Shown here: one piece after another, positions 1 to 64,000 of the stretch | How the letters are laid out: every line of letters begins with the position of its first letter | Numbering within the stretch: the first letter of the stretch is position 1 | From: Terriglobia bacterium | GTDB taxonomy: Bacteria > Acidobacteriota > Terriglobia > JAJPHL01 | Assembly: GCA_021325275.1 (NCBI GenBank) | Contig: JAJPHL010000037.1 | Span: 1-64,000, forward strand | DNA length: 64,000 bases | Direction: 5' to 3' | The notes under the pieces: model-generated | Databases searched by the model: none | What the model was told of the DNA's origin: nothing | What the model saw: the letters and a program-made list of their open reading frames with translations, nothing else | Program-made: the position numbers and the translations under genes

Positions 1-163
1 AACTGATCCAGTCCGCACGGACGAAAATGTTTGCTCACGCCGCTAGAATGCACGAGGGCAAATCAGTTGTAAAGTGTTTGTCGTGGTTCTATCTCCGACA
101 GGCTCCTCGACTTGACGATTTTTTCTGGTCCAATCTGCCGCATCAGTCATATCCTAGCCGATT

Positions 164-364
164 ATGCCACGGTCACGACGCTGCGTGATGCCGGGAACGC
201 CTTGCCATATTACGCAACGTGGCGTCGATCGGCGCGAGACCTTCTCCAGCGACAAAGATCGCGAAACCTATCTCGGGCTCCTGCAACAAAACCTCGATGA
301 ATGCGGCGTGCGTCTGATGGGTTGGTGCTGGACCACCCCGGCAGTTGCCGGCGCTCTTGATTAA
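164..364 (+). pseudogene. Truncated REP-associated (Y1/IS200-like) transposase
   Basis: The first 54 residues look like the N-terminus of REP-associated tyrosine transposases: an MPR start, a basic patch, then PCHITQRG, RRETF and a helix ending GVRLMGWC. In intact members the next residues lead into the HUH motif (MTNHVHL). Here the frame runs into an unrelated tail (TTPAVAGALD) and stops, so the HUH motif and the catalytic tyrosine are both absent. The usual length is about 150-250 aa; this ORF has 66. I read it as a dead remnant left by a deletion. A REP-like hairpin lies about 400 bp downstream (773-791), as is common near such genes. Confidence 0.7.
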
Positions 365-397
365 ACAGCTAGTAGGCCTGTATGGCCCAAGGTAACA

Positions 398-682
398 ATG
401 AATATGGGCAAGTTCGGCACAGGGTGGCGTGTTACTTCGGGCTTTGCGTTTCTGGGCTATGCCGTGGCTCTTGTGATGTACTTTTTGCCGCCGGCTTGGG
501 GCGCAGCATCGCCGGAACTCGTTTATGCGCTTTGTCCTCCTGCTATCTTTACGATCACGGTCGACCCGTCTTTTTCAACTGTAGCGATTCTTCTCGGTCC
601 CCTCAACGCCCTGCTCTACGCTTGTACAGGCTTCGTCATTGGGTTTGCTATCGAAGAGTGCGTTAGTGTTAAGCGCAAGTGA
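398..682 (+). CDS. Small hypothetical membrane protein
   Basis: A 94-aa protein with two or three hydrophobic stretches (about residues 12-32, 42-55 and 60-82), so probably an inner-membrane protein. I do not recognise a family. It starts at ATG 398; an overlapping ORF in another frame (382-666) has no protein-like composition and was left out. No operon partner is evident. It sits in a debris-rich stretch between a dead transposase and REP-like repeats, so it may be an accessory or decaying gene. Confidence 0.45.
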   Translation: MNMGKFGTGWRVTSGFAFLGYAVALVMYFLPPAWGAASPELVYALCPPAIFTITVDPSFSTVAILLGPLNALLYACTGFVIGFAIEECVSVKRK

Positions 683-772
683 TGGTGTCCGTCTGTAAAA
701 TCGGCGGAACGGGAGCGAATTCGTTTGCGTCGACGCAACTCAATCTGGTCCCAGGCCACATCTTGGGGAAAA

Positions 773-791
773 GGGGTCAGCGGCTGACCCC
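773..791. repeat. REP-like hairpin
   Basis: GGGGTCAG, three bases, then CTGACCCC: an 8-bp perfect stem. It extends to 12 bp with one mismatch through the flanking A and T runs. GGGTCAG/CTGACCC palindromes are a common form of REP element near Y1 REP-associated transposases, and a remnant of one lies at 164-364. Related 'gatgacccc' strings occur unpaired at 1257 and 2117. Confidence 0.55.
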
Positions 792-847
792 ATTTCCACA
801 AAGCTGGAAAATGATCTACGATTTCCAAAGCTGGAAAATGACCTATG
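792..847. repeat. Tandem direct repeat of about 27 bp
   Basis: Two adjacent units, 792-820 and 821-847. Both contain TTTCCA, AAAGC and TGGAAAATGA and differ by a two-base indel and a few substitutions. Each unit has its own short inverted repeat (TTTCCA/TGGAAA). The second unit ends on the ATG of the next ORF (845), so the repeat may supply that gene's upstream region. Its origin is unknown; such units often sit at insertion-sequence scars. Confidence 0.6.
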
Positions 848-1213
848 TCGCGCTCAATAGATGTCACAGGCTGGATATTCGTAGTCATTGGCATGGGATT
901 GGGTCTAGTGGCCGCATGGGCGGCCGACAACCGCCTAGTAACCGAAAATGTGGCCAGGGCAATGGTCTATACAATCGGACTATTTGGCGCCTTGGTTATG
1001 GCTCTTCGACCCGCCTGGCGTCGACTGCGGCTGTGGACCGATCTTGCAATCTGGTTTTTCCTGCACGCGGTGCTGGTTGTATTGCCCGTGAAACTGCTTG
1101 ACTCACACTCCCTTCGTTTGAACTGGGCAGTCGCGTTACCTCTGGTTGCTCCCGAGTTCCTGTTGTTCCTTAGCTTGCTATGGCGCCGAAACGTGAGTGA
1201 TTCGTCTGGTTGA
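845..1213 (+). CDS. Hypothetical membrane protein, 122 aa
   Basis: Four hydrophobic segments (about residues 8-28, 38-53, 64-83, 93-113) with basic residues between them, typical of a small integral membrane protein. No family recognised. ATG 845 is the first start after an in-frame stop at 839 and lies at the edge of a tandem repeat. There is no clear Shine-Dalgarno sequence, so expression is uncertain. Confidence 0.45.
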   Translation: MSRSIDVTGWIFVVIGMGLGLVAAWAADNRLVTENVARAMVYTIGLFGALVMALRPAWRRLRLWTDLAIWFFLHAVLVVLPVKLLDSHSLRLNWAVALPLVAPEFLLFLSLLWRRNVSDSSG

Positions 1214-1459
1214 GTGTGTGTGGGAGCCGACGGGACGGAGCCGACAGGCTCTCAGGATGACCCCATCTCCCATTCCCTCCCATTTTCCCAGCCTCTCTTT
1301 TACACGCCAACCATAGCCAGCGCTGTATCAGCGATTCGTCAACCGGCACTCAGGATTCGGATTCTACCGGAGCCAAAGCCGACCGAACATTGTTGTTCTG
1401 GATTTACGAGAGGCACAGGCTGCGAGCATCGTACTCGTATCTGCAGCTTGCATCGTCGG
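1214..1459. other. Intergenic, no gene seen
   Basis: An open frame here has no protein-like composition. There is a CT-rich stretch (about 1258-1300) with a 'gatgacccca' string like the REP-type hairpin at 773. Confidence 0.5.
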
Positions 1460-1882
1460 TTACGATTGAGGATTAGACCGTTCAGTACCTGCTGTAGTCC
1501 AACGTCGCAAAGCTAGCGTACCGCCTAGAGTAATCAGAAATGCGGCAACGGCTCCGGTGATCAAGATGATTCTTCGGTCGCGAGGAGCGAACGCTCCACC
1601 TATCCCAACGTTCAGCAACTCGAAGTGGAGCACGAATAGAATCGTGCAGAGAAGGGGGTAGCGCCAAGAACTCTGCCCCTTCCAGATCGCCCGCGCTATA
1701 GCTGTCGTCAGGAGGTACCCTGTTAGAAAAAACATCATCAGGATCTCGCCGGCATAGATCATCAAGCCCCGACCGAAGTTGTATTGATCATGACCGAAGA
1801 GACCGGTCAGCAGCAGTGCAAGCAGGAGAGCCTGTGAGCCCGTCTCGACCATCCAAAATAATAGTCGCTTCGCTAATGTCAT
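1460..1882 (-). CDS. Hypothetical four-helix membrane protein
   Basis: A 140-aa protein with four hydrophobic helices (about residues 15-30, 40-62, 75-93, 105-125) and a polar C-terminus. No family recognised. It begins 10 bp after the stop of a small co-oriented ORF (1893-2069), so the two could be one transcription unit. If that ORF is the tail of a contact-dependent or Rhs-type toxin, this protein would be in the position of an immunity protein. That is inference from position only. Confidence 0.5.
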   Translation of the reverse strand: MTLAKRLLFWMVETGSQALLLALLLTGLFGHDQYNFGRGLMIYAGEILMMFFLTGYLLTTAIARAIWKGQSSWRYPLLCTILFVLHFELLNVGIGGAFAPRDRRIILITGAVAAFLITLGGTLALRRWTTAGTERSNPQS

Positions 1883-1892
1883 TTTGATTACT

Positions 1893-2069
1893 TCACCTCT
1901 GCAGGCCCTCCCGGGCCTTCTTGACTAGGGCGTTTCCAATAGCTTCTCGATCACCTTGATTCGCGAAGTTGATTTCATGGCCGAGCTGTTTGCGGACATC
2001 CTTGAGGATACCGGCATTATGCCCGGTCGCCGGGTGCGAGTTCTTGCAGTCCTTTGCTGACAAGGTCAT
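1893..2069 (-). CDS. Short ORF, possible remnant of a larger protein
   Basis: A 58-aa ORF with good protein-like composition: motifs SAKDCKNSH, GHNAGILKDV, GHEINFANQGDREAIGNAL and a basic helical tail. The open frame extends about 12 codons upstream of the ATG before a stop, and the product looks like the C-terminal end of a larger protein. Short C-terminal tails followed by a small membrane gene are typical of displaced Rhs or polymorphic-toxin ends. I cannot name a family, so this reading is tentative. Confidence 0.4.
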   Translation of the reverse strand: MTLSAKDCKNSHPATGHNAGILKDVRKQLGHEINFANQGDREAIGNALVKKAREGLQR

Positions 2070-2286
2070 TGAGAGATTTATTGATTTCTCCGATGCCTCT
2101 TGACTTTACTTATCATGGATGACCCCGTTTCCCACGCCCGCTGTTGATTCGCCGCTGTTGATTGCTTGCGGTGAGTGAGCGACATGCATCACGTCCTGTT
2201 CCGGAAATGCGGCAAATAGTCGGCTTGACGAGCCTGTAGCAGAGAGATTTTCGCGAACCATGAATCAAGGCGAACTCGCACTGCGG

Positions 2287-2294
2287 TTTTTTTT
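2287..2294. repeat. Target-site duplication, left copy (T8)
   Basis: Eight T residues directly outside the left terminal repeat. The same eight lie directly outside the right end (5555-5562). An 8-bp duplication is the size usual for IS1595-family elements. Confidence 0.85.
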
Positions 2295-2319
2295 GGCAAT
2301 AACATACCTGATGGACTAA
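2295..2319 (+). repeat. Left terminal inverted repeat of the transposon
   Basis: 25 bp starting GGCAATAACATACC and ending GGACTAA. It is a perfect inverted match to 5530-5554, and the match ends sharply on both sides. Confidence 0.92.
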
Positions 2320-2335
2320 GCCGGTAAAACCGTGG

Positions 2336-2362
2336 TGGCGGCCTTGAGTGGTAAGGCCGCCA
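2336..2362 (-). terminator. Likely terminator of the P63C gene
   Basis: Perfect 10-bp stem (TGGCGGCCTT / AAGGCCGCCA) with a 7-nt loop, 6 bp past the stop of the minus-strand P63C gene. Read on the minus strand it is followed by a short T run (CGGTTTT), so it is probably a modest intrinsic terminator. It lies just inside the left terminal repeat and may also shield the element from host transcription. Confidence 0.7.
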
Positions 2363-2367
2363 GTGGT

Positions 2368-3393
2368 TCACTCCGACTCCCTCTCTTCAGGAAACGGCAA
2401 CAGGTAAGTCGTATTGACTTTTACGAAAGCGCGATTCACGCGGTCGTAGTACTTGTCCCATTCGCCAATACCGAAGGCCTTTGCCATACCGATAAGCTCG
2501 TAGAGATGATTTGTCAAGGCGGGATGCCCCACGTCCGAAGTGAGATGCTGAAAGTGCTTGTGTTCGCGGTATCCTTTTTCGGTAACGGGGTTCCTCTTCT
2601 TCAATTCATCCAACACCCCAGGGGCCAGCCTCGCGTACACGAGGTCGTTAACGATGTTGCCCATAATGGGCGACATCCTACCGTCGTTCCAGTTCCATCC
2701 CTTCAGCCGGAAGACCTGCTTGTAGAACTCCGTAGGGAAGGTGCGCACCCACGCCATGAGGTCTTCGGAAATGTACCGCTTGAGGATTTCCTGAAGCGCC
2801 TCGCGGTTACGGATTTCTTGGTAGCCTGTGGCTTCATGGACCAAAGCGATAATACCGACCTTCGCGAAGGCGCGCACGAGAACTTCGCATCGCTTTGCGA
2901 TATGGTCCTGCTGATAATTCAGCTTGCCTTTTTCTCTAGCGGCCAGTACCGCTTCGCAGATTTCCGGGAGAACCGAGGCCTCGTAACCATAGGCCATTGA
3001 GCCTTGCGCCCTGAACTTTAGAGGCGGCGTGATCATCTCCTGTAAGCCGCTGGTAACAAAAGGGGCTATGGATTTCGTGGTGAGAAAATTCGCGATCCGA
3101 TCACCACCCCCTTTTGTGGCCGTCCCTTGGCTCATCTTCAGAGCCGTCATCATGCCCGCTTGAGTGATAACACTCCGCCCATCGTCCAACACGTAACAAG
3201 GAATCTCTAGATCGGCGATCCGCAGCGGTCGATCCGGAGAGCCGTAGTCAGCCTTGGGAACGTGTGTGCGGTCCTTAGCCGTTTTGCTCCATCGTGCCTC
3301 AGCAGCGGCGGACGCAATAGCACTTCGGTCTTCGGCCGAAAGCTTCTCAGCCCTAGCTTTTCCGCCGAGAGATTGCACATCCTTTTCGTTCAT
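2368..3393 (-). CDS. P63C-domain protein (transposon cargo)
   Basis: 341 aa. Residues 1-36 contain a GGKARAEKL...AEARW segment of the kind seen in small DNA-associated proteins. Residues about 100-300 match the P63C-domain family, with TFPTEFYKQVFRLKGW (218-233), GNIVNDLVYARLAPGVLDEL (245-264) and a HKHFQHL...GHPALTNHL region (278-296). P63C proteins occur on phages and integrated elements, and their biochemical role is not established. A GGAGG Shine-Dalgarno sequence precedes ATG 3393. The gene is divergent from the transposase across about 100 bp containing repeated half-palindromes, so a regulatory role is possible but unproven. Confidence 0.85.
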   Translation of the reverse strand: MNEKDVQSLGGKARAEKLSAEDRSAIASAAAEARWSKTAKDRTHVPKADYGSPDRPLRIADLEIPCYVLDDGRSVITQAGMMTALKMSQGTATKGGGDRIANFLTTKSIAPFVTSGLQEMITPPLKFRAQGSMAYGYEASVLPEICEAVLAAREKGKLNYQQDHIAKRCEVLVRAFAKVGIIALVHEATGYQEIRNREALQEILKRYISEDLMAWVRTFPTEFYKQVFRLKGWNWNDGRMSPIMGNIVNDLVYARLAPGVLDELKKRNPVTEKGYREHKHFQHLTSDVGHPALTNHLYELIGMAKAFGIGEWDKYYDRVNRAFVKVNTTYLLPFPEERESE

Positions 3394-3459
3394 AAAAAAC
3401 CTCCATGCTTACGGTAGCACGCATTTAAAATGCTTGCAAGAATTATTTTACGAATTCTC

Positions 3460-3488
3460 TTGACATGCTTGCTTAGCAAGCATATGCT
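3460..3488 (+). promoter_or_regulatory. Transposase promoter with an embedded operator-like palindrome
   Basis: TTGACA at 3460-3465, a 17-bp spacer, then TATGCT at 3483-3488: close to a sigma-70 consensus. The spacer is almost wholly a palindrome, ATGCTTGC-TTA-GCAAGCAT (3465-3483), so a bound repressor would block the promoter. Half-site-like copies lie at 3429-3438 (AATGCTTGCA) and 3403-3409 (ATGCTTA), nearer the divergent P63C promoter. ATG 3496 is 7 nt past the -10, so the mRNA may be leaderless. Confidence 0.7.
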
Positions 3489-3495
3489 TTTATGT

Positions 3496-4452
3496 ATGGA
3501 AACGACACCCAACTCATTGCAAGCCGCAATCATCCACTTCGCGAATTACGAGAACTGCCACAAGTTCATGGTTGACCTTCGTTGGCCGGATGGCAAGGTG
3601 ACATGCCCCGCGTGCGGATCAGAGAAAGTGATCTGGCTGGCAAAGACGCGCCAGTGGAAGTGCTACGGCAAACACTCGCAAGCGAAGTTCTCGCTCAAGA
3701 CGGGAACGATTTTCGAGGACAGCCCGTTGCCGTTGTCGAAGTGGCTACCGTGCGCTTGGCTGATTCTGAATTGCAAAAACGGCGTTTCCAGCTACGAGAT
3801 TCACCGCGATCTGAAAGTCACTCAGAAAACCGCGTGGTTCATGCTCTCGCGGTTGCGTCTTGCGATGCAGGACGATCTAACCGGCGGAACGCTCAACGGC
3901 GAAATCGAGGTCGATGAAAGCTTCATCGGCGGCAAAATTCGAAACATGCACAAGTCGCGCAAGCGGATCGTTCAACGGCACGGTAGCCGCATGGGAAACA
4001 AGAGTGTTGTATTCGGAATGTTGGAACGCAGGACCGGCAAGGTGCGCGCCACGGTGATTCCAGACCGCAAGTGCGACTCCATCCAAAACGAAGTGCTTGG
4101 CAACATCGAACGCGGCGCGACGATCATTTCCGATGAGTTCGCCAATTCGTGGGAGATGCCCAAGAAGTACGTTCACCAAATGGTGAATCACCTGGAAACC
4201 TACGTGAACGGCAACGTTCACACGCAGGGAATCGAAAATTTTTGGTCGCTGTTGAAACGTGGTCTCGGCGGAACATACGTGAGCGTTGAGCCTTTCCACT
4301 TGTTCCGGTACGTCGATGAGCAATGTTTCCGCTTCAATAATCGCCGCGTGACCGATGCGGAACGTTTCGAGATGGGCATGGCGCAAATCGTTGGCCGTCG
4401 CCTCACGTACAAGCAACTCACTGGCAAAGAGCCGCTGGACAGCAGACCATGA
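3496..4452 (+). CDS. IS1595-family transposase
   Basis: 318 aa from ATG 3496; the open frame starts at 3430, but the promoter at 3460-3488 and family N-termini favour 3496. It has a partial zinc ribbon (CPAC at 37-40, C56, H60) followed by FSLKTGTIFEDSPL, then a helix-turn-helix-like segment (SSYEIHRDLKVTQKTAWFML). The RNase H-like core carries D140 (EVDESFIGG), D213 (IISDEF) and E247 in HTQGIENFWSLLKRGL. This layout belongs to IS1595, and the KCYGKH and NCKNGVSSYEIHR motifs suggest the ISPna2-like branch. No frameshift is seen, so the enzyme looks intact and would act on the 25-bp ends. Confidence 0.93.
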   Translation: METTPNSLQAAIIHFANYENCHKFMVDLRWPDGKVTCPACGSEKVIWLAKTRQWKCYGKHSQAKFSLKTGTIFEDSPLPLSKWLPCAWLILNCKNGVSSYEIHRDLKVTQKTAWFMLSRLRLAMQDDLTGGTLNGEIEVDESFIGGKIRNMHKSRKRIVQRHGSRMGNKSVVFGMLERRTGKVRATVIPDRKCDSIQNEVLGNIERGATIISDEFANSWEMPKKYVHQMVNHLETYVNGNVHTQGIENFWSLLKRGLGGTYVSVEPFHLFRYVDEQCFRFNNRRVTDAERFEMGMAQIVGRRLTYKQLTGKEPLDSRP

Positions 4453-4501
4453 GGCGCGTCTGGCTACTCCGACGCCCGACGCGAGGAAAACGGAAGCGTG
4501 G

Positions 4502-4507
4502 TACACT
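4502..4507 (+). promoter_or_regulatory. Candidate -10 of the 48-aa gene
   Basis: TACACT followed by 6 nt and then ATG 4514, the same geometry as several other starts in the window. No convincing -35. Confidence 0.35.
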
Positions 4508-4513
4508 CAGCAC

Positions 4514-4660
4514 ATGAGCAACACCTTCGAGACAAGCCCAGGCTTCGAGCGTTTGAAAACGGCGATGCGCGGCGTTGTCCACCTGCCGAAGTCCGAAGTA
4601 CAGAGGATCGTCGCCACAGTTAAGCCGCCAACGCAGAAGAAAAGCAAGAAGTCAAAATAG
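4514..4660 (+). CDS. 48-aa small basic protein (transposon cargo)
   Basis: Begins MSNTFETSPGFERLKTAM, continues GVVHLPKSEVQRIVA and ends in a lysine-rich tail (QKKSKKSK). Short proteins with a 'hxxVPKxEh' core and a Lys-rich end are common small hypotheticals in acidobacteria and beside mobile elements; their function is unknown to me. An upstream in-frame extension to 4355 overlaps the transposase and is unlikely to be used. TACACT 6 nt before the ATG suggests a leaderless transcript separate from the transposase gene. Confidence 0.6.
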   Translation: MSNTFETSPGFERLKTAMRGVVHLPKSEVQRIVATVKPPTQKKSKKSK

Positions 4661-4796
4661 AAAAAATCGCACAGGGTACTTTGTGATGCAAAGATCATCC
4701 TTCTGTCGCGCATGATACAATCTGTCTTAGCCCCTCTTGACACGTTCACCTCGAAGGGGCACGATATCCTCGGTGAATGTCGGGGGCAGCAAAAAT

Positions 4797-5042
4797 ATGC
4801 TGGAAAAAGAATTAAAGCACTTCGAGGACATCAAGCCAGAGCTACTCAAGTCCCATAGCGGGAAGTTCGCGCTCATTCATGGCGAGGAACTAGTTGGCAC
4901 TTTTGATTCCGCTGACAATGCCTACTCCGAAGGCGTGAAGCGCTTTGGGAAAGATCCTTTTCTTGTTAAGCGGATCAGTGAGACGGAAGAGGTTTACCGA
5001 AATCAGGCCCTTCAGCTGGGATTGATGCATGCCCGTATTTAA
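4797..5042 (+). CDS. 81-aa protein, first gene of a cargo pair
   Basis: Starts MLEKELKHFEDIKPELL and has the core GKFALIHGEELVGTFDSADN, then EGVKRFGKDPFLVKRI. It resembles short alpha/beta proteins (DUF5678-like) with a 'GK-aLi-geelvgtF' strand pair, which in many bacteria precede a retropepsin-like gene. I know no biochemical role. The chosen start is an internal ATG preceded by GGGGGC; the open frame extends to 4737. The gene overlaps the next by 14 nt, so the two are probably translationally coupled. Confidence 0.7.
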   Translation: MLEKELKHFEDIKPELLKSHSGKFALIHGEELVGTFDSADNAYSEGVKRFGKDPFLVKRISETEEVYRNQALQLGLMHARI

Positions 5043-5496
5043 CTTCTTCCATTGGAACAAGGACATTGGAGAGACGCTGGAGTCCACTGGACCCTTGGTC
5101 CCGGTCACAATCGGCATTCCTGCTGCACTTGAGCAGTTCTGCGCAGAGAAAGGAATCGCAATCCCAGCACCGATCAGCGGGTATGCGCTCATCGATACCG
5201 GCGCATCAGCTAGCGCCGTCGATGAAGATGTCGTTTTAGCATTGGGTGTGCAGCCCATCGACTCGATTCCAACCAATACTCCCCATGGAGCGGGACGTTC
5301 TTCTATCTACCCGGCAAAAGTCACCTTTCCGGCATTGCAGATCGAAGACTACGCTATGAATCGTCTTATGGGATGCAAGTTGAAATGGACCACTGTAGAC
5401 GGGAAAGAGATCATCATGCTGCTGGGTCGCGACATGCTGAAGTTTTTTCTCCTGGTTTACAACGGGAAGTCCTCAGACATACACCTCGCGTTCTAG
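5029..5496 (+). CDS. Retropepsin-like aspartic protease (transposon cargo)
   Basis: 155 aa. The active-site motif is ALIDTGAS with D57-T58-G59, and the hydrophobic-hydrophobic-Gly motif is MLLGRDML around residues 135-142. One such domain of about 120 residues would act as a homodimer. There is no signal peptide or membrane segment, so it should be cytoplasmic. It overlaps the 81-aa protein gene, which may be its partner or substrate (inference). It is the last gene before the right terminal repeat, 33 bp past its stop. The motif is clear; the target is unknown. Confidence 0.8.
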   Translation: MPVFNFFHWNKDIGETLESTGPLVPVTIGIPAALEQFCAEKGIAIPAPISGYALIDTGASASAVDEDVVLALGVQPIDSIPTNTPHGAGRSSIYPAKVTFPALQIEDYAMNRLMGCKLKWTTVDGKEIIMLLGRDMLKFFLLVYNGKSSDIHLAF

Positions 5497-5529
5497 ACTC
5501 ACTGCCCGTTTCCAGAACCGAACGCCCCG

Positions 5530-5554
5530 TTAGTCCATCAGGTATGTTATTGCC
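5530..5554 (-). repeat. Right terminal inverted repeat of the transposon
   Basis: 25 bp, perfect inverted match to 2295-2319, directly followed by T8 at 5555-5562. Confidence 0.92.
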
Positions 5555-5562
5555 TTTTTTTT
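5555..5562. repeat. Target-site duplication, right copy (T8)
   Basis: TTTTTTTT directly outside the right terminal repeat, matching 2287-2294. The pair marks the insertion site. Confidence 0.85.
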
Positions 5563-5780
5563 GCTCGTTGAATCAGGCGGTTAGACTTCGCGGCGCCCGA
5601 ACACGATACAGCACTGTGTCACAATGGTTTTGATGCGCGGCGCCGTTAGTGGACAAGTAAGTCCCGCTGAAATATCAAAATTACAAAACGAACCTACCGA
5701 GGACCTAACTGGAATCGGTGCAATGCGTTGGGAGGCAAACTTGGGGCACGCAGCCGCTCGCTGAAACTCGCACCTGTTTC

Positions 5781-5860
5781 TCATCGCCCCAACTCGTCGA
5801 TTCGTTGCTCGATGTGCGCGCGAAGTTCTTTATCGAGACGTTCTTCCGCATTGCCCCTGA
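5781..5860 (-). pseudogene. Possible fragment of a permease N-terminal domain
   Basis: On the minus strand, just past the stop of the propeller gene, an open stretch reads ERLDKELRAHIEQRIDELGR and stops. This resembles the 'LDeELrfHIe' segment that opens many acidobacterial permeases, including those at 51526 and 54185 here. No start or downstream part is present. The rest of 5563-5780 has no convincing gene. Confidence 0.25.
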
Positions 5861-7120
5861 TTACTTTTTCCGAATGTCGTAGCAAAGCAGTTCGTCTTGC
5901 ACGCGAACGAATAGTTTGCCATCGGCGATCACGGGCGGCGTGCGCGCCACCGCGCTGGTTCCCAGCTCAAAGCGTGAGACTTCGCGATACGCTTGCGGCG
6001 AGGGATCGATGAGCGCCAGCGCGCCATCTTCGCCGAGGATATAGAGGCGTCCATCGGCATAGGAGAGCGATCCCTTGCCGACGCTGCGGTCTTTCCAGAG
6101 GATTTTTCCCGTGGCGAAGTCCTTGGCCGTGAGAAACGCGTTGGCGAAACTGTACAGCGTGTCGCGCACCAGCACCGGCACGGCGTAATAGAAGTACTGC
6201 GTTCCTTCGTGCCGCGAGTACACCTCCGTCATTTTGGGACCGTCCAGGCGCAGAAGCGCTTCGTCGGAGTCGAACGAGCCGGCCACAAAAACGCGATTGT
6301 CGTTGAAGACGGGCGTGACGATTGCTCCGAAGCGATCGAAAATCTTGCCATATCGCCAGAGGACTTCACCGGTCTCGGGACGCATCGCCAGCAATTCCGG
6401 ACGGGTGAGTGCCAGCAGCAATCTGCTTCCTCCGCTATCGACCGCGATCGCCGAGGCGCATCCGGCGGCTTCGCTTCCTATTTTCGATTTCTGTTGTCCG
6501 GAGCCGGCCTCGCTCCCGGTTTTCCATTTTAGGTTTCCGGTCGTTTTATCGAGAGCGATGACGGCCGCGCCCGGTCCGCCCGGCATGGCGATCAGCAGAT
6601 TGCCTTCGACAAGCGGCGATTCGCTGAATCCCCAATCGGGATCCTCGCCGCCGTATTGCTTGATAAGATTTTGCGACCACTGCACGCGCCCCGTGGCCGC
6701 GTCTGTGCTTTGGAGCGTGCCCTCGGCGCTGAGTGTAAACACGCGGCCGGAATCGATTGTCGGAGTGCCGCGCGGACCATCCAGAGCTTGTTTGTGATGG
6801 AAGTCCGGTCCAGCCGGCGCTTCCCACAATTTCTTTCCGGTGGCGGCATCAAACGCGAAGACGTACTGTTTGTCGCCGCGCTGCCCTTGCGTATAGAGTC
6901 GTCCGCCGACGACGGAGGGCTGCGAGTATCCCGGCCCGAGCCCGGAGATTTTCCAGACCAATCGCGGACCTCCCGGCGGCCAGGACGCGAGCAGTCCGGT
7001 TTCGCCGGAAATGCCGTCACGGTTCGCGCCGCGGAACTGCGGCCAGTCGGCGGCCGGAGCCTGCAGCGCTACGAGAGCAGTAAGCGCGATGAGCACGATG
7101 GCGATCTTAGGCCGTTTCAT
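5861..7120 (-). CDS. Secreted PQQ-type beta-propeller protein
   Basis: 419 aa starting MKRPKIAIVLIALTALVAL, a signal peptide ending near APA|ADW. The mature part begins DWPQFRGANRDGIS, typical of outer-membrane-type PQQ-like propellers in acidobacteria and planctomycetes. It has repeated blades with AFDAATGKKLW, STDAATGRVQW, ALDKTTGNLKW and TAKDFATGKILW. There is no CxxCH haem site and I see no dehydrogenase active-site Asp, so it is probably a structural or binding propeller rather than an enzyme. An open frame extends 18 codons upstream, but the signal peptide fixes the start. Confidence 0.85.
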   Translation of the reverse strand: MKRPKIAIVLIALTALVALQAPAADWPQFRGANRDGISGETGLLASWPPGGPRLVWKISGLGPGYSQPSVVGGRLYTQGQRGDKQYVFAFDAATGKKLWEAPAGPDFHHKQALDGPRGTPTIDSGRVFTLSAEGTLQSTDAATGRVQWSQNLIKQYGGEDPDWGFSESPLVEGNLLIAMPGGPGAAVIALDKTTGNLKWKTGSEAGSGQQKSKIGSEAAGCASAIAVDSGGSRLLLALTRPELLAMRPETGEVLWRYGKIFDRFGAIVTPVFNDNRVFVAGSFDSDEALLRLDGPKMTEVYSRHEGTQYFYYAVPVLVRDTLYSFANAFLTAKDFATGKILWKDRSVGKGSLSYADGRLYILGEDGALALIDPSPQAYREVSRFELGTSAVARTPPVIADGKLFVRVQDELLCYDIRKK

Positions 7121-7329
7121 AATCCTCCCGTCAGCGCGACGCCTAGAGCGTCTACACGTATGATCGCCGCGCATAGGTAGACCGTCAAGGTATCAGTTGT
7201 AAATACTTTTTCAGGCCATTCGCGTGCCTCCGCCCTGAAATACCTTCGCAGAAATTCAGTGCATTTCCGTAGAGAATACGGCTACCATGGCGGCAGCGGC
7301 GCGGCCCGGTTCGCGCCATCGGAGAAAAA

Positions 7330-9945
7330 ATGAAAACGTCCGCGTCCCATAAGCAATGTCCGATCCAGTTGGAGCAGGTGCTCCGCGAGGAGCGTGAGAA
7401 ACTCCGCCCCAACGGCGAGACAGCCCCTTTGTCGGCGCTGTGCATTTCCGGTGGGGGAATTCGCAGTGCGACCTTTGCCTTAGGCGTGATCCAGGGCTTG
7501 GCCGACTATGGATTGCTCGAACAATTCGACTATCTCTCGACCGTTTCGGGCGGCGGCTATATCGGTGGCTGGCTCAGCTCTTGGACTGCCAGAGCAGGAG
7601 GTATCGAGAAAGTCGCGCCTCGCCTGAAACGGGACCAGAAACCACCGGCCGCCGGAGAATTCGATCCCATCGATCATCTGAGGGAATTCAATAACTATTT
7701 GACTCCGAAACTGGGCTTCTTTTCCGCCGACACCTGGACCGTCGCGGCGACGGTGGCGCGCAATATCCTTTTGAATTGGCTTGTTCTTATTCCGCTCATC
7801 ATGGCCGCATTGATGTTGCCGCGGATGTTACTGTCGGTGGCCCGCTTGGGAGATACCTTCAAGGAGTACTTCGGGTCGGCGTCGGCTGTTTCCACCTCAA
7901 TTTGGGTTGTCTACGTGATTCCGATTGCCGCGGCCGTGGCGCTGGCGTATGCCACTTACAACATGGCGCGATACATGCCGCACGTGGGCGGTGTCGATCA
8001 CACCCAGGAAAAATATTTGCTCAATGTACTTGCGCCTGTCGTGACGGCAGCACTGTTGTTTGTCGCGTTCGATTCGCTCTATTACTGGGGCGATCTGGAG
8101 GTGCCTACGACGCTGCCCCGAGTGATCCTTCAGATCCTGCCGCCGATCGCCACGGGATGGTTGGGTTATCTGGTGGTTTGCGGAAAGCCTCTGAAAGAGC
8201 GGATGCAATTGCTCTTCGGGCCGCTTTCGTTGGCCGTACTGTTGATGGGCATTTGCACCGCAGCTAGCGCTTGGTTTGTCACCAACTATGTATTGCCGCC
8301 TACCACTTGGCCGCAGTATGTCAGCATCGCTCCGCCGCTGCTCTTGTTGGCGCTCGATTTAGGTATCACCGTTTTCGTTGGACTTTCCAGCCGGGTTTTA
8401 GCCGACGACGACCGTGAATGGATCGCCCGATCGTCGGGCTGGATCGAGTTGTTCTGTGTTTGCTGGCTGGGGGCTTGCGCGCTCGTGTTGCTGATTCCCG
8501 GCGGAATCCTCGAAGCGACGTATAAGTATCACACCGCCGGCGGGTTGGCGGGGCTCAGCGCGATCTCAGGCTGGCTCACCAGCCGGTTGTCGAGTGCCAG
8601 TTCCACAAAACCGTCTGTGATGATGAAGATCGCCAAGAGTGCTGCGCCGCTGGTTTTTGTCCTTTCGGTTGCAGTGGGATTATCCATCCTTACGAACGTA
8701 TTGCTTGTCAAAACCGGATCGGTCTTTCCCATGATCAGTGGCGATGAAGTGACCACTCCGGCCTGGTGGGAGCACACGAATCTTTTGGAGCACACGCCGT
8801 GGGAGGTTGTGTTGTTGTGGGGATCGTCTTTCTTTTTTTTCAGCTGGGTCGCCGCGCATTTCATCAACATCAATACCTTTTCGCTACAGGGCATGTATCG
8901 GAATCGTTTGATTCGCGCCTACCTCGGCGCGTCGAACTTGAATCGCCGCGCCAGCCGTTTCACTGGGTTTTCGAACACCGACAACGTCCTGATGCGCGAC
9001 ATGCGCGCCGTCTGGAAGCCGTTTCACGTTGTGAATATGGCATTGAACCTGGTCTCCGGCAGCCGCCTGGCGTGGCAGCAGAGAAAGGCGCAATCCTTTA
9101 CGGTGTCGCCGCTGCACGCCGGCAGCTTCGATCTCGGCTATCGGGATTCTTCACACTATGGCGGTCCGGACGGGATTTCCTTGGGAACCGCGGTGGCGAT
9201 TTCCGGCGCGGCGGCGAGTCCCAACATGGGCTATCATTCGTCGCCGGTGATTGGCTTCATCATGACGCTGTTTAACGCGCGGCTCGGCTCGTGGCTCGGC
9301 AATCCCGGTGACGCCGGCGACAAAACGTGGAAGCTCGGGGGGCCGCAGTCCGCGGTACGCTCGCTGGTGTCGGAATCGCTGGGGCTGACTACCAACTCAA
9401 GTTCCTACGTCTACCTTTCCGACGGCGGGCATTTCGAGAATCTCGCGCTGTATGAGATGGTGATGCGCCGCGTGAAGCATATCGTTGTGCTTGACGGTGG
9501 TTGCGATCCGGCGCTGGGATATGAAGATCTCGGTAACGCCGTGCGGAAGATCCGAATCGATATGAACATTCCGATCGTCTTCGAGGATCCCTTGATTCGA
9601 GGATTGAAGGATCGCAAGAAGCGCTGCGCCGTCGCGACGATCAAATACTCCGCCGTCGACTCCACTTGCGAAGACGGCGTGTTGGTGTATGTCAAACCGA
9701 TCTTGCTATCGACCGAGCCTCCCGACGTGGGCAGTTATGCGTGCACCAGTCCGTCGTTTCCGCATGAAACCACCGGTGACCAGTGGATCAACGAATCGCA
9801 GACGGAGAGCTATCGGATTCTCGGCCGGCACACCATGGATGAGATCTGCAGAAATTGGCGGGGCAAAACCGTGGACGATTTCACCCAGCATGTGGCGGCC
9901 TCGTATCTGAGCGGCGAAACGAAATCACAGGCCGCCGCCGGGTAA
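7330..9945 (+). CDS. Patatin-like phospholipase with a multi-pass membrane insert
   Basis: 871 aa. The oxyanion loop is GGGIRS (41-46), the nucleophile is S73 in TVSGGGYIGGW, and the catalytic aspartate is D698 in LSDGGHFENLALYE, so the catalytic dyad is intact. Between the halves (about 135-530) there are roughly eight to ten hydrophobic segments, placing the enzyme in the inner membrane with the catalytic domain split around them. It likely hydrolyses acyl esters of membrane lipids. A GGAG sequence precedes ATG 7330 by 5 nt. No operon partner; the neighbours are a divergent propeller gene and a downstream SBBP gene. Confidence 0.85.
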   Translation: MKTSASHKQCPIQLEQVLREEREKLRPNGETAPLSALCISGGGIRSATFALGVIQGLADYGLLEQFDYLSTVSGGGYIGGWLSSWTARAGGIEKVAPRLKRDQKPPAAGEFDPIDHLREFNNYLTPKLGFFSADTWTVAATVARNILLNWLVLIPLIMAALMLPRMLLSVARLGDTFKEYFGSASAVSTSIWVVYVIPIAAAVALAYATYNMARYMPHVGGVDHTQEKYLLNVLAPVVTAALLFVAFDSLYYWGDLEVPTTLPRVILQILPPIATGWLGYLVVCGKPLKERMQLLFGPLSLAVLLMGICTAASAWFVTNYVLPPTTWPQYVSIAPPLLLLALDLGITVFVGLSSRVLADDDREWIARSSGWIELFCVCWLGACALVLLIPGGILEATYKYHTAGGLAGLSAISGWLTSRLSSASSTKPSVMMKIAKSAAPLVFVLSVAVGLSILTNVLLVKTGSVFPMISGDEVTTPAWWEHTNLLEHTPWEVVLLWGSSFFFFSWVAAHFININTFSLQGMYRNRLIRAYLGASNLNRRASRFTGFSNTDNVLMRDMRAVWKPFHVVNMALNLVSGSRLAWQQRKAQSFTVSPLHAGSFDLGYRDSSHYGGPDGISLGTAVAISGAAASPNMGYHSSPVIGFIMTLFNARLGSWLGNPGDAGDKTWKLGGPQSAVRSLVSESLGLTTNSSSYVYLSDGGHFENLALYEMVMRRVKHIVVLDGGCDPALGYEDLGNAVRKIRIDMNIPIVFEDPLIRGLKDRKKRCAVATIKYSAVDSTCEDGVLVYVKPILLSTEPPDVGSYACTSPSFPHETTGDQWINESQTESYRILGRHTMDEICRNWRGKTVDDFTQHVAASYLSGETKSQAAAG

Positions 9946-10105
9946 CGGAGGTTACGTTCGTCGCCGTTTCCAATCGGTCCTCATCTTCTCGAAGCGCCCG
10001 AGCAGCGCGTGCGACTTCCACGCGGCGAAATTACTTGAATCGAGACGCGCTCTTCACGCGTCAAAACCAGTAGTCCGCTCCGCGCCGGGAAGGATCACCA
10101 CCTCT

Positions 10106-13087
10106 ATGAAACGTCTCACTGCCGTACTTGTGCCCGGACTTGTGTTTTGTGGCGCGCTCGCGCACGGGCAGCAACGGCCTCCGCTTTCCGCCAAAGTCAG
10201 TAACTTGCCGCTCAGCTTCGAGGCGAATGTTGGACAAGCCGGCGCACAGACGGGCAGCGATGTGCACTTCATCGCGCGAAGCGGCGCAAACGTTTTGCAT
10301 TTCACACCTGACGGTGTGGCGCTTGGGCAAGGAATAAGAATTCGCTTCGAGAAATCCGCCACTCCCACGGGCGAGGAACGATTGCCGGGCCGAGTGAACT
10401 ATCTGATCGGGCGCGATCCGGCAAAGTGGCACACCAACGTGCCGACCTTCGCGAAGGTGCGATATCGCAACGTCTATCCCGGCATCGACATCGTCTACTA
10501 CGGCAACAATCGTCAGCTCGAATACGATTTCATCGTCGCGCCCGGCGCCGACCCTACCGCCATTCGCATGCATCTGGATGGCGCGACGCCATTGCGCGTG
10601 GCATCGAATGGCGATTTGACCGCGGGTCCGATCACGCTGCGCAAACCGGCCGTTTTTCAGGAAGCGAATGGCACGCGAACCAGCATCTCCGGCGATTTTG
10701 CGCTGGCCGCCGGCGGCGCGGTGGAATTTCGCGTGGGCCCGTACGATCGCACCAAGCCGCTGGTGATCGATCCGGTGCTCGTGTTTTCGACATACCTGGG
10801 CGGAAGCGCCACAGACGTCGCGAACGCCATGGCGGTGGATGCGAGCGGCAACGTCTACCTCGCCGGCGGCACGATCTCGCCCGATTTTCCCGTGACATCC
10901 GGTGTTTTTCAGAGCAAATTAAACTCGGCGCCCGGATTCGGGGCGGCGTTCGTGAGCAAACTTAACGCTGCGGGAACGGCGTTGATCTATTCGACGTATG
11001 TTGGAGGAACGGGCGGAGAATCGGCATATGGCCTGGCCGTTGACGCGGCGGGCGACGCTTACTTCGTCGGTCAAACGGCGTCGAAAGATTTTCCGGCGAC
11101 TGCCGGCGCATTTCAAACCGCTATCATCGGATCGCGCGATTCCTTTGTTGCCAAGTTGAATCCCACCGGCACGGCGCTGCTCTACGCAACTTACCTGGGC
11201 GGCACGACGACGACGTATGAATGCTGCGACGGCGCTTCGGCGGTCGCGGTGGATGCCGCCGGCAACGCCTACGTCACCGGCGATACTTACGCCACCGGAT
11301 TTCCGGTGACGCCGGGTGCGCCGCAAACGAAACTCGCCTCGGGCCTGGCCGAGAACGCTTTCGTGACGAAACTGAATCCCACCGGCACCGCGCTCGTGTA
11401 CTCGACGTTGCTGGGCGGCAGCGGACAAGGCTCGTTTTCCATTGGACCGGCGGTGTTCGATGGTGATTTCGGAACTGCGATCGCCGTCGATGCCGCGGGC
11501 AATGCCTACGTCACGGGCGTCGCGTATTCCACGAATTTTCCCGTGACGGCCGGCGCGTTTCAAAGCACGAACAAAGCGGCGACCACGCAAGGCGTCGTTA
11601 GCTCGATCCCGGGCTTCAACGCTTTTCTCACGAAGATCAATCCTGCAGGGACGGCGTTTGTCTTCTCAACCTATTTAGGCGGCAGCGGCGTGACGTTTCC
11701 CAATGGCCCCAGCGGAACGTCGATGGTCATTCTAGGCGATCGCGCGAACGCGCTGGCGGTGGACGGCGCCGGGAACATCTACATCGCAGGTGTGGCCTAC
11801 TCTGCTGATTTCCCAACGACGACAGGCGCGTATCAAACCAAACTGCAAGCGTCGCAGCCGGTCGCTGCTGGGAACTTCGGACTCATCGGATCGAACGCGT
11901 TTGTCGCGAAGATGAATGCCGCCGGCAACGCGCTGCTTTTTTCAACTTTTCTCGGAGGCAGCGGCACGGATCGTGCGAACGCGATGGCGATCGACGCGGC
12001 GGGCAACGTGTACCTCGCGGGCTCGACCACATCCACCGATTTCCCGGTGATGGCCGGCGCGCTGCAATCGGTCAACAAAGCGGCGGTGACGAACAAAGCG
12101 AGCAGCGGGTTCCTTGCGGAACTGAATCCGGCGGGCGCGGCGCTGCTCTATTCCACGTATTTCGGCGGTAGCGGCATCGCCACGGCGAATCAGTCGCTAG
12201 GCGACGCGGCGTACAGCTTGGCGCTCGATTCATCCGCCAACGTGTACATTGTGGGATCGGCTTACTCCTCCGATTTCCCGACGACGCAGGGCGCGTTGCA
12301 AACCAACAACGCGGCGGCGGCCAAAGGCGGGACGAACGCGTTTGTGGCGAAATTCAATCTGACCGCGGCGTCGGGCGGCGCGCCTTCGGTCCGCCCGAAC
12401 TTCGGCGTGGTTGACGGTGCGAGTTACAAATCGACGTTGGCGGCGGGCGAGTTGGCGACTTTGTTCGGCTACAATCTCGGCGTGACCACGGCCAGCGCGT
12501 CGGGAACACCGCTGGGCACGAGTTTGGGCGGAACGCAGGTCATGATCGGTGGCATCGCTGCGCCGTTGCTGTACGTTTCTCCGTCGCAAATCAATCTGCA
12601 AGTGCCCTGGGAAGTGAGCGGACCCGCGCGGCCTTCAATCGTCGTCACGACACCCTCTGGCGCCACGCCCGCCGCGGCCTCGCCCACGTGGAGCGCCGCG
12701 GCTCCCGCGATCTTCGCGGCGAATTCCTCAGGCGTGGGGCAGGGCGCGGTGATCGCCACCACCGGGCAAATCGCAGCGCCGGGAACGCCCGCGACGCGCG
12801 GACAATACGTCATGATTTTTTGCACCGGCTTAGGCGCGGTGTCGAATCAACCGGCGACAGGCGTGGCGGCGACTGCGTCCATGCTATCGAACACCACGCT
12901 CACGCCAACGGTGACAATCGGCGGCGTGCTGACGACCACAAATTTCTCCGGCCTCGCACCGGGATTTGTTGGACTCTACCAAGTGAACGCGCTGGTTCCC
13001 ACGACGATCTCGGCCGGATCGGCGGTGTCGGTGAGCATGAGCGTCAACGGAGTGTCGTCGAACACGGTGACGATTGCGGTGCAGTAA
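10106..13087 (+). CDS. Secreted SBBP-repeat propeller with Solibacter-type C-terminal domain
   Basis: 993 aa with a signal peptide (MKRLTAVLVPGLVFCGALAHG). Residues about 30-225 form the N-terminal domain common to these proteins (SFEANVGQ, NVYPGIDIVYY). Then come about eight SBBP repeats with the recurring pattern 'STYLGGS..D.A.AhAVDaaGNaYVaG.t.S.dFPvT.GAfQ' (about 230-750). The last 220 residues (about 770-993) match the TIGR03437 domain: GELATLFGYNLG, YVSPSQINLQVPWE and GLAPGFVGLYQVN. The protein is probably exported and may act in adhesion or surface structure. A GGAAGGA Shine-Dalgarno sequence precedes the start. Confidence 0.88.
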   Translation: MKRLTAVLVPGLVFCGALAHGQQRPPLSAKVSNLPLSFEANVGQAGAQTGSDVHFIARSGANVLHFTPDGVALGQGIRIRFEKSATPTGEERLPGRVNYLIGRDPAKWHTNVPTFAKVRYRNVYPGIDIVYYGNNRQLEYDFIVAPGADPTAIRMHLDGATPLRVASNGDLTAGPITLRKPAVFQEANGTRTSISGDFALAAGGAVEFRVGPYDRTKPLVIDPVLVFSTYLGGSATDVANAMAVDASGNVYLAGGTISPDFPVTSGVFQSKLNSAPGFGAAFVSKLNAAGTALIYSTYVGGTGGESAYGLAVDAAGDAYFVGQTASKDFPATAGAFQTAIIGSRDSFVAKLNPTGTALLYATYLGGTTTTYECCDGASAVAVDAAGNAYVTGDTYATGFPVTPGAPQTKLASGLAENAFVTKLNPTGTALVYSTLLGGSGQGSFSIGPAVFDGDFGTAIAVDAAGNAYVTGVAYSTNFPVTAGAFQSTNKAATTQGVVSSIPGFNAFLTKINPAGTAFVFSTYLGGSGVTFPNGPSGTSMVILGDRANALAVDGAGNIYIAGVAYSADFPTTTGAYQTKLQASQPVAAGNFGLIGSNAFVAKMNAAGNALLFSTFLGGSGTDRANAMAIDAAGNVYLAGSTTSTDFPVMAGALQSVNKAAVTNKASSGFLAELNPAGAALLYSTYFGGSGIATANQSLGDAAYSLALDSSANVYIVGSAYSSDFPTTQGALQTNNAAAAKGGTNAFVAKFNLTAASGGAPSVRPNFGVVDGASYKSTLAAGELATLFGYNLGVTTASASGTPLGTSLGGTQVMIGGIAAPLLYVSPSQINLQVPWEVSGPARPSIVVTTPSGATPAAASPTWSAAAPAIFAANSSGVGQGAVIATTGQIAAPGTPATRGQYVMIFCTGLGAVSNQPATGVAATASMLSNTTLTPTVTIGGVLTTTNFSGLAPGFVGLYQVNALVPTTISAGSAVSVSMSVNGVSSNTVTIAVQ

Positions 13088-13090
13088 AGT

Positions 13091-13118
13091 GCATCATTGT
13101 GATGCGCCGTGCTACAAT
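13091..13118 (+). promoter_or_regulatory. vapBC promoter and candidate operator
   Basis: GCATCA-TTG-TGATGC (13091-13105) is a 6-bp perfect inverted repeat just upstream of a TACAAT -10 (13113-13118). VapB proteins usually repress their own operon through such a site. ATG 13125 is 6 nt past the -10, which suggests a leaderless mRNA. Confidence 0.5.
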
Positions 13119-13124
13119 CGTGAA

Positions 13125-13379
13125 ATGAAGGCGATCACGCTGAGAAACGTCCCCCCGCGACTGGTGCGGCAGATCGAGCGGAAGGCGCGCGAGAACCGAA
13201 CGAGCTTGAATCAAGCCGTGATCGCACTACTCGATGAGACCACACCGCCACCTCGGCCGAAAAGAGCCGCCAGAACCGATTTGAGTTTTCTCGTCGGCTC
13301 GTGGACCAAAGCGGAAGCTGCAGCTTTTGAAAAGTCCTTGGCTTCTCAGCGCACCATCGATCCCGAGTTGTGGCAATAG
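13125..13379 (+). CDS. vapB: Ribbon-helix-helix antitoxin, VapB type
   Basis: 84 aa starting MKAITLRNVPPRLVRQIERKA, an N-terminal strand and helix typical of ribbon-helix-helix DNA binding, followed by NRTSLNQAVIALL. The C-terminus (DLSFLVGSWTKAEAAAFEKSL) would wrap the toxin. The open frame starts at 13074, but the promoter at 13113 and the fold favour ATG 13125. The toxin gene begins 6 nt after its stop. Its expected roles are to neutralise VapC and repress the operon. Confidence 0.8.
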   Translation: MKAITLRNVPPRLVRQIERKARENRTSLNQAVIALLDETTPPPRPKRAARTDLSFLVGSWTKAEAAAFEKSLASQRTIDPELWQ

Positions 13380-13385
13380 CTGACC

Positions 13386-13790
13386 GTGCGATCCCTTCCG
13401 GACACATCCGCCTATTCGCGCATGATCATGGGTAACGCCGCCGTCCGCCATGCGCTGGAATCGAGCGAAGGCATTGCCTTCAGCCCGGTGGTCCTCGGCG
13501 AACTCAAGTCCGGCTTCCTCAAGGGAGCGCGCCGGCGTCAAAATGAGGAGAACCTACGGAGATTCCTCGATGTCACCGACGCCGAAATACTGCGGATCGA
13601 TGGCGACACCAGCGAATGCTACGCCGAAATTCTGGATTCTCTGCGGCGAGCGGGAACGCCGATCCCAACGAACGACATTTGGATTGCCGCCAGTGCCATG
13701 CAATACGGCTTGCGCGTGATTACGTCGGACGAGCATTTCCGCTTGATTCCTCAGATCCTCGTGGACTTCTATCAGGTCGAGCGTTCGTAA
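13386..13790 (+). CDS. vapC: PIN-domain toxin, VapC type
   Basis: 134 aa from a GTG start. The PIN nuclease acidic residues are visible: D6 (LPDTSAYS), E39 (LGELKSG), D97 (TNDIWIAASA) and D115 (TSDEHF). VapC toxins are Mg-dependent RNases, often cutting tRNA or rRNA. The gene follows the antitoxin gene by 6 nt, so the two form one operon. Nothing looks damaged. Confidence 0.85.
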   Translation: MRSLPDTSAYSRMIMGNAAVRHALESSEGIAFSPVVLGELKSGFLKGARRRQNEENLRRFLDVTDAEILRIDGDTSECYAEILDSLRRAGTPIPTNDIWIAASAMQYGLRVITSDEHFRLIPQILVDFYQVERS

Positions 13791-13825
13791 CCGCCGCAGC
13801 GTTTGATACAATCGCGATCGTTCCC

Positions 13826-16081
13826 ATGCCGCTCGCTTCTGGAAAAACGCTCGGTCACTACTCGATCGTCGCGCCGCTCGGCGCCGGCGCCATGGGCGAG
13901 GTCTATCGCGCGCGCGACTCGCGACTCGGCCGCGAAGTGGCCGTCAAAGTATTGCCCGCCGACAAAATGAGCGGCGACCGCTTGCGTCGTTTCCTGCGCG
14001 AAGCCAGCGCTGCCGCGCGATTGAATCATCCCAACGTGGTGGCGATCCACGACATTGGAGAGCACGAAAGCGTGCACTTCATCGTCATGGAGTACATCGA
14101 CGGCCCGGCGCTTGGCGCGGTGATTCCCCCGAGCGGTCTCGACACGCCTACCGCGCTCGAATATGCCAAGCAAATTGCCGGAGCCCTCGCCAAAGCGCAT
14201 GACGCGGGCGTGGTGCATCGCGACTTGAAGCCGGCCAACATCATGCTCACGCGCGACGGCGCGATCAAGGTTGTCGACTTTGGACTGTCCACGTTCGTCT
14301 CGTCCGGCGACGCCGATCTCACCGCGGAAACGATGCCGGGAACGGTGCTTGGCACGCCGAGCTACATGTCGCCGGAACAAGCGGGCGGACGTCCCACCGA
14401 TGCGCGATCCGATATTTTTTCGTTCGGCGTGGTGTTGTACGAAATGCTTAGCGGGCAGCGGGCGTTTCATCGCGAGAATCCCATGGCGACAATGGCCGCG
14501 ATCTTGACGCAGGAGCCCCGGCCCTTGCGCGAGACGGCCCCGCGCACGCCGCCCGATTTCGAGCGCATCGTCGCGCGTTGCCTGCGCAAAGAAGCTGAAA
14601 AGCGTTTCCAAAACGCCACCGATTTGAAACTGGCGCTGGAAGATGTGGGCGCCGCAGCCACGGCCATAACTTCAACGCAAGCGGCCTCCGCCGTGAAAGA
14701 AGAAACACCGTCCATCGCCGTGCTGCCCTTCGCGAACCTCAGCGGCGACAAGGACAACGAATATTTTTCCGATGGACTCGCCGAGGAAATCCTCAACGCG
14801 CTCACCCAAATTCCGGGACTCCGTGTGATCGCGCGCGCCTCGGCGTTTGCGTTTCGCGGACGCGAGCATGCCACCGCCGAGATTGTCGAAAAGCTTCGCG
14901 TGCGCAGCATCCTGCAAGGCAGCGTCCGGCGCGCCGGCAATCGCGTGCGCGTCACGGCGCAATTGATCGACACGGCCGACGAGTCGCAACTGTGGTCGGA
15001 GCGCTACGATCGCGAGATGGACGACGTATTCGCGATTCAAGATGAAGTGGCGCACGCGATCGTGGAAAAGCTCAAGGTGAAGTTGGCGCGTCCCGGCGAG
15101 CGGCTGGTGAAAGCGTACACGGAGAATCAAGAGGCTCACAGCTTATATCTGAAGGGCATTTTCAACTTGAGCCGCTACACGCCGGACGAACTGGCGAAGG
15201 GCGGACGTTTTCTCGACGAAGCCGTGGCGATCGATCCGGGACACGCCCAGGCATGGGTGCATTTGGCGGAATATCACATTCACCTGGCGTTTTCGGGAGG
15301 CGCTCCCCGTCCGCACTTAGCGAGTGCCATGGACGCGGCCGAGCACGCCATCAATGCCGATCCATCGCTATCGGCGGCGCACGCCGCGCTCGCGATTACT
15401 CGCGGGTTCTATCAATTTCGCTGGGCCGAAGCGCTGGCGATGATCGAATCGTCCGCGCACTTGCCGGCCAATCCCTGGCATTACGTCTGGGGCGGCGTGG
15501 TGATGGGCGCCAACGGACGAATCGAAGATGCCATTCGCCATGTGACGCGAGCGCTCGATCTCGATCCACTTTCCAGCCTGGCGCGCTATCTGTTGGCGAT
15601 CTACAACCTTTATCTAGGACGCTACGAGGAAACCTGCCACTTCGCAAAGGATACTCTCGAAATCAACAAGAACATGACCGGACAGCTCGCGATTCTGGGC
15701 CTCGGTCTCCTGAATCTGGGACGAATCGAAGAAGGCGTCGAAAGCCTGGAGAGCGCGCTACGCGTGCATCCGCGCCTAACGGCCTTTGCCGGTTATCTTG
15801 GCATTGCCTATGTACGCGCGGGACGCCGCGCCGACGCCGAGCGCCTACTTGCGCAAAAGCTGGAGCAACACAAGACAGAGGGCGGTTCCCCGTTCGCGCT
15901 GGTCTTGTGCGCTCTGGGACTGGGCGACATGACGCAGACGTTAAAGTTTCTTGAAATCGCGATCGAGGAGCACGATCCCTGGCTCGGCTTCATGCCGGGC
16001 AATCCTTACTTCGAGCCGCTGCGCTCGGATCCGCGCTTCATCGAGATCATGAAACGCGTCGGGTTGCCCAATTACGTCTAG
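13826..16081 (+). CDS. Ser/Thr protein kinase with TolB-like domain and TPR repeats
   Basis: 751 aa from ATG 13826; the open frame starts earlier but overlaps vapC. The kinase domain spans about 10-275, with glycine loop GAGAMG (19-24), K41, HRDLKPAN (D133), DFG (151-153) and TPSYMSPEQ. After a short linker comes SIAVLPFANLSGDKDNEYFSDGL (about 293-410), the TolB-like segment often joined to kinases and adenylate cyclases in acidobacteria. TPR-type repeats fill about 430-740. There is no obvious membrane helix, so it is probably cytosolic. TACAAT at 13807-13812 may be its -10. It abuts the convergent BON gene with no gap. Confidence 0.88.
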   Translation: MPLASGKTLGHYSIVAPLGAGAMGEVYRARDSRLGREVAVKVLPADKMSGDRLRRFLREASAAARLNHPNVVAIHDIGEHESVHFIVMEYIDGPALGAVIPPSGLDTPTALEYAKQIAGALAKAHDAGVVHRDLKPANIMLTRDGAIKVVDFGLSTFVSSGDADLTAETMPGTVLGTPSYMSPEQAGGRPTDARSDIFSFGVVLYEMLSGQRAFHRENPMATMAAILTQEPRPLRETAPRTPPDFERIVARCLRKEAEKRFQNATDLKLALEDVGAAATAITSTQAASAVKEETPSIAVLPFANLSGDKDNEYFSDGLAEEILNALTQIPGLRVIARASAFAFRGREHATAEIVEKLRVRSILQGSVRRAGNRVRVTAQLIDTADESQLWSERYDREMDDVFAIQDEVAHAIVEKLKVKLARPGERLVKAYTENQEAHSLYLKGIFNLSRYTPDELAKGGRFLDEAVAIDPGHAQAWVHLAEYHIHLAFSGGAPRPHLASAMDAAEHAINADPSLSAAHAALAITRGFYQFRWAEALAMIESSAHLPANPWHYVWGGVVMGANGRIEDAIRHVTRALDLDPLSSLARYLLAIYNLYLGRYEETCHFAKDTLEINKNMTGQLAILGLGLLNLGRIEEGVESLESALRVHPRLTAFAGYLGIAYVRAGRRADAERLLAQKLEQHKTEGGSPFALVLCALGLGDMTQTLKFLEIAIEEHDPWLGFMPGNPYFEPLRSDPRFIEIMKRVGLPNYV

Positions 16082-16597
16082 CTACTTGCCGACCTTCAAA
16101 TTGTTCGTCACGTTGAAGACGCCGCTGACGCCTTTGGCGCGCATCGTGACGAGATCCTTGTCGCTCTCGGTGTCCACCACGCCTTCGAGCGCGACGTTGC
16201 CGTTCTTCACGACGATGTGAATCGGTTTCACCACGCCCAGCGCGTAGCGTTCCAGCGCCGGATATCCGTAGATCGACAGGAACAGCGCGCGACGCAACTG
16301 ATCGTCCATGGGCGACGGTGGCAGCACCTCAATCTGGTTGTTGACGGACTCTACGCCCTCGATCTCCTTCACCGTGTTTTCGGCGTCGGGCTTGAGCGAC
16401 GGGCGTGTCACCGCGCCGAGCAGCGTTACTCGGTCGCCCTCAACCTTGTACTCGAGATTATCGAAGACGTTGAAGTACGGCAGTGAGAGCAGGTGATGCC
16501 GCACTTCCTTCTCGATACGGCTGTTTGGTTTGTTGGGTGCCTGCGCCAAAGCAGCGGCGGCGAGAAAAAGAGCGAGCGCGACAGCGGAAAATCTCAT
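16082..16597 (-). CDS. Secreted protein with two BON domains
   Basis: 171 aa with a signal peptide (MRFSAVALALFLAAAALAQ). Two BON domains follow, at about 28-95 (VEGDRVTLLGAV...VEGVESVNNQIEV pattern) and 100-168 (VVKNGNVALEGVVDTESDKDL...GVFNVTNNLKV). BON domains bind phospholipid or peptidoglycan in the periplasm, and OsmY-like proteins share this layout. GGGAGGG precedes the start. The stop abuts that of the convergent kinase gene. Confidence 0.85.
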   Translation of the reverse strand: MRFSAVALALFLAAAALAQAPNKPNSRIEKEVRHHLLSLPYFNVFDNLEYKVEGDRVTLLGAVTRPSLKPDAENTVKEIEGVESVNNQIEVLPPSPMDDQLRRALFLSIYGYPALERYALGVVKPIHIVVKNGNVALEGVVDTESDKDLVTMRAKGVSGVFNVTNNLKVGK

Positions 16598-16683
16598 GTG
16601 TCCCTCCCGGAATCTTTCTATTTCCAGGCTAGCGTGCAGACTCGCTGAGTGTCTGTGCCGAAGTGAACAATGGAGGACGCCGA

Positions 16684-17412
16684 TCAGTTATCCGATGGTT
16701 TTTCAGCGCGATCGATCACTACGACTTCGAGCGGCGTCTTTTGCACGTGAATCCGCAGGCCGAGTTGTTCCTGCACCGCCGTGAACAGCGATGGTCCTTC
16801 GGGAATCCGGGCATCGGGCGAAGGGTTCGTGCTTTCCGGGGTCCATTTCAATGCGAACGTAAACACGCCGTCCAAATTTGTATGATTCACAACCGGCAAG
16901 TCGACGTGGCGCGAGAGGACTTCGGCGAAGTGATCCATGGAAGAGTTTTTCGCGTCGATGGTTCCGCGGCCCGCGCTGGTGTTTCCGCCGTTGCCATCAC
17001 CCTTGGCCATCTTCGGGCCGCCTTTCGCCACCTCGATCACGTAAGCATCGACCATTTTTGTTTCGCGATGAATCGCCAGCTTGAATCGCTCCGCCAACAG
17101 GCCTTGGAGCATCATCATCATGTCCTTGTCGCCCGCGGTGGCTTGCTCGGCTTTCGCGGAAATCTCAAAGCGATCGACATCCAGCCACGCTGGTCCGCCG
17201 AAAATGATATTCGGACTGATGCCGTAGGCGCCCATGATGCAGCGCTTCAGCGTGACGTTGTTCATCACCAGGCGTCCTTGGCCCGAGTGGTTGCCGGAGG
17301 AGTCGGTTCCTTGCGCCGGATCGGAGGGCTTGATCGAGGCAACCTCAAATTTTGCCGTTTGTGCGCAAGCGGCGGCCGCGGACAGAATGATCGTGAGGGC
17401 GAGGTTTCGCAT
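16684..17412 (-). CDS. TIGR03435-family secreted protein
   Basis: 242 aa starting MRNLALTIILSAAAACAQ (signal peptide). Family hallmarks are FEVASIKPSDP after the signal, RLVMNNVTLKRCIMGAYG, GGPAWLDVDRFEISAKA, LLAERFKLAIHRETK, VDLPVVNHTNLDGVFTFALKWTP and the C-terminal LEVVVIDRAEKPSDN. This family is greatly expanded in Solibacter-like acidobacteria; its function is unknown. Two more copies are at 50288 and 56889. Confidence 0.88.
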   Translation of the reverse strand: MRNLALTIILSAAAACAQTAKFEVASIKPSDPAQGTDSSGNHSGQGRLVMNNVTLKRCIMGAYGISPNIIFGGPAWLDVDRFEISAKAEQATAGDKDMMMMLQGLLAERFKLAIHRETKMVDAYVIEVAKGGPKMAKGDGNGGNTSAGRGTIDAKNSSMDHFAEVLSRHVDLPVVNHTNLDGVFTFALKWTPESTNPSPDARIPEGPSLFTAVQEQLGLRIHVQKTPLEVVVIDRAEKPSDN

Positions 17413-17457
17413 GCTGTTTCGACGCCTCAAGCGCCGGCCGAGTTAGGAGGTTGAAAC

Positions 17458-17562
17458 ATGTGTCATCGTTGCGCGCAATGCGCCGGCGCGTCGTGTAGCG
17501 CGTCTTGCAGCACGTGGTCCGTGGCGCATCCGACCACGTTGTTGCGTCGGACGGAATTATAG
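17458..17562 (+). CDS. Candidate Cys-rich micro-protein, 34 aa
   Basis: ATG 17458 is preceded by a full AGGAGG Shine-Dalgarno sequence (17445-17450) at 7-nt spacing, which is rare in random sequence. The product begins MCHRCAQCAGASCSASCSTW, with five cysteines at 2, 5, 8, 13 and 17 (CxxC and CxxCxxC spacing, as in small metal or Fe-S binding peptides), then a basic tail. It lies divergent from the TIGR03435 gene, upstream of the response-regulator gene. No homologue comes to mind, so coding is a hypothesis. Confidence 0.35.
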   Translation: MCHRCAQCAGASCSASCSTWSVAHPTTLLRRTEL

Positions 17563-17938
17563 CCCACGTCGATCTTCTGGGACTAGGCTCTAGGGGTAAA
17601 CGTGCGGCAAGAAACTCTCGCGAGTGTAGGAAAAACTTACGCGATCACTATCGCGCGCGCCCCTAACTGTAAGCAGAACCATCGCCCTAGGATGGTCGTT
17701 CAGTTGCTTCTGGTACCGCTGCGGGGGCACCGGCCTGACCCCGTTAACGTTCCGGTTCACGGCGGGGGCAAATCGCACGTACCCCCGCCGGAATCGGGAA
17801 AAAAAGGCCGCCGCACCGATTTTCAAACGAACCGGCCGAACGAAAAACGTCCTAGTCTGTTACCAAATTAGCTCCACGAGTGTCCTATTGGGTATTGGTC
17901 CCAGTCCCATGTCGTGTTAGGCTGGTACCATCCAATAG
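17563..17938. other. Long leader/intergenic region upstream of the response-regulator gene
   Basis: 376 bp with no convincing gene. It contains a hairpin at 17760-17790 (9-bp stem CGGCGGGGG/CCCCCGCCG, 13-nt loop). A TACCAT at 17926-17931, 7 nt before the ATG at 17939, is a candidate -10 with leaderless geometry. Confidence 0.45.
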
Positions 17939-18601
17939 ATGGAAACGACCACCCCAAAGATAGGTGTTTTTCTTGTGGAAGACCACATGATCTTCCGCCA
18001 GAGCATCGCCGAAGTGTTGCAACGCGAGAAGGACATTGAAGTTGTCGGTCAATGCGCCACCGCCGGCGAGGCCTTGAACATGATCGCCGCAGCCAAGCCC
18101 ACCGTGGTGCTGACCGAACTAACCTTTTCGGGAATGGGCGGCTTGGAACTGGTAGCGCAACTCGCCACGGTTAGTCCGAACACTAAGCCTGTGGTTTTCA
18201 CCGAATCGCTTTCCGAACGCGATCTGTTGGAAGCGCTGCGCCTGGGTGCGCGCGGATACGCCTACAAGAAAATCTCCACCACCGCGATTCTCGATTGCGT
18301 GCGCCGCGTGGCGGCAGGCGAAATCTGGCTGCAAACACAGCATCTCGAAATCCTGGTGCGCAGTTTGCAGACGCGCGGACGCAATCGTCCGGTGAGCGGC
18401 GCGCAACTGTCACCGCGCGAGAAGCAGATCATCCAACTGGTGCTGGCCGGATGCCGCAATCGCGAGGTGGCCAAAGAACTGGCCATCAGCGAGAAGACGG
18501 TGAAGAACCACTTGTCGAATATTTTCGACAAGCTCGGCGTCGGCGATCGTCTCGAGATGGCGCTCTACGTTCTCGACAAGAAGCTGTTGGCGGAGAACTA
18601 A
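17939..18601 (+). CDS. LuxR-type response regulator with atypical receiver
   Basis: 220 aa: receiver domain (about 8-125) and a LuxR/NarL helix-turn-helix (about 155-215; LSPREKQIIQLVLAGCRNREVAKELAISEKTVKNHL). In the receiver, E14/D15 and the conserved Thr (T88) and Lys (K110/K111) are present. The phosphoacceptor position, normally Asp in 'VVLLDL.MP.M.G', is Glu60 here (VVLTELTFSGMGGLE). The protein therefore probably cannot be phosphorylated in the usual way and may be constitutively active or controlled otherwise. No histidine kinase gene is nearby. Target genes are unknown. Confidence 0.88.
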   Translation: METTTPKIGVFLVEDHMIFRQSIAEVLQREKDIEVVGQCATAGEALNMIAAAKPTVVLTELTFSGMGGLELVAQLATVSPNTKPVVFTESLSERDLLEALRLGARGYAYKKISTTAILDCVRRVAAGEIWLQTQHLEILVRSLQTRGRNRPVSGAQLSPREKQIIQLVLAGCRNREVAKELAISEKTVKNHLSNIFDKLGVGDRLEMALYVLDKKLLAEN

Positions 18602-18633
18602 CCCGCGGGCGAGGCAGGCCTCGACCATCCCAG

Positions 18634-18651
18634 GCGGAGGCAGGCTTCCGC
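18634..18651. terminator. Hairpin after the response-regulator gene
   Basis: GCGGAGGC / GCTTCCGC stem with one mismatch, 33 bp past the stop. There is no T run, so it is a weak terminator candidate. A second 'gaggcaggc' string nearby (18611-18619) makes the spacer repetitive. Confidence 0.35.
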
Positions 18652-18665
18652 ACTCCAAATCCTGA

Positions 18666-18671
18666 TACAGT
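18666..18671 (+). promoter_or_regulatory. Candidate -10 for the CorC/HlyC-type gene
   Basis: TACAGT, 6 nt before ATG 18678. This fits a leaderless start at 18678 rather than the TTG at 18715, from which it is one frame off (see that gene). Confidence 0.4.
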
Positions 18672-18714
18672 GAATCCATGATCTCCGCGTTCGCCGATCT
18701 GGCCCTCTGCGGGA

Positions 18715-19974
18715 TTGCTGACCGCCGCCCTCCTGTTGACGTTGTTCGCCTACGTCGATCGCCTGTACACGGAGATGGGTAAGTTTTTTCTGCGCGGCGT
18801 CCACGACAACATCGAACATTTCGAACGCGACGTCGAACCGAAGCTCGGCGCGGATCGCGCGCGCGCGGGACTCACTTACGCGCTGCTCACCCAACTGATG
18901 ATTCTGATTCTGGCGGTCTACGCGACGTGGATCACGTTTCGGAATCCCAACATCACGTGGCAGCAGCCCGTCGAAACGCTGGCGTTGTTGCTATTCGCCG
19001 TGCTGGTGTTCGCGCATCTGGTGCCGCACGTGTTGATCACACGCACATCGGGCGCGTGGCTGAGACCTTTTGCGCCTTTGCTTCAAATGGCCTCGTGGGT
19101 GGCGCTGCCGGCCGTGCTGGTGCTTTCGTTTTCCTTCACCGTTTCCGATCTCGCTAAGCCCGAAGAGACCAAACATGCGCCGACGCCCGAGCAGGAATCC
19201 GCGGCGCTCGAAGCGTTGATGGACAAGGGCGAGGAACACGGCGTTCTGGAGGAAGAAGATCGCAAGCTGATTCAGTCGGTGGTGGAGTTCGGCGACAAAG
19301 TGGTGCGCGAGGTGATGACGCCGCGTCCGAAAATCGTGGCCGTGGAGCGCAACGCTACCCTCGACGATCTGTTGCGCGCGCTGGCCGACCAAAACTTTTC
19401 TCGCGTGCCGGTGTATGAAGGCTCGCTCGACAACATCATCGGCGTGGTCTCCACGCGCGACTTGATCCAGATGACCGATCAGGAATTGAAGCAAACGCGC
19501 GCCTGGGAACGCGTGCGCGACGTGCCGATGGTGCCGGAGACGAAACCGGTCACCGATTTGCTCCGTGAGTTGCAGAAGAGCAATCAGCGCATGGCGATTG
19601 TGGTCGACGAATATGGCGGCGTCTCGGGTCTCGCGACGATCGAAGACATGGTGGAAGAGATTGTCGGTGAAATCGGCGAGGAAGGCGAAAAGCCCGAGGC
19701 CGCGGCGCAGCCCGACGGCTCGTGGACCATCTCGGGTCAAGCGGGACTCGATGTGCTGGAGCGCGAGTTCGGGTGGACGCTGCCGGAAGGCGGCGATTTC
19801 ACCACCGTCGCGGGATTGGTGAACGCGCTGGCCGGACACGTTCCACGCCCCGGCGAAGCGGTGTCGAGCGACGGCTTGCGTTTCGAAGTGCTCGCATCGA
19901 CCGATACGTTAGTTTCGCGCGTGCGTGTGACAAAGAGCCACGAAAAAGTTTCGCAAGATGAGCCGCCACAGTAA
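18715..19974 (+). CDS. CorC/HlyC-family membrane protein with CBS pair; probable 5' frameshift
   Basis: 419 aa from TTG 18715. The N-terminal 140 residues hold three to four hydrophobic segments. CBS domains lie at about 200-255 (FGDKVVREVMTPRP, FSRVPVYEGSLDNIIGVV) and 265-320 (MAIVVDEYGGVSGLATIEDMVEEIVGEI), and a CorC/HlyC C-terminal domain at about 333-410. Such proteins act in Mg/Co resistance or transport-linked regulation. ATG 18678, preceded by TACAGT, opens MISAFADLALCG and would join smoothly to LLTAALLLTLF if one G of GGG (18711-18713) were absent. This suggests a one-base indel or a sequencing error. Confidence 0.85.
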   Translation: MLTAALLLTLFAYVDRLYTEMGKFFLRGVHDNIEHFERDVEPKLGADRARAGLTYALLTQLMILILAVYATWITFRNPNITWQQPVETLALLLFAVLVFAHLVPHVLITRTSGAWLRPFAPLLQMASWVALPAVLVLSFSFTVSDLAKPEETKHAPTPEQESAALEALMDKGEEHGVLEEEDRKLIQSVVEFGDKVVREVMTPRPKIVAVERNATLDDLLRALADQNFSRVPVYEGSLDNIIGVVSTRDLIQMTDQELKQTRAWERVRDVPMVPETKPVTDLLRELQKSNQRMAIVVDEYGGVSGLATIEDMVEEIVGEIGEEGEKPEAAAQPDGSWTISGQAGLDVLEREFGWTLPEGGDFTTVAGLVNALAGHVPRPGEAVSSDGLRFEVLASTDTLVSRVRVTKSHEKVSQDEPPQ

Positions 19975-20025
19975 GGGAGCGGCGGAACTTCGGATTTTGG
20001 GTCTTGGGTCTTGCGTCACGTTCTC

Positions 20026-20499
20026 TCAAAACAGCTTCGAGGAATCGAGCAATAGCGTCACGGGACCGTCGTTCGACAACTCCACCGTCATGTGCGCTTG
20101 AAACACGCCGGTCTGTACATACACGCCAAGCAGGCGCAGCGCGGCAATGTATTCTTCGTACAGTGCGGCCGCCGTCTCCGGCCGCGCGGCTTGATCGAAT
20201 CCTGGGCGCCGTCCCTTGCGAGCGTCGCCGTAGAGCGTGAATTGCGAGACAACCAGCGCGCCCGGCGGAAGACCATGGCCGCCGGCGAGCGTAAGATCGA
20301 GCAGCGACAAGTTCATTTTGCCCGCGTCATCGGAAAAGATTCTCAGATTCGCGGTTTTTTCGGCGAGATACGCCGCATCCTGCGGCGTGTCGTTGAGTCC
20401 CACGCCGACCAGCGCCACCAGTCCCGAGCCGATCTCGCCTTCCACGCGTCCTTCCACGAGGACGCGCGCACGAATCACGCGTTGTAAGACGAGTCGCAC
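20026..20499 (-). CDS. dtd: D-aminoacyl-tRNA deacylase
   Basis: 157 aa, full length for the family. It hydrolyses D-aminoacyl-tRNA, removing wrongly charged D-amino acids in the cytoplasm. Motifs include [13 protein letters not shown] at the N-terminus, [17 protein letters not shown] in the middle, and the C-terminal cross-subunit [11 protein letters not shown] motif. The start is GTG 20499. TAGCAT (20511-20506 on the minus strand) sits 6 nt before it, again a leaderless geometry. Convergent with the CBS-protein gene. Confidence 0.95.
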
Positions 20500-20505
20500 C
20501 TTTTT

Positions 20506-20511
20506 ATGCTA
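20506..20511 (-). promoter_or_regulatory. Candidate -10 of dtd
   Basis: TAGCAT on the minus strand, six A/G bases, then the GTG start. Confidence 0.35.
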
Positions 20512-20587
20512 ACCGAAGTCGCGCGGAATGCAGCGTAAGCGACGCTTCGACGCGCTGTTGTTTGTTGCTACTTTTTGTTTGCTGATT

Positions 20588-21409
20588 TTACGGACGCGGG
20601 ATTCCGCCGCCCGGAATCGGCAGCGGCGTGTGTCCGGGATTCTGCACGTGATTCACCGGTCCGCCCGCGGATGGACCGATCAAGGCCAGTGGCGGCGTGT
20701 TGTGCGCGAAGTTCAAGTCCGCTTGCGTGAAGTACAAGTTGCGATCGAGCACCATGTCCACGGTGCTGCCGCGTTCGAGCACGGCGTCAGGACCACGCGT
20801 GAGGAGCACCGTGGCGAGACCCGCGACCGCTCCCGCGGCGGCGCCCAGTCCCGCGCCCAAGCCGGGGCTGCTGCGTACCGCGATCGCGCCGATGCTTGTG
20901 CCGACGGCGGTGGTCTCGGCGACGGTCGCCATGTCGTGACCCTTGGCCGGATCGCTCACGATCTTGCCTTCTTTTCTGTCCAGCGTGTCGGCGTTCGATC
21001 CGTCGATGGCGCCCACGCGCGACTTGAAGTCCCGCGTAACGCCGTTCGGCAGCGTGATTGTGTCGAAGCGCAGATAAAGCTCGCCCTTGCCGGAGACGCG
21101 TCCCGGCCGCTTGGCCGACGTGATGGTTCCCTTGACGTAGCTGCCGGGAGGAATCACGATGCTGTTTTCAACGACCACGGGAAACGCCGACTGGAGATAG
21201 ACCTGGTCGCCCTCATGCGCGTTCTTCGTGCTGATGCGATTGATCAGTGTAAGGGGAATGCGCGTACCCGCGGGAACCGTTGTGGTGCCGGGCGCGGGCG
21301 CCGCTTCTTGAGTTGCGGGAGCGGCGGGGGTTTGCGGGGCCGCGGCTGGCGGCGCGGTTTGCGCGGCGCACAGGGTGGTGGACAAAGCAATCAGGGCTAG
21401 AGTCCTCAT
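20588..21409 (-). CDS. Exported hypothetical protein, TrbI/VirB10-like in layout
   Basis: 273 aa: signal peptide (MRTLALIALSTTLCAAQ), a Pro/Ala-rich linker (18-42), then a beta-rich domain beginning VPAGTRIPLTLINRISTKNA with GDQVYLQSAFPVVVENSIVIPPGSYVKG, a glycine/alanine segment and a Pro-rich end. Similar acidobacterial proteins are often labelled TrbI/VirB10-like, but no conjugation gene lies nearby, so I treat the function as unknown. AAGGAG precedes the ATG. It is the most downstream of four co-oriented genes (25556 to 20588). Confidence 0.6.
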   Translation of the reverse strand: MRTLALIALSTTLCAAQTAPPAAAPQTPAAPATQEAAPAPGTTTVPAGTRIPLTLINRISTKNAHEGDQVYLQSAFPVVVENSIVIPPGSYVKGTITSAKRPGRVSGKGELYLRFDTITLPNGVTRDFKSRVGAIDGSNADTLDRKEGKIVSDPAKGHDMATVAETTAVGTSIGAIAVRSSPGLGAGLGAAAGAVAGLATVLLTRGPDAVLERGSTVDMVLDRNLYFTQADLNFAHNTPPLALIGPSAGGPVNHVQNPGHTPLPIPGGGIPRP

Positions 21410-21462
21410 GGTTACTCCTTCCCTCTATGATACCCCACGGAGCGCGCGTCCCGGACACTTTT

Positions 21463-21558
21463 GACACCGAGGACACAAAGAACGCAGCGCACACCGGGCA
21501 AACCAATCAAGTTTTTGTTCTTCTCTGTGCGCTCTTTGCGCTCTGTGCGCTTCGTGTC
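21463..21558. repeat. Imperfect inverted repeat between tandem genes
   Basis: The left arm (21463-21493, GACACCGAGGACACAAAG...) and right arm (21526-21558, ...GCTTCGTGTC) pair with a few mismatches. It lies between the end of the DUF5777-like gene and the start of the next gene. It may form a terminator or processing hairpin and resembles other long intergenic palindromes in the window in style, not in sequence. Confidence 0.5.
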
Positions 21559-21572
21559 AAACTGCCGTTGGT

Positions 21573-22820
21573 CTAGAAGATCCGCCGTGCGATGTTGAAC
21601 CCGATCTTCAAGTTGCCCGACCCGCCGAGCAGCGCGCGATCGGTGCTCGTGAAAATGTTGTTCGTCACGATCAAGCCGAACACGTGGCGATTGGTTCGCC
21701 GCTGGATGCCGAAAGAATACGTATTGCTCGTTTGATCCTGGCGGAATCCATAGGCGCGCGGAAGCCACTCGGCCACCAGCGCGACCTTTGGACGAATCCG
21801 GAAACTGATTCCGTTTTCGATGCCGATCATGTTCTTGTGACTCTCGCCCGGCGACAGCGGGAAGCCGAACCTCACGCTTTGGTCGATCGGCGTGACCGTC
21901 CGCCGCGGAACGCCGATGACGAACGTGGGATCCACGAAAATCTCGGCGCGATTTCCGAAAGCCCGCGAGATCACCGGCTGAATATTCGTGGTGTACCGGT
22001 CGCTGTAGTTGTCTTCGCCCTCCACGGTGGAGCGCAGCGACAAACTTACGGGCGAATAATTCTTGCCTTGGTCAAGCAAGCGCGTCTGGAATCCCAACTC
22101 GATGGTTTCGTCGGGCTGCCGATAGGTCAAAAACGCAAACCGATTCGTGATCGCGTATTCTACGCCGAACGACGACACCGAAGTGCTGTCGAGGCCGAAC
22201 AAGTGTCCACCGATATCCCTGTTTCCCACAAGCGATTGACTGAAGCGGTGCGAGAAGCGCAAGCTGAGCTCGCCGGCGGGGCGCGGGCGATTCGTCGGCA
22301 CGTCGACCAGGTAATAGTCGAAGGTCGGCAGGGTTTGCGAATCGAGTGTGTCGGCGGGTTTGGGCCCGGGCCCGACATCAACGATGATGTCGGGCCGTGG
22401 GCCGGGGGGCTGCTGAAACGCTTCGACCTGCGTCGTGTCGATCTTCTTCATGGTGCCTTCGCCGCGATCCATCAGGAAAGATTCGTCGCCGAATTGCACC
22501 ACGCTCTCGTTGTCCTTGGCCGACGACCAAATCACTTTCACGGGGCGGCCTTCCACCTGCGCCGTTTTGGTGGCCTGAAAACGATCGGGCCACTGTGCGC
22601 GAAACGCCGCATCGATCTTGAAACCGTTTTTCGCAAAGGCCTGTCCGAACTCGTTCCGTGGACCCCCGCCCGCCGGACTGATGTGACAATTCCCGCACTT
22701 CGCCTTTTCCGCACGCGAAAATGGATCGGCCACATAGCGCGCCAGAAACTCCGGACGCGCGTGCACCAACACCGGTGCGAAGGCCATCCACCCTGCTAGG
22801 GCCAGCATCGTTTTTTTCAC
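21573..22820 (-). CDS. Exported monohaem beta-barrel protein (DUF5777-like)
   Basis: 415 aa from GTG 22820, with a signal peptide (MKKTMLALAGWMAFAPVLVHA). One c-type haem site, C42-x2-C45-H46 (KCGNCHISP), is followed by GPRNEFGQAFAKNG, as in haem-bearing periplasmic domains. Residues about 165-415 alternate hydrophobic and polar residues with 'LSLRFSHRF' and 'FGVEYAITNRFAFLTYRQP', as in an outer-membrane barrel, and end in an aromatic (ARRIF). The layout suggests electron transfer at the outer membrane (inference). It is followed by the TrbI-like gene and preceded by two other CxxCH proteins. Confidence 0.75.
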   Translation of the reverse strand: MKKTMLALAGWMAFAPVLVHARPEFLARYVADPFSRAEKAKCGNCHISPAGGGPRNEFGQAFAKNGFKIDAAFRAQWPDRFQATKTAQVEGRPVKVIWSSAKDNESVVQFGDESFLMDRGEGTMKKIDTTQVEAFQQPPGPRPDIIVDVGPGPKPADTLDSQTLPTFDYYLVDVPTNRPRPAGELSLRFSHRFSQSLVGNRDIGGHLFGLDSTSVSSFGVEYAITNRFAFLTYRQPDETIELGFQTRLLDQGKNYSPVSLSLRSTVEGEDNYSDRYTTNIQPVISRAFGNRAEIFVDPTFVIGVPRRTVTPIDQSVRFGFPLSPGESHKNMIGIENGISFRIRPKVALVAEWLPRAYGFRQDQTSNTYSFGIQRRTNRHVFGLIVTNNIFTSTDRALLGGSGNLKIGFNIARRIF

Positions 22821-22835
22821 GGTTCTCTCCTAGGC

Positions 22836-24101
22836 TTATTGGACTGTAATCGTTACTCCACTCGGGCTAGTGACCGCACCAGCCGTGAGATATATGGCTA
22901 GATTACCAGCATCCTGGAGATTGGTGGGAACTGTTGTATTGATCTGGTACAAACCGGCGAAGCCGGGCGCGATTCCGGCGTAGTTCACGAATGCGGTCAC
23001 GCCTCCGATGGTCACCGAAACCGGCGCCTCCACGAGTCCCGCAGTGCCGCCTTGGCCTTCCACGATTGGCGGATTCGTCCGTCCGAGTCCGGTCGCGAAC
23101 ACCAGCACAATTTCGCCGGCTTTCGCGGGATGCGAGGATGAAACGGCGGAGTAATCGGCGTGCAGGATCGCGCCTGCACCGTTCCCCGAGCCGCTCGATG
23201 CAAAAATCGACGGCGCCGTGGCGGCAAGCGTCACCGGAATCGCGGGACTCACTATTCTCCCAACGCCTACAGTGAGATTCAACGCGCCGGAATATTCGAA
23301 GGGAAGCTGCACGTTGATTTGCGACGGCGAAACGTAAAGCACGGGACACGGTTGATTGTTCAATTGCACGATCGTGGAGTCGAGCGTGCCGGGTAACGGC
23401 GTGGACGCGGCCGCCGTGGTGTAACCGAGCGACAAGTTTTGGCCGAAGATCGAGACGAGTTCGCCGACCGCGAGTGATCCTTGAAAACTCGCCGCACTCA
23501 CCACGCCGCCGGGATTGATTTGCGGCGCGCCGGAGGCGGAACGCGCTTCGGCGGTAAATGTGTTTCCGGTGGCGGAGGATGTCCCGGAGGCGGCGCTGAC
23601 ACCCGCGGCGTCGAAGATGACGGTGCCGCCACTGGAGTCGGGCGGCGCCGTCCACATGGCCATGAACGTGACGCCGTTGCCACTTTGCGACACGGCCACA
23701 CTGTTCGCGGCGTATTGCACGGCGAATCCGCCCCACGATCCGGTGCGAACGGAAACCGCGGCGGACGGAGTGAACGTTCCGGCCTGCGAACCGTTGGCAA
23801 ACCGCGCGCTCAACTCGAAGCCCCAGCTTGCGGCGGTGGGATCGGTGATCTGCACCTGAATCGGGACGGTCGCGCCGGGCGTATAGACCGCCGGAACGTT
23901 GGCGATCACCAGATTTGTTCCGGTGCGATTCGGCGTGCCACCGTGACACTGCGTGCAATCGGGTTCGCGGAACGCTCCGGTGAAAGAGAGTGGAGGATTC
24001 GCGGAATTGGCGGCGGCCGGAGAAGCGAACGCTGCGCCGATCGCGAAAACTGCCAATGTCCAGCGGATTTTAGCCCCGATAATTCCTGTCACACGGAGCA
24101 T
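22836..24101 (-). CDS. Secreted monohaem protein with reeler-like and TIGR03437 domains
   Basis: 421 aa. After the signal region, C49-x2-C52-H53 (PDCTQCHGG) binds one haem c. Residues about 70-190 form a beta-sandwich with a WGFELSARFANGSQAGTF motif, as in reeler / choice-of-anchor domains. Residues about 200-421 are a TIGR03437 domain (GELVSIFGQNLS, YVSPSQINVQLPFEYSG, IAPGFAGLYQIN). It is paralogous to 24153-25556, and only 16 bp separate its stop from the DUF5777-like gene, so they are co-transcribed. Its role is unknown; surface electron transfer or haem sensing is possible. Confidence 0.8.
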   Translation of the reverse strand: MLRVTGIIGAKIRWTLAVFAIGAAFASPAAANSANPPLSFTGAFREPDCTQCHGGTPNRTGTNLVIANVPAVYTPGATVPIQVQITDPTAASWGFELSARFANGSQAGTFTPSAAVSVRTGSWGGFAVQYAANSVAVSQSGNGVTFMAMWTAPPDSSGGTVIFDAAGVSAASGTSSATGNTFTAEARSASGAPQINPGGVVSAASFQGSLAVGELVSIFGQNLSLGYTTAAASTPLPGTLDSTIVQLNNQPCPVLYVSPSQINVQLPFEYSGALNLTVGVGRIVSPAIPVTLAATAPSIFASSGSGNGAGAILHADYSAVSSSHPAKAGEIVLVFATGLGRTNPPIVEGQGGTAGLVEAPVSVTIGGVTAFVNYAGIAPGFAGLYQINTTVPTNLQDAGNLAIYLTAGAVTSPSGVTITVQ

Positions 24102-24152
24102 TCTACTGCAATTTGGAGTGCGGCTACTTGCCGCCGCGCTGGTATCTCCAAA

Positions 24153-25556
24153 TCACTGCACGGCGATGGTTGCGGTGTTCGCCGTGAACGTCTGATTCGT
24201 TGTCGTGAACAGTGTCACAATCACCGCCGCCGTGGGATTGTTTCCCAAGCCTTGTGGGATTTGTGCATTTATCTGGTATAAACCCACAAATCCCGGCGCT
24301 AATCCCGCAAAATTGACGGGAGCATTCTTGCCGCCGATCGTGACCGAGACGGTGCCTTGCGCCGTGGCCAGCGAATTGCCCGTTCCCGACGCCGCGCCGT
24401 CGGCCGGTTGCGGCGACACCACGCCGAGACCCGACGCGTAAATCGTCACAAACGTGTTGGCCGTCGCCGGCTGCGAGTTCACGCCGGCGATGCTGCCCGC
24501 GGGCGCCGCGAACGTACTCGTATTGGCGAGCTGCACCGCGCCTTGATTCGGCGCACCGGTAACGCCGCCGATGGTGAATGTGCCGGGAGCGCCCGTGGAG
24601 ATCGGTACGGTGATCGGCGTACTCGTGCCGCCGGCGGTGGTCACGGTGAGCGTGGCGCTGGTCAGCGTTTGCACTTCCCAGGGCACTTGGAAATTGATTT
24701 GTCCCGACGACACGAAGAACAAGGCGCATTGGATATTGTTCATCGTTACAGTGGTGCCGTTGAGTGTGGTGGGCAACGGCAACGTCGACGCGCCGGCCGT
24801 CGACGCCGCCAGATTTGTGCCGAAGATCGATGCGATACCGCCCCCTGAAATTTTCGCCGTGAATCCCGCGCCTTCCACCACACCGTTCGACGGCACCGAG
24901 GGCGGCGGCGCGGTTTGACCTTGCGTCAGGATCGATTCGGTGGTGTAGATGCGATCGCCGGTGTCTTGGCCGTCGCCGTTGGCGGCGTTGCCGGCGGCGC
25001 TGAAGTAAATCGTGCCGGGACTGCCCGACGGCGCGGTCCAATTCACGGTGAACGTGTACGACGTTCCCTGTTGGAACACCACGTTCTTGTGCGTGATCAG
25101 CGTCAAGCCCGGTTGCGCGGGCGGGGAAGAGATGTTGGTGAGAAGGCCTTCGCAAGTCGTGTTCGAAGCAGGGCACGAGGCATTGTTCACTGCGAACGTC
25201 CCGGCTTGCTTTCCAGTGGAAAAACGCGCCGCGAGTTCGAATCCCCATGTGTTGCGCCCGCCGCCGGTGTCGCTGACGGTCACTTGAATCGGAATCGTCG
25301 TACCCGGCACGTAGGTGGTGGTCGAACTGTTGCCGTTGAACAGGATTCTCACGTTGCCGGAATTTCCGAGATTGTGGCAATCGGCGCAGGAACTGTCGCC
25401 AAAGCGGCTGTCACCGGTGTAAACCGCGAAATTATCCGGCTGAGGATCGTTATGCGCGGTTGCCATCTTCGGCGTCCACGCGCTGAACATCGCGAAAAGG
25501 ATTGCTGCAATCGGTAGAACCGGCCACCCACCAAATCCGCCAATTAGCTTCTTCAT
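24153..25556 (-). CDS. Secreted monohaem protein with reeler-like and TIGR03437 domains (paralogue)
   Basis: 467 aa with an N-terminal hydrophobic region (about 8-28). One haem c site, C57-x2-C60-H61 (SSCADCHNLG). The beta-sandwich has WGFELAARFSTGKQAGTF (about 98-115), as in the next gene. The TIGR03437 domain covers about 245-467 (IASIFGTNLAAS, SGQINFQVPWE, LAPGFVGLYQINAQIPQ). AGGAGG precedes the start, so this is probably the first gene of the four-gene run 25556 to 20588. Confidence 0.8.
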   Translation of the reverse strand: MKKLIGGFGGWPVLPIAAILFAMFSAWTPKMATAHNDPQPDNFAVYTGDSRFGDSSCADCHNLGNSGNVRILFNGNSSTTTYVPGTTIPIQVTVSDTGGGRNTWGFELAARFSTGKQAGTFAVNNASCPASNTTCEGLLTNISSPPAQPGLTLITHKNVVFQQGTSYTFTVNWTAPSGSPGTIYFSAAGNAANGDGQDTGDRIYTTESILTQGQTAPPPSVPSNGVVEGAGFTAKISGGGIASIFGTNLAASTAGASTLPLPTTLNGTTVTMNNIQCALFFVSSGQINFQVPWEVQTLTSATLTVTTAGGTSTPITVPISTGAPGTFTIGGVTGAPNQGAVQLANTSTFAAPAGSIAGVNSQPATANTFVTIYASGLGVVSPQPADGAASGTGNSLATAQGTVSVTIGGKNAPVNFAGLAPGFVGLYQINAQIPQGLGNNPTAAVIVTLFTTTNQTFTANTATIAVQ

Positions 25557-25763
25557 CCCGCCTCCTCATTTAAACTATCAAGAAAACTAGCAATTCTGTG
25601 CCGCCGCATGGAACGCTTGGCCCAGGGACTGCGTCGAACTCTGTGGGCCAGTCTACGCTTGTCAAAACAGACGTACAAACTATGCTCCGGGGTTGCGTTC
25701 GGTGTATACTTGGCTCAAGTTCTCGGTGAAAGTTTCACGCTGATCGGTGGAAGGAGATTTACG

Positions 25764-26981
25764 ATGAACCGCTCTTGGACCTCCGCACTCGCGCTGGCCG
25801 CATTTTTGGCAGTACTTCCGGCATCCGCCCAGAGTACAACTCCCGCGCAAAGCACTCCGCAACAGGCAACTCAAGATCAAAACGCGCCCGCTCCTGCTCC
25901 GCCGGTGGCGACGAACGATCCGAAGATTTTGAAGCAGCAACAGCAAGGTGCGCAAGGCCAAACGCCTCAGGCCGCGCCTCCCGCAGCCGCTGCTCCGACA
26001 TCTGATCCAACCACGGATCCGAACAACACCAAGAAACCGAAGAACAAGAAAGACGACGTCGATGAAATCGGCAGCCGCGACGTCGGCAAAGGCATGAACT
26101 GGATTTCGCTGGAGAAGGAAATCGCCATCGGCAAGGCCATGGCGCAGCAAGTCGAAGCGCAGTCGCACATGGTGGACGATCCGGTGATCACCGAGTACGT
26201 GAATCGCCTGGGACAGAACCTGGTGCGCAACTCCGACGCAAAGGTTCCTTTCACCATCAAAGTGATCGACGCCGACGAGATCAACGCCTTCGCGCTGCCC
26301 GGCGGATTTTTCTTCGTCAACACCGGCGTGATCCTGGAAGCCGATGAAGAAGCGGAACTGGCCGGCGTGATGGCTCACGAGATCGCGCACGTGGCCGCGC
26401 GCCACGGCACGCGCGGACAAACGCGCGCCGAAGCGATGAGCTTGGCAAGACTGGCTCTGATCTTCGTACCCGGCATTGGACCGTACATCGCGTTCCAGGC
26501 CTCGGGTTTTGCGATCCCCGTCGCGTACTTGCAATTCTCGCAGGGGTTCGAGCGCGAAGCCGATTATTTGGGACTTCAATATATGTACAAGGCGGGCTAC
26601 GATCCGCAGGCCTTCGTAACCTTCTTTGAAAAGATCCAGGCCAAGGAAAAGCGCAAACCGGGAACCTTCGCCAAGGCGTTCTCCACGCATCCGCAAACGC
26701 CCGACCGCATCGCAGCGTCGCAGAAGGAAATTGCGGCGATCCTGCCGGGCCGTGCCGAGCACATCGTTACGACCTCGGAGTTCGACGACGTGAAGTCGCG
26801 CTTGGAAGTGATGCACAATCGCAAGCGCACCGACGGCAACAAGAACAACGACGGCCGCCCCACGCTGCGGCGCACCTCGACCGCCAGCGATCCGAACACC
26901 TCGACGGCGGACAACAAGACCGATACGAACACGCAGTCGTCGGGTGACGATCGGCCGACGTTGAAACGCAGGGATCCCTAA
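25764..26981 (+). CDS. M48-family metalloprotease, exported
   Basis: 405 aa starting MNRSWTSALALAAFLAVLPASAQ (signal peptide), then a Gln/Pro-rich linker and charged residues to about 90. The M48 domain follows, with zinc motif H205-E206-x2-H209 (AHEIAHVAARHG) and the downstream glutamate in FEREADYLGLQYM. This resembles BepA/LoiP-type periplasmic proteases that check outer-membrane proteins. The C-terminus is disordered (Thr/Asp-rich). An earlier in-frame start (25608) lacks a signal peptide and is rejected; AAGGAGA precedes 25764. The long palindrome at 26983 follows the stop. Confidence 0.88.
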   Translation: MNRSWTSALALAAFLAVLPASAQSTTPAQSTPQQATQDQNAPAPAPPVATNDPKILKQQQQGAQGQTPQAAPPAAAAPTSDPTTDPNNTKKPKNKKDDVDEIGSRDVGKGMNWISLEKEIAIGKAMAQQVEAQSHMVDDPVITEYVNRLGQNLVRNSDAKVPFTIKVIDADEINAFALPGGFFFVNTGVILEADEEAELAGVMAHEIAHVAARHGTRGQTRAEAMSLARLALIFVPGIGPYIAFQASGFAIPVAYLQFSQGFEREADYLGLQYMYKAGYDPQAFVTFFEKIQAKEKRKPGTFAKAFSTHPQTPDRIAASQKEIAAILPGRAEHIVTTSEFDDVKSRLEVMHNRKRTDGNKNNDGRPTLRRTSTASDPNTSTADNKTDTNTQSSGDDRPTLKRRDP

Positions 26982-26982
26982 G

Positions 26983-27073
26983 AAAAAGCACCGCCGATGA
27001 ACGCAGATAAACGCCGATAAAACCAATCCTAGGTTTTATCGGCGTTTATCTGCGTTCATCGGCGGTGCTTTTT
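26983..27073. repeat. 42-bp perfect palindrome (family copy A)
   Basis: Arms 26983-27024 and 27032-27073 are exact inverse copies with a 7-nt loop. The core unit is a tandem-like 'gatgaacgca gataaacgcc gat', ending in A/T runs outside. It starts 1 bp after the M48 stop. Read on the other strand it gives the last codons ([11 protein letters not shown]) and the stop of the convergent FGE-like gene. It can act as a bidirectional terminator. Related copies are at 31848, 38693 and 39509. Confidence 0.9.
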
Positions 27074-27569
27074 CTCTGATGACTCGGAATCCTGTGAACT
27101 CCGGCGTGACCTCTTTCTTCGCCGCCGAGCGTCCGGCAATCTTTCCCTTCCCATCTCGAGTCACAACCCATTCGGCGACATTCCCGCCGAGATCGTAAAT
27201 CCCGTCTTTCGCCTCGAACGATCCCACTTCTTTCAGCGCGCCTGATCCTACATTTTCGTTTCCCGAGCCACCTAGCGCGGAAAACTCTTCCTCGGTCGGC
27301 AGTCGCCATTTCTCGCCGGTGAGCGAAGAGAGCCATTCGGTGTAGCCCTGGGCTTCGGCGAACGTGATGAGGTTCGCGGGGAAATCTTCCGTGCCCTTCG
27401 GAAACGGATACGCGTTGTCCCAAGCGACATACTGCGCGCGCGTGACTTCAAACTTCCCGACTTCCAGCGATCCGTGGCGCACGGTTTCTGGGATCAGTTT
27501 CGATTTGACGATGACGCCGCGGTGTCCGTCGATAGCGAGCAACGCGATCAGCAGGGATAGGTATTTCAC
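27036..27569 (-). CDS. Small FGE/SUMF1-like domain protein
   Basis: 177 aa from GTG 27569. The FGE-sulfatase-like fold shows in VGKFEVTRAQYVAWDNA, NLITFAEAQGYTEWLSSLTGEKWRLPTEEEF and IYDLGGNVAEWVV. It is about half the usual length, and the reactive Cys residues of true formylglycine generators are absent, so enzymatic activity is doubtful. The N-terminus is a signal peptide or anchor. The last residues and the stop come from the palindrome at 26983. The start overlaps the mpl stop (GTGA), making it third in the ldcA-mpl operon. Confidence 0.7.
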   Translation of the reverse strand: MKYLSLLIALLAIDGHRGVIVKSKLIPETVRHGSLEVGKFEVTRAQYVAWDNAYPFPKGTEDFPANLITFAEAQGYTEWLSSLTGEKWRLPTEEEFSALGGSGNENVGSGALKEVGSFEAKDGIYDLGGNVAEWVVTRDGKGKIAGRSAAKKEVTPEFTGFRVIREKAPPMNADKRR

Positions 27570-29002
27570 GGCAGGCGGTCGAGCAATTTTTGGTGGATTC
27601 CCTCGAAGCCGCCGTTCGACATGACCAGCAGCACGTCGCCTTTTTTCGCGTTCGCGACAGTGTTGGCCACGATTTCCGGCACGGTGTTGAACGCGGCGGC
27701 TTGCAATCCTTCGCGCAGCAGGCGCGTCACAACCCGGCCGGTCTCGAGACGCTCATTCTCCGGAATCGACTCGGCGTGGTACACCGCCGCCAGCGTGACG
27801 CGATCGGCCTCGGCCAGCGCATCGGTGAGTTCCGATTCGAACGTGCGGCGGCGCAGCGTGTTCGATCGCGGTTCGAGGATCGCCCAAATTTTTTTCCCTG
27901 GAAAGCGCTTACGCACGCCCTTGATCGTCGCGCGTACCGCTGTGGGATGATGCGCGAAATCGTCGACCACGATGATGCCGTTCTTTTCGCCGCGGATTTC
28001 CATGCGGCGCTTCACGCCTTTGAACGTCCCGAGACCTTGGCGGATCAATCGCTCCGGCACGCCCAAGTGCGAGGCCATGGCGATCGCGCCGACGGCGTTC
28101 ATTACGTTGTGTTCGCCGGCCGCTTTCAGGTCGACGCGCATGAAGCGGTCTTTGCCGCGAAAAACTTCGAAGCGCGTCCAATCCTCATACGTCTCGATGT
28201 GTTCGGCGCGCCAATGGCACGCCACCGATGTTCCGTAGCGCTGCACGGGACAATACGCTTTGGCCAGAACGTCGGAGACGGCCGCCGTATCGGCCGCCAC
28301 GATCACTCCCGACGCGGGCACGAGATTCACCAAGCGCCGGAACGCGACCTTCACGGCGTCAAGGTCGGCGTAAATGTCGGCGTGATCGAATTCCACTGAC
28401 GTGAGCAGAAGCGTGCGTGGCTGATAGTGCAGGAATTTCGGTCCCTTGTCGAAGAAGGCGGTGTCGTACTCGTCGCCTTCGATCACGAAGAAGCCGCCCG
28501 GCTCGGGCTGCGCGCGGAAACCAACGGGAAAATTCTCGGGCATCCCGCCGATAAAGAACCCGGGACGAAATTGCGGATCGGACTCGCCGGCCACTTCGAG
28601 AATCCACGCCAGCATAAAACTTGTGGTCGTTTTTCCGTGCGTGCCCGCGACCACCAGCGATCGCCGGTCCATCAAGCAAGTCCGTTTCACCGCCTCCGCC
28701 ATCGACTCGTAGGCGATCCCCATGTCGAGCGTTTCTTCCACTTCCGGATTTCCGCGCGACATGGCGTTGCCGACGATCACCAAGTCGGGCCGCGGTTCGA
28801 GGTTGCGCGCCGAAAACGGTGACTTCACCGCGATGCCCAGCGTCTCCAGCATCGTGGACATCGGTGGATAAACGTTGGCGTCCGATCCCGTGATCGCGTA
28901 GCCCGATTCCTTCATCATCGCGGCGAGGGCGGCCATCGCGGTGCCGCAAATGCCGATGAAATGAATTTTTGATCCGGCGGGCGGGTAGGGAGCTGCTGAC
29001 AT
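27566..29002 (-). CDS. mpl: UDP-N-acetylmuramate:L-Ala-D-Glu-meso-DAP ligase (Mpl)
   Basis: 478 aa. It joins recycled murein tripeptide to UDP-MurNAc using ATP. It shows the Mur-ligase nucleotide site GTHGKTTT (about 119-126), IGICGTAMAALAAMMKESG at the start, EGDEYDTAFFDKGPKF (Mpl-specific, about 180-195), and FAHHPTAVRATIKGVR in the C-terminal domain. The EYD..FFDK pattern separates Mpl from MurC. It begins at a TAATG junction with the ldcA stop (1-nt overlap). LdcA makes the tripeptide that Mpl uses, so the operon is functionally coherent. Confidence 0.93.
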   Translation of the reverse strand: MSAAPYPPAGSKIHFIGICGTAMAALAAMMKESGYAITGSDANVYPPMSTMLETLGIAVKSPFSARNLEPRPDLVIVGNAMSRGNPEVEETLDMGIAYESMAEAVKRTCLMDRRSLVVAGTHGKTTTSFMLAWILEVAGESDPQFRPGFFIGGMPENFPVGFRAQPEPGGFFVIEGDEYDTAFFDKGPKFLHYQPRTLLLTSVEFDHADIYADLDAVKVAFRRLVNLVPASGVIVAADTAAVSDVLAKAYCPVQRYGTSVACHWRAEHIETYEDWTRFEVFRGKDRFMRVDLKAAGEHNVMNAVGAIAMASHLGVPERLIRQGLGTFKGVKRRMEIRGEKNGIIVVDDFAHHPTAVRATIKGVRKRFPGKKIWAILEPRSNTLRRRTFESELTDALAEADRVTLAAVYHAESIPENERLETGRVVTRLLREGLQAAAFNTVPEIVANTVANAKKGDVLLVMSNGGFEGIHQKLLDRLP

Positions 29003-29883
29003 TACGAAACAGCTCCTTCAAGGAAGGTCAGGCGATCGCCGTCAAGGCGCGCGCGTACGCCGAGCGGCACGCAGATGTTGCGGCCGGATGTGTGACCGGT
29101 GTGAAGTCCGATAGCAAGTGGAATGTTCATACCCTCGAACGCCGCAACGATCGTTTCGCGCAATAAATCAGTTGGACCGCAATCTTTCATTTCGCCGAAA
29201 ATCACTCCCCGCACGTCTTCAAATTTGCCCGCTTCGCGCAGATGAAACAACATGCGATCGATTCGGTAAGGCGCCTCGTTCAAATCTTCCAACAGCACGA
29301 TCGCGCCGCGCCAATCGATCTCGCGCCGCGTGCCGAGCGTGGTGACGAGCAACGAAAGGCAGCCGCCCAGCAGCGTGCCTTCGGCGCGTCCTTCACGCAG
29401 CGGCTCAATCCCGCTGTCGGCAACTTCCCAACCGTCGGGCGACGTAAGCGCGGGTCCCAAGTCGTCGAGGCCGCGCGCGAAATCCACCGCCGCCATGGGA
29501 CCATGAAACGTCACCCACCCGGCGCGCTGAAAAAACGCGTGCAGCGTCGTGACATCGGAGTATCCCATAACAATCTTAGGCAAGGGCAATGGCCGCTTAT
29601 CAAGAAAATCGACAATGTAGTTACATCCGTAACCCCCGCGGGCCACAAAAACTGCTCTAATTTGGGAATCTTCGAGCATTTCGCGGAATTCGAGCGCACG
29701 GCGCTGGTGATCGCCTGCAAAACGTCGCGCACCGGAATCGGCCGTGATGTCGTCGCGATAGCGAACGCGATAGCCCAAGCTCTCGATTCGCGCGACGCCC
29801 GCTTGCAGTGCGTCGGCGGGAACGACGCTCGACGGCGCGACCAGTCCGATCGTGTCGCCGGGGCGGAGGCGGGGCGGTTTCAT
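29002..29883 (-). CDS. ldcA: Muramoyltetrapeptide LD-carboxypeptidase (LdcA, S66 family)
   Basis: 293 aa, the usual family length. It removes the terminal D-Ala from cytoplasmic murein tetrapeptides. The catalytic serine is in GYSDVTTLH (about 107), with the conserved FHGPMA after it. The downstream Glu is in RGAIVLLEDLNEAPYRIDRML, and the His in GLHTGHTSGRN. First gene of the ldcA-mpl-FGE-like operon; the ATG lies about 30 bp from the palindromic repeat at 29912. Confidence 0.92.
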   Translation of the reverse strand: MKPPRLRPGDTIGLVAPSSVVPADALQAGVARIESLGYRVRYRDDITADSGARRFAGDHQRRALEFREMLEDSQIRAVFVARGGYGCNYIVDFLDKRPLPLPKIVMGYSDVTTLHAFFQRAGWVTFHGPMAAVDFARGLDDLGPALTSPDGWEVADSGIEPLREGRAEGTLLGGCLSLLVTTLGTRREIDWRGAIVLLEDLNEAPYRIDRMLFHLREAGKFEDVRGVIFGEMKDCGPTDLLRETIVAAFEGMNIPLAIGLHTGHTSGRNICVPLGVRARLDGDRLTFLEGAVS

Positions 29884-29911
29884 GGGAACGATTATATGTC
29901 CACAAAAACCG

Positions 29912-30034
29912 ATCCACAGATTACACAGATTTCACAGATTGAGGACGCCATCGCAGGGCCCCGCGCAATCTCAATCGGTGTAATCTGTGCAATCTGTGGA
30001 TTGTTTTTTATCTGTGGAAGTGTTTCAATCTGTG
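29912..30034. repeat. Imperfect palindromic repeat in a divergent promoter region
   Basis: The left arm (29912-29944, ATCCACAGATTACACAGATT...) pairs with 29966-30001 (...AATCTGTGCAATCTGTGGAT) with a few mismatches. A further half-unit follows at 30012-30034. The unit is a roughly 11-bp 'cacagattaca' repeat. It fills the space between ldcA and the divergent ggt gene, so it may influence both promoters. Confidence 0.65.
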
Positions 30035-30037
30035 GAT

Positions 30038-31843
30038 ATGAAGCGCATCCTCTTTATCGCTCTCCTCGTGGCGGCGGCCGTGGCCTCCGCCCAAACCGGC
30101 GAAGACCCGCCGCAGCCGCGCAACAAGACCACGCGACCGGTGATTCGCGGTACACAATACGCCGTCGTGTCGATGAAGCCGCAGTCGACGCAGGTCGCCG
30201 AGAATATCCTGCGCGCCGGAGGAAATGCGTTTGACGCCGTGGTCGCGGGGCAAGCCGTGCTCGGCTTGGTCGATTTCCCGATGAACGGCGTCGGCTCCGA
30301 TGCCGTGTTGCTCGTCTACGACGCCAAGACGAAAAAAGTTTATTCGATCAACGCCGAAGGAACCGCGCCGAAACTCGCGACCATCGAGTGGTACAAGGAA
30401 CACAACGGCGGCAAGATTCCTTCAAGCGACTCGCTGCTGTCGGCGTCGCTGCCCGGCGCCGTCGACGCGTGGTATACGCTGCTGGATCGCTGGGGCACGA
30501 TGACCTTTGCGCAAGTCTTGCAACCGGCCATCGATCTGGCGGAAAAGGGATTTCCGCTGAGCGATTCGCTCGCTCGCGCCATCTCCACCACGCGCAAGAT
30601 TCGTAAATACCCGACCACGGCAAAACTCTTCCATCTCGATCAGGGCGATCCGCAACCGGGCGAGATTTGGCGCAATCCCGATCTGGCGGCGACGCTGCGC
30701 AAGCTGGTGGAAGCCGAGAAAGCCGCTTCGGGAGAAGGCCGCGCCGCGGCGCTGAAAGCCGCGCGCGATCGTTTCTACAAAGGCGATATCGCCCGGGCCA
30801 TGGGCGATTTCTCGGAGAAAAACGGCGGACTCTATCGCTACGAGGATTTCGCGTCGTATACCGCGAAGGTCGAAGAGCCCGTTTCCATCGACTACAAAGG
30901 TTATGGCATTTACAAGAACGCGTCGTCCACCCAAGGCCCGGCGGAGCTGATCGCGCTGAATCTTTTAGCGGGATACAACTTGAAGGCGATGGGCCTGAAC
31001 TCGCCCGACTACATTCACACGTCGGTGGAAGCGATCAAACTCGCGATGGCCGATCGCGACACGTATCTCGGCGACACCGATTTCATCAAGATACCTTTTG
31101 CTGGGTTGTTGTCACCGGAGTACGCGGCCGAGCGCCGCAAGCTGATCGATCCGCAACATGCGTCCTCGGAGTTTCGTCCCGGCGTTCCGCCGGGCACCGA
31201 CGCGGAGGCCAAGGCGCGTCCGCGCGATTTCCAAGTGCGCGGCGAAGCGGATCACACCGGCGACACCAGTTACATTGCCGTTTCCGACGCGCAGCACAAC
31301 ATGGTGAGCTTCGAGCCGAGCTTGCACAGCGCGTTCGGCACCGGCGTGGTGATGGGCGATCTCGGATTTATCTTCACTTGCCGCGGCGACTACTACTCGT
31401 TGGTGAAGGGTCACGCCAACGCACTCGAACCGGGCAAGCGTCCCCGCAGTACGCTGCAATCGACGCTGGTAATGAAAGACGGGCAGCCGCTCATGGTGAT
31501 GGGCAGTCCCGGCGGCGACGATCAAGTGATGCGCACGATGCAAACCCTGTTGAACGTGATCGAGTTCGACATGAACATCCAGCAGGCAATCGAAGCGCCG
31601 CGCTGGAACACGACGAGCTTTCCGTCGTCGCCGTTCCCGCACGTGATGCGTCCCGCCGCGATGAACGTGGAGGAACGCATTCCGGCCGACGTCCGCGACG
31701 CGCTCATCAAGCGCGGACACAAGCTGACCGTGGCGGGTCCTTGGGTGATGGGATCGAATGGCGCGATCATGTTCGACCTGAAGCATGGCACGGTGATGGC
31801 CGGAGCTGATCCGCGGGTTGATGCGTACGCTCTGGCTTGGTAA
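30038..31843 (+). CDS. ggt: Gamma-glutamyltransferase
   Basis: 601 aa with a signal peptide (MKRILFIALLVAAAVASAQ). It is made as a proenzyme that cleaves itself at the Thr of the TGDTSY motif (T410), giving the N-terminal nucleophile. Other hallmarks are GNAFDAVVAGQAVLGLVDFP, ASLPGAVDAWYTLLDRWG, SSTQGPAELIALNLL, and GSPGGDDQVMRTMQTLLNVIEF in the small subunit. It hydrolyses or transfers gamma-glutamyl groups, e.g. from glutathione, in the periplasm. The open frame starts at 29987, but the signal peptide fixes the start at 30038. Palindrome copy B follows the stop. Confidence 0.92.
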   Translation: MKRILFIALLVAAAVASAQTGEDPPQPRNKTTRPVIRGTQYAVVSMKPQSTQVAENILRAGGNAFDAVVAGQAVLGLVDFPMNGVGSDAVLLVYDAKTKKVYSINAEGTAPKLATIEWYKEHNGGKIPSSDSLLSASLPGAVDAWYTLLDRWGTMTFAQVLQPAIDLAEKGFPLSDSLARAISTTRKIRKYPTTAKLFHLDQGDPQPGEIWRNPDLAATLRKLVEAEKAASGEGRAAALKAARDRFYKGDIARAMGDFSEKNGGLYRYEDFASYTAKVEEPVSIDYKGYGIYKNASSTQGPAELIALNLLAGYNLKAMGLNSPDYIHTSVEAIKLAMADRDTYLGDTDFIKIPFAGLLSPEYAAERRKLIDPQHASSEFRPGVPPGTDAEAKARPRDFQVRGEADHTGDTSYIAVSDAQHNMVSFEPSLHSAFGTGVVMGDLGFIFTCRGDYYSLVKGHANALEPGKRPRSTLQSTLVMKDGQPLMVMGSPGGDDQVMRTMQTLLNVIEFDMNIQQAIEAPRWNTTSFPSSPFPHVMRPAAMNVEERIPADVRDALIKRGHKLTVAGPWVMGSNGAIMFDLKHGTVMAGADPRVDAYALAW

Positions 31844-31847
31844 ACAC

Positions 31848-31945
31848 AAAAAGCAACCGCAGATGAACGCAGATGAACGCAGATAAGAACGAAAGGTTTT
31901 TGATTTTATCTGCGTTCATCGGCGTTCATCGGCGGTTGCTTTTTT
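31848..31945. repeat. Long palindrome (family copy B)
   Basis: The left arm (from 31848) and right arm (31906-31945) pair imperfectly; both contain 'gatgaacgcagat' units and end in A/T runs. It starts 5 bp after the ggt stop. On the minus strand it provides the final residues ([11 protein letters not shown]) and stop of the convergent phosphotriesterase-like gene. Same family as 26983-27073. Confidence 0.85.
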
Positions 31946-32922
31946 GTTCGTTCGAAAATCCTTCTCGGATTCTCAACCAACATCGTCCGGATATCCTCAT
32001 CCGACACGCCGGCGGCGCGCAACGCCGGCAGCACGTCATTGTGAATGTGCAAGTAATGCCAGCGCGGCATGGCTTGGGGAATAAATCCTTCGGGCAGCCA
32101 ATGCATGAAGCAATTGGCGTCGTGCGATAGCACCATGCTCTTCGCGTGACCTCGCGCGCACATCTCGGCAACCGTTTTTACGCGCGCTTCGAACGGAAAA
32201 ATCGTGTCGATGCCGAAGCGGTCCATGCCGATGTACGATCCATTGCCGATCAGTTCTTCGAGATACGCGATTTCGTTGGTGTCACCGCAATGACCGATCA
32301 CCACGCGCGACAAATCGACGCCTTCTTCGCGAAAAACGCGCTGCTGGTCGAGTCCTACGTGCTTACGCGCGTGCGTGTGCGTGGAGATCGGCACGCCGGT
32401 TTGGCGATGCGCAATCGCTGTGGCGCGCAAGACCCGCTCGACGCCTGGCGTTAGTCCCTGCTCGTCGGTGGCGCATTTCAGAACGCCGGCCTTTACGCCC
32501 GTGTCGCCGATGCCGCGTTCGATGTCGCGGACAAACATTTCGATCATCGGGTCTACGCCGCCGAGAATCGTCCCGGGACCGCGATACATGAAGTAATTCG
32601 GTACGTCGTTGTAAGTGTAGACACCCGTCGCGATAATAATGTTGAGCTTGGTGCGCGCCGCGACGCGCTGCAATCGGGGAATGTGACGACCCAAGCCGAG
32701 CACTGTCAGGTCGACGATGGTTCCGACGCCGCGCGAGTGCAATTCATCCAATCGCGCGACGGCCGCGTCCATGCGCGCCGTCTCCGCGCCCCATGTTTCA
32801 GCGCTCCACGTTTCGGGATAATTCTGCGCGACCTCCACGTCGATCACGAAGACGTGCTCGTGCATCAACGTCTCGCCGAGTTCGTTTGTATTGATCGGTC
32901 CCCGCGCCGTCTCGACGGTCAT
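31906..32922 (-). CDS. Phosphotriesterase-family metallohydrolase
   Basis: 338 aa from ATG 32922. The binuclear metal site of the amidohydrolase fold is complete: H21 and H23 (LMHEHV), the bridging lysine K149 (AGVLKCAT), H182 (STHTHA), H211 (VVIGHCGD) and D268 (LSHDAN). Family members hydrolyse phosphotriesters or lactones; the natural substrate here is not evident. An upstream open frame to 33321 is shadow sequence. The start overlaps the stop of the upstream gene (ATGA), and the last residues and stop lie in palindrome copy B. Confidence 0.88.
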   Translation of the reverse strand: MTVETARGPINTNELGETLMHEHVFVIDVEVAQNYPETWSAETWGAETARMDAAVARLDELHSRGVGTIVDLTVLGLGRHIPRLQRVAARTKLNIIIATGVYTYNDVPNYFMYRGPGTILGGVDPMIEMFVRDIERGIGDTGVKAGVLKCATDEQGLTPGVERVLRATAIAHRQTGVPISTHTHARKHVGLDQQRVFREEGVDLSRVVIGHCGDTNEIAYLEELIGNGSYIGMDRFGIDTIFPFEARVKTVAEMCARGHAKSMVLSHDANCFMHWLPEGFIPQAMPRWHYLHIHNDVLPALRAAGVSDEDIRTMLVENPRRIFERTKKQPPMNADERR

Positions 32923-33533
32923 TTTTCGCGATGCCCGAAGGGACGGCGAATCTCCGGCCAGAATTCGCGGACCACGTGCGTGCCCGCGTCGCCGGCGAGC
33001 ATGATGCCACCGCTGGCGAGTCCGCCGACGACAGTTCGCGCCGCGGCCGGTTGCCACAAGCGCGAGACTAATCCCGCCGACATGGCGCCGGAAATCTCGC
33101 CGGCCGCGACCGTCTTTTCGCCGTTCGTCGTCTTGTGCGTGATCACCGTGCTTTCGAGCGCGTATTTCAGCCTTGGCCCTGCGCCGGAAAGCCCCGAAGG
33201 TTGATAGCTCAATTCCTCGTGCCGCATCGTCGATACGCCGTAGTGAACTCCGCTCGCCACGATGTGCGTTCCGTACGCCGACGCGAAACGCTTGGCGTAT
33301 CCCGCTGCGCCTTCGCCCCATGCGGCGGGCCTATCGCGAAGTTGGCCGATGCCCGCCGACGCCGCGCTGCGCACGAATGTGAAAGGGCTGAGCAGTTGAT
33401 GCTTCAATTCATGTTTCAAAGACCGGTCCGTTCCGTGCGAAGCGAATTCAGGATACGGATCGGCAGGCTGCGCCGAAGCGGCCACCGCCCCAACACACGA
33501 CAAAATCATCACGGGTAAGAGGGGACTTCTCAT
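32919..33533 (-). CDS. Exported protein of unknown function (paralogue 1)
   Basis: 204 aa from ATG 33533 (MRSPLLPVMILSCVGAVAASAQ, signal peptide). The conserved block is GYAKRFASAYGTHIVASGVHYGVSTMRHEELSYQPSG, then YALESTVITHKTTNGEKTVAAGEISGA and RLWQP, ending GTHVVREFWPEI. It is clearly paralogous to 38797-39390. Alternating small and hydrophobic residues suggest a membrane-associated fold. I know no function. Translationally coupled to the phosphotriesterase-like gene by a 4-bp ATGA overlap. Confidence 0.7.
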   Translation of the reverse strand: MRSPLLPVMILSCVGAVAASAQPADPYPEFASHGTDRSLKHELKHQLLSPFTFVRSAASAGIGQLRDRPAAWGEGAAGYAKRFASAYGTHIVASGVHYGVSTMRHEELSYQPSGLSGAGPRLKYALESTVITHKTTNGEKTVAAGEISGAMSAGLVSRLWQPAAARTVVGGLASGGIMLAGDAGTHVVREFWPEIRRPFGHREK

Positions 33534-33642
33534 GAGCCAAGCATCGCCCCGAGACATCAGCGGTGTCAAGCCAACTTTGTCCGCTAGTGGGATGCCGCAA
33601 TCTCGCGCGCGGGCACGCGCGGGTCCGCGTCGATCGAGCGTC

Positions 33643-33657
33643 CTATGAATTTCATAG
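33643..33657. promoter_or_regulatory. Perfect 15-bp palindrome upstream of the permease pair
   Basis: CTATGAA-T-TTCATAG, about 80 bp before the first permease ATG. The size suits a dimeric repressor such as PadR, though no regulator gene is adjacent. Candidate operator only. Confidence 0.4.
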
Positions 33658-33735
33658 ACTTAGAAGCGGCGCGCGGATTGCTTATCTTCAACTGAACCGA
33701 ACCCTAACCGAACCGAAGCCTGCGGGAGTCAGCTA

Positions 33736-36201
33736 ATGGACACTTTGATCGCCGACATTCGCCACGCGCTGCGGACGATGCGCAAGAGTCCCGGCTTTTT
33801 GGCCATCGCCGTTCTCACGTTGGCGTTTGGGGTGGGCGCGAACACGGCGATCTTTAGCGTGGTCCACGCGACGCTGCTCAGTCCGCTGCCCTACGCGAAT
33901 CCTGAACGATTGGTAATTATCAACGAACGCCTGCCGAAGATCGGCCCACGCCCGGTTTCGATTTCGGGTCCCGACATCGCGACGATCGCCAAACTGAATC
34001 GCGTCTTCGAAGGCGTGGCGGGATTTCGCGTGTGGACTTACGAGATTTCCGGTCACGGCGAGCCCGCGCGCGTCACCGCGAATCGCGTGAGCAGCGCGCT
34101 GTTCCCGGTGCTGGGCGTTTCGCCGATCCTCGGGCGATCGTTCACGGCGGACGAAGAGAAGCCCGGCCATCATGTGATCGTGTTGACTTACGACTTGTGG
34201 CAGAGCCGCTTCGGCGGCGATCCCAACGTCGTTGGGCAAACCGTGGACCTCGACCGCGTGCCGTTCAACGTCGTCGGCGTCATGCCCAAGTCGTTCGTGT
34301 TCCCGCTACCGGGCATGGATCAAGGCGTCGCGGCGGAAGCGTTCGTTCCATTGGCGCTCACCAAGTTCGAACTCTCCGATATCGGCGATCAATTCGATTT
34401 CGGCGTCGCGGCGCGCCTGAAGCCGGGCGTTACGCCCCAGCAAATGAATGCCGATTTGCAGATGGTCGGCCAAGGTGTTTTGGAAACTTATCGCTTGTGG
34501 GCGAAGGGCGCCGGCGTGGATCTTGGCGACCTCGAACTGAACGTGCTGGCGCGGCGTATGGACGAAACGGTGCGCGGCCCGATCAAGCCGATGCTATGGA
34601 CGTTGCTGGGCGCCGTGGGATTCGTGCTGCTGATCGCTTGCGTGAACGTGGGCAATCTGCTGCTGACGCGCGCGTCCGATCGCCGCAAGGAAATGGCCGT
34701 GCGTCTCGCGTTAGGAGCCGGGCGGCGCCGCTTGCTGCAACAGTTGCTCACCGAGGGCCTGCTGCTATCGTTCGCAGGCGGTGGCCTCGGGTTGCTTCTA
34801 GCACTGTGGATCGAAGACGTGTTGGTCACGCAAATTCCCGCGACGATCCCGCGCTTCCATCCGATCACGCTGAATTGGACCGTGATGGCTTTTGCGTTCG
34901 CGCTTGCTACCGTTACCGGCATCGCCTTCGGTTTATTGCCGGGATTCGCCGCCGCGCGCATCGACCTGAATGGTTCGCTCAAAGATTCAGGACGCGGCAC
35001 GGGCACCGGACGCGAGCATCATTTTTTGCGCGCCACTCTCGTGGCGCTGGAAGTGGCGCTCTCGGTGATTCTGCTGGTTGGTGCGGGATTGCTGCTGCGT
35101 AGTTTCGCCCACGTTCTCGAGACAAATCCTGGATTCGCGCCCGAACGCGTGCTCACCGGATCGATTGATCTACCGTCCAACGCGTATAAGGAAGACGCCA
35201 AAGTGAACGCGTTCTTTACACAGTTGCTCGAACGGTTGCGCCAAACGCCCGGTGTGATCGGCGCCGGCGCCTCCACCGATCTCCCGCTGCTCGGCGGCTG
35301 GCAGCAGGTTTTCACGGTGGAGGCTTCTCAACCGCCCCCCGGCGCGGGTCTCAATATCTGTAGCCATTCGGTGATTCTCGGCGACTACTTGCAAGCCATG
35401 GGAATCCGCTTGTTGCGCGGGCGCTATTTCAACGATCGCGACAATGCGAAATCGGAGCGCGTGGTGATCGTCAGCAATGTTCTCGCGGAAAGATTTTGGC
35501 CGGGCCAGGATCCCATCGGCAAACGTATGAAGTCGGGACCGCCGACAAGTGACGATCCATGGACAACGGTGGTAGGCGTCGTGGCCGACGTGAAGCAATC
35601 GTCGATCGACGCGCCCACCGCGATGCACACTTACGCGCCCTACACGCAAATGCAGCCGATCACCGGAATGCGGATCGCGGTGCGCGGTGAAGGCGATCCA
35701 GAAAGCTTAACGGCGAATGTGCGCAGCGCCGTCGCGAGTCTCGATCCGCAATTGGCGATTGGACGCTTGCGTACCATGGACGAAGTGCTCAGCCGCTCGA
35801 CCGCGGCACGCCGCTTCAATCTTGCTCTGCTGGGATCGTTCGCCGTTCTCGGCCTCGTTCTCGCGTCGATCGGCATTTACGGCGTGCTGGCATTCGCGGT
35901 TTCGCGGCGCACCCACGAGATCGGTGTGCGCATGGCGTTGGGCGCGCGCGGCGCGGATGTGGTGCGATTGGTTGTGGGTCAAAGTGCGCGCGTCGCCGTG
36001 GTGGGAATGGCGCTCGGCGTCGCGGGATCGCTGGCGTTGACGCGCTTGCTCGAAGAAATGTTGTATCAAGTTCGTCCCGCCGATCCGCTGACGTTCGGTG
36101 CGGTGCTCGCGTTACTGGCGGCCACCGCGCTCGCAGCGAGTTACGCACCGGCGCGACGCGCCACGCGCATTGAACCGCTCGTGGCTCTGCGGCATGAATA
36201 G
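33736..36201 (+). CDS. Orphan FtsX/MacB-type permease (copy 1)
   Basis: 821 aa with the acidobacterial duplicated-permease layout. A first TM helix (about 20-45, GFLAIAVLTLAFGVGANTAIFSVV) is followed by a periplasmic MacB-like domain (about 50-260), an FtsX block of three TMs (about 285-395), a second periplasmic domain (about 440-670) and a final FtsX block (about 695-820) ending PARRATRIEPLVALRHE. No ATPase gene is adjacent, as is usual for this type. Substrate unknown. The next permease starts 9 bp after its stop, so the two are co-transcribed. Confidence 0.88.
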   Translation: MDTLIADIRHALRTMRKSPGFLAIAVLTLAFGVGANTAIFSVVHATLLSPLPYANPERLVIINERLPKIGPRPVSISGPDIATIAKLNRVFEGVAGFRVWTYEISGHGEPARVTANRVSSALFPVLGVSPILGRSFTADEEKPGHHVIVLTYDLWQSRFGGDPNVVGQTVDLDRVPFNVVGVMPKSFVFPLPGMDQGVAAEAFVPLALTKFELSDIGDQFDFGVAARLKPGVTPQQMNADLQMVGQGVLETYRLWAKGAGVDLGDLELNVLARRMDETVRGPIKPMLWTLLGAVGFVLLIACVNVGNLLLTRASDRRKEMAVRLALGAGRRRLLQQLLTEGLLLSFAGGGLGLLLALWIEDVLVTQIPATIPRFHPITLNWTVMAFAFALATVTGIAFGLLPGFAAARIDLNGSLKDSGRGTGTGREHHFLRATLVALEVALSVILLVGAGLLLRSFAHVLETNPGFAPERVLTGSIDLPSNAYKEDAKVNAFFTQLLERLRQTPGVIGAGASTDLPLLGGWQQVFTVEASQPPPGAGLNICSHSVILGDYLQAMGIRLLRGRYFNDRDNAKSERVVIVSNVLAERFWPGQDPIGKRMKSGPPTSDDPWTTVVGVVADVKQSSIDAPTAMHTYAPYTQMQPITGMRIAVRGEGDPESLTANVRSAVASLDPQLAIGRLRTMDEVLSRSTAARRFNLALLGSFAVLGLVLASIGIYGVLAFAVSRRTHEIGVRMALGARGADVVRLVVGQSARVAVVGMALGVAGSLALTRLLEEMLYQVRPADPLTFGAVLALLAATALAASYAPARRATRIEPLVALRHE

Positions 36202-36210
36202 GAGATCCCA

Positions 36211-38685
36211 ATGGACACGCTGATTCAGGACGTGAAGTTTGCTTTTCGCATGATGTCGCGCAATCCCGGCTTTTTGATCGCCGCGGTCTTGTGTTTGACG
36301 CTCGGCATCGGCGCTACCACCGCGATTTTCAGCGTGGTGAATGCCGTGTTGCTTCGGCCGCTGCCCTACAAATCGCCGGAGCAACTGGCACGCATCTACA
36401 CGGAATTTCCCAATTTCCCGAATGGCGGATTGCATCGCTTCACGATCTCGGGTCCGGAGATTTTCGATCTGAAGAAAGATCTGAAATCGTGGCAAAACAT
36501 CGAGGCTTGGTTTACGGGGGGCGCCAACCTGGCCGGCGACACCGAAGCGATTCGTGCCACGGCGACGTTTGCCAGCGGCGGCTTGCTCGAATCGCTGGGC
36601 GTGCCGCCGGCCAAGGGCCGATTGATCGCCAACTCCGACGACGCGCCCGGCGCGCCGCTCGTGGCGGTGATTTCCTATGGACTTTGGCAGCGCATGTACG
36701 GCGGCGCAGCCGATGTGGTGGGCAAAGAAACGCTTTTGAACTCGCGCAAGTGCACGATCATCGGCGTGATGCCGCGCGGATTCACGTATCCGCCGGGACT
36801 TCCAACGCCCGTGGACCTGTGGACGCCGCTGCAACTCGATCCCGCGAATCCCGGCGGCCGCGGCGGTCACAATTTCAACGCGCTGGGCCGCTTGAAGCCG
36901 GGCGTAACGATCGCGCAGGCGCAAGGCGAACTCGATAGCTACGTGCGGGCGCTCTCCAACGGTCCACAAAACGTACATCGCTTCGATTCGAAGAATCACA
37001 CCATTCTGACGTTCGTGCTGCAAGCGGAAATCGTGCAAAGCGTCCGTCCCGCGCTGATCATGCTTCTCGGCGCGGTGGCGTTTGTGCTGCTCATCGGCTG
37101 CGTGAACGTAGCGAATCTTCTTTTGGCGCGCGCCGAAGCGCGCCGCCGCGAGATTTCCATTCGCGCCGCGCTGGGCGCGGGCACCGCACGACTGGCGCGC
37201 CAGTTTGCCACAGAAGGCGTGTTGCTTTCGATGTTCGGCGGAGCGCTCGGCCTTGCGCTCGCCTACGGCGGATTGAAATTGATCGTGCTGACCAACGCGG
37301 GAAGCATTCCACGCGCCGAAGAAATCGGTTTGGACTGGCGCGTTCTGCTGTTCACGCTGGGAACGTCGGTGCTGACCGGCGTGCTGTTCGGATTCGCTCC
37401 GCTGTTCGGCGCGCAAGTCGGCGAAGTGACCGATTCGCTCAAAGAAACCGCGGGATCGTCCACCGGCACGGGCGCCGCGCAATTCTTCCGGCGCGTGCTG
37501 GTCTCGGGCGAACTGGCGTTGGCCATGGTGCTGCTGATTGGCTGCGGTTTGCTGATTCGCGCGTTTTGGAAATTGCAACAGGTCGACACGGGCCTCGACG
37601 CGCATAACGTGATCACCATGCGCATCACGCCGCCGCGCGCCAACTATCCGAAGCCCGAAAACCTCGATTCACTGTGGACGCGTCTCGAACAGCGCGTCAG
37701 GAGCTTGCCCGGCGTGCAGGCGGCGGCGCTGGCCAGCGGCTTGCCTCCGGTTCGCCAGGCCAACATGAACGACACGCAGATTGAAGGCTACGTCACGACG
37801 CCCGGCACCGTGGTGCCCGGCGGCGGCGGGCCGATCCAAAACGTCGACTTCTATCAAACCGTCACCAAGGATTATTTCCGCGCCACGGGAATTCGTTTGC
37901 TCGACGGGCGGCTGTTCGACGATCGCGACGGCCCCAAGGGAACCGAAACTTGCATCGTGAATCAAACCATGGCGCAAGTTTTTTGGCCGCACCAAAGTCC
38001 CATCGGCCGCCGCGTGAAACCGGGATTCGCGGGAAACTGGTTGACCGTGGTCGGCGTGGTGCAAGACGCCAAGAACGCGGGACTCGACAAGCCCGCGGGA
38101 ACGGAAATTTATCTGCCGTACACCCAACCCAACGGCTCGGGATCGCGCTCGATGTATGTTGTGCTGCGCGCGCAAAACTCGCCGGGTCCGCTGGCCGGCG
38201 ACGTTCGCAACATCATGCAGCAACTCGATGCTTCGATCCCGGTGTCCGCGGTCGAGACGATGGACGATTTGCTCTCCGACGCCGAGGCGCGCCCGCGTTT
38301 CCTCGCGTTGCTCTTAGGATTATTTTCCGCCGTGGCGCTGGCCATCGCGACCGTGGGAATTTACGGCGTGATTTCTTACTCCGTCGCCCGACGCTCCAAG
38401 GAATTTGGATTGCGCATGGCATTGGGCGCGCGGCCGTTCGACGTGCTGGCGTTGGTGATGCGTCAAGGCGCAACGCTGGCACTCACAGGAATCGCGGTGG
38501 GAGTTGCGGCGGCCTCGGGACTCACGCGGCTGATGACTTCGCTCTTGTTCGGCATCACCGCGACCGACGCGCCGACGTTCCTCGCGATTCCATTGATCCT
38601 CGCGTCAGTGGCGTTGATCGCCACGTACATTCCGGCGCGGCGCGCCACGCGTGTCGATCCGATGACCTCGCTCAGGTACGAATAA
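36211..38685 (+). CDS. Orphan FtsX/MacB-type permease (copy 2)
   Basis: 824 aa, same layout as copy 1: DVKFAFRMMSRNPGFLIAAVLCLTLGIGATTAIFSVV at the N-terminus, FtsX blocks at about 285-395 and 700-824, two periplasmic domains, end PARRATRVDPMTSLRYE. The protein differs clearly from copy 1, so the pair is not a recent duplication. Palindrome copy C begins 7 bp past its stop. Possibly part of an efflux or lipid-export assembly with an ATPase coded elsewhere (inference). Confidence 0.88.
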   Translation: MDTLIQDVKFAFRMMSRNPGFLIAAVLCLTLGIGATTAIFSVVNAVLLRPLPYKSPEQLARIYTEFPNFPNGGLHRFTISGPEIFDLKKDLKSWQNIEAWFTGGANLAGDTEAIRATATFASGGLLESLGVPPAKGRLIANSDDAPGAPLVAVISYGLWQRMYGGAADVVGKETLLNSRKCTIIGVMPRGFTYPPGLPTPVDLWTPLQLDPANPGGRGGHNFNALGRLKPGVTIAQAQGELDSYVRALSNGPQNVHRFDSKNHTILTFVLQAEIVQSVRPALIMLLGAVAFVLLIGCVNVANLLLARAEARRREISIRAALGAGTARLARQFATEGVLLSMFGGALGLALAYGGLKLIVLTNAGSIPRAEEIGLDWRVLLFTLGTSVLTGVLFGFAPLFGAQVGEVTDSLKETAGSSTGTGAAQFFRRVLVSGELALAMVLLIGCGLLIRAFWKLQQVDTGLDAHNVITMRITPPRANYPKPENLDSLWTRLEQRVRSLPGVQAAALASGLPPVRQANMNDTQIEGYVTTPGTVVPGGGGPIQNVDFYQTVTKDYFRATGIRLLDGRLFDDRDGPKGTETCIVNQTMAQVFWPHQSPIGRRVKPGFAGNWLTVVGVVQDAKNAGLDKPAGTEIYLPYTQPNGSGSRSMYVVLRAQNSPGPLAGDVRNIMQQLDASIPVSAVETMDDLLSDAEARPRFLALLLGLFSAVALAIATVGIYGVISYSVARRSKEFGLRMALGARPFDVLALVMRQGATLALTGIAVGVAAASGLTRLMTSLLFGITATDAPTFLAIPLILASVALIATYIPARRATRVDPMTSLRYE

Positions 38686-38692
38686 GCGAAAC

Positions 38693-38772
38693 AGCACCGC
38701 CGATGAACGCAGATGAACGCCGATGGGTGTGATTGCGTTATCGGCGTTCATCTGCGTTCATCGGCGGTTGCT
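38693..38772. repeat. Long palindrome (family copy C)
   Basis: Arms 38693-38724 and 38740-38772, loop 'gggtgtgattgcgtt'. The loop is almost identical to that of copy D (39509), so C and D share a recent origin. It lies between a convergent pair (permease end, 38797 gene end). Confidence 0.88.
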
Positions 38773-38796
38773 TTTTCCGATGTGTTCACCCGAGCA

Positions 38797-39390
38797 TCAA
38801 CGCGCGACTGGTTGGTGATGGCGTCCCGGGTGACGAATCTCAGGCCAGAATTCCTTGACGACGTGCGTGCCGGCATCCACGCCCAGAATGACGCCGCCCG
38901 AGGCGAGTCCAGAGGCCACCGTTCGGGTCGACGCCGGTTGCCACAAGCGCGAAATCATGCCGCCTCCGAACGCGCCGGAGAGTTCGCCCGCCGCGACCGT
39001 TCGTTTTCCCGTGGTGGTTTTGCGCGTCACCACCGTGCTCTCCAGCGCGTATTTCATCCGCGGACCAAAACCCGTTTTGCCCGACGGCCGGTAGCCGACC
39101 TCTTCATGACGCAAACTCGATACGCCAAAATGTATCGTGTTGCCGACCACATGTTGCCCGAATGCGGAGCCGAATCGCTTCGCAAATCCCGTTCCACCCT
39201 GACCCCATTCGTGAGGCACGTTGCGACCCTGATTGATTCCCGCGCCGACCGCGGAGCGCCCCACGGCTTCAGCACCAAAGGTGTGCCGCACGTAGTTGCG
39301 TTTGCTCGCGCGATGGTCGGGCTCTGGCTTCGCCATGGCCGCCATAGGCAAGACCAGAAGGATCGTTACAAGCGCTATTAAACGTCTCAT
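38797..39390 (-). CDS. Exported protein of unknown function (paralogue 2)
   Basis: 197 aa with a signal peptide (MRRLIALVTILLVLPMAAMA). It shares the block of the 32919 protein: FAKRFGSAFGQHVVGNTIHFGVSSLRHEEVGYRPSG, YALESTVVTRKTTTGKRTVAAGELSGA, RLWQPASTRTVASGLASGGV and GTHVVKEFWPEI. Function unknown; the two paralogues differ mainly in the first 60 residues. It is flanked by palindrome copies C and D, which have near-identical loops, so gene and repeats may have moved together. Confidence 0.72.
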   Translation of the reverse strand: MRRLIALVTILLVLPMAAMAKPEPDHRASKRNYVRHTFGAEAVGRSAVGAGINQGRNVPHEWGQGGTGFAKRFGSAFGQHVVGNTIHFGVSSLRHEEVGYRPSGKTGFGPRMKYALESTVVTRKTTTGKRTVAAGELSGAFGGGMISRLWQPASTRTVASGLASGGVILGVDAGTHVVKEFWPEIRHPGRHHQPVAR

Positions 39391-39508
39391 AATCGCCTCC
39401 TGCTGTTAAGACGCTCGCCGCGATATGCCTGGTTGCGCCCATTCATGGTTGCGTGCATTCAGTTGCACCGCGTGCAAGAGCGCGCACGTTGATCCGAGGA
39501 TGTGGACG

Positions 39509-39599
39509 AAAAAAGCACCGCCGATGAACGCAGATAAACGCCGATGGGTGTGATTGCTTTTATCGGCGTTTATCTGCGTTCATCGGCGGTTGCTTTTTT
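39509..39599. repeat. Long palindrome (family copy D)
   Basis: The left arm (39509-39545) and right arm (39561-39599) pair almost perfectly, with the loop 'gggtgtgattgctt' as in copy C. The stop codon and last residues (KSNRR) of the alcohol dehydrogenase gene (minus strand, 39580) lie inside the right arm. Confidence 0.88.
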
Positions 39600-41655
39600 C
39601 CGATGTTTTCGTAATGGCCGCACGCCGATCCAAAACGTAGTTGCGGATCGCCTCGACCTCGTCCGGTTTCAAGCGATCGCCGAACGGCGGCATGCCCATC
39701 GGCTGATACGCGCCTTCGAGCACGATTTTCGGATACATCTTCAACGTGCTTTCGTTGGAGTATCGCAAGTCCGCGATCGACCCGCCGGAGATCGCCGCGA
39801 TGCCGTGACACATTACGCAATGCGCCGCGTACAACGCCGATCCCTTTTGTAAGTAAGCGAGGTCTTTGTTGTAGTCGAGTGCCGCTGGTACGGCGCGCGA
39901 CGCGACCGCCGGCGGCGTTTTGCCCTTGCCGTCCAGCGCGTAGACGAGCAGGCGTCCCGGCACGCCGTATTTTCCGCTGCGATTTTCGCCGAACAGACTC
40001 GCCGCGCCGCCCCATCCCGCGAGCACCGCGACATATTGATGTCCCGCGAGCGTGTACGTCATCGGCGATCCGATCACGCCCACGCCCGTTGGCGATTCCC
40101 AAAGTTTTTCGCCGCGATCCGCGCTGTACGCGACGAATCTTCCGTCGCCCGCGCCTTCAAAAACCAAATTTCCCGCCGTCGCCAGCGTTCCGCCGTTCCA
40201 ATCCGCTTCCAACGGCACGCGCCAGCGCGCTTCCTGCTTCACGGGATCCCACGCCAGCAACTCGCCCGATCCCGGCGGTAACTGATCGTTCGTGGGGCTG
40301 GCGATTTGTCCGTAGTTCCATACGCCCGGCACCAGCGAGAACACAAACTTCGGATCTTTCATATACGGAAATGCGTCCATGCGCGCGGGAATGTAGACGA
40401 GTCCCGTGCCCGGATGAAACGACATCGGCTGCCAGTTGTGCGCGCCGAGCGGTCCGGGCTTTTGCATCATCGGCATCAACGGCGATTGGCTGCGCACGCC
40501 CGGCGCTTCGATCGGCCGTCCGGTTTTCTGGTCGACACCCGTGGCCCAACCGACATCGGCGTACGCTTTCGCCGAAATCAGCTCGCCGGTGGCGCGATCG
40601 AGCACGTAGAAAAATCCATTTTTCGGCGCTTGCATCAGGACTTTGCGTACGCGTCCGCCGATCGTGAGGTCGGCCAAGATCATGTGTTGCGTGGCGGTGT
40701 AATCCCAACTGTCGCCGGGCGTGGTTTGGTAATACCAGACCAGTTCGCCCGTGTCCGGCTTCAGCGCCAGAATCGACGACAGAAACAAATTGTCGCCGCC
40801 CTCGGGACTGCGCAACGATTCCATCCACGGCGATCCGTTGCCCGTGCCGACGTAGAGCAAATCGAGCCGCGGATCGAAGGCCATCGAATCCCACACCGTT
40901 CCGCCGCCGCCCGCTTCCCAGAATTTTCCGGTCCACGTCTTCAGTGCTTTTTCGAGTGCCGGCGATTCCTGCGGTTTCGACGGATCGCCGGGCACGGTGT
41001 AGACACGCCACGCGAGTTCGCCCGTGTCCGCGTTGTACGCGGTGATGTATCCGCGGACGCCCATCTCCGCGCCGCCGTTGCCGATGAGCACTTTTCCTTT
41101 TACGATGCGCGGCGCGCCGGTGATGGTGTATCCGCGCTTGTGATCGACGGTGGGCGTTTGCCACACCGGCTTGCCGGTAGCCGAATCGAGCGCGATCAAG
41201 TAACCGTCAAGCGTGGCGACGTATACTCTGGCGCGATAAATCGCCACGCCGCGATTCACCACATCGCAGCAAGCGCGGCGTCCGTAGTTGCGATCGACGT
41301 GCGGATCGTACTTCCAGATGAGATCGCCGGTCTTGGCGTCGAGCGCGTACACCACGCTCCATGCGCTGCTGACAAACATCACGCCGTCGGAAACCAGCGG
41401 CGTGGCCTCCAGACCGCGCCGCGTCTCCATGTCGAACGACCACGCCAGACTCAGTTGCTTGACGTTGGCGGCCGTGATCAGGTCAAGCGGCGAATAGCGC
41501 GTCTCGGCGTAATCGAGTCCATGCGTGAGCCACTCGCCCTTGTGTCCTTTGCGGAGCGCGCCGTCATCCACAAACCAACCGGGCGGGCGAAACTGCGCGG
41601 GGGCTCCCGTGGCGACGACGCTAGCCGCCAGCAGCGCGATTCCCCAAATCCTCAT
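39580..41655 (-). CDS. PQQ-dependent alcohol dehydrogenase with C-terminal cytochrome c
   Basis: 691 aa from the second ATG (41655), chosen because TACAAT ends 7 nt upstream (a first ATG is at 41664). The signal peptide is [17 protein letters not shown]. The eight-bladed PQQ propeller (about 35-570) has vicinal cysteines ([11 protein letters not shown]) typical of PQQ sites and the catalytic region [11 protein letters not shown]. The residue two after the aspartate is Thr, not Asp, so the enzyme is probably the Ca rather than the lanthanide type. The cytochrome c domain (about 600-691) has C-x2-C-H (CVMCHG). It is a periplasmic quinohaemoprotein oxidising alcohols or aldehydes; the last residues lie in palindrome D. 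Confidence 0.9.
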
Positions 41656-41662
41656 GGCGCTC

Positions 41663-41668
41663 ATTGTA
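41663..41668 (-). promoter_or_regulatory. Candidate -10 of the alcohol dehydrogenase gene
   Basis: TACAAT on the minus strand, 7 nt before ATG 41655. It overlaps the first in-frame ATG (41664), which argues that the second ATG is used. Confidence 0.4.
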
Positions 41669-41692
41669 ACGTTGTGAGCGCCATGCGTTGCA

Positions 41693-42850
41693 CTATTTCC
41701 GGCGTCGCCGGAATAGCGCGGCCAGGCCGGGGGCGAATAACAGCATGGTTCCGGGCTCCGGCGTCGACGCGCTCGGCTGCATCGTTAATTCGAATGCCCG
41801 CGTTTGACCGCCGGTGGTGATGCCGTCGCCGACGATTTGTCCGGCGTCGTTGATCGCGAATGCTTCCGTCAGCGCGACGAAATCGGATGAGCCGGTGAGC
41901 AAATTGTTCAAGTCCATCATCACGCCGTTCGTGTAAATGAACGCGTGATCGACGCCGCCAACCACCGACCGCCCCACGATGAGGCCGTTGTTGTTGATTC
42001 CTTCCGCCTGGCTGACTCCGCCGAGTGTGCCCAAGTCGTGCATCGTTCCGTTCCACATGAACGCATGGTCCGGGCCGCTCGCGGTGTCGGAGTATCCGAC
42101 GATCACTCCATTGTTGTTGATGCTGTTCCCGAAACTCTGCGCGTTCGACGCGCCGCTGAGCGTTCCGAGATCTTCCAACTGGTTGCCCACGCCGTTTACA
42201 GGATTGGACGACGACCAGTAAATGGCATGATACTCGCCACCCGCTGTCTGGGCGTCGCCGGAGACACCGCCCGCGGCGTTGACGGAATACGCGTCGCTAT
42301 TGTTTCCGCCGAGAGTGCCGAGATCGTCGAACACATAATCGCCGACGTTGTTCACGGTCGCGAAGTAGGCGTGAAAGTTGCCGGAGGGTTTCTGCGCCGA
42401 TCCTACGATCTCCTTGTTCGCGTTGTCGGAAATGTCGTAAGCGAAACTGTCGGTGCCGCCCAATCCATTCGTCGTGCTGAGACCCGGCATGTTGTTGAGA
42501 CCGCCTCCGTAGTCGGCAAACGCCACCTCGGATACGTCGCCGCCGGTGAATGCCTCGCCGACCACAGAGCCCGCGTCGTTGATGCCGAAGGCGCGGCTGC
42601 TAGTTCCTCCTAGCGTCCCGAGGTCGATGAGCGATCCGCTGAGGTCGGCGAAGGCTTCTTGGGATCCGCCTACAAATGCCGCGCCGGCGACCTGTCCGGT
42701 TGCATTCACGCCGTAAGCGATGCTGGCGGAATAGCCGGGCAGAGTACCCAGGTCTTGGGCGGTGAAGGAAATGCCGAAAGCGTGCGTCGTTCCGGCGAGA
42801 CAAACGAGAGAAAGCACAAGGACGTGCGTCCACTTGAGTTCGCGATGCAT
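41693..42850 (-). CDS. HAF-repeat PEP-CTERM exported protein
   Basis: 385 aa from ATG 42850 (AAGGAG upstream). The signal peptide is near [16 protein letters not shown]. About seven HAF-type repeats with 'DLGTLGG.ss.A.gINd.G.VVG' (e.g. [20 protein letters not shown]) cover about 30-340. The C-terminus is a PEP-CTERM signal: [23 protein letters not shown], a PEP motif, a hydrophobic helix and a basic tail. An exosortase coded elsewhere would sort it to the surface. Confidence 0.85.
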
Positions 42851-42975
42851 AGAGGCTCCTTTAGGTTGTCGAAACTGGTGTTGCGCGAAGACCACGCATT
42901 AGATAACGAGGAATGGACGGGGAAATCTTCGGGATATTTGAGCCCTACGTCGGTTTGCTATGATCAAGACTCTCT

Positions 42976-43209
42976 ATGGACAAACTGACAGCGGACCACG
43001 ACGAAATGCCGAATGAGATCGACTTCAGGAAAGGTGTGCGCGGATTGCACCACATTCCTGCCGATGCCAAGATCTTCATTTCGACGCCGATCGAACGCGG
43101 GGTTTGGGAGTACTTTTCCGCCAAGGCGCAAGAGAGAGGCGTCAGCCTTTCAGAATTGCTGACGGAAGTTCTAAAGCGCGAGATCGAGACTCACGAGATC
43201 CTGAAGTAA
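42976..43209 (+). CDS. Orphan ribbon-helix-helix protein, antitoxin-like
   Basis: 77 aa with a core STPIERGVWEYFSAKAQERGVSLSELLTEVLKREIE, a ribbon-helix-helix fold like CopG/BrnA antitoxins. No toxin-sized gene follows: the next gene is the convergent siroheme gene 3 bp away. It may be a solitary regulator or a left-over antitoxin. An extended -10 (TGCTATGAT, 42956-42964) lies 11 nt before the ATG. Confidence 0.65.
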   Translation: MDKLTADHDEMPNEIDFRKGVRGLHHIPADAKIFISTPIERGVWEYFSAKAQERGVSLSELLTEVLKREIETHEILK

Positions 43210-43212
43210 TCG

Positions 43213-43842
43213 TCAGGCAATAGATTTCTCTAGCACGCTTCGGGCTTCCTCGACCTGTCCTTCGCGGATCAAATCAATCGCAGGCCCCCAGACCATTGCT
43301 TGGAAGATTTTGGCGCGGGCTTCCGGCGAGTGCGCGTGATCGCGCACTCTTTCGCGAAGTGCCGCGAGCATTTCGAGAAGCACCGCGTACTCGGGACCAA
43401 TCGCTTGATCGACGGCGTCGCGGATTCGCACGGCGAGCGCGGGACTCTGTCCGCCGGTGGATACGGCGATTTGCAGTTGCCCGCGCCGAATCATCGCCGG
43501 GGCGATCCAAGTGCATAGCGCCGGGCGGTCGACGACGTTGCAGAAGATAAGCCGGGCCTGCGCGTCGCGCGACACGCGCGCGTTCAGCGCTTCGTCGGAT
43601 GATCCGCAGACGACAAGGCTCGCGCCTTCGAGCCTTTCCGCCGTGTACTCGCGCGCGGCCACGCGATGGATGCTCGCGCCCGCAGCTTCGAGATGCGAAA
43701 TGCGGCTCTCAGCCGACGCGCCCAGCGGCGATGTGTCGCTAATCACGACTGCGATCGAGCCAGTGAGGTTCAGAAATACCGGGAAGTGCCGAATCGGTGA
43801 TTCCGGAAGGGACGAGCGCGGTGAGTCCGGGGAGTTGCTCAT
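43213..43842 (-). CDS. Precorrin-2 dehydrogenase / sirohydrochlorin ferrochelatase-type protein (Met8/CysG-N)
   Basis: 209 aa: HFPVFLNLTGSIAVVISDTSPLGASAESRISHLEAAGA at the N-terminus (NAD-binding, with the usual glycine-rich turn degenerate), FCNVVDRPALCTWIAPAMIRRGQLQIAVSTGGQSPALAVRIRD in the middle, and a helical C-terminus. It would convert precorrin-2 to siroheme. It overlaps the end of cobA by 104 nt, an unusually large overlap. Last gene of the reductase-siroheme operon. The weak GxGxxA motif makes NAD binding less certain. Confidence 0.85.
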   Translation of the reverse strand: MSNSPDSPRSSLPESPIRHFPVFLNLTGSIAVVISDTSPLGASAESRISHLEAAGASIHRVAAREYTAERLEGASLVVCGSSDEALNARVSRDAQARLIFCNVVDRPALCTWIAPAMIRRGQLQIAVSTGGQSPALAVRIRDAVDQAIGPEYAVLLEMLAALRERVRDHAHSPEARAKIFQAMVWGPAIDLIREGQVEEARSVLEKSIA

Positions 43843-44590
43843 AAAGCTGTTCTCCTAACGCCGCCACGGCGCCGACCACAAGAATCGCCGGCGGTCCAAA
43901 ACCATTTTCTTGCGCGCGCGCGGCGATTTCCGAGAGCGGCGCGTGAACGACGCGCTGATGCGGGTACGTTCCCCACTGCACGACCGCGGCGGGAGTGTCG
44001 GCCGCCCGTCCCCCGGCGATGATTCGCTCGCAAACGTGCGCCAGTCGCGTCGCGCCCATCATCACTACAAGCGTATCGACGGCCGTGGCGAGCGCGTTCC
44101 AATTCACCGCCGCTGAGTCCTCGCTGCGTTCGTGCGCCGTGACCACGGCCACCGACGACGCGAGTCCGCGATGCGTCACCGGAATCGCCGCCGCTGCCGG
44201 TGCGGCCAGCGCCGACGACACGCCGGGCACCACTTCCCACGCGATGCCCCGCGACGCCAGAAATACCGCTTCTTCGCCGCCGCGGCCGAACAAGAATGGA
44301 TCGCCGCCCTTCAGCCGCACCACCCGCTCGCCGCGTCCGGCGCGTTCCGCCAACAGGGCGTGAATTTCGTCCTGCCGCCAGGAAATTTTCCCGCATCGCT
44401 TACCGACAAATATGCGCTCGGCGTAATACGGCGCGAACTGCAAAAGGTCGGGATTCACGAGCGCGTCGTAGACCACCGTGTCGCAACCCGATAGCAATTC
44501 TTTCGCGCGCAAGGTGAGCAATCCCACGTCTCCCGGGCCGGCGCCGACCAAAAAAACTCGTCCTTGCTTTATGAGTGGCGGATTGGTCAT
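43739..44590 (-). CDS. cobA: Uroporphyrinogen-III C-methyltransferase
   Basis: 283 aa from ATG 44590. It methylates uroporphyrinogen III to precorrin-2 using SAM. It shows VFLVGAGPGDVGLLTLRAKELL (SAM site), VVRLKGGDPFLFGRGGEEA, VVPGVSSALAAPAAAAIPVTHR and a C-terminal PAILVVGAVAALGE. The upstream open frame to 44992 is shadow sequence. Its start overlaps the stop of the unknown gene 44587-45135 (ATGA), and its end overlaps the next gene by 104 nt, so the operon is very tightly packed. Confidence 0.93.
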   Translation of the reverse strand: MTNPPLIKQGRVFLVGAGPGDVGLLTLRAKELLSGCDTVVYDALVNPDLLQFAPYYAERIFVGKRCGKISWRQDEIHALLAERAGRGERVVRLKGGDPFLFGRGGEEAVFLASRGIAWEVVPGVSSALAAPAAAAIPVTHRGLASSVAVVTAHERSEDSAAVNWNALATAVDTLVVMMGATRLAHVCERIIAGGRAADTPAAVVQWGTYPHQRVVHAPLSEIAARAQENGFGPPAILVVGAVAALGEQLYEQLPGLTALVPSGITDSALPGISEPHWLDRSRD

Positions 44591-45135
44591 CGCGCGGCTC
44601 CTTGGGGCGTTTCGCGTACTTCCGCGCTCAACCTCTCGCGGCGATCCTCGCCGGTGCGCGTCAACTGATATTGCCTCGCGCCGAGCAAATTGTCGAGGAA
44701 CGTCGCAACGCCTGGTTGCACATGCGCCCACGATTCGTCCGTGTTCGGATAGAGCGCGCGATCGTTCCAGGTGATCGAAAACTCGCGCGGATCGAATTTG
44801 TGGCCTTTGAATTCCGGCTCGCCCTCCACACGCTGGCACGCCGCCACCGCCAGATCGTAGGCGGCGCGCAACGCTTGTTGATGATCCACATCGAGGCGGC
44901 TCTTGCGCTGATACTGCAAGCCGTAGCGGCCCCCGACGTTTTCCAGCGCGTAGCTGCCGTCGTAGCAAACCAGGATCACGCCCGGGCCGCACGGAATGTG
45001 CGCGTAGTCGGCCACGTCGATCGCCAGTTCCTTGAGATGGCCGCGCTGAATCCAGCGATGAAACACCGCAATGGCGCTCGAGCTGTTCAGTTCGGCGCCC
45101 GACTGCTCGAAGATCTTTACGCTCAAGTGTTGCAT
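44587..45135 (-). CDS. Unknown protein in the siroheme operon
   Basis: 182 aa, no signal peptide. Its features are FHRWIQRGHLKELAIDVADYAHIPCGPGVILVCYDGSYALEN, GRYGLQYQRKSRLD and LRAAYDLAVAACQRVEGE. I know no family, but its place between the reductase and cobA, with an ATGA overlap to cobA and 16 nt from the reductase stop, makes a role in sulfur/nitrogen assimilation or siroheme handling likely (inference). Confidence 0.7.
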   Translation of the reverse strand: MQHLSVKIFEQSGAELNSSSAIAVFHRWIQRGHLKELAIDVADYAHIPCGPGVILVCYDGSYALENVGGRYGLQYQRKSRLDVDHQQALRAAYDLAVAACQRVEGEPEFKGHKFDPREFSITWNDRALYPNTDESWAHVQPGVATFLDNLLGARQYQLTRTGEDRRERLSAEVRETPQGAAR

Positions 45136-45151
45136 AGGTTCCTTCGTCGAA

Positions 45152-47410
45152 TCAGGCCAGAGTCGCGCTGGAGATTCGCTGCGTCGAGCTATGGCAGCAT
45201 TCGATGAAAAGCTGCGCCTCTTCGATCAGGCGATGCGAAACTTCCAGGGTATGCGGTTCGTCTTTGTGCGTGTGCGCGCCGAAGAAATACTGCGCGAACT
45301 TTCCGCCGGCGAACGGATCGAAGAAAAGTTGGGTATCGTAAAACTCTTTCCGAAACGCCGCGACAACTTCGTCGGCGTTTTTCGGCACTGGGAAACTCCG
45401 CCAATCGAGCAGCGCCGCCGCTCCGCGCAGCATCGCTTGATACGCAAGACTCGCCGCGCGTTCGGCGTCGCCTTTTTCCTCGGCCAGCTGCGCTTCAAAC
45501 GCCTCGCGTTCACTCGCCGCCAGTTCGCGATCGAGCCGGCTGACCACTTCGCCCGCGCACTCGCCCGTGCCCATGTCGCCGACGTTGTATTTGCGCACGT
45601 CGTGCCAATCGGTGTACGCGCCGGGATCTTGCCCGGGCGGCGCGAGGACCGTGAGATCGTCGAGCATCGCTTTGCACTCGGCCTTGCCGATGCGTCGAAT
45701 GAATGCCTGAAACGTCTCGTCGCTCTGGCGCTCGCGCAAGAATCGCGAGGTGATGCGATCCACCGCTTCGGGGACGCGCTTCGACGGAATCGCGCCGATC
45801 GCCAGTCCATAGGATCCGGCGTTGTCCGACCACTGGCCGCCCAACACCACTTGGAAATGCGGCGCGGAGTATCCGTCTTTGGTGCGGCTCACGCCGTAGA
45901 AACCGAGATCGGCGATGTGATGTTGTCCGCAAGAATTGAAGCAGCCGCTGACCTTGATGTGCAGACCGCGGATTTCTTCCTGGCGTGCCGTGGCGCTTTG
46001 CGCAAGACGCAGGCGCAACTCGCCGGCCAGTCCTCGAGAAGACGAAATGCCTAGCTTGCACGTGTCGGTGCCGGGGCACGCCACGGGATCGACGATGGTT
46101 CCCGCACCGGGCGCCGCCAGATGCGCCACCTTCAGTTCCGTGAACAGCGCGGGCAAATCTTTCTCGCTCACCCATCGCAGGACGATATTCTGCTCGGTCG
46201 TGTTTCGCACCGTCTCGCGCGCATACTTTCGGCTCAGTGTCGCGACCGTGCGCAGTTGCGACGACGTGATGTCGCCGAGCGGCAACGTCAGCGTGACGGT
46301 GGCGTATCCGAATTGGCGCTGCCGGTATACGTTCGAAGCTTTCCAGGCGCGAAAATCCTCGGGCTCGGTGGCGGAAATCTGCAAGAGTTGCGCGGGACGC
46401 AACGGCCCATCCGATCCGCGATCGACGTGCTCGATGTACGCGGTCCAACGCGAGTCCCGCGCAAGCATCGCCCGTTCTTCGTTAACCAACCGCTTGAATT
46501 CCTCCATGCCCAGCTTGGCAACCAGAAACTTCATGCGCGCCGTGTTGCGATTCTTCTTTTCACCCAGCCGCGCGAAGACCCGCGCCATCGATTGCGCCAA
46601 CGGCAGCAATTCTTCCTCGCTGACGAATTCGTCGTACAGTTTCGCCTGATACGGCACGGTGCCGAGTCCGCCGCCCACGTACACTTCAAAGCCGCGTTTC
46701 GTTTGTCCATCGACCTCGCGCACGCGCGCGATGCATCCGAAATCGTGAATGTGCACCAGCGCGCAGGGATTGGTGTCGCAACCGGAGAACGCGATTTTGA
46801 ACTTGCGCCCGAAATCCTGCGTGTCGGGATGGCCGAGCAAAAAATAGGCGAGCGCCTTGGCGTAGGGCGTCACGTCGAACGCTTGATCGCGGCACACGCC
46901 CGCCAGCGGACATCCCGTCACGTTGCGCACGGTGTTGCCGCAAGCTTCTCTCGTAGTGATTCCGACGGCCGCAAGCCGCCGCATGATGGTGGGCGTATCT
47001 TCGATGTGAATGTAGTGAAGCTGAAAATCCTGGCGAGTGGTGATGTGCGCGACACCGACCGAATATTCCTCGGCGAGATCGGCGATGGCTTCCAGTTGCT
47101 CCGCGTTCAATCCGCCGAAAGGGATTTTGATGCGCTGCATGCCCGGCGCGTCCCACACGGTGCCCGGGCCTTTGGTTAGGTCGGTGGTGTATCCAAGCTT
47201 GCGGCGCTCGATGCCGTCGTGACGAAATCCGTTGTCGTAGCGCTGCCCATACGACCCGCGCCGCAAGCGCGCTTCCGCGAAAACCTTATCGTCGAGCTTG
47301 CCTTGCTTCTTCAGCGCGATTTCGTTTTCGTACGCGTCGATCTCCGCGCCCAGTTGCGGCGCGATGCGTCCGTTCAGACGATCCTTCCAAAGATGATTGC
47401 TGACTTTCAT
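45152..47410 (-). CDS. Siroheme nitrite/sulfite reductase
   Basis: 752 aa. It binds siroheme and a [4Fe-4S] cluster and reduces sulfite or nitrite, probably from ferredoxin. The C-terminal half has the four cluster cysteines: C445 and C451 (ACPGTDTC), C490 and C494 (SGCFNSCGQHH). The N-terminal half repeats the fold and unusually also has C167-x5-C173 (TGCPLAGVC) and C211/C216 (SGCDTNPC). The tail (about 690-752) is an added helical segment. AGGAAG precedes the ATG. First gene of an operon whose later genes make siroheme. Sulfite versus nitrite specificity cannot be told. Confidence 0.9.
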   Translation of the reverse strand: MKVSNHLWKDRLNGRIAPQLGAEIDAYENEIALKKQGKLDDKVFAEARLRRGSYGQRYDNGFRHDGIERRKLGYTTDLTKGPGTVWDAPGMQRIKIPFGGLNAEQLEAIADLAEEYSVGVAHITTRQDFQLHYIHIEDTPTIMRRLAAVGITTREACGNTVRNVTGCPLAGVCRDQAFDVTPYAKALAYFLLGHPDTQDFGRKFKIAFSGCDTNPCALVHIHDFGCIARVREVDGQTKRGFEVYVGGGLGTVPYQAKLYDEFVSEEELLPLAQSMARVFARLGEKKNRNTARMKFLVAKLGMEEFKRLVNEERAMLARDSRWTAYIEHVDRGSDGPLRPAQLLQISATEPEDFRAWKASNVYRQRQFGYATVTLTLPLGDITSSQLRTVATLSRKYARETVRNTTEQNIVLRWVSEKDLPALFTELKVAHLAAPGAGTIVDPVACPGTDTCKLGISSSRGLAGELRLRLAQSATARQEEIRGLHIKVSGCFNSCGQHHIADLGFYGVSRTKDGYSAPHFQVVLGGQWSDNAGSYGLAIGAIPSKRVPEAVDRITSRFLRERQSDETFQAFIRRIGKAECKAMLDDLTVLAPPGQDPGAYTDWHDVRKYNVGDMGTGECAGEVVSRLDRELAASEREAFEAQLAEEKGDAERAASLAYQAMLRGAAALLDWRSFPVPKNADEVVAAFRKEFYDTQLFFDPFAGGKFAQYFFGAHTHKDEPHTLEVSHRLIEEAQLFIECCHSSTQRISSATLA

Positions 47411-47493
47411 AGATACTCTTCCTGCCTCCGGCCGTGTAAGGCGCCGGACATTGCTTCTTCTATTGTGAGTGAAAACTCGAGCCGCGCAAAGGG

Positions 47494-47529
47494 GATCCTC
47501 CGGGAGGCTCGTTCGAATCCCGGAGGATC
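47494..47529. promoter_or_regulatory. Strong hairpin in the leader region of the reductase operon
   Basis: Perfect 11-bp stem (GATCCTCCGGG / CCCGGAGGATC) with a 14-nt loop that includes GTTCGAAT, reminiscent of a tRNA T-loop. It lies about 80 bp upstream of the reductase ATG (minus) and about 160 bp from the permease gene (plus). Read in the minus direction it could be a leader control hairpin; the base pairing is certain, the role is not. Confidence 0.5.
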
Positions 47530-47690
47530 AGCTACAGGAGCAACAACCTGCGCCACAACAAAGAGGAGTATACATGGAGATAACAATATCACTATAGATT
47601 GGTTTAGTCGTAGCGGACATGTCTTTTGGTTATGGGAAGGATAACGCGGGAACCGCGACGAACGTTCCGGTGTCGTAGAATGATGCCAAG

Positions 47691-50141
47691 ATGATTGAAA
47701 CCATCCGCCACGCTCTCCGCCGGATTCGCTTGGAACCAACGCTCGCCATCGCCGCGACCGCGACGCTGGCGCTCTGTATCGGCGCGAACACTACCGTGTT
47801 CAGTCTGGTGGACTCGGTGCTGCTGCGTCCGCTGCCGTATCCCGACTCCGAGCGAATCTGCTGGGTTTACGAGACCATTGGCCGCAATCGCGCGTCGGAA
47901 ATCGTGATGGCCGGCGATTACTACAGCATCGCCGAGGAGTCTCCGATCTTCGATAGCGTCGCGGCCTTCAACACGTCCACGGCGAACTGGAGCGGGGAAG
48001 GGCGGCCCGAGCAATTGGACACGGCGCACGTGTCGCCGTCGTTCTTCCGCGTGATGGCCACCGCGCCGATGCTGGGACGCACGCTGGCGAAGGAGGAAGA
48101 AGGCTCGCACGCGCCGGCCGTTGTGGTGGTGAGCTATTCGTTCTGGCGATCGCGCCTGTCGAGCGATCCACACGCCGTGGGACGCAAGCTGATTCTCGAT
48201 CGCGCGCCGAACACCATCATCGGCGTGATGCCGCAAGGCTACGACTATCCGCGGAACACGGAAATCTGGCAGCCGCTGCCCATCGACGAATCGACGCAGC
48301 GTCCCCGCAGCGTGATGCGTGCTTTGTATATCGTCAACGTGGTGGCGCGACTGAAGCCCGGCGTGACGCGCGCGCAACTCGACGCGGAAATGCCGCGGCT
48401 CACGCAGCAGATTCACGCCGAGTATCCACCGGAATTCGACACCCGCGGATTCACCAACAACATGGCGATTCACGGCGCGCCGTTGCACGAGCACGTGGCC
48501 GGCGATTTGCGCAAACCGCTCGCGGTGCTGAGCGGCGCGGTCGCGTTAGTGCTCTTGATCGCGTGTGTGAATCTGGCGAATTTGCTTTTGGCGCGCGCGG
48601 CATCAAGACGTCGGGAGGTCGCGGTACGCATGGCGTTGGGCTCGGATCGCGGCCGGATCATCGGACAGATGCTCGCGGAAAGCATTGTGCTCGCGCTGCC
48701 TGGAGGACTCGCGGGCGCGACGGTGGCGATTGTCGCCGTGCGTGTGATCAACATCGTGAAGCCGCTGGCGCTGGATCGCTATCCGGCGATTTCCCTCGAC
48801 GTCACGGCGCTCGCGTTTACGTTTGCGTTGACGCTCCTCACCGGTTTGATCTTCGGCATGGCGCCGGCGCTCGAACTGGCGCGCTTGAATATTCAGGAAA
48901 CGCTCAAGTCTTCGGGACACGCCAGCGCCGGTCCTGGCGCGGCGCGTTTTCGTCGTCTGTTGGTGGTCGCGGAGCTCAGCGCGTCGCTGGTGTTGCTGAT
49001 CGGCGCGGGACTCCTTACTCGCAGTTTTCTCAAGATGTCCGCGGTTCAGCTTGGATTCCAAAAGGAACACTTGCTGACAATGCGCATGAATCTCGCGGGA
49101 CCGGCGTATCTCGCGGCGGAGAATCAAACGCGCTTTTACCGCGACGCGCTCGATCGCGTGCGGCAGTTGCCCATGGTGGAAGGCGCGGCCGTCGCGACCG
49201 ATTTGCCGCTCGACGGCGAACGCAGCTACATGAGCGTGCAATATCAAATCGGCGGACGCGCGCCGATCCCGATCGCCGAGCGGCCGTTGACGGAAATGCG
49301 TGTTGTGGATCGCGATTTTTTCAAGACGATGGGAATTCCCCTCATGAGCGGGCGCGTGTTCGACACGTCCGACACGAAGTCCGCGCCGACCGTGCTGGTG
49401 GTCAACGAAGCGTTCGTGCGCGCCGCATTTCACGGCGAAGATCCCCTGGGACGCCGCGTGATGCTGCGCACGAATCCGCAGGACGATCAGGAAGGCCTGC
49501 CGATTGCCGGCGTCGTGGGCAGTATTCGCGGCGGAAACCTGGGCGCCGAACCGCCGCCGTCGATTTACATCTGCATGACGCAAAGTACCAACGGCCAGTT
49601 TCAGCGGATGAGCGTGATCGCGCGCGTGGCCGGGGATCCCTACACGGCGGCACGCCCGATTGCCGAAGCGTTTTACGCCATCGATCCCGAGCAGCCGGTG
49701 TTTGCCGTGAAGTCGATGGAGGATCGTGTTTCGCAAGCCTTGGCGCCGGAGCGTTTTCAACTGACGCTGATCGGCGCGTTCACGTTTTTGGCGCTGGTGC
49801 TCGCCGCCGCGGGCGTTTACGGCGTGATGTCGTACCTGGTCGCGCGGCGCCAGCGCGAAATCGCGATCCGCATGGCCATGGGCGCGCAACCCGCCGTCGT
49901 GATGCAAATGGTCTTGCGCGAAAGCCTGGCCCTGATTCCCATTGCCGCCGCCGTGGGACTCGGCGGGGCGTGGGCGCTGGGACGATTCGTGCGCTCGATG
50001 CTTTACGGAATCGCGCCGTTCGACGTGCCTTCGTTTGTGATCACACCGTTGATTCTGGCGGCCGTGGTCGCGGCGGCCACGCTCGGTCCCGCGCGTCGCG
50101 CGGCGTCGGTGGATCCGATCACGGCATTGCGGGAGGAATAG
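47691..50141 (+). CDS. Orphan FtsX/MacB-type permease (copy 3)
   Basis: 816 aa: N-terminal TM (IAATATLALCIGANTTVFSLV), MacB-like periplasmic domain, FtsX block around 280-395 (LSGAVALVLLIACVNLANLLLARAASRRREVAVRMALG), second periplasmic domain, last FtsX block ending PARRAASVDPITALREE. It carries no N-terminal extension of the kind seen in copies 4 and 5. TAGAAT at 47676-47681 is a candidate -10. A TIGR03435 gene follows. Confidence 0.88.
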   Translation: MIETIRHALRRIRLEPTLAIAATATLALCIGANTTVFSLVDSVLLRPLPYPDSERICWVYETIGRNRASEIVMAGDYYSIAEESPIFDSVAAFNTSTANWSGEGRPEQLDTAHVSPSFFRVMATAPMLGRTLAKEEEGSHAPAVVVVSYSFWRSRLSSDPHAVGRKLILDRAPNTIIGVMPQGYDYPRNTEIWQPLPIDESTQRPRSVMRALYIVNVVARLKPGVTRAQLDAEMPRLTQQIHAEYPPEFDTRGFTNNMAIHGAPLHEHVAGDLRKPLAVLSGAVALVLLIACVNLANLLLARAASRRREVAVRMALGSDRGRIIGQMLAESIVLALPGGLAGATVAIVAVRVINIVKPLALDRYPAISLDVTALAFTFALTLLTGLIFGMAPALELARLNIQETLKSSGHASAGPGAARFRRLLVVAELSASLVLLIGAGLLTRSFLKMSAVQLGFQKEHLLTMRMNLAGPAYLAAENQTRFYRDALDRVRQLPMVEGAAVATDLPLDGERSYMSVQYQIGGRAPIPIAERPLTEMRVVDRDFFKTMGIPLMSGRVFDTSDTKSAPTVLVVNEAFVRAAFHGEDPLGRRVMLRTNPQDDQEGLPIAGVVGSIRGGNLGAEPPPSIYICMTQSTNGQFQRMSVIARVAGDPYTAARPIAEAFYAIDPEQPVFAVKSMEDRVSQALAPERFQLTLIGAFTFLALVLAAAGVYGVMSYLVARRQREIAIRMAMGAQPAVVMQMVLRESLALIPIAAAVGLGGAWALGRFVRSMLYGIAPFDVPSFVITPLILAAVVAAATLGPARRAASVDPITALREE

Positions 50142-50287
50142 CGCAAAATGTCGCCCATGACGCACCGCTCCTCCTACGGACCTCAGGCGTTTGGACGCTC
50201 ACCAGCCTCCACTTCAGCCGTCGAAGGTAGTGCGAGCGGGCTGATCCTTGTGTCAGAGAAGTAAGACGCTATGAGAGGAGCGATGTC

Positions 50288-51139
50288 ATGAATCTATTGC
50301 TAGTCCTTGCGATCTGGTTCCTACAAACGCCGGCCGCCAAGCCGCAATTCGAAGTCGCGTCGATCAAGGCGGCGCCGGTCACTTCCACTCCCGGGCGTGC
50401 GGCGATGCCTGAGATGGCGCGGACGCTGAGGCGCAACAATCGCGCGCCGGGCTGGATTCCGATGCCGGATCCCGGCCGCGTGCGAATCGAAGACTGGCCG
50501 CTGCTCGATTTAATCGCGACCGCGTACAAGGTCCACGTCACGCAAGTCTCCGGACCCGACTGGATTTCCGAGGGCGGGTTCGATATCGACGCGAAGATTC
50601 CGGAGGGAACGAAGAAAGAACAAGTCAACGCGATGCTGCAATCGTTGCTGGAGGAACGCTTCGGACTGCAGATTCATCGCGAGACGCAGAACAAGTCGGG
50701 ATTTGCGCTGATCATCGGAAAGAACGGACCCAAGTTGAAACCGGCGGAACCGGAACCGGCCGAGGGAGAGCGTCTGACGCCGGAGCAACGCGAGGCGCAA
50801 CAGAAAAAGGTGCGCGCGCAGATGGCGGCCATGATGGAGCGCATGCAGGATCGGCGGCAGGCCGGCACCACGGGCGGAGCCAACACCGGCTCGTGGAGTT
50901 CGGTCACCACGGCGGAACTGGCCACGCACTTGGTGGGCCTCGCCGGCGGACCCGTAGTCGATGAGACCGGCTTGACCGGAAAGTATTCCGTTTTCATCGA
51001 AACCTGGCAGAACGCCGAACTTCCCGGCGGCACCGTTTTCGACGCTGTCGAAAAACTCGGGCTGAAACTCATGCCGCGCAAGGTGGACGTAGACACCATC
51101 GTGATCGATCACGTCTCGAAGACGCCCACCGCAAACTAA
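50288..51139 (+). CDS. TIGR03435-family secreted protein (second copy)
   Basis: 283 aa starting MNLLLVLAIWFLQTPAA (signal peptide), then QFEVASIKAAP, LLDLIATAYKVHVTQVSGPDWISEGGFDIDAKIPEGT, LLEERFGLQIHRETQNKSGFALIIGKNGPKLKPAE, a charged insert (about 158-205), GPVVDETGLTGKYSVFIETW and a C-terminal VDVDTIVIDHVSKTP. Family function unknown. Followed by the PadR gene. Confidence 0.88.
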   Translation: MNLLLVLAIWFLQTPAAKPQFEVASIKAAPVTSTPGRAAMPEMARTLRRNNRAPGWIPMPDPGRVRIEDWPLLDLIATAYKVHVTQVSGPDWISEGGFDIDAKIPEGTKKEQVNAMLQSLLEERFGLQIHRETQNKSGFALIIGKNGPKLKPAEPEPAEGERLTPEQREAQQKKVRAQMAAMMERMQDRRQAGTTGGANTGSWSSVTTAELATHLVGLAGGPVVDETGLTGKYSVFIETWQNAELPGGTVFDAVEKLGLKLMPRKVDVDTIVIDHVSKTPTAN

Positions 51140-51164
51140 TTCCTGAAATCGTGCTAACCTTTCT

Positions 51165-51188
51165 TAGATATCTACGTATAGATATCTA
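51165..51188 (+). promoter_or_regulatory. PadR operator candidate
   Basis: Two copies of the palindrome TAGATATCTA (51165-51174 and 51179-51188) separated by CGTA, overlapping the region just before the Shine-Dalgarno sequence of the PadR gene. The repeat spacing (14 bp) and AT-rich dyad fit PadR autoregulation. Confidence 0.75.
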
Positions 51189-51196
51189 GGAGAGCG

Positions 51197-51529
51197 ATGA
51201 AAGCCAAAAACGATATCCTCCAGGGCACGCTCGTGCTCCTGGTTTTGCGCAGTCTGGCCTCGCGCGGCAAAATGCACGGCTACGCGATTACCAATCACAT
51301 CCAGCAAGTTTCGTCCGACCTGCTCCGCGTCGAGGAAGGATCGCTCTACCCCGCGCTCCATCGCATGACCCAGGACGGCTGGCTGCGCGCCGAATGGGGC
51401 AAGACGGAGAAGAACCGCGAGGCGCGTTTCTATTCGATTACCGCCGAAGGCCGCCGCCAACTGGAACGCGAGGAAGCAAGTTGGGCGCGGCTGCAATCGG
51501 GCGTGCGCAAGGTGTTGCGATATACATGA
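51197..51529 (+). CDS. PadR-family transcriptional repressor
   Basis: 110 aa with a winged helix: NDILQGTLVLLVLRSLASRGKMHGYAITNHIQQVS, EEGSLYPALHRMTQDGWLRAEW, EKNREARFYSITAEGRRQLERE, then a short C-terminal helix. It has no ligand-binding extension (subfamily-2-like). A palindromic operator overlaps its start region. The stop overlaps the start of the first permease gene (ATGA), so PadR and two permeases form one operon, as usual for these acidobacterial systems. Confidence 0.93.
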   Translation: MKAKNDILQGTLVLLVLRSLASRGKMHGYAITNHIQQVSSDLLRVEEGSLYPALHRMTQDGWLRAEWGKTEKNREARFYSITAEGRRQLEREEASWARLQSGVRKVLRYT

Positions 51530-54192
51530 GCCGTTTTCTCAACCTGTTTCGGCGTGCAAAAGTTTCGCGAGAAATCGCCAAGGAGTTGGACTTTCACATC
51601 TCCGAGCGCACCGAGCAACTCATCGCGAGCGGAATTCCCCGCGAGCACGCCGAGCGACGCGCGCGGCGGCAGTTCGGCGCTTATGCGCTGCATAAGGAGG
51701 ACGCCTGGATGACAAACCTCATCGGATGGATCGAGTCGTTGGCGGCCGATGTTCGCTACGCCCTGCGCGGATTTGCGAAGTCGCCGGGATTTGCGGCGGT
51801 GGCCGTGTTGTCGCTGGCCTTGGGGATCGGCGCGAATACCGCGATCTTCACTTTGCTCGACGCTGTGCTTTTGCGATCGCTTCCGGTGCCGCATCCCGAG
51901 CAGTTGGTTGCCATCGACATCGGGGACAACGGCGCCGAAGTGACGAATCCCATCTGGGAGCAGCTACGCGACCATCAAGATGTGATGCAGGGTGTGCTCG
52001 CGTGGAGCCAGCGCCGCGTGGTGTTGGAAACGGGCGCGGAGAAGCGCTTCGTTTCGGCGGTGCTGGTGAGCGGCAGCTATTTTCTCACGCTCGGTGTCGG
52101 CGCGGCGCTCGGCCGCGTGCTGACTTCCGAGGACGATCGCCGCGGTTGTGCAGGCGTGGCGATGCTCAGCGAAGGATTTTGGCAAAAGGAGTACGGCGGA
52201 AGTTCCGGTGTGATTGGGAAAACGATTCGGCTTTCCGACCAGCCTTTCGAAATTGCGGGTGTGGTGCGCGCGGGATTTCCGGGCCTAGACGTGGGTTCGG
52301 CGCCGTCGGTTTTCGTGCCGATCTGCACCGAGCCGCTCTTTCATCCTGGCGGCGCTCCCAACAATTTGGACGCACGATCGACGTGGTGGCTCGATGTAAT
52401 CGGCCGCCTGAAGCCGGACGTATCGCTCGCCCAGGCTCGCGCTCGGTTGAATACGCTCGCACCGGGAATTTTTGAGGCCACCCAGCCAACGGGCTTGCGC
52501 GCGGAGAGTCTCGAAAGATACAAGCGGTATCGATTCGCCGTCCGGCCCGCGCCCAGTGGATTCTCCGATATTCGCAAATATCAAGACGCGCTGTGGACGT
52601 TGATGCTCGGCGTGGGATTGGTGCTGTTGATCGCCTGCGCGAACGTTGCGAACTTGCTGCTCGCCCGCGCCACCGCGCGACAGCACGAAATGGCCGTACG
52701 CACGGCGCTCGGCGCCGGACGCTTGCGCCTCGTTCGCCAAACACTCACCGAAAGTTTGCTGCTGTCGCTCACGGGCGCGGCGCTCGGATTGATCTTCGCC
52801 GGATGGGCGAGCCGCGCGCTGGCCGCGATGATTTCAACCACGCAGTCGACGGTGATTCTCGATCTTTCGCCCGATGCTCGCGTGCTCGCGTTCACGGCGG
52901 GAGCCGCCGTGATCACGGGCGTACTGTTTGGTCTCGTGCCGGCGCTGCGGTTGTCGCGCGTGTCGCCCGGTGCGGCGATGAAGTCGTCGTCGCGCGGAGC
53001 GTCGTCTGGTGTGACACGAATGCGCTTCAGCAAAGGATTGATCGCCGTGCAAGTCGCGCTCTCGATGATTCTCCTCGCCGGCGCGGGATTGATGCTGGGA
53101 ACGTTTCGCAATCTCACCACGTTGAACGCGGGGTTCCGGGCCGAAGGCGTGCTGCTGGTCAATGCCGGCGTGAATCGCAATCTGCCGCCCGACGCCCAGA
53201 TTCGCGCGCGTCTGGCCTTGCTGGAAAAACTGCGGGCCATTCCCGGCGTGCGTTCCGCCAGCGTTTCCGCGTTGACGCCGATCAGCGGTGTGGGTTGGAA
53301 CGGATACGCGAAAGTGGAAGGACAGCCGGAGCGGCCGGGCCGCGAGAAACTCGTCTTCTTCAACGCCGCGAGCGACGCCTATTTCGAGACGCTTGGAACG
53401 CCGTTGATTTCCGGGCGCGATTTTTCGCAGCGTGACACGGCCGCATCGCCGCTCGTGATGATTGTGAACGCATCGATGGCCCATCGCTTCTTTGGCAATT
53501 CGAACCCGCTTGGCCGGCGAATCCAAGTGGAGCGTGACGGCCAATACGGGGAGGCGCGAGAGATTGTCGGCGTAGTGGCCGACGCCAAGTACCGCAACCT
53601 GCGCCAGGATGCGCCCGCGACGGCCTATCTACCCGTCGCGCAACACACCGTCGTCGTGCTCGGATCAAGCTATGAACTGCGCGTCTCGGGACCCGTCGCA
53701 TCGCTGATCCCCGCGATCAAGGACACGTTGAGCCCGGGTTCCGATGTGCCCGTACAAATCAGGCCGTTCACGCAGCAGATTTCCGACTCGCTGGTGCAAG
53801 AGCGAATGCTCGCGACGCTGGGCGCGATGTTCGGCGCGCTGGCATTGGCGCTGGCGGCGCTGGGACTGTACGGCGTGCTGTCGTACAATGTGGCGCGGCG
53901 GCGAAACGAAATCGGGATTCGCGTGGCGTTGGGCGCGGCGCGCGCGCGAGTGCTGGCGATGGTGATGGGCGAAGCGAGTTGGCTGGCGTTCGTCGGCTTG
54001 GGACTGGGCGTGGCCGGCGCGCTCGCGGCGTCGCGATTGCTCGGCGCGTTTTTGTACGGCATGCAGGCGGACGATCCGCGTAATCTTGCGATAGCGGCGC
54101 TCTCTTTGGCGGCCGTCGCTGCGGCCGCGGCGTATTTGCCGGCGCGTCGCGCGGCCAGTGTCGATCCCATGACGGCATTGCGGGATGAGTAG
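51526..54192 (+). CDS. Orphan FtsX/MacB-type permease with N-terminal domain (copy 4)
   Basis: 888 aa from ATG 51526. The extra N-terminal domain (1-75) has RAKVSREIAKELDFHISERT and RRARRQFGAYALHKEDAW. It is followed by DVRYALRGFAKSPGFAAVAVLSLALGIGANTAIFTLLDAV, the usual two periplasmic domains and two FtsX blocks, and the end PARRAASVDPMTALRDE. The first about 180 bp are nearly identical to those of copy 5. Start overlaps the PadR stop; end overlaps the next start. Confidence 0.9.
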   Translation: MSRFLNLFRRAKVSREIAKELDFHISERTEQLIASGIPREHAERRARRQFGAYALHKEDAWMTNLIGWIESLAADVRYALRGFAKSPGFAAVAVLSLALGIGANTAIFTLLDAVLLRSLPVPHPEQLVAIDIGDNGAEVTNPIWEQLRDHQDVMQGVLAWSQRRVVLETGAEKRFVSAVLVSGSYFLTLGVGAALGRVLTSEDDRRGCAGVAMLSEGFWQKEYGGSSGVIGKTIRLSDQPFEIAGVVRAGFPGLDVGSAPSVFVPICTEPLFHPGGAPNNLDARSTWWLDVIGRLKPDVSLAQARARLNTLAPGIFEATQPTGLRAESLERYKRYRFAVRPAPSGFSDIRKYQDALWTLMLGVGLVLLIACANVANLLLARATARQHEMAVRTALGAGRLRLVRQTLTESLLLSLTGAALGLIFAGWASRALAAMISTTQSTVILDLSPDARVLAFTAGAAVITGVLFGLVPALRLSRVSPGAAMKSSSRGASSGVTRMRFSKGLIAVQVALSMILLAGAGLMLGTFRNLTTLNAGFRAEGVLLVNAGVNRNLPPDAQIRARLALLEKLRAIPGVRSASVSALTPISGVGWNGYAKVEGQPERPGREKLVFFNAASDAYFETLGTPLISGRDFSQRDTAASPLVMIVNASMAHRFFGNSNPLGRRIQVERDGQYGEAREIVGVVADAKYRNLRQDAPATAYLPVAQHTVVVLGSSYELRVSGPVASLIPAIKDTLSPGSDVPVQIRPFTQQISDSLVQERMLATLGAMFGALALALAALGLYGVLSYNVARRRNEIGIRVALGAARARVLAMVMGEASWLAFVGLGLGVAGALAASRLLGAFLYGMQADDPRNLAIAALSLAAVAAAAAYLPARRAASVDPMTALRDE

Positions 54193-56860
54193 CATGAATC
54201 GCTTGCTCAATTTATTTCGGCGCACAAAAGTCTCGCGAGAAATCTCGCGCGAAATGGATTTCCACATTTCCGAGCGCACCGAGCAACTCATCGCGCAAGG
54301 AATTCCACGCGAGCACGCCGAGCGGCGCGCGCGACGGCAGTTCGGCGCTTATGCGCTGCACAAGGAGGACGCCTGGATGACAAACCTCATCGGATGGATC
54401 GAATCGTTGGCCGCAGACGTGCGCTACGCCCTCCGCGGATTTGCGAAGTCGCCGGCGTTTGCCGCGGCGGCGATTCTGTCGCTCGCGTTGGGCATTGGCG
54501 CGAACACGGCGATCTTCAGTTTGATCGACGCCGTCGAGCTGCGATCGCTTCCCGTGCAGCATCCCGAGCAATTGCAGATTCTTCGCACCGGCAAGGAAAC
54601 CATTTCCTTCAGCAATCCGGTTTGGGAGCAGGTGCGCGATCACCAAGACATGTTTTCGGGTGCGATGGCCTTTGGCTACTCGCATTTCAATATTGCGCCG
54701 GGCGGGGAATCGCGCTACGTCGACGCCGATTGGGTAAGCGGCAGCTACTTTTCCACGCTCGGTGTGGGCGCGGCTGTGGGACGCACCATTAGCGCCGGCG
54801 ACGATCGCCGCGGATGCGCGGGTACCGCCGTGCTGAGTTATTCGTGGTGGCAAAAAGAATACGGCGCCGATCGGCGCGTGGTCGGCCGCACGATTTCGGT
54901 GGAAGGACATCCGTTCGAAATTATCGGCGTGAGCCAAGCAGGATTCTCGGGCGTCACCGTGGGGCGCTCGCCGGCATTTTTCGTGCCGATTTGCAGCGAG
55001 ACGATTGTCCGCGGAGCAGCCGGCAGCGGGCTCGATCGGCGCTCGTGGTCGTGGCTGCGCATCTTTGGACGCATGAAGGCCGGCATGGACATCGCACAGG
55101 TGAAGGCGCGCCTGGCGGTCTTCTCGCCGCAAGTGTTTGAAGCCACCATCCCGCAAAACTCGAAGGTCGAGCAACAAGACGATTACCGCAAGCGCGTGTT
55201 GAATTCGGACCCGGCGCCGGGAGGCGCGGCTGCCTTGAACGAGCAAATGACGCAGGCGTTGTGGATCCTGATGGCCGCCGTGGGATTGGTTTTGCTGATC
55301 GCTTGCGCCAACGTCGCTAACTTGATGCTGGCGCGCGCCGCCGGCCGGGCGCGAGAAATGGCCGTGCGCATGGCGCTGGGCGCAGGCCGCGCGCGATTGA
55401 TTCGTCAAACGCTCACGGAAAGTTTTCTCCTCGCCACGGCGAGTGCGGCGCTTGGTCTCGTGATCGCGCAGTGGGGCGCGCGACTGCTCACGGCGATGAT
55501 CTCCACGCAGTCGAACGCGGTTTGGCTCGACGTCGCACCGAATCCGCGCATGCTCGCGTTTACCACGGCTGTCGCGACGGCTACGGGCGTGCTCTTCGGC
55601 TTGCTTCCCGCGTGGCGCTCGTCGCGCGTGGCGCCGATTGCCGCGATGAAAGCGCAAGGTCGCGGCGTTACGTCGAGCGGATCGCGCGCGCATCTGGCGA
55701 AGGCGCTGGTCGCGGCGCAAGTGGCGCTCTCGATGGTGCTGGTAGCGGGCGCGGCGTTGATGCTCGAGACGTTCCGTAATCTCGCGACGGTCGATCCGGG
55801 ATTTCACGCCGAAGGCGTCTTGCTCGTGAACGCGGATTTGCGCCGCGCCAGTTTTTCCAAGGAGCGCCAAGCGGAAGTGTGGCGCGAATTGCTCACGCGA
55901 GTGCGCGTGCTTCCCGGCGTGCGCGCGGCCAGCGCCGCCGTACTGACTCCTGTGGGGCACACTTTTTGGAACGACATCGTGAAGATCGAGGATCAACCGC
56001 TGCGGCCGGGCGAGGAAGCGGTCGTGGATTTCAACGCTATCAGCGAGGGATACTTCGAAACATTGGGAACGCCGCTCGTGGCCGGCCGCGACTTCACCGC
56101 TGCCGATAAGGAAGGCGCGCCAAAGGTTGCCATCGTGAATCAAGCGATGGCGCGCCACTTCTTCGGCAAGGCCAGTCCGCTGGGAAGAATCTACCGCACC
56201 GAAGAGGGCAATGGGTTCAGTGCGCCGGTGACGATCGTCGGAGTGGTGGGGGACGCCAAGTACGCATCGCTGCGCGATGAAGTGTCCGCTGCCGTCTACG
56301 TGCCTTTCGGCCAGCAAGAAAGTGTCGCTTTTCCGAACTTCCAAATCCATGGCGCTTCGCCAGTGGTGTTGATTCCTGAGATCAAAGAAGCGTTCGCGCA
56401 AGTGAGCCCGGAAATCAGCATCCAGTTCGTGCCATTTACGCTGCAACTTTCGGACTCGCTGACGCGCGAGCGTCTGCTCGCCACGCTCTCCGGTTTTTTC
56501 GGCGGACTCGCCTTGTCGCTCGCCGGCCTGGGACTCTACGGCGTGCTTTCGTACAACGTGGAACGCCGGCGCAACGAAATCGGTGTGCGCATGGCGCTGG
56601 GCGCGCTTCAGTCGCGCGTGCTGGCCATGATTCTGCGCGAAGCAAGCTGGTTGGTGTTCATCGGACTTGGCCTGGGACTCGCGGGAACGCTGGCCGCGAC
56701 GCAATTAGTGGCCGCATTCTTGTACGGCGTGCGTCCCGACGATCCCCCGGCGTTGGGTACGGCGGCTGTGGTGTTGGCCGGCGTCGCCGCGATCGCGGCG
56801 TACTTGCCGGCGCGTCGCGCGGCGGGCGTCGATCCGATGACGGCATTGCGCGACGAATAA
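54185..56860 (+). CDS. Orphan FtsX/MacB-type permease with N-terminal domain (copy 5)
   Basis: 891 aa starting MSSMNRLLNLFRRTKVSREI (an alternative ATG 9 nt later). Same layout as copy 4, with REISREMDFHISERT, then FAKSPAFAAAAILSLALGIGANTAIFSL and two FtsX blocks. The start overlaps the previous stop by 8 nt. The nearly identical 5' section (about 54245-54430 versus 51586-51771) suggests recent duplication or gene conversion. Confidence 0.9.
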   Translation: MSSMNRLLNLFRRTKVSREISREMDFHISERTEQLIAQGIPREHAERRARRQFGAYALHKEDAWMTNLIGWIESLAADVRYALRGFAKSPAFAAAAILSLALGIGANTAIFSLIDAVELRSLPVQHPEQLQILRTGKETISFSNPVWEQVRDHQDMFSGAMAFGYSHFNIAPGGESRYVDADWVSGSYFSTLGVGAAVGRTISAGDDRRGCAGTAVLSYSWWQKEYGADRRVVGRTISVEGHPFEIIGVSQAGFSGVTVGRSPAFFVPICSETIVRGAAGSGLDRRSWSWLRIFGRMKAGMDIAQVKARLAVFSPQVFEATIPQNSKVEQQDDYRKRVLNSDPAPGGAAALNEQMTQALWILMAAVGLVLLIACANVANLMLARAAGRAREMAVRMALGAGRARLIRQTLTESFLLATASAALGLVIAQWGARLLTAMISTQSNAVWLDVAPNPRMLAFTTAVATATGVLFGLLPAWRSSRVAPIAAMKAQGRGVTSSGSRAHLAKALVAAQVALSMVLVAGAALMLETFRNLATVDPGFHAEGVLLVNADLRRASFSKERQAEVWRELLTRVRVLPGVRAASAAVLTPVGHTFWNDIVKIEDQPLRPGEEAVVDFNAISEGYFETLGTPLVAGRDFTAADKEGAPKVAIVNQAMARHFFGKASPLGRIYRTEEGNGFSAPVTIVGVVGDAKYASLRDEVSAAVYVPFGQQESVAFPNFQIHGASPVVLIPEIKEAFAQVSPEISIQFVPFTLQLSDSLTRERLLATLSGFFGGLALSLAGLGLYGVLSYNVERRRNEIGVRMALGALQSRVLAMILREASWLVFIGLGLGLAGTLAATQLVAAFLYGVRPDDPPALGTAAVVLAGVAAIAAYLPARRAAGVDPMTALRDE

Positions 56861-56888
56861 CTTTCGGCCGTAGCACTGCCCGGTGGGA

Positions 56889-57707
56889 TCAGTTGCTGTT
56901 CGGCATATGGGCGCTGTCGATTACGATGATCCTCATCGGAGCCTTTCCATCGCTCAGTTTGAGGCCCATTTGTTCTCTCAGTGCCTGGAACAGTGTCGGC
57001 CCTTCAAATTCCGGCGTGGGGTTGCCGGCAGGATCCTTCATCCCCTCTACGTTGGGCGCGAAGGTCAGGGAAAAGTCCAAGCGCCGCTGGATTCCGGTTT
57101 TGTCTACGACCGGAATCCTATCGAGGTCTGGCCGACTGACGGCCCAGTTTGTAAAGAGGTCGCACAGTTCGCCGATGCTCGTGCCGTGACCCTTCACCCG
57201 GGCGGGATTAGGCCATTTTGAAGGCTCCTGCTCAAGCCGTCCTGTTTGATCTTCTGAGTACGCGATCTTCTTAGGGTCTTCCACCGTCAGAATGAACACG
57301 TGGATCTCTCTTGTTTCGGCGTGCGCATTGAGTCCAAACCGTTCTTCTAGGAGATTCTGGAACATCATTTCCAGGTCCTGCTGCGAGGCGTTCTTGCCTT
57401 CGTTCCCATCGGTCTTCGTTTTAGCCTCGATATCGAAACCCATTTGGCTCCAGGACGGACGATTCTTCCATACTAGTTGCTCATTGGCCACAAGACCGAA
57501 AGTCCACTTGACCATGCCTTCCAAGGTTGCAGCTTTGGCAACCATCCCTGCTCTGCCCGGCGTGGGCCTGATCATGTTCATTACCCGCGGGATGGTTGTT
57601 GGTTTCACCGACGCTACTTCAAACACTTTTGCCTCATTCGATGCCGCTTGGGCACTCAACGAAATCTGGAACAAAAGAATTGCCAGAAATCTCAGAATAT
57701 GAGGCAT
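56889..57707 (-). CDS. TIGR03435-family secreted protein (third copy)
   Basis: 272 aa from ATG 57707: MPHILRFLAILLFQISLSAQA (signal peptide), then FEVASVKPTTIPR, GRAGMVAKAATLEGMVKWTFGLV, SWSQMGFDIEAKTKTDGNEG, FQNLLEERFGLNAHAETREIHVFILTVED, RIPVVDKTGIQRRLDFSLTFAP, ending IVIDSAHMPNSN. Lower GC than the copies at 16684 and 50288, so it may have a separate history. Convergent with the permease operon. Confidence 0.87.
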   Translation of the reverse strand: MPHILRFLAILLFQISLSAQAASNEAKVFEVASVKPTTIPRVMNMIRPTPGRAGMVAKAATLEGMVKWTFGLVANEQLVWKNRPSWSQMGFDIEAKTKTDGNEGKNASQQDLEMMFQNLLEERFGLNAHAETREIHVFILTVEDPKKIAYSEDQTGRLEQEPSKWPNPARVKGHGTSIGELCDLFTNWAVSRPDLDRIPVVDKTGIQRRLDFSLTFAPNVEGMKDPAGNPTPEFEGPTLFQALREQMGLKLSDGKAPMRIIVIDSAHMPNSN

Positions 57708-57835
57708 CGGTGTAGTATACGCCTTGTCGGCAAGAGTGCGGCTGCGCCAGTTCTTCATTTAGTTTCGGCTGCGGTAAACCTTTTCTATAGAATCCTCGTT
57801 ACTGGAATGTATGGAACGGACCGACTGAGGATTCC

Positions 57836-58459
57836 GTGATCCAAACCCTAGCTGCACCGAACTTCGCGGCGCGTACGGATGGCGGACTGGATAACAGCCG
57901 CTCGGCGATTGCTACATCGCTCGACGCGCGCGCCGCGGATTCGCCGATGCTCGACGAAATGGTCGCCACGCATCAACGGCGGGTTTTTCGGGTGGCGTTC
58001 CGTTTGCTCGGCGATATCGACGAAGCGGGTTCGGCGACGCAGGATTGTTTCTTGCGTGCGTATCGCGCGATCGATCGCTGTCCCGCCGACGAAGCGGGCC
58101 GCCAGCGATGGTTGATTCGCCTGGTGGTGAACTTATCGATCGACCGCTTGCGCAGCCGCAAGTGGAAATGGTGGCAGACGCGCGAATCGCAGGCGCGCGA
58201 CGGTGCAGGGGAATCGCCGCGGTCGCCGGAGCGCGAAGCGTTGGCCGCGGAGTTGCGCACGCGCTTGATGCAAGCGCTCAACGGATTGCCCGCGCGCCAG
58301 CGCGCAGTGTTCGTGCTGCGCCACTATGAGGATTATCCGCTTGCGCGCATTGCGCAGGAATTAGGATTGAGCGAAGGCACGGTGAAATCGCATTTGTCGC
58401 GCGCGCTCGTAAAATTACGCGAGGACTTGAAAGACCTTTATGGAACACCAGCATCTTGA
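57836..58459 (+). CDS. ECF RNA polymerase sigma factor
   Basis: 207 aa from GTG 57836. Region 2 is at about 45-110 (ATHQRRVFRVAFRLLGDIDEAGSATQDCFLRAYRAI, WLIRLVVNLSIDRLRSRKWKWWQ). Region 4 is at about 145-200 (ALNGLPARQRAVFVLRHYEDYPLARIAQELGLSEGTVKSHLSRALVKLRE). The first 37 residues are a flexible lead. It overlaps the anti-sigma-like gene by 20 nt, so the three genes 57836-59773 form an operon. Confidence 0.93.
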   Translation: MIQTLAAPNFAARTDGGLDNSRSAIATSLDARAADSPMLDEMVATHQRRVFRVAFRLLGDIDEAGSATQDCFLRAYRAIDRCPADEAGRQRWLIRLVVNLSIDRLRSRKWKWWQTRESQARDGAGESPRSPEREALAAELRTRLMQALNGLPARQRAVFVLRHYEDYPLARIAQELGLSEGTVKSHLSRALVKLREDLKDLYGTPAS

Positions 58460-58841
58460 TTTCGATGGATTGATGAACGCCATGTATGAATCCACGGCGG
58501 CCGGCGCAGACTGCCCAACGTGTCGCGCGGCGATGGAGCGTATGAACGAGCTTCGCCGGCAGCCGCGCGCCGAAGACAAGCTATCGCCGTGGTTTTGGGG
58601 CCGCCAGCGCCGCGAAATCCACGAAGCCGTGTTTGCGCCGGCGCGTCCGCGCTGGATCGCGATTGGAGCGCTCGGATGCGTGCTGGCCGCGGCGGTCGCG
58701 GCGATGCAACCGGCGCCGCCGCCTCCCGCGCCGCCGGCGTTTTCACAAGAGGATCTGAAGTTCTTGCAGGAAGTCAGCGAGACGGCCAATCGCGTGGAGC
58801 CGCGCGTGTTGGCGCCGATGCATTTGCTGTGGGCCCGCTAA
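58440..58841 (+). CDS. Anti-sigma factor-like membrane protein
   Basis: 133 aa. The cytoplasmic N-terminus has CPTC (25-28) but lacks the His of a classical zinc anti-sigma motif. One TM helix (about 73-90, IAIGALGCVLAAAVAAM) is followed by a Pro-rich linker and a periplasmic helix (FSQEDLKFLQEVSETANRVEPR). Overlap with the sigma gene supports the role; exact mechanism unknown. Its stop is 11 nt before the next start. Confidence 0.75.
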   Translation: MEHQHLDFDGLMNAMYESTAAGADCPTCRAAMERMNELRRQPRAEDKLSPWFWGRQRREIHEAVFAPARPRWIAIGALGCVLAAAVAAMQPAPPPPAPPAFSQEDLKFLQEVSETANRVEPRVLAPMHLLWAR

Positions 58842-58852
58842 AAGGAGACGCT

Positions 58853-59773
58853 ATGAAACGCACCATTTTCACCATTCTCGCCCTCGCCGCCATGTGCGCC
58901 GCGCAGGCGGATTCACCGCACGCGCGTGAACTTCCATTTTCCCTGGGCGGCAACTTCGGTCCGGACTTTCAACATCAAGCCGGTATCGCCGACAACCAGA
59001 TGAAAGCGATGAGCACAGTCGCCGAAGTGAATCGCACCAAGCTCGTGGAGTTGCGCGACGAGGTCGGCAAGAAAGAAGCGGAGCTTCAAGAGATCCTCAA
59101 CGCCGGCACCGTCGACTTGGCGGCGGCGGAAAAAGCTGTCGACGCCGTGATGGAAGCGCGGAATCGTCTGGCCAAGATGCAGACGATGATGGTCATCAAC
59201 ATGCGCCTGATCCTGACGTCGGATCAGTGGCGCAAGATGCAGGAATTGCAAGCTCGCTACACGCCGGCGCAGGCCGCAGGTTCAACGTCCGGCGCCGTCG
59301 GCATGTCCCGGGAAGAAGCGAACGAGGCGTCGGCGTCGGCCACTGTGCGCACGCTCAACACCGCGGAATTTACTTTCTTGTCGTCGTACAAGAAAGGCTT
59401 CACCGATGGCCTGAACCGCTTGGGATCGCCGGCGAACGGAATTCCCTATGACGAAAATCACGCCGACATGGTGGATCAGGTATTGTCGGGCTTCGCACCG
59501 AACGGATCGAATCTTTCGTTCCAAAAAAACGGCTACAAGTTCACATACACACCGGGACCGGGAGGCTACGGCAACATACAGTCGTACACGATCACGGCGC
59601 AACCGCTTGAATACGGCGCCAGCGGCACCAAGAGCTTCTACACCGACGAAAAAGCGGTGGTCCACGTGACCAGCGACAATCGCGTTGCGGGTCCGAACGA
59701 TCCAGGGTTGAACAGTGCGCCGCCGGCGCGTCCGGCGCAGGTCCGCAAGCCGGATCAGGACGACAAGCAATAG
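58853..59773 (+). CDS. Secreted Spy-like/pilin-like fusion protein
   Basis: 306 aa with a signal peptide (MKRTIFTILALAAMCAAQ). Residues about 25-140 are alpha-helical and resemble the Spy/CpxP fold: MKAMSTVAEVNRTKLVELRDEVGKKEAELQEIL, then RNRLAKMQTMMVINMRLILTSDQWRKMQELQ (LTxxQ-like). Residues about 165-285 resemble the soluble domain of acidobacterial type IV pilin-like proteins: RTLNTAEFTFLSSYKKGFTDGLNRLGSP, FTYTPGPGGYGNIQSYTITAQPLEYG and TKSFYTDEKAVVHVTSDN. The hydrophobic prepilin N-terminus is missing. AAAGGAG precedes the ATG. Probably an envelope-stress target of the upstream sigma factor. Confidence 0.7.
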   Translation: MKRTIFTILALAAMCAAQADSPHARELPFSLGGNFGPDFQHQAGIADNQMKAMSTVAEVNRTKLVELRDEVGKKEAELQEILNAGTVDLAAAEKAVDAVMEARNRLAKMQTMMVINMRLILTSDQWRKMQELQARYTPAQAAGSTSGAVGMSREEANEASASATVRTLNTAEFTFLSSYKKGFTDGLNRLGSPANGIPYDENHADMVDQVLSGFAPNGSNLSFQKNGYKFTYTPGPGGYGNIQSYTITAQPLEYGASGTKSFYTDEKAVVHVTSDNRVAGPNDPGLNSAPPARPAQVRKPDQDDKQ

Positions 59774-59986
59774 GTTTGACGCCAGTTACTCGCCAAGGGA
59801 GGTTCCGCCGTCGCAACCGGTGGAATCTCCCCTGTGCAATCCCTTGCAACTTTGTGCGACTGAGGTTCCACTTCTGGTGATCACAGAGAGTGCGCTGCTG
59901 AGGCTAAAATACTGAAACTGAATATACTTAGTGATTATTAGGATTTTGATGAGTGATTGCTCCGCTTTCATGCGGAGGAGTGTCTA

Positions 59987-61072
59987 ATGAGGCTACGAAG
60001 ATCGGCTAGTCTGCTCGGTCTGTTGCTCTTGCCCACTCTGATGGTGCATGCGGTGTCCTTCTCGACTTTCGTGAACGGGACGGCGATCTCGAACACCGAA
60101 TCCGGGAATCAAGCGACAATCGGTTTCGCGTATGCCGGCAATAAGTTTGTTGGGTCGGTTTACTTCGGCAACGACAACAACCAGCTTTATCAAACGCCGC
60201 TGAGCGGCTGTCCGACCTCAGGGTCCGGCTGTGTCACGACGTTCGGCAATCCGATTTCTGGCGCGTCCAGCGAACTGTACGTTTCGGCGTCGATTGGTTT
60301 GGGCGGCTTCGCCAACGGCGCGGTCTACGTGTCGAATGGCCCGCAGGGCGGCCTGTACGATTTCTCCAACGATGGAACGAGTCAAGGCGTGTTCACTACC
60401 ACTTCATCGGCGCTGAACTCCGATTACGTCAAGGGGATTGCGTTCGATCCGTACGGCGAATTCGGAAACGCCATGCTGGTGAGCACCAATAGCGGCAAGA
60501 TTTACAGCGTGACCTCCGGCGGCGCCGCGACGCAAGTGTTCGATAGCAACGGTCAGGTCGTGGAAGGCATGGACTTCGCGACGTCCGCGTGGGGCGCGTA
60601 CGCCGGCGATTTGGTGGTTGCCTCGGAAAGCGCGGGCGGCGTCTACATCATCGACTCCCACGGAAACTCCACGTTCATTGGAGGAATTACCGAGGCCGAG
60701 GAAGTGGGCATTGTGCCGCTGGATCTCGGACAATCGGGCAGCCCCGTCGAGGGATTTTACGCGGCCAACTATCCGATCGACGTGCAATTCGCCAGCGCCA
60801 GCCAGTTCGCCGGCATGCTGGGCGACGCCGTGGTGTCGCAAGAGTTTGGAACGAACGCCACGTTTTTGGATGTTCACTACAACGGCGGAACGGGAGCGGG
60901 CGCCTTTACGGTGAATCCTGTGGCGATCGGCAGCATTCCGAATCAAGCCGAGGACGGCATCTTCGTCACGCAGACGCTGATCCAGGATCAGGCAGGTACG
61001 CCGGAGCCGGCCACGCTGCTCCTGATGGGGTCGGGACTGCTGGTGATCGGCCGCCGCTTGCGTCGCAAATAG
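59987..61072 (+). CDS. PEP-CTERM exported protein
   Basis: 361 aa from ATG 59987 (GGAGGAG upstream); signal peptide MRLRRSASLLGLLLLPTLMVHA. The body is beta-rich with no enzyme motif. It ends GTPEPATLLLMGSGLLVIGRRLRRK: PEP motif, hydrophobic helix, basic tail, the signal for exosortase sorting. An upstream in-frame start (59957) lacks a signal peptide. A strong terminator follows at 61095. Confidence 0.85.
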   Translation: MRLRRSASLLGLLLLPTLMVHAVSFSTFVNGTAISNTESGNQATIGFAYAGNKFVGSVYFGNDNNQLYQTPLSGCPTSGSGCVTTFGNPISGASSELYVSASIGLGGFANGAVYVSNGPQGGLYDFSNDGTSQGVFTTTSSALNSDYVKGIAFDPYGEFGNAMLVSTNSGKIYSVTSGGAATQVFDSNGQVVEGMDFATSAWGAYAGDLVVASESAGGVYIIDSHGNSTFIGGITEAEEVGIVPLDLGQSGSPVEGFYAANYPIDVQFASASQFAGMLGDAVVSQEFGTNATFLDVHYNGGTGAGAFTVNPVAIGSIPNQAEDGIFVTQTLIQDQAGTPEPATLLLMGSGLLVIGRRLRRK

Positions 61073-61094
61073 TCTTTCTTGCTCGTATCAATTT

Positions 61095-61125
61095 AAAGGA
61101 GGCTGATTTTTCCAGCCTCCTTTTT
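61095..61125 (+). terminator. Intrinsic terminator
   Basis: Stem AAAGGAGGCTG (61095-61105) and CAGCCTCCTTT (61113-61123) with a 7-nt loop, followed by a T run. Lies 22 bp after the PEP-CTERM stop. Confidence 0.93.
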
Positions 61126-61428
61126 CTTTTGGAGAACTTGGCGGATTGCTGTTCTTCGGGTTGCAATAGTCTCAGGCACTCAGGTTCGAGAGGAAAATAC
61201 CGCCATCGACTGAAGCGGAGCGTGAAGCACTGGCGTCCCCGCCGTGAGTCACTTACAAAGAGCTTACCGACGGCCTTACGCCGGAGCAGGGCAATCAGGA
61301 TAAGCAGCCGTAGGGCATTCGCGCTTGAGAGGGTTGCACAAAACCCGCTCAAGTTCCTAAACTTCATTCTGATCTGTAGCACGCGCCTGATCTCCATGTT
61401 CAGGATCGATCACACGTGTTGGCTCCAA
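61126..61428. other. Intergenic region, no gene supported
   Basis: About 300 bp between a plus-strand terminator and the end of the minus-strand TIR gene. An antisense open frame across it lacks protein-like composition, and I see no strong hairpin or repeat. Confidence 0.45.
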
Positions 61429-62439
61429 TCATGCCTGCCTCATAGGTGGGTGCGCCTCGTTCTCTGACAATCGCTCTGCGGTGTAGATCGACAATACACG
61501 GAGGCCCCCTGTATCCAGCTTTTCAAACAACCTGGCATAGCCAGATGCCGGGAACCGACAGAATGCCAGAATGTGACCCGCACAACCGGACATGCTCGAA
61601 CTGCTCAAATTGATAGTTTCTGCCATCCCTGGATGGATCGTCCCGGTGGTCCACTGGGAATTGCCGCGCGGTACGCCCTCACTGATCGGGTAGAAGGTCA
61701 ATGTCGCACTGCCGCTCCGTGAGGTGCCTGCGCCAAAAACCAGATCCCCAGATCGGTTAACAATTACGATCTCTGTCTCCATGTTACCGAGAGACACCAC
61801 GTGCGGAAAAACCAACATAGTGTCAAATAAGTTCCCCGCACTCCGGGCCGATAATGAAGGCGACCTCTCTCGGTTGCTGAATTCTCTGACGAGTGCGAGT
61901 ATTTCGAGGATCATATCTTCCGGGTCTCGAGGCGATTGCGCATCACGGCTTGCGGTAGGAATAGCGTCGAGCTTAGCCTTTAGATCCGGCCACCATTTGT
62001 CAAAACTAGACTCTAAAGCCTTCTCGGTGAGCGCAGCACCTTCTTTCCCAAGAGCTTCGTTCACGCTTCTAAGCAATTGGAGGGTGCCACCCTGATCGGC
62101 CATCGCGCCCTGGAATATTGTTAACGGGTAATCCCTGGGTATTTCGGTCGTCTGGATTCGGAACAGGTAGGGTGAAACCTTGGATTCGAGAGTCTTCTTA
62201 AGAGCCCCTGCTTCGAAATTCAGCCAAGGCGAGCCGGTGTTTTCGGGAGTGACACAAACAATTCCGTAGCCGGCTGTTTCGAGTGCGCCGACGATTTCTC
62301 CGCTCCATTGCGCACCGGTGTGGATATCTTGTGCCGACATCCAAGGATCAATTGCCTGTATTACAGACGGAAGCCAATTGCGGAGGCCTTCAGCAACTGA
62401 CTTGCCCATTTGCCCCGACCAGCTGATGAATAAACGCAT
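61429..62439 (-). CDS. TIR-domain protein
   Basis: 336 aa with no signal peptide. The N-terminal TIR-type domain (about 1-135) has MRLFISWSGQ, DPWMSAQDIHTGAQW, IVCVTPENTGSPWLNFEAGALKK; E76 in SPWLNFEAGAL is the likely catalytic Glu of NAD-cleaving TIRs. Such domains in bacteria often serve in anti-phage defence by depleting NAD or making cyclic signals. The C-terminal part (about 200-336) is beta-rich and unknown (HVVSLGNMETEIVIVNRSGDLVFGAG, TTGTIHPGMAETINLSSSSM). It lies 24 bp after tRNA-Arg on the same strand, a typical landing site for islands. No partner defence gene is next to it. Confidence 0.8.
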   Translation of the reverse strand: MRLFISWSGQMGKSVAEGLRNWLPSVIQAIDPWMSAQDIHTGAQWSGEIVGALETAGYGIVCVTPENTGSPWLNFEAGALKKTLESKVSPYLFRIQTTEIPRDYPLTIFQGAMADQGGTLQLLRSVNEALGKEGAALTEKALESSFDKWWPDLKAKLDAIPTASRDAQSPRDPEDMILEILALVREFSNRERSPSLSARSAGNLFDTMLVFPHVVSLGNMETEIVIVNRSGDLVFGAGTSRSGSATLTFYPISEGVPRGNSQWTTGTIHPGMAETINLSSSSMSGCAGHILAFCRFPASGYARLFEKLDTGGLRVLSIYTAERLSENEAHPPMRQA

Positions 62440-62463
62440 TGAGCCCTCAACCTTGATTGAACC

Positions 62464-62541
62464 TGGTGCCCCCGGCGTGAGTCGAACACGCGACCTAAGG
62501 TTTAGGAAACCTCCGCTCTATCCATACTGAGCTACGGGGGC
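62464..62541 (-). tRNA. tRNA-Arg (anticodon CCU)
   Basis: The acceptor stem GCCCCCG (62541-62535) pairs with CGGGGGC (62474-62468). D-arm TAGCTCAG...GAGC, anticodon stem GAGGT/ACCTT with loop TTCCTAA (anticodon CCT), T-loop GTTCGACT with a paired stem, and CCA encoded (62466-62464). All cloverleaf arms form. The TIR gene follows directly on the same strand. Confidence 0.95.
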
Positions 62542-62602
62542 ACGGGAGAGTTTTTCTACTCTGTAAGAAAGCTTAGCACACCGTTCTTACCAGTACGCTC
62601 GA

Positions 62603-64000
62603 TCACACCTGGCCGCGCGACCGCCCGGCGCGAAGCACACGCAGGATCTGCTCCACGTCGTACACGGAGCCGCCCCAAGTACCGCCGCTGGCGTCTTGCA
62701 ACGCGGCCCACAGGCGCGTGTCGTCGGGCAGCGCGGGATCGGGCGCTAGATCCGCGCGCGATTCGCGCGCTGCGAGAATTTGCGATCCGCGCGCGGCGTC
62801 CGCTACCGCGCCGGCTTCGCCGACCAAATTCACCGATCCCTCCAGGTGCACCGTGTCCACCTCAATGTCGATCACATCGCCGTCGCGAAGTTTGCCGATT
62901 GGTCCGCCGGCCAGCGCTTCCGGCGAAATGTGGCCGATGCATGCTCCGGTCGACACGCCGGAGAAACGCGCGTCGGTGAGCAGCGCGACATGCTTGCCGA
63001 ATTCCAGGAATCTTAGCGCCGAAGTAAGCTGATACGTCTCTTCCATGCCCGCACCCATCGGTCCGCGGCAGATCAACACCAGAATATCGCCCGCTTGAAT
63101 GCGCTTTTCCTTGATCGCCGCGATCGCAGACGGTTCGGTGAGGAAGACTTTCGCCGGTCCGCGCTTGCGATACACGCCGTCGGCGCTCACCACCGACCGA
63201 TCGATCGACGTGCTCTTGATCACCGATCCCTCGGGCGCGAGATTTCCGTGGGGGAAGCACACCGTCGAGGGGATTCCGCGCGCTGCGGCTGCGGCCGGCG
63301 ACAAGATCACATCGTCGGGATCGACGCCGTCTCGTCCGCGCAGCAACGCCCGCAGTTTTTCGCGGCGGTCCGACTCCTCCCACGCGTCGAGTTGCTCGCC
63401 CAACGTGATTCCCGCCGCGGTGAGCGCGCGCGTCTCGAGCAATCCCGCGCGGCGAAGATGCAACATCACTTCCGGCACGCCGCCGGCGAGAAAGACTTGC
63501 GCCGTGGGATGATTTCGCGGACCATTCGGCAGGGCGTCGACAAGGCGAGGGACTTTTCGGTTGATGCGCGACCAATCTTCGGCCGTCGGCCGCCGGACTC
63601 CGGCGGCGTGCGCGACCGCCGGCAGGTGCAGGATCAAGTTTGTCGATCCGCCGAACGCCGCGTGTGTGACCATCGCGTTTTGCACGGCCGCTTCGGTGAC
63701 AATGTCGCGCATGTGAATGCCGCGCGACTCCAGTGCGATCGCCGCGCGCGCCGAGCGCCGCGCCATGTCCAACCAAATCGCGTGACCCGAGGGGGCCAGC
63801 GCGGCGTGACCCAGCGACATGCCCAGGGCTTCACCGATTACTTGCGACGTCGCCGCCGTTCCGAGAAACTGGCAACCGCCGCCCGGCGACGCGCAGGCAC
63901 GGCAGCCGAGTTCCGCCACTTCCTCCAGCGTAATTTGTCCGTGCGAGAAGCGCGCGCCCGCCGATTGAATCGTTCCGGCGTCTTCGCCTTTCTCGGGTAG
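62603..64000 (-). CDS. YjhG/YagF-type sugar-acid dehydratase (IlvD/Edd family), partial
   Basis: The 5' end lies beyond the window; 465 residues are visible to the stop, in frame up to base 64000. IlvD/Edd-family features include [23 protein letters not shown] (an Fe-S cluster Cys motif), the [21 protein letters not shown] motif, [37 protein letters not shown] and NLVGEAGAV. The ...[18 protein letters not shown] start matches the YjhG/YagF subgroup (D-xylonate dehydratase-like), which dehydrates sugar acids to 2-keto-3-deoxy products. No sugar-acid pathway genes are visible in the window. Confident of family, less of substrate. Confidence 0.9.

Follow-up and report, generated by a model that had tools for sequence, protein, structure and literature searches.

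A cargo-carrying IS1595-family transposon of the transporter-IS type and its relatives with exchangeable cargo

The 64,000-nucleotide stretch of Terriglobia bacterium DNA analyzed here (the window) carries at positions 2295–5554 an element that the evidence supports as a complete cargo-carrying member of the IS1595 family, of the transporter insertion sequence (IS) type. As read from the footprint of its movement, the transposon probably (roughly 80%) comprises a mobile core, formed by the transposase and a companion gene on its 3′ side, with the remainder being exchangeable cargo. The structure, the mobility footprint and the replacement of cargo were directly visible in the sequences of the element and its relatives. 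The features of the element are as follows:

2287–2294, no strand: left copy of the target-site duplication (T8), 8 bp; from flank sequence and empty target copies elsewhere
2295–2319, forward strand: left terminal inverted repeat, 25 bp; from complementarity and a genome search for the 24-bp end
2368–3393, reverse strand: P63C-domain protein, 341 aa, cargo; PF10546, E = 1.6e-31
3496–4452, forward strand: intact IS1595-family transposase, 318 aa, core; PF12762, PF12760, NF033547 and conserved acidic residues
4514–4660, forward strand: 48-aa protein of an unnamed family, treated as core; accompanies one clade of the transposase
4797–5042, forward strand: 81-aa protein, cargo; homologue directly upstream of a protease homologue in 5/5 other genomes
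5029–5496, forward strand: retropepsin-like aspartic protease, 155 aa, DTGAS motif, cargo; PF13650, E = 6.6e-07
5530–5554, reverse strand: right terminal inverted repeat, 25 bp; from complementarity and a genome search for the 24-bp end
5555–5562, no strand: right copy of the target-site duplication (T8); from flank sequence

The terminal inverted repeats are perfect (25 of 25 positions complementary, spacing of 3210 nt) and the 8-bp flanks of the 3.26-kb element are identical (TTTTTTTT, 8/8), in full agreement with the original prediction. T8 is an ordinary 8-bp target-site duplication, which is usual in the IS1595 family (PMC8101967). When the element was removed, the joined sequence aligned at 78–89% to uninterrupted copies of a dispersed repeat on other contigs of the same genome (GCACTGCGG followed by 6–8 T). 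These copies show the empty target; the prediction had proposed to seek the uninterrupted site (2286 joined to 5555) in relatives. Its suggestion that insertion into a T run is notable did not hold; across 58 elements, the duplications had an A+T content of 66% and tended to start with C and end in G, so the T run is unremarkable and was rejected as a special target. The 24-bp end occurred four times in the 6.86-Mb genome at up to three mismatches, always as two pairs, and the reversed control pattern gave 0 matches there. No further matches were obtained at the level of the order (two genomes), and an Rfam scan of window positions 1–8000 returned nothing significant.

The transposase, predicted to be intact, matched all three models above cut-off. 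PF12762 (E = 3e-38) and NF033547 (163 bits, cut-off 75) identify the DDE_Tnp_IS1595 catalytic domain, and PF12760 (E = 2.3e-09) an N-terminal zinc ribbon, which is found in all IS1595-family groups except IS1016 (PMC8101967). The ribbon residues C37, C40 and C56 were invariant in 68 relatives, across which the acidic residues E138, D140, E141, D213 and E247 are also kept. The 8-bp target-site duplication of the family is represented by T8 and by 58 relatives with 8/8 identity. ISfinder divides the family into the subgroups ISPna2, ISH4, ISSod11, ISNwi1, ISNha5, IS1016 and IS1595, and a single transposase gene is the stated content of most members (PMC8101967). Here the ends enclose the P63C, 81-aa and protease genes, which also occur elsewhere without the transposase, placing the element among transporter IS. 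All the genes that had been predicted, including the overlap of the 81-aa and retropepsin genes, were confirmed, the P63C and protease genes by their PF10546 and PF13650 matches. Of the four that had been called cargo, these two and the 81-aa gene stand as such, and the 48-aa gene is instead a companion conserved with the transposase.

Two further complete elements are present in the genome, on contigs C55 and C64. The C55 element (G000:C55:185156–189170; L009:557–4571) is 4015 bp long, shares its 24-bp ends with the window element and is flanked by the duplication ATTTTATT. Its transposase is 85% identical to that of the window as protein and 82% as DNA (dN 0.12, dS 0.71), and it also carries a related 47-aa gene. 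Its cargo is entirely different, consisting of a Panacea-domain gene and other genes, and homology between the two elements was limited to the two ends and window positions 3493–4551. The predicted cargo-carrying nature was thus corroborated by the recurrence of the same ends around a related transposase with other cargo. The C64 element (L110:2111–5504; G000:C64) is 3394 bp long and more diverged, with the duplication AGATGGAG and a transposase 55% identical to that of the window. Its cargo differs again, being two proteins (261 and 154 aa) without known Pfam family. Next to the Panacea-domain (SocA-like antitoxin) gene of C55 is a 146-aa gene that belongs to no known family and is a candidate for a new Panacea-linked toxin.

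The group was surveyed through 80 loci with transposases 49–64% identical to that of the window, mostly in Acidobacteriota metagenome-assembled genomes. Paired ends whose consensus is close to GGCAATAATATACTTGACTAACCA, together with 8/8 duplications, delimited 58 elements of 1.7–5.4 kb, including two of this genome, with a score that used the duplication itself; as a control, the 8-mer 5 bp further out on one side was identical in 0 of the 58. A generic search of viral contigs, used as an independent set, found 52 of 78, compared to 1 of 78 with shuffled flanks. Across ten closely related pairs, the transposase core matched at 72–86% and the cargo was replaced, with the far end (24–62 bp) matching in 8/10. 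The small-gene start codon was precisely where the match between L042 and L055 stopped. Placing the 19 DUF3800 carriers on the transposase tree required 18 changes (mean of 16.6 with shuffled labels), which shows that this cargo class ignores the transposase tree, the changes being no fewer than with shuffled labels. The exact cargo of the window element was present in the elements of no other sampled genome. The original prediction had taken unshared cargo, or cargo genes occurring without the transposase, as grounds for refutation; both were observed, but as cargo is exchangeable in this group, that yardstick does not fit. Among the viral-contig loci L168–L226 (transposases 35–50% identical), more distant IS1595 relatives that lack the small gene likewise form elements exceeding the length needed for a bare transposase, the extra DNA often lying upstream of the transposase.

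Homologues of the 48-aa protein, with a Phe-rich start followed by VP..E and a basic tail, were found in 57 of the 68 elements at E < 1e-4 using a profile trained on 24 of these 68 and the window. Across 25 transposase-bearing genomes and that of the window, 50 of 55 small-gene matches (about 12 of the 55 being training members of the profile) were located at most 3.5 kb from such a transposase, 48 on its 3′ side and 30 of them at most 70 bp away. The remaining five were on contigs that lacked an equally strong transposase match; two of these contigs carried fragments of a transposase, and single ends were present on some. Within 60 genomes of the phylum of the window, the only three matches were those in the three elements of this genome. 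In viral contigs, the small gene accompanied 40 of 49 transposases of at least 42% identity and 0 of 29 below, many of the latter also sitting in delimited elements. The small gene had dN below dS in every pair with computable dS (0.05 versus 0.57 in the cleanest pair). Its protein family had no NCBIfam match and one weak, unconvincing Pfam match in a single member; the predicted structure of two helices (pLDDT of 70) had no Foldseek match, and sequence searches against solved structures gave nothing useful. Because the 48-aa gene is tied to the transposase clade by proximity and co-occurrence, we treated it as a core gene of that one clade and not as cargo, a putative role suggested by the co-occurrence.

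The small gene could alternatively be a conserved part of the cargo operons, such as a promiscuous antitoxin-like protein that neutralizes exchangeable toxins, and be near the transposase merely since cargo abuts it. Some relatives have it at a distance of more than 1 kb from the transposase or overlapping with cargo, and it commonly overlaps, or comes straight after, a same-strand cargo gene (L060, L063 and L064). Its convergent orientation relative to the transposase (38/50) and the conserved block of L042 and L055, which stops at the small-gene start codon, also speak for such an arrangement. We nevertheless regard a place in the cargo operons as unlikely, though deserving some weight, since the small gene remains on the transposase side through cargo swaps and is within 70 bp of the transposase in 30/50 in either orientation. 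It is also absent with all 29 transposases below 42% identity, and both closely related elements of this genome have it on the transposase strand. That the 25-bp repeats and T8 arose by coincidence around an ordinary chromosomal gene cluster had nothing in its favour and is scarcely credible against perfect ends, a duplication, empty target copies and dozens of genomes with the same architecture in unrelated flanks. Accidental host DNA, trapped between the ends and replaced at random, would suit the great diversity of the cargo and its many open reading frames without a family match. We consider this origin improbable in comparison with functional baggage, as the recognized families are mostly restriction, toxin–antitoxin and DUF3800 and the 70 flanking proteins give housekeeping families among the 25 listed (a qualitative contrast), and as the 81-aa/protease pair moves as an intact two-gene module.

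The composition of the cargo was determined from 140 proteins, with Pfam matches to DUF3800 (14), GmrSD (4), RelA_SpoT (2) and Panacea (2), in addition to C5 and N6/N4 DNA methylases, Vsr, Mrr, PemK, HEPN, AAA, DUF3226 and others. DUF3800, which has an RNase H-like fold (PMC10910872), is carried by 19 elements according to a purpose-built profile, and no Rfam motif was detected within those DUF3800 elements that were scanned. PADLOC models matched by cargo include NsnA, PD-T4-2_A and SspE. Recognized cargo is mostly restriction, toxin–antitoxin and abortive-infection-like, unlike the 70 flanking proteins from the same loci, which include housekeeping and metabolic families among the 25 listed; this contrast is qualitative and not a counted enrichment. 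A cargo protein of approximately 300 aa is common to seven elements (including L058:7478–8344 and L064:3935–4885), and the L058 copy, when scanned alone, had no Pfam match.

The cargo of the window element itself (P63C and the 81-aa/retropepsin pair) is not recognized as defence. The P63C gene is divergent from the transposase; relatives were found on 16 plasmid records, in six other genomes out of 199 and in no viral contigs. Its protein had no PADLOC match, and its predicted structure was unusable (pLDDT of 39). PADLOC was run on the 81-aa protein and the protease as part of a protein set, and its output does not list each of the two separately; no protease relatives were found on plasmids. 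These two genes overlap by 14 bp and form a conserved module, occurring together in 5/5 other protease-bearing genomes without this transposase adjoining. Such a conserved overlapping two-gene arrangement is that of type II toxin–antitoxin systems, making the pair a candidate toxin–antitoxin or regulatory pair; it was not filed as toxin–antitoxin, a label that would require toxicity of one member neutralized by the other. The pair (window 4797–5496; L146, L147, L148 and L149) is adjacent in distant genomes of the phylum. At locus L145 (4391–6152), from a different genome of the phylum, a P63C gene follows an IS1595-type transposase (35% identical) at a distance of 53 bp; no ends or duplication were found and the locus was not counted as an element.

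Mechanistically, the DDE transposase would pair both ends and move whatever lies between them, so that any cargo would ride along, with insertion presumably at A+T-rich 8-bp sites. The companion protein may assist or regulate transposition, and cargo may be retained for a benefit to host or element through defence or maintenance. Replacement of cargo could proceed mainly via recombination between the cores of co-resident elements (82% identical here), giving hybrids that would keep working ends and regain a duplication at the next move. A few relatives (L082 and L084), which have good ends and no duplication, may be such core-recombination hybrids, a pattern that other rearrangements give as well.

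Transporter IS of the IS1595 family are already known, having been described in 2009 by Siguier, Gagnevin and Chandler as relayed in later articles (PMC3129680, PMC8101967 and PMC9330008). The element shares with them, and with the family, the transposase domain, zinc ribbon, terminal GG, 8-bp duplications and passengers inside the ends. The clade here differs from the described IS1595 transporter IS in having a small conserved gene alongside the transposase and in exchanging cargo systematically, features for which no description was found in the searchable literature; nor did the literature searched contain a description of IS1595 elements with defence or toxin–antitoxin cargo. Decoupling of core from cargo, with unrelated cargo in close relatives and with defence and toxin–antitoxin genes as cargo, is known from Tn7-like transposons (PMC8649781). 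However, those are much larger, with a median of 14–29 kb and multi-gene tns machinery (PMC8649781), the elements here measuring 1.7–5.4 kb and encoding a single transposase and a tiny companion. Tn3-family unit transposons likewise carry toxin–antitoxin pairs as passengers (PMC9330008), whereas the elements here have an IS1595 DDE transposase, 8-bp duplications and no recognized resolvase gene. A bolder reading, which we put forward tentatively and at less than even odds, is that an undescribed large clade of small IS1595 transposons in soil bacteria serves as a dedicated defence and toxin shuttle. Its two-gene core would consist of the transposase and a member of a new family of approximately 50–80-aa proteins, cargo would be received between the small gene and the distal end, and transposition or the accommodation of new cargo would depend on the small protein.

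One transporter-IS clade is nearly always loaded, swaps cargo even among close relatives and retains a tiny gene not named in Pfam or NCBIfam. Since the ends define the cargo boundaries with single-base precision, the elements can be used as short, cleanly bounded modules to mine for new defence or toxin–antitoxin genes, such as the 81-aa/retropepsin pair. The companion gene offers an experimental entry to the question of how small transposons cope with changes of cargo.

The dispersed repeat that was the target of the window transposon is approximately 200 bp long and scattered over the genome, beginning with GCACTGCGG-TTTTTTT and ending near GGTGCAATGCG. It occupies window positions 2230–2294 and 5555–5738, and other copies are located at G000:C53:54350–54600, C24:8924–9129, C29:128–339, C26:54914–55064 and C10:70623–70768. 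Assignment of the window and C55 insertions to one repeat family was rejected; about 30 bp around the C55 site resemble the repeat and the remainder does not align, so only the target in the window is called a repeat copy. The termini of the repeat look weakly inverted-repeat-like, as in a miniature element.
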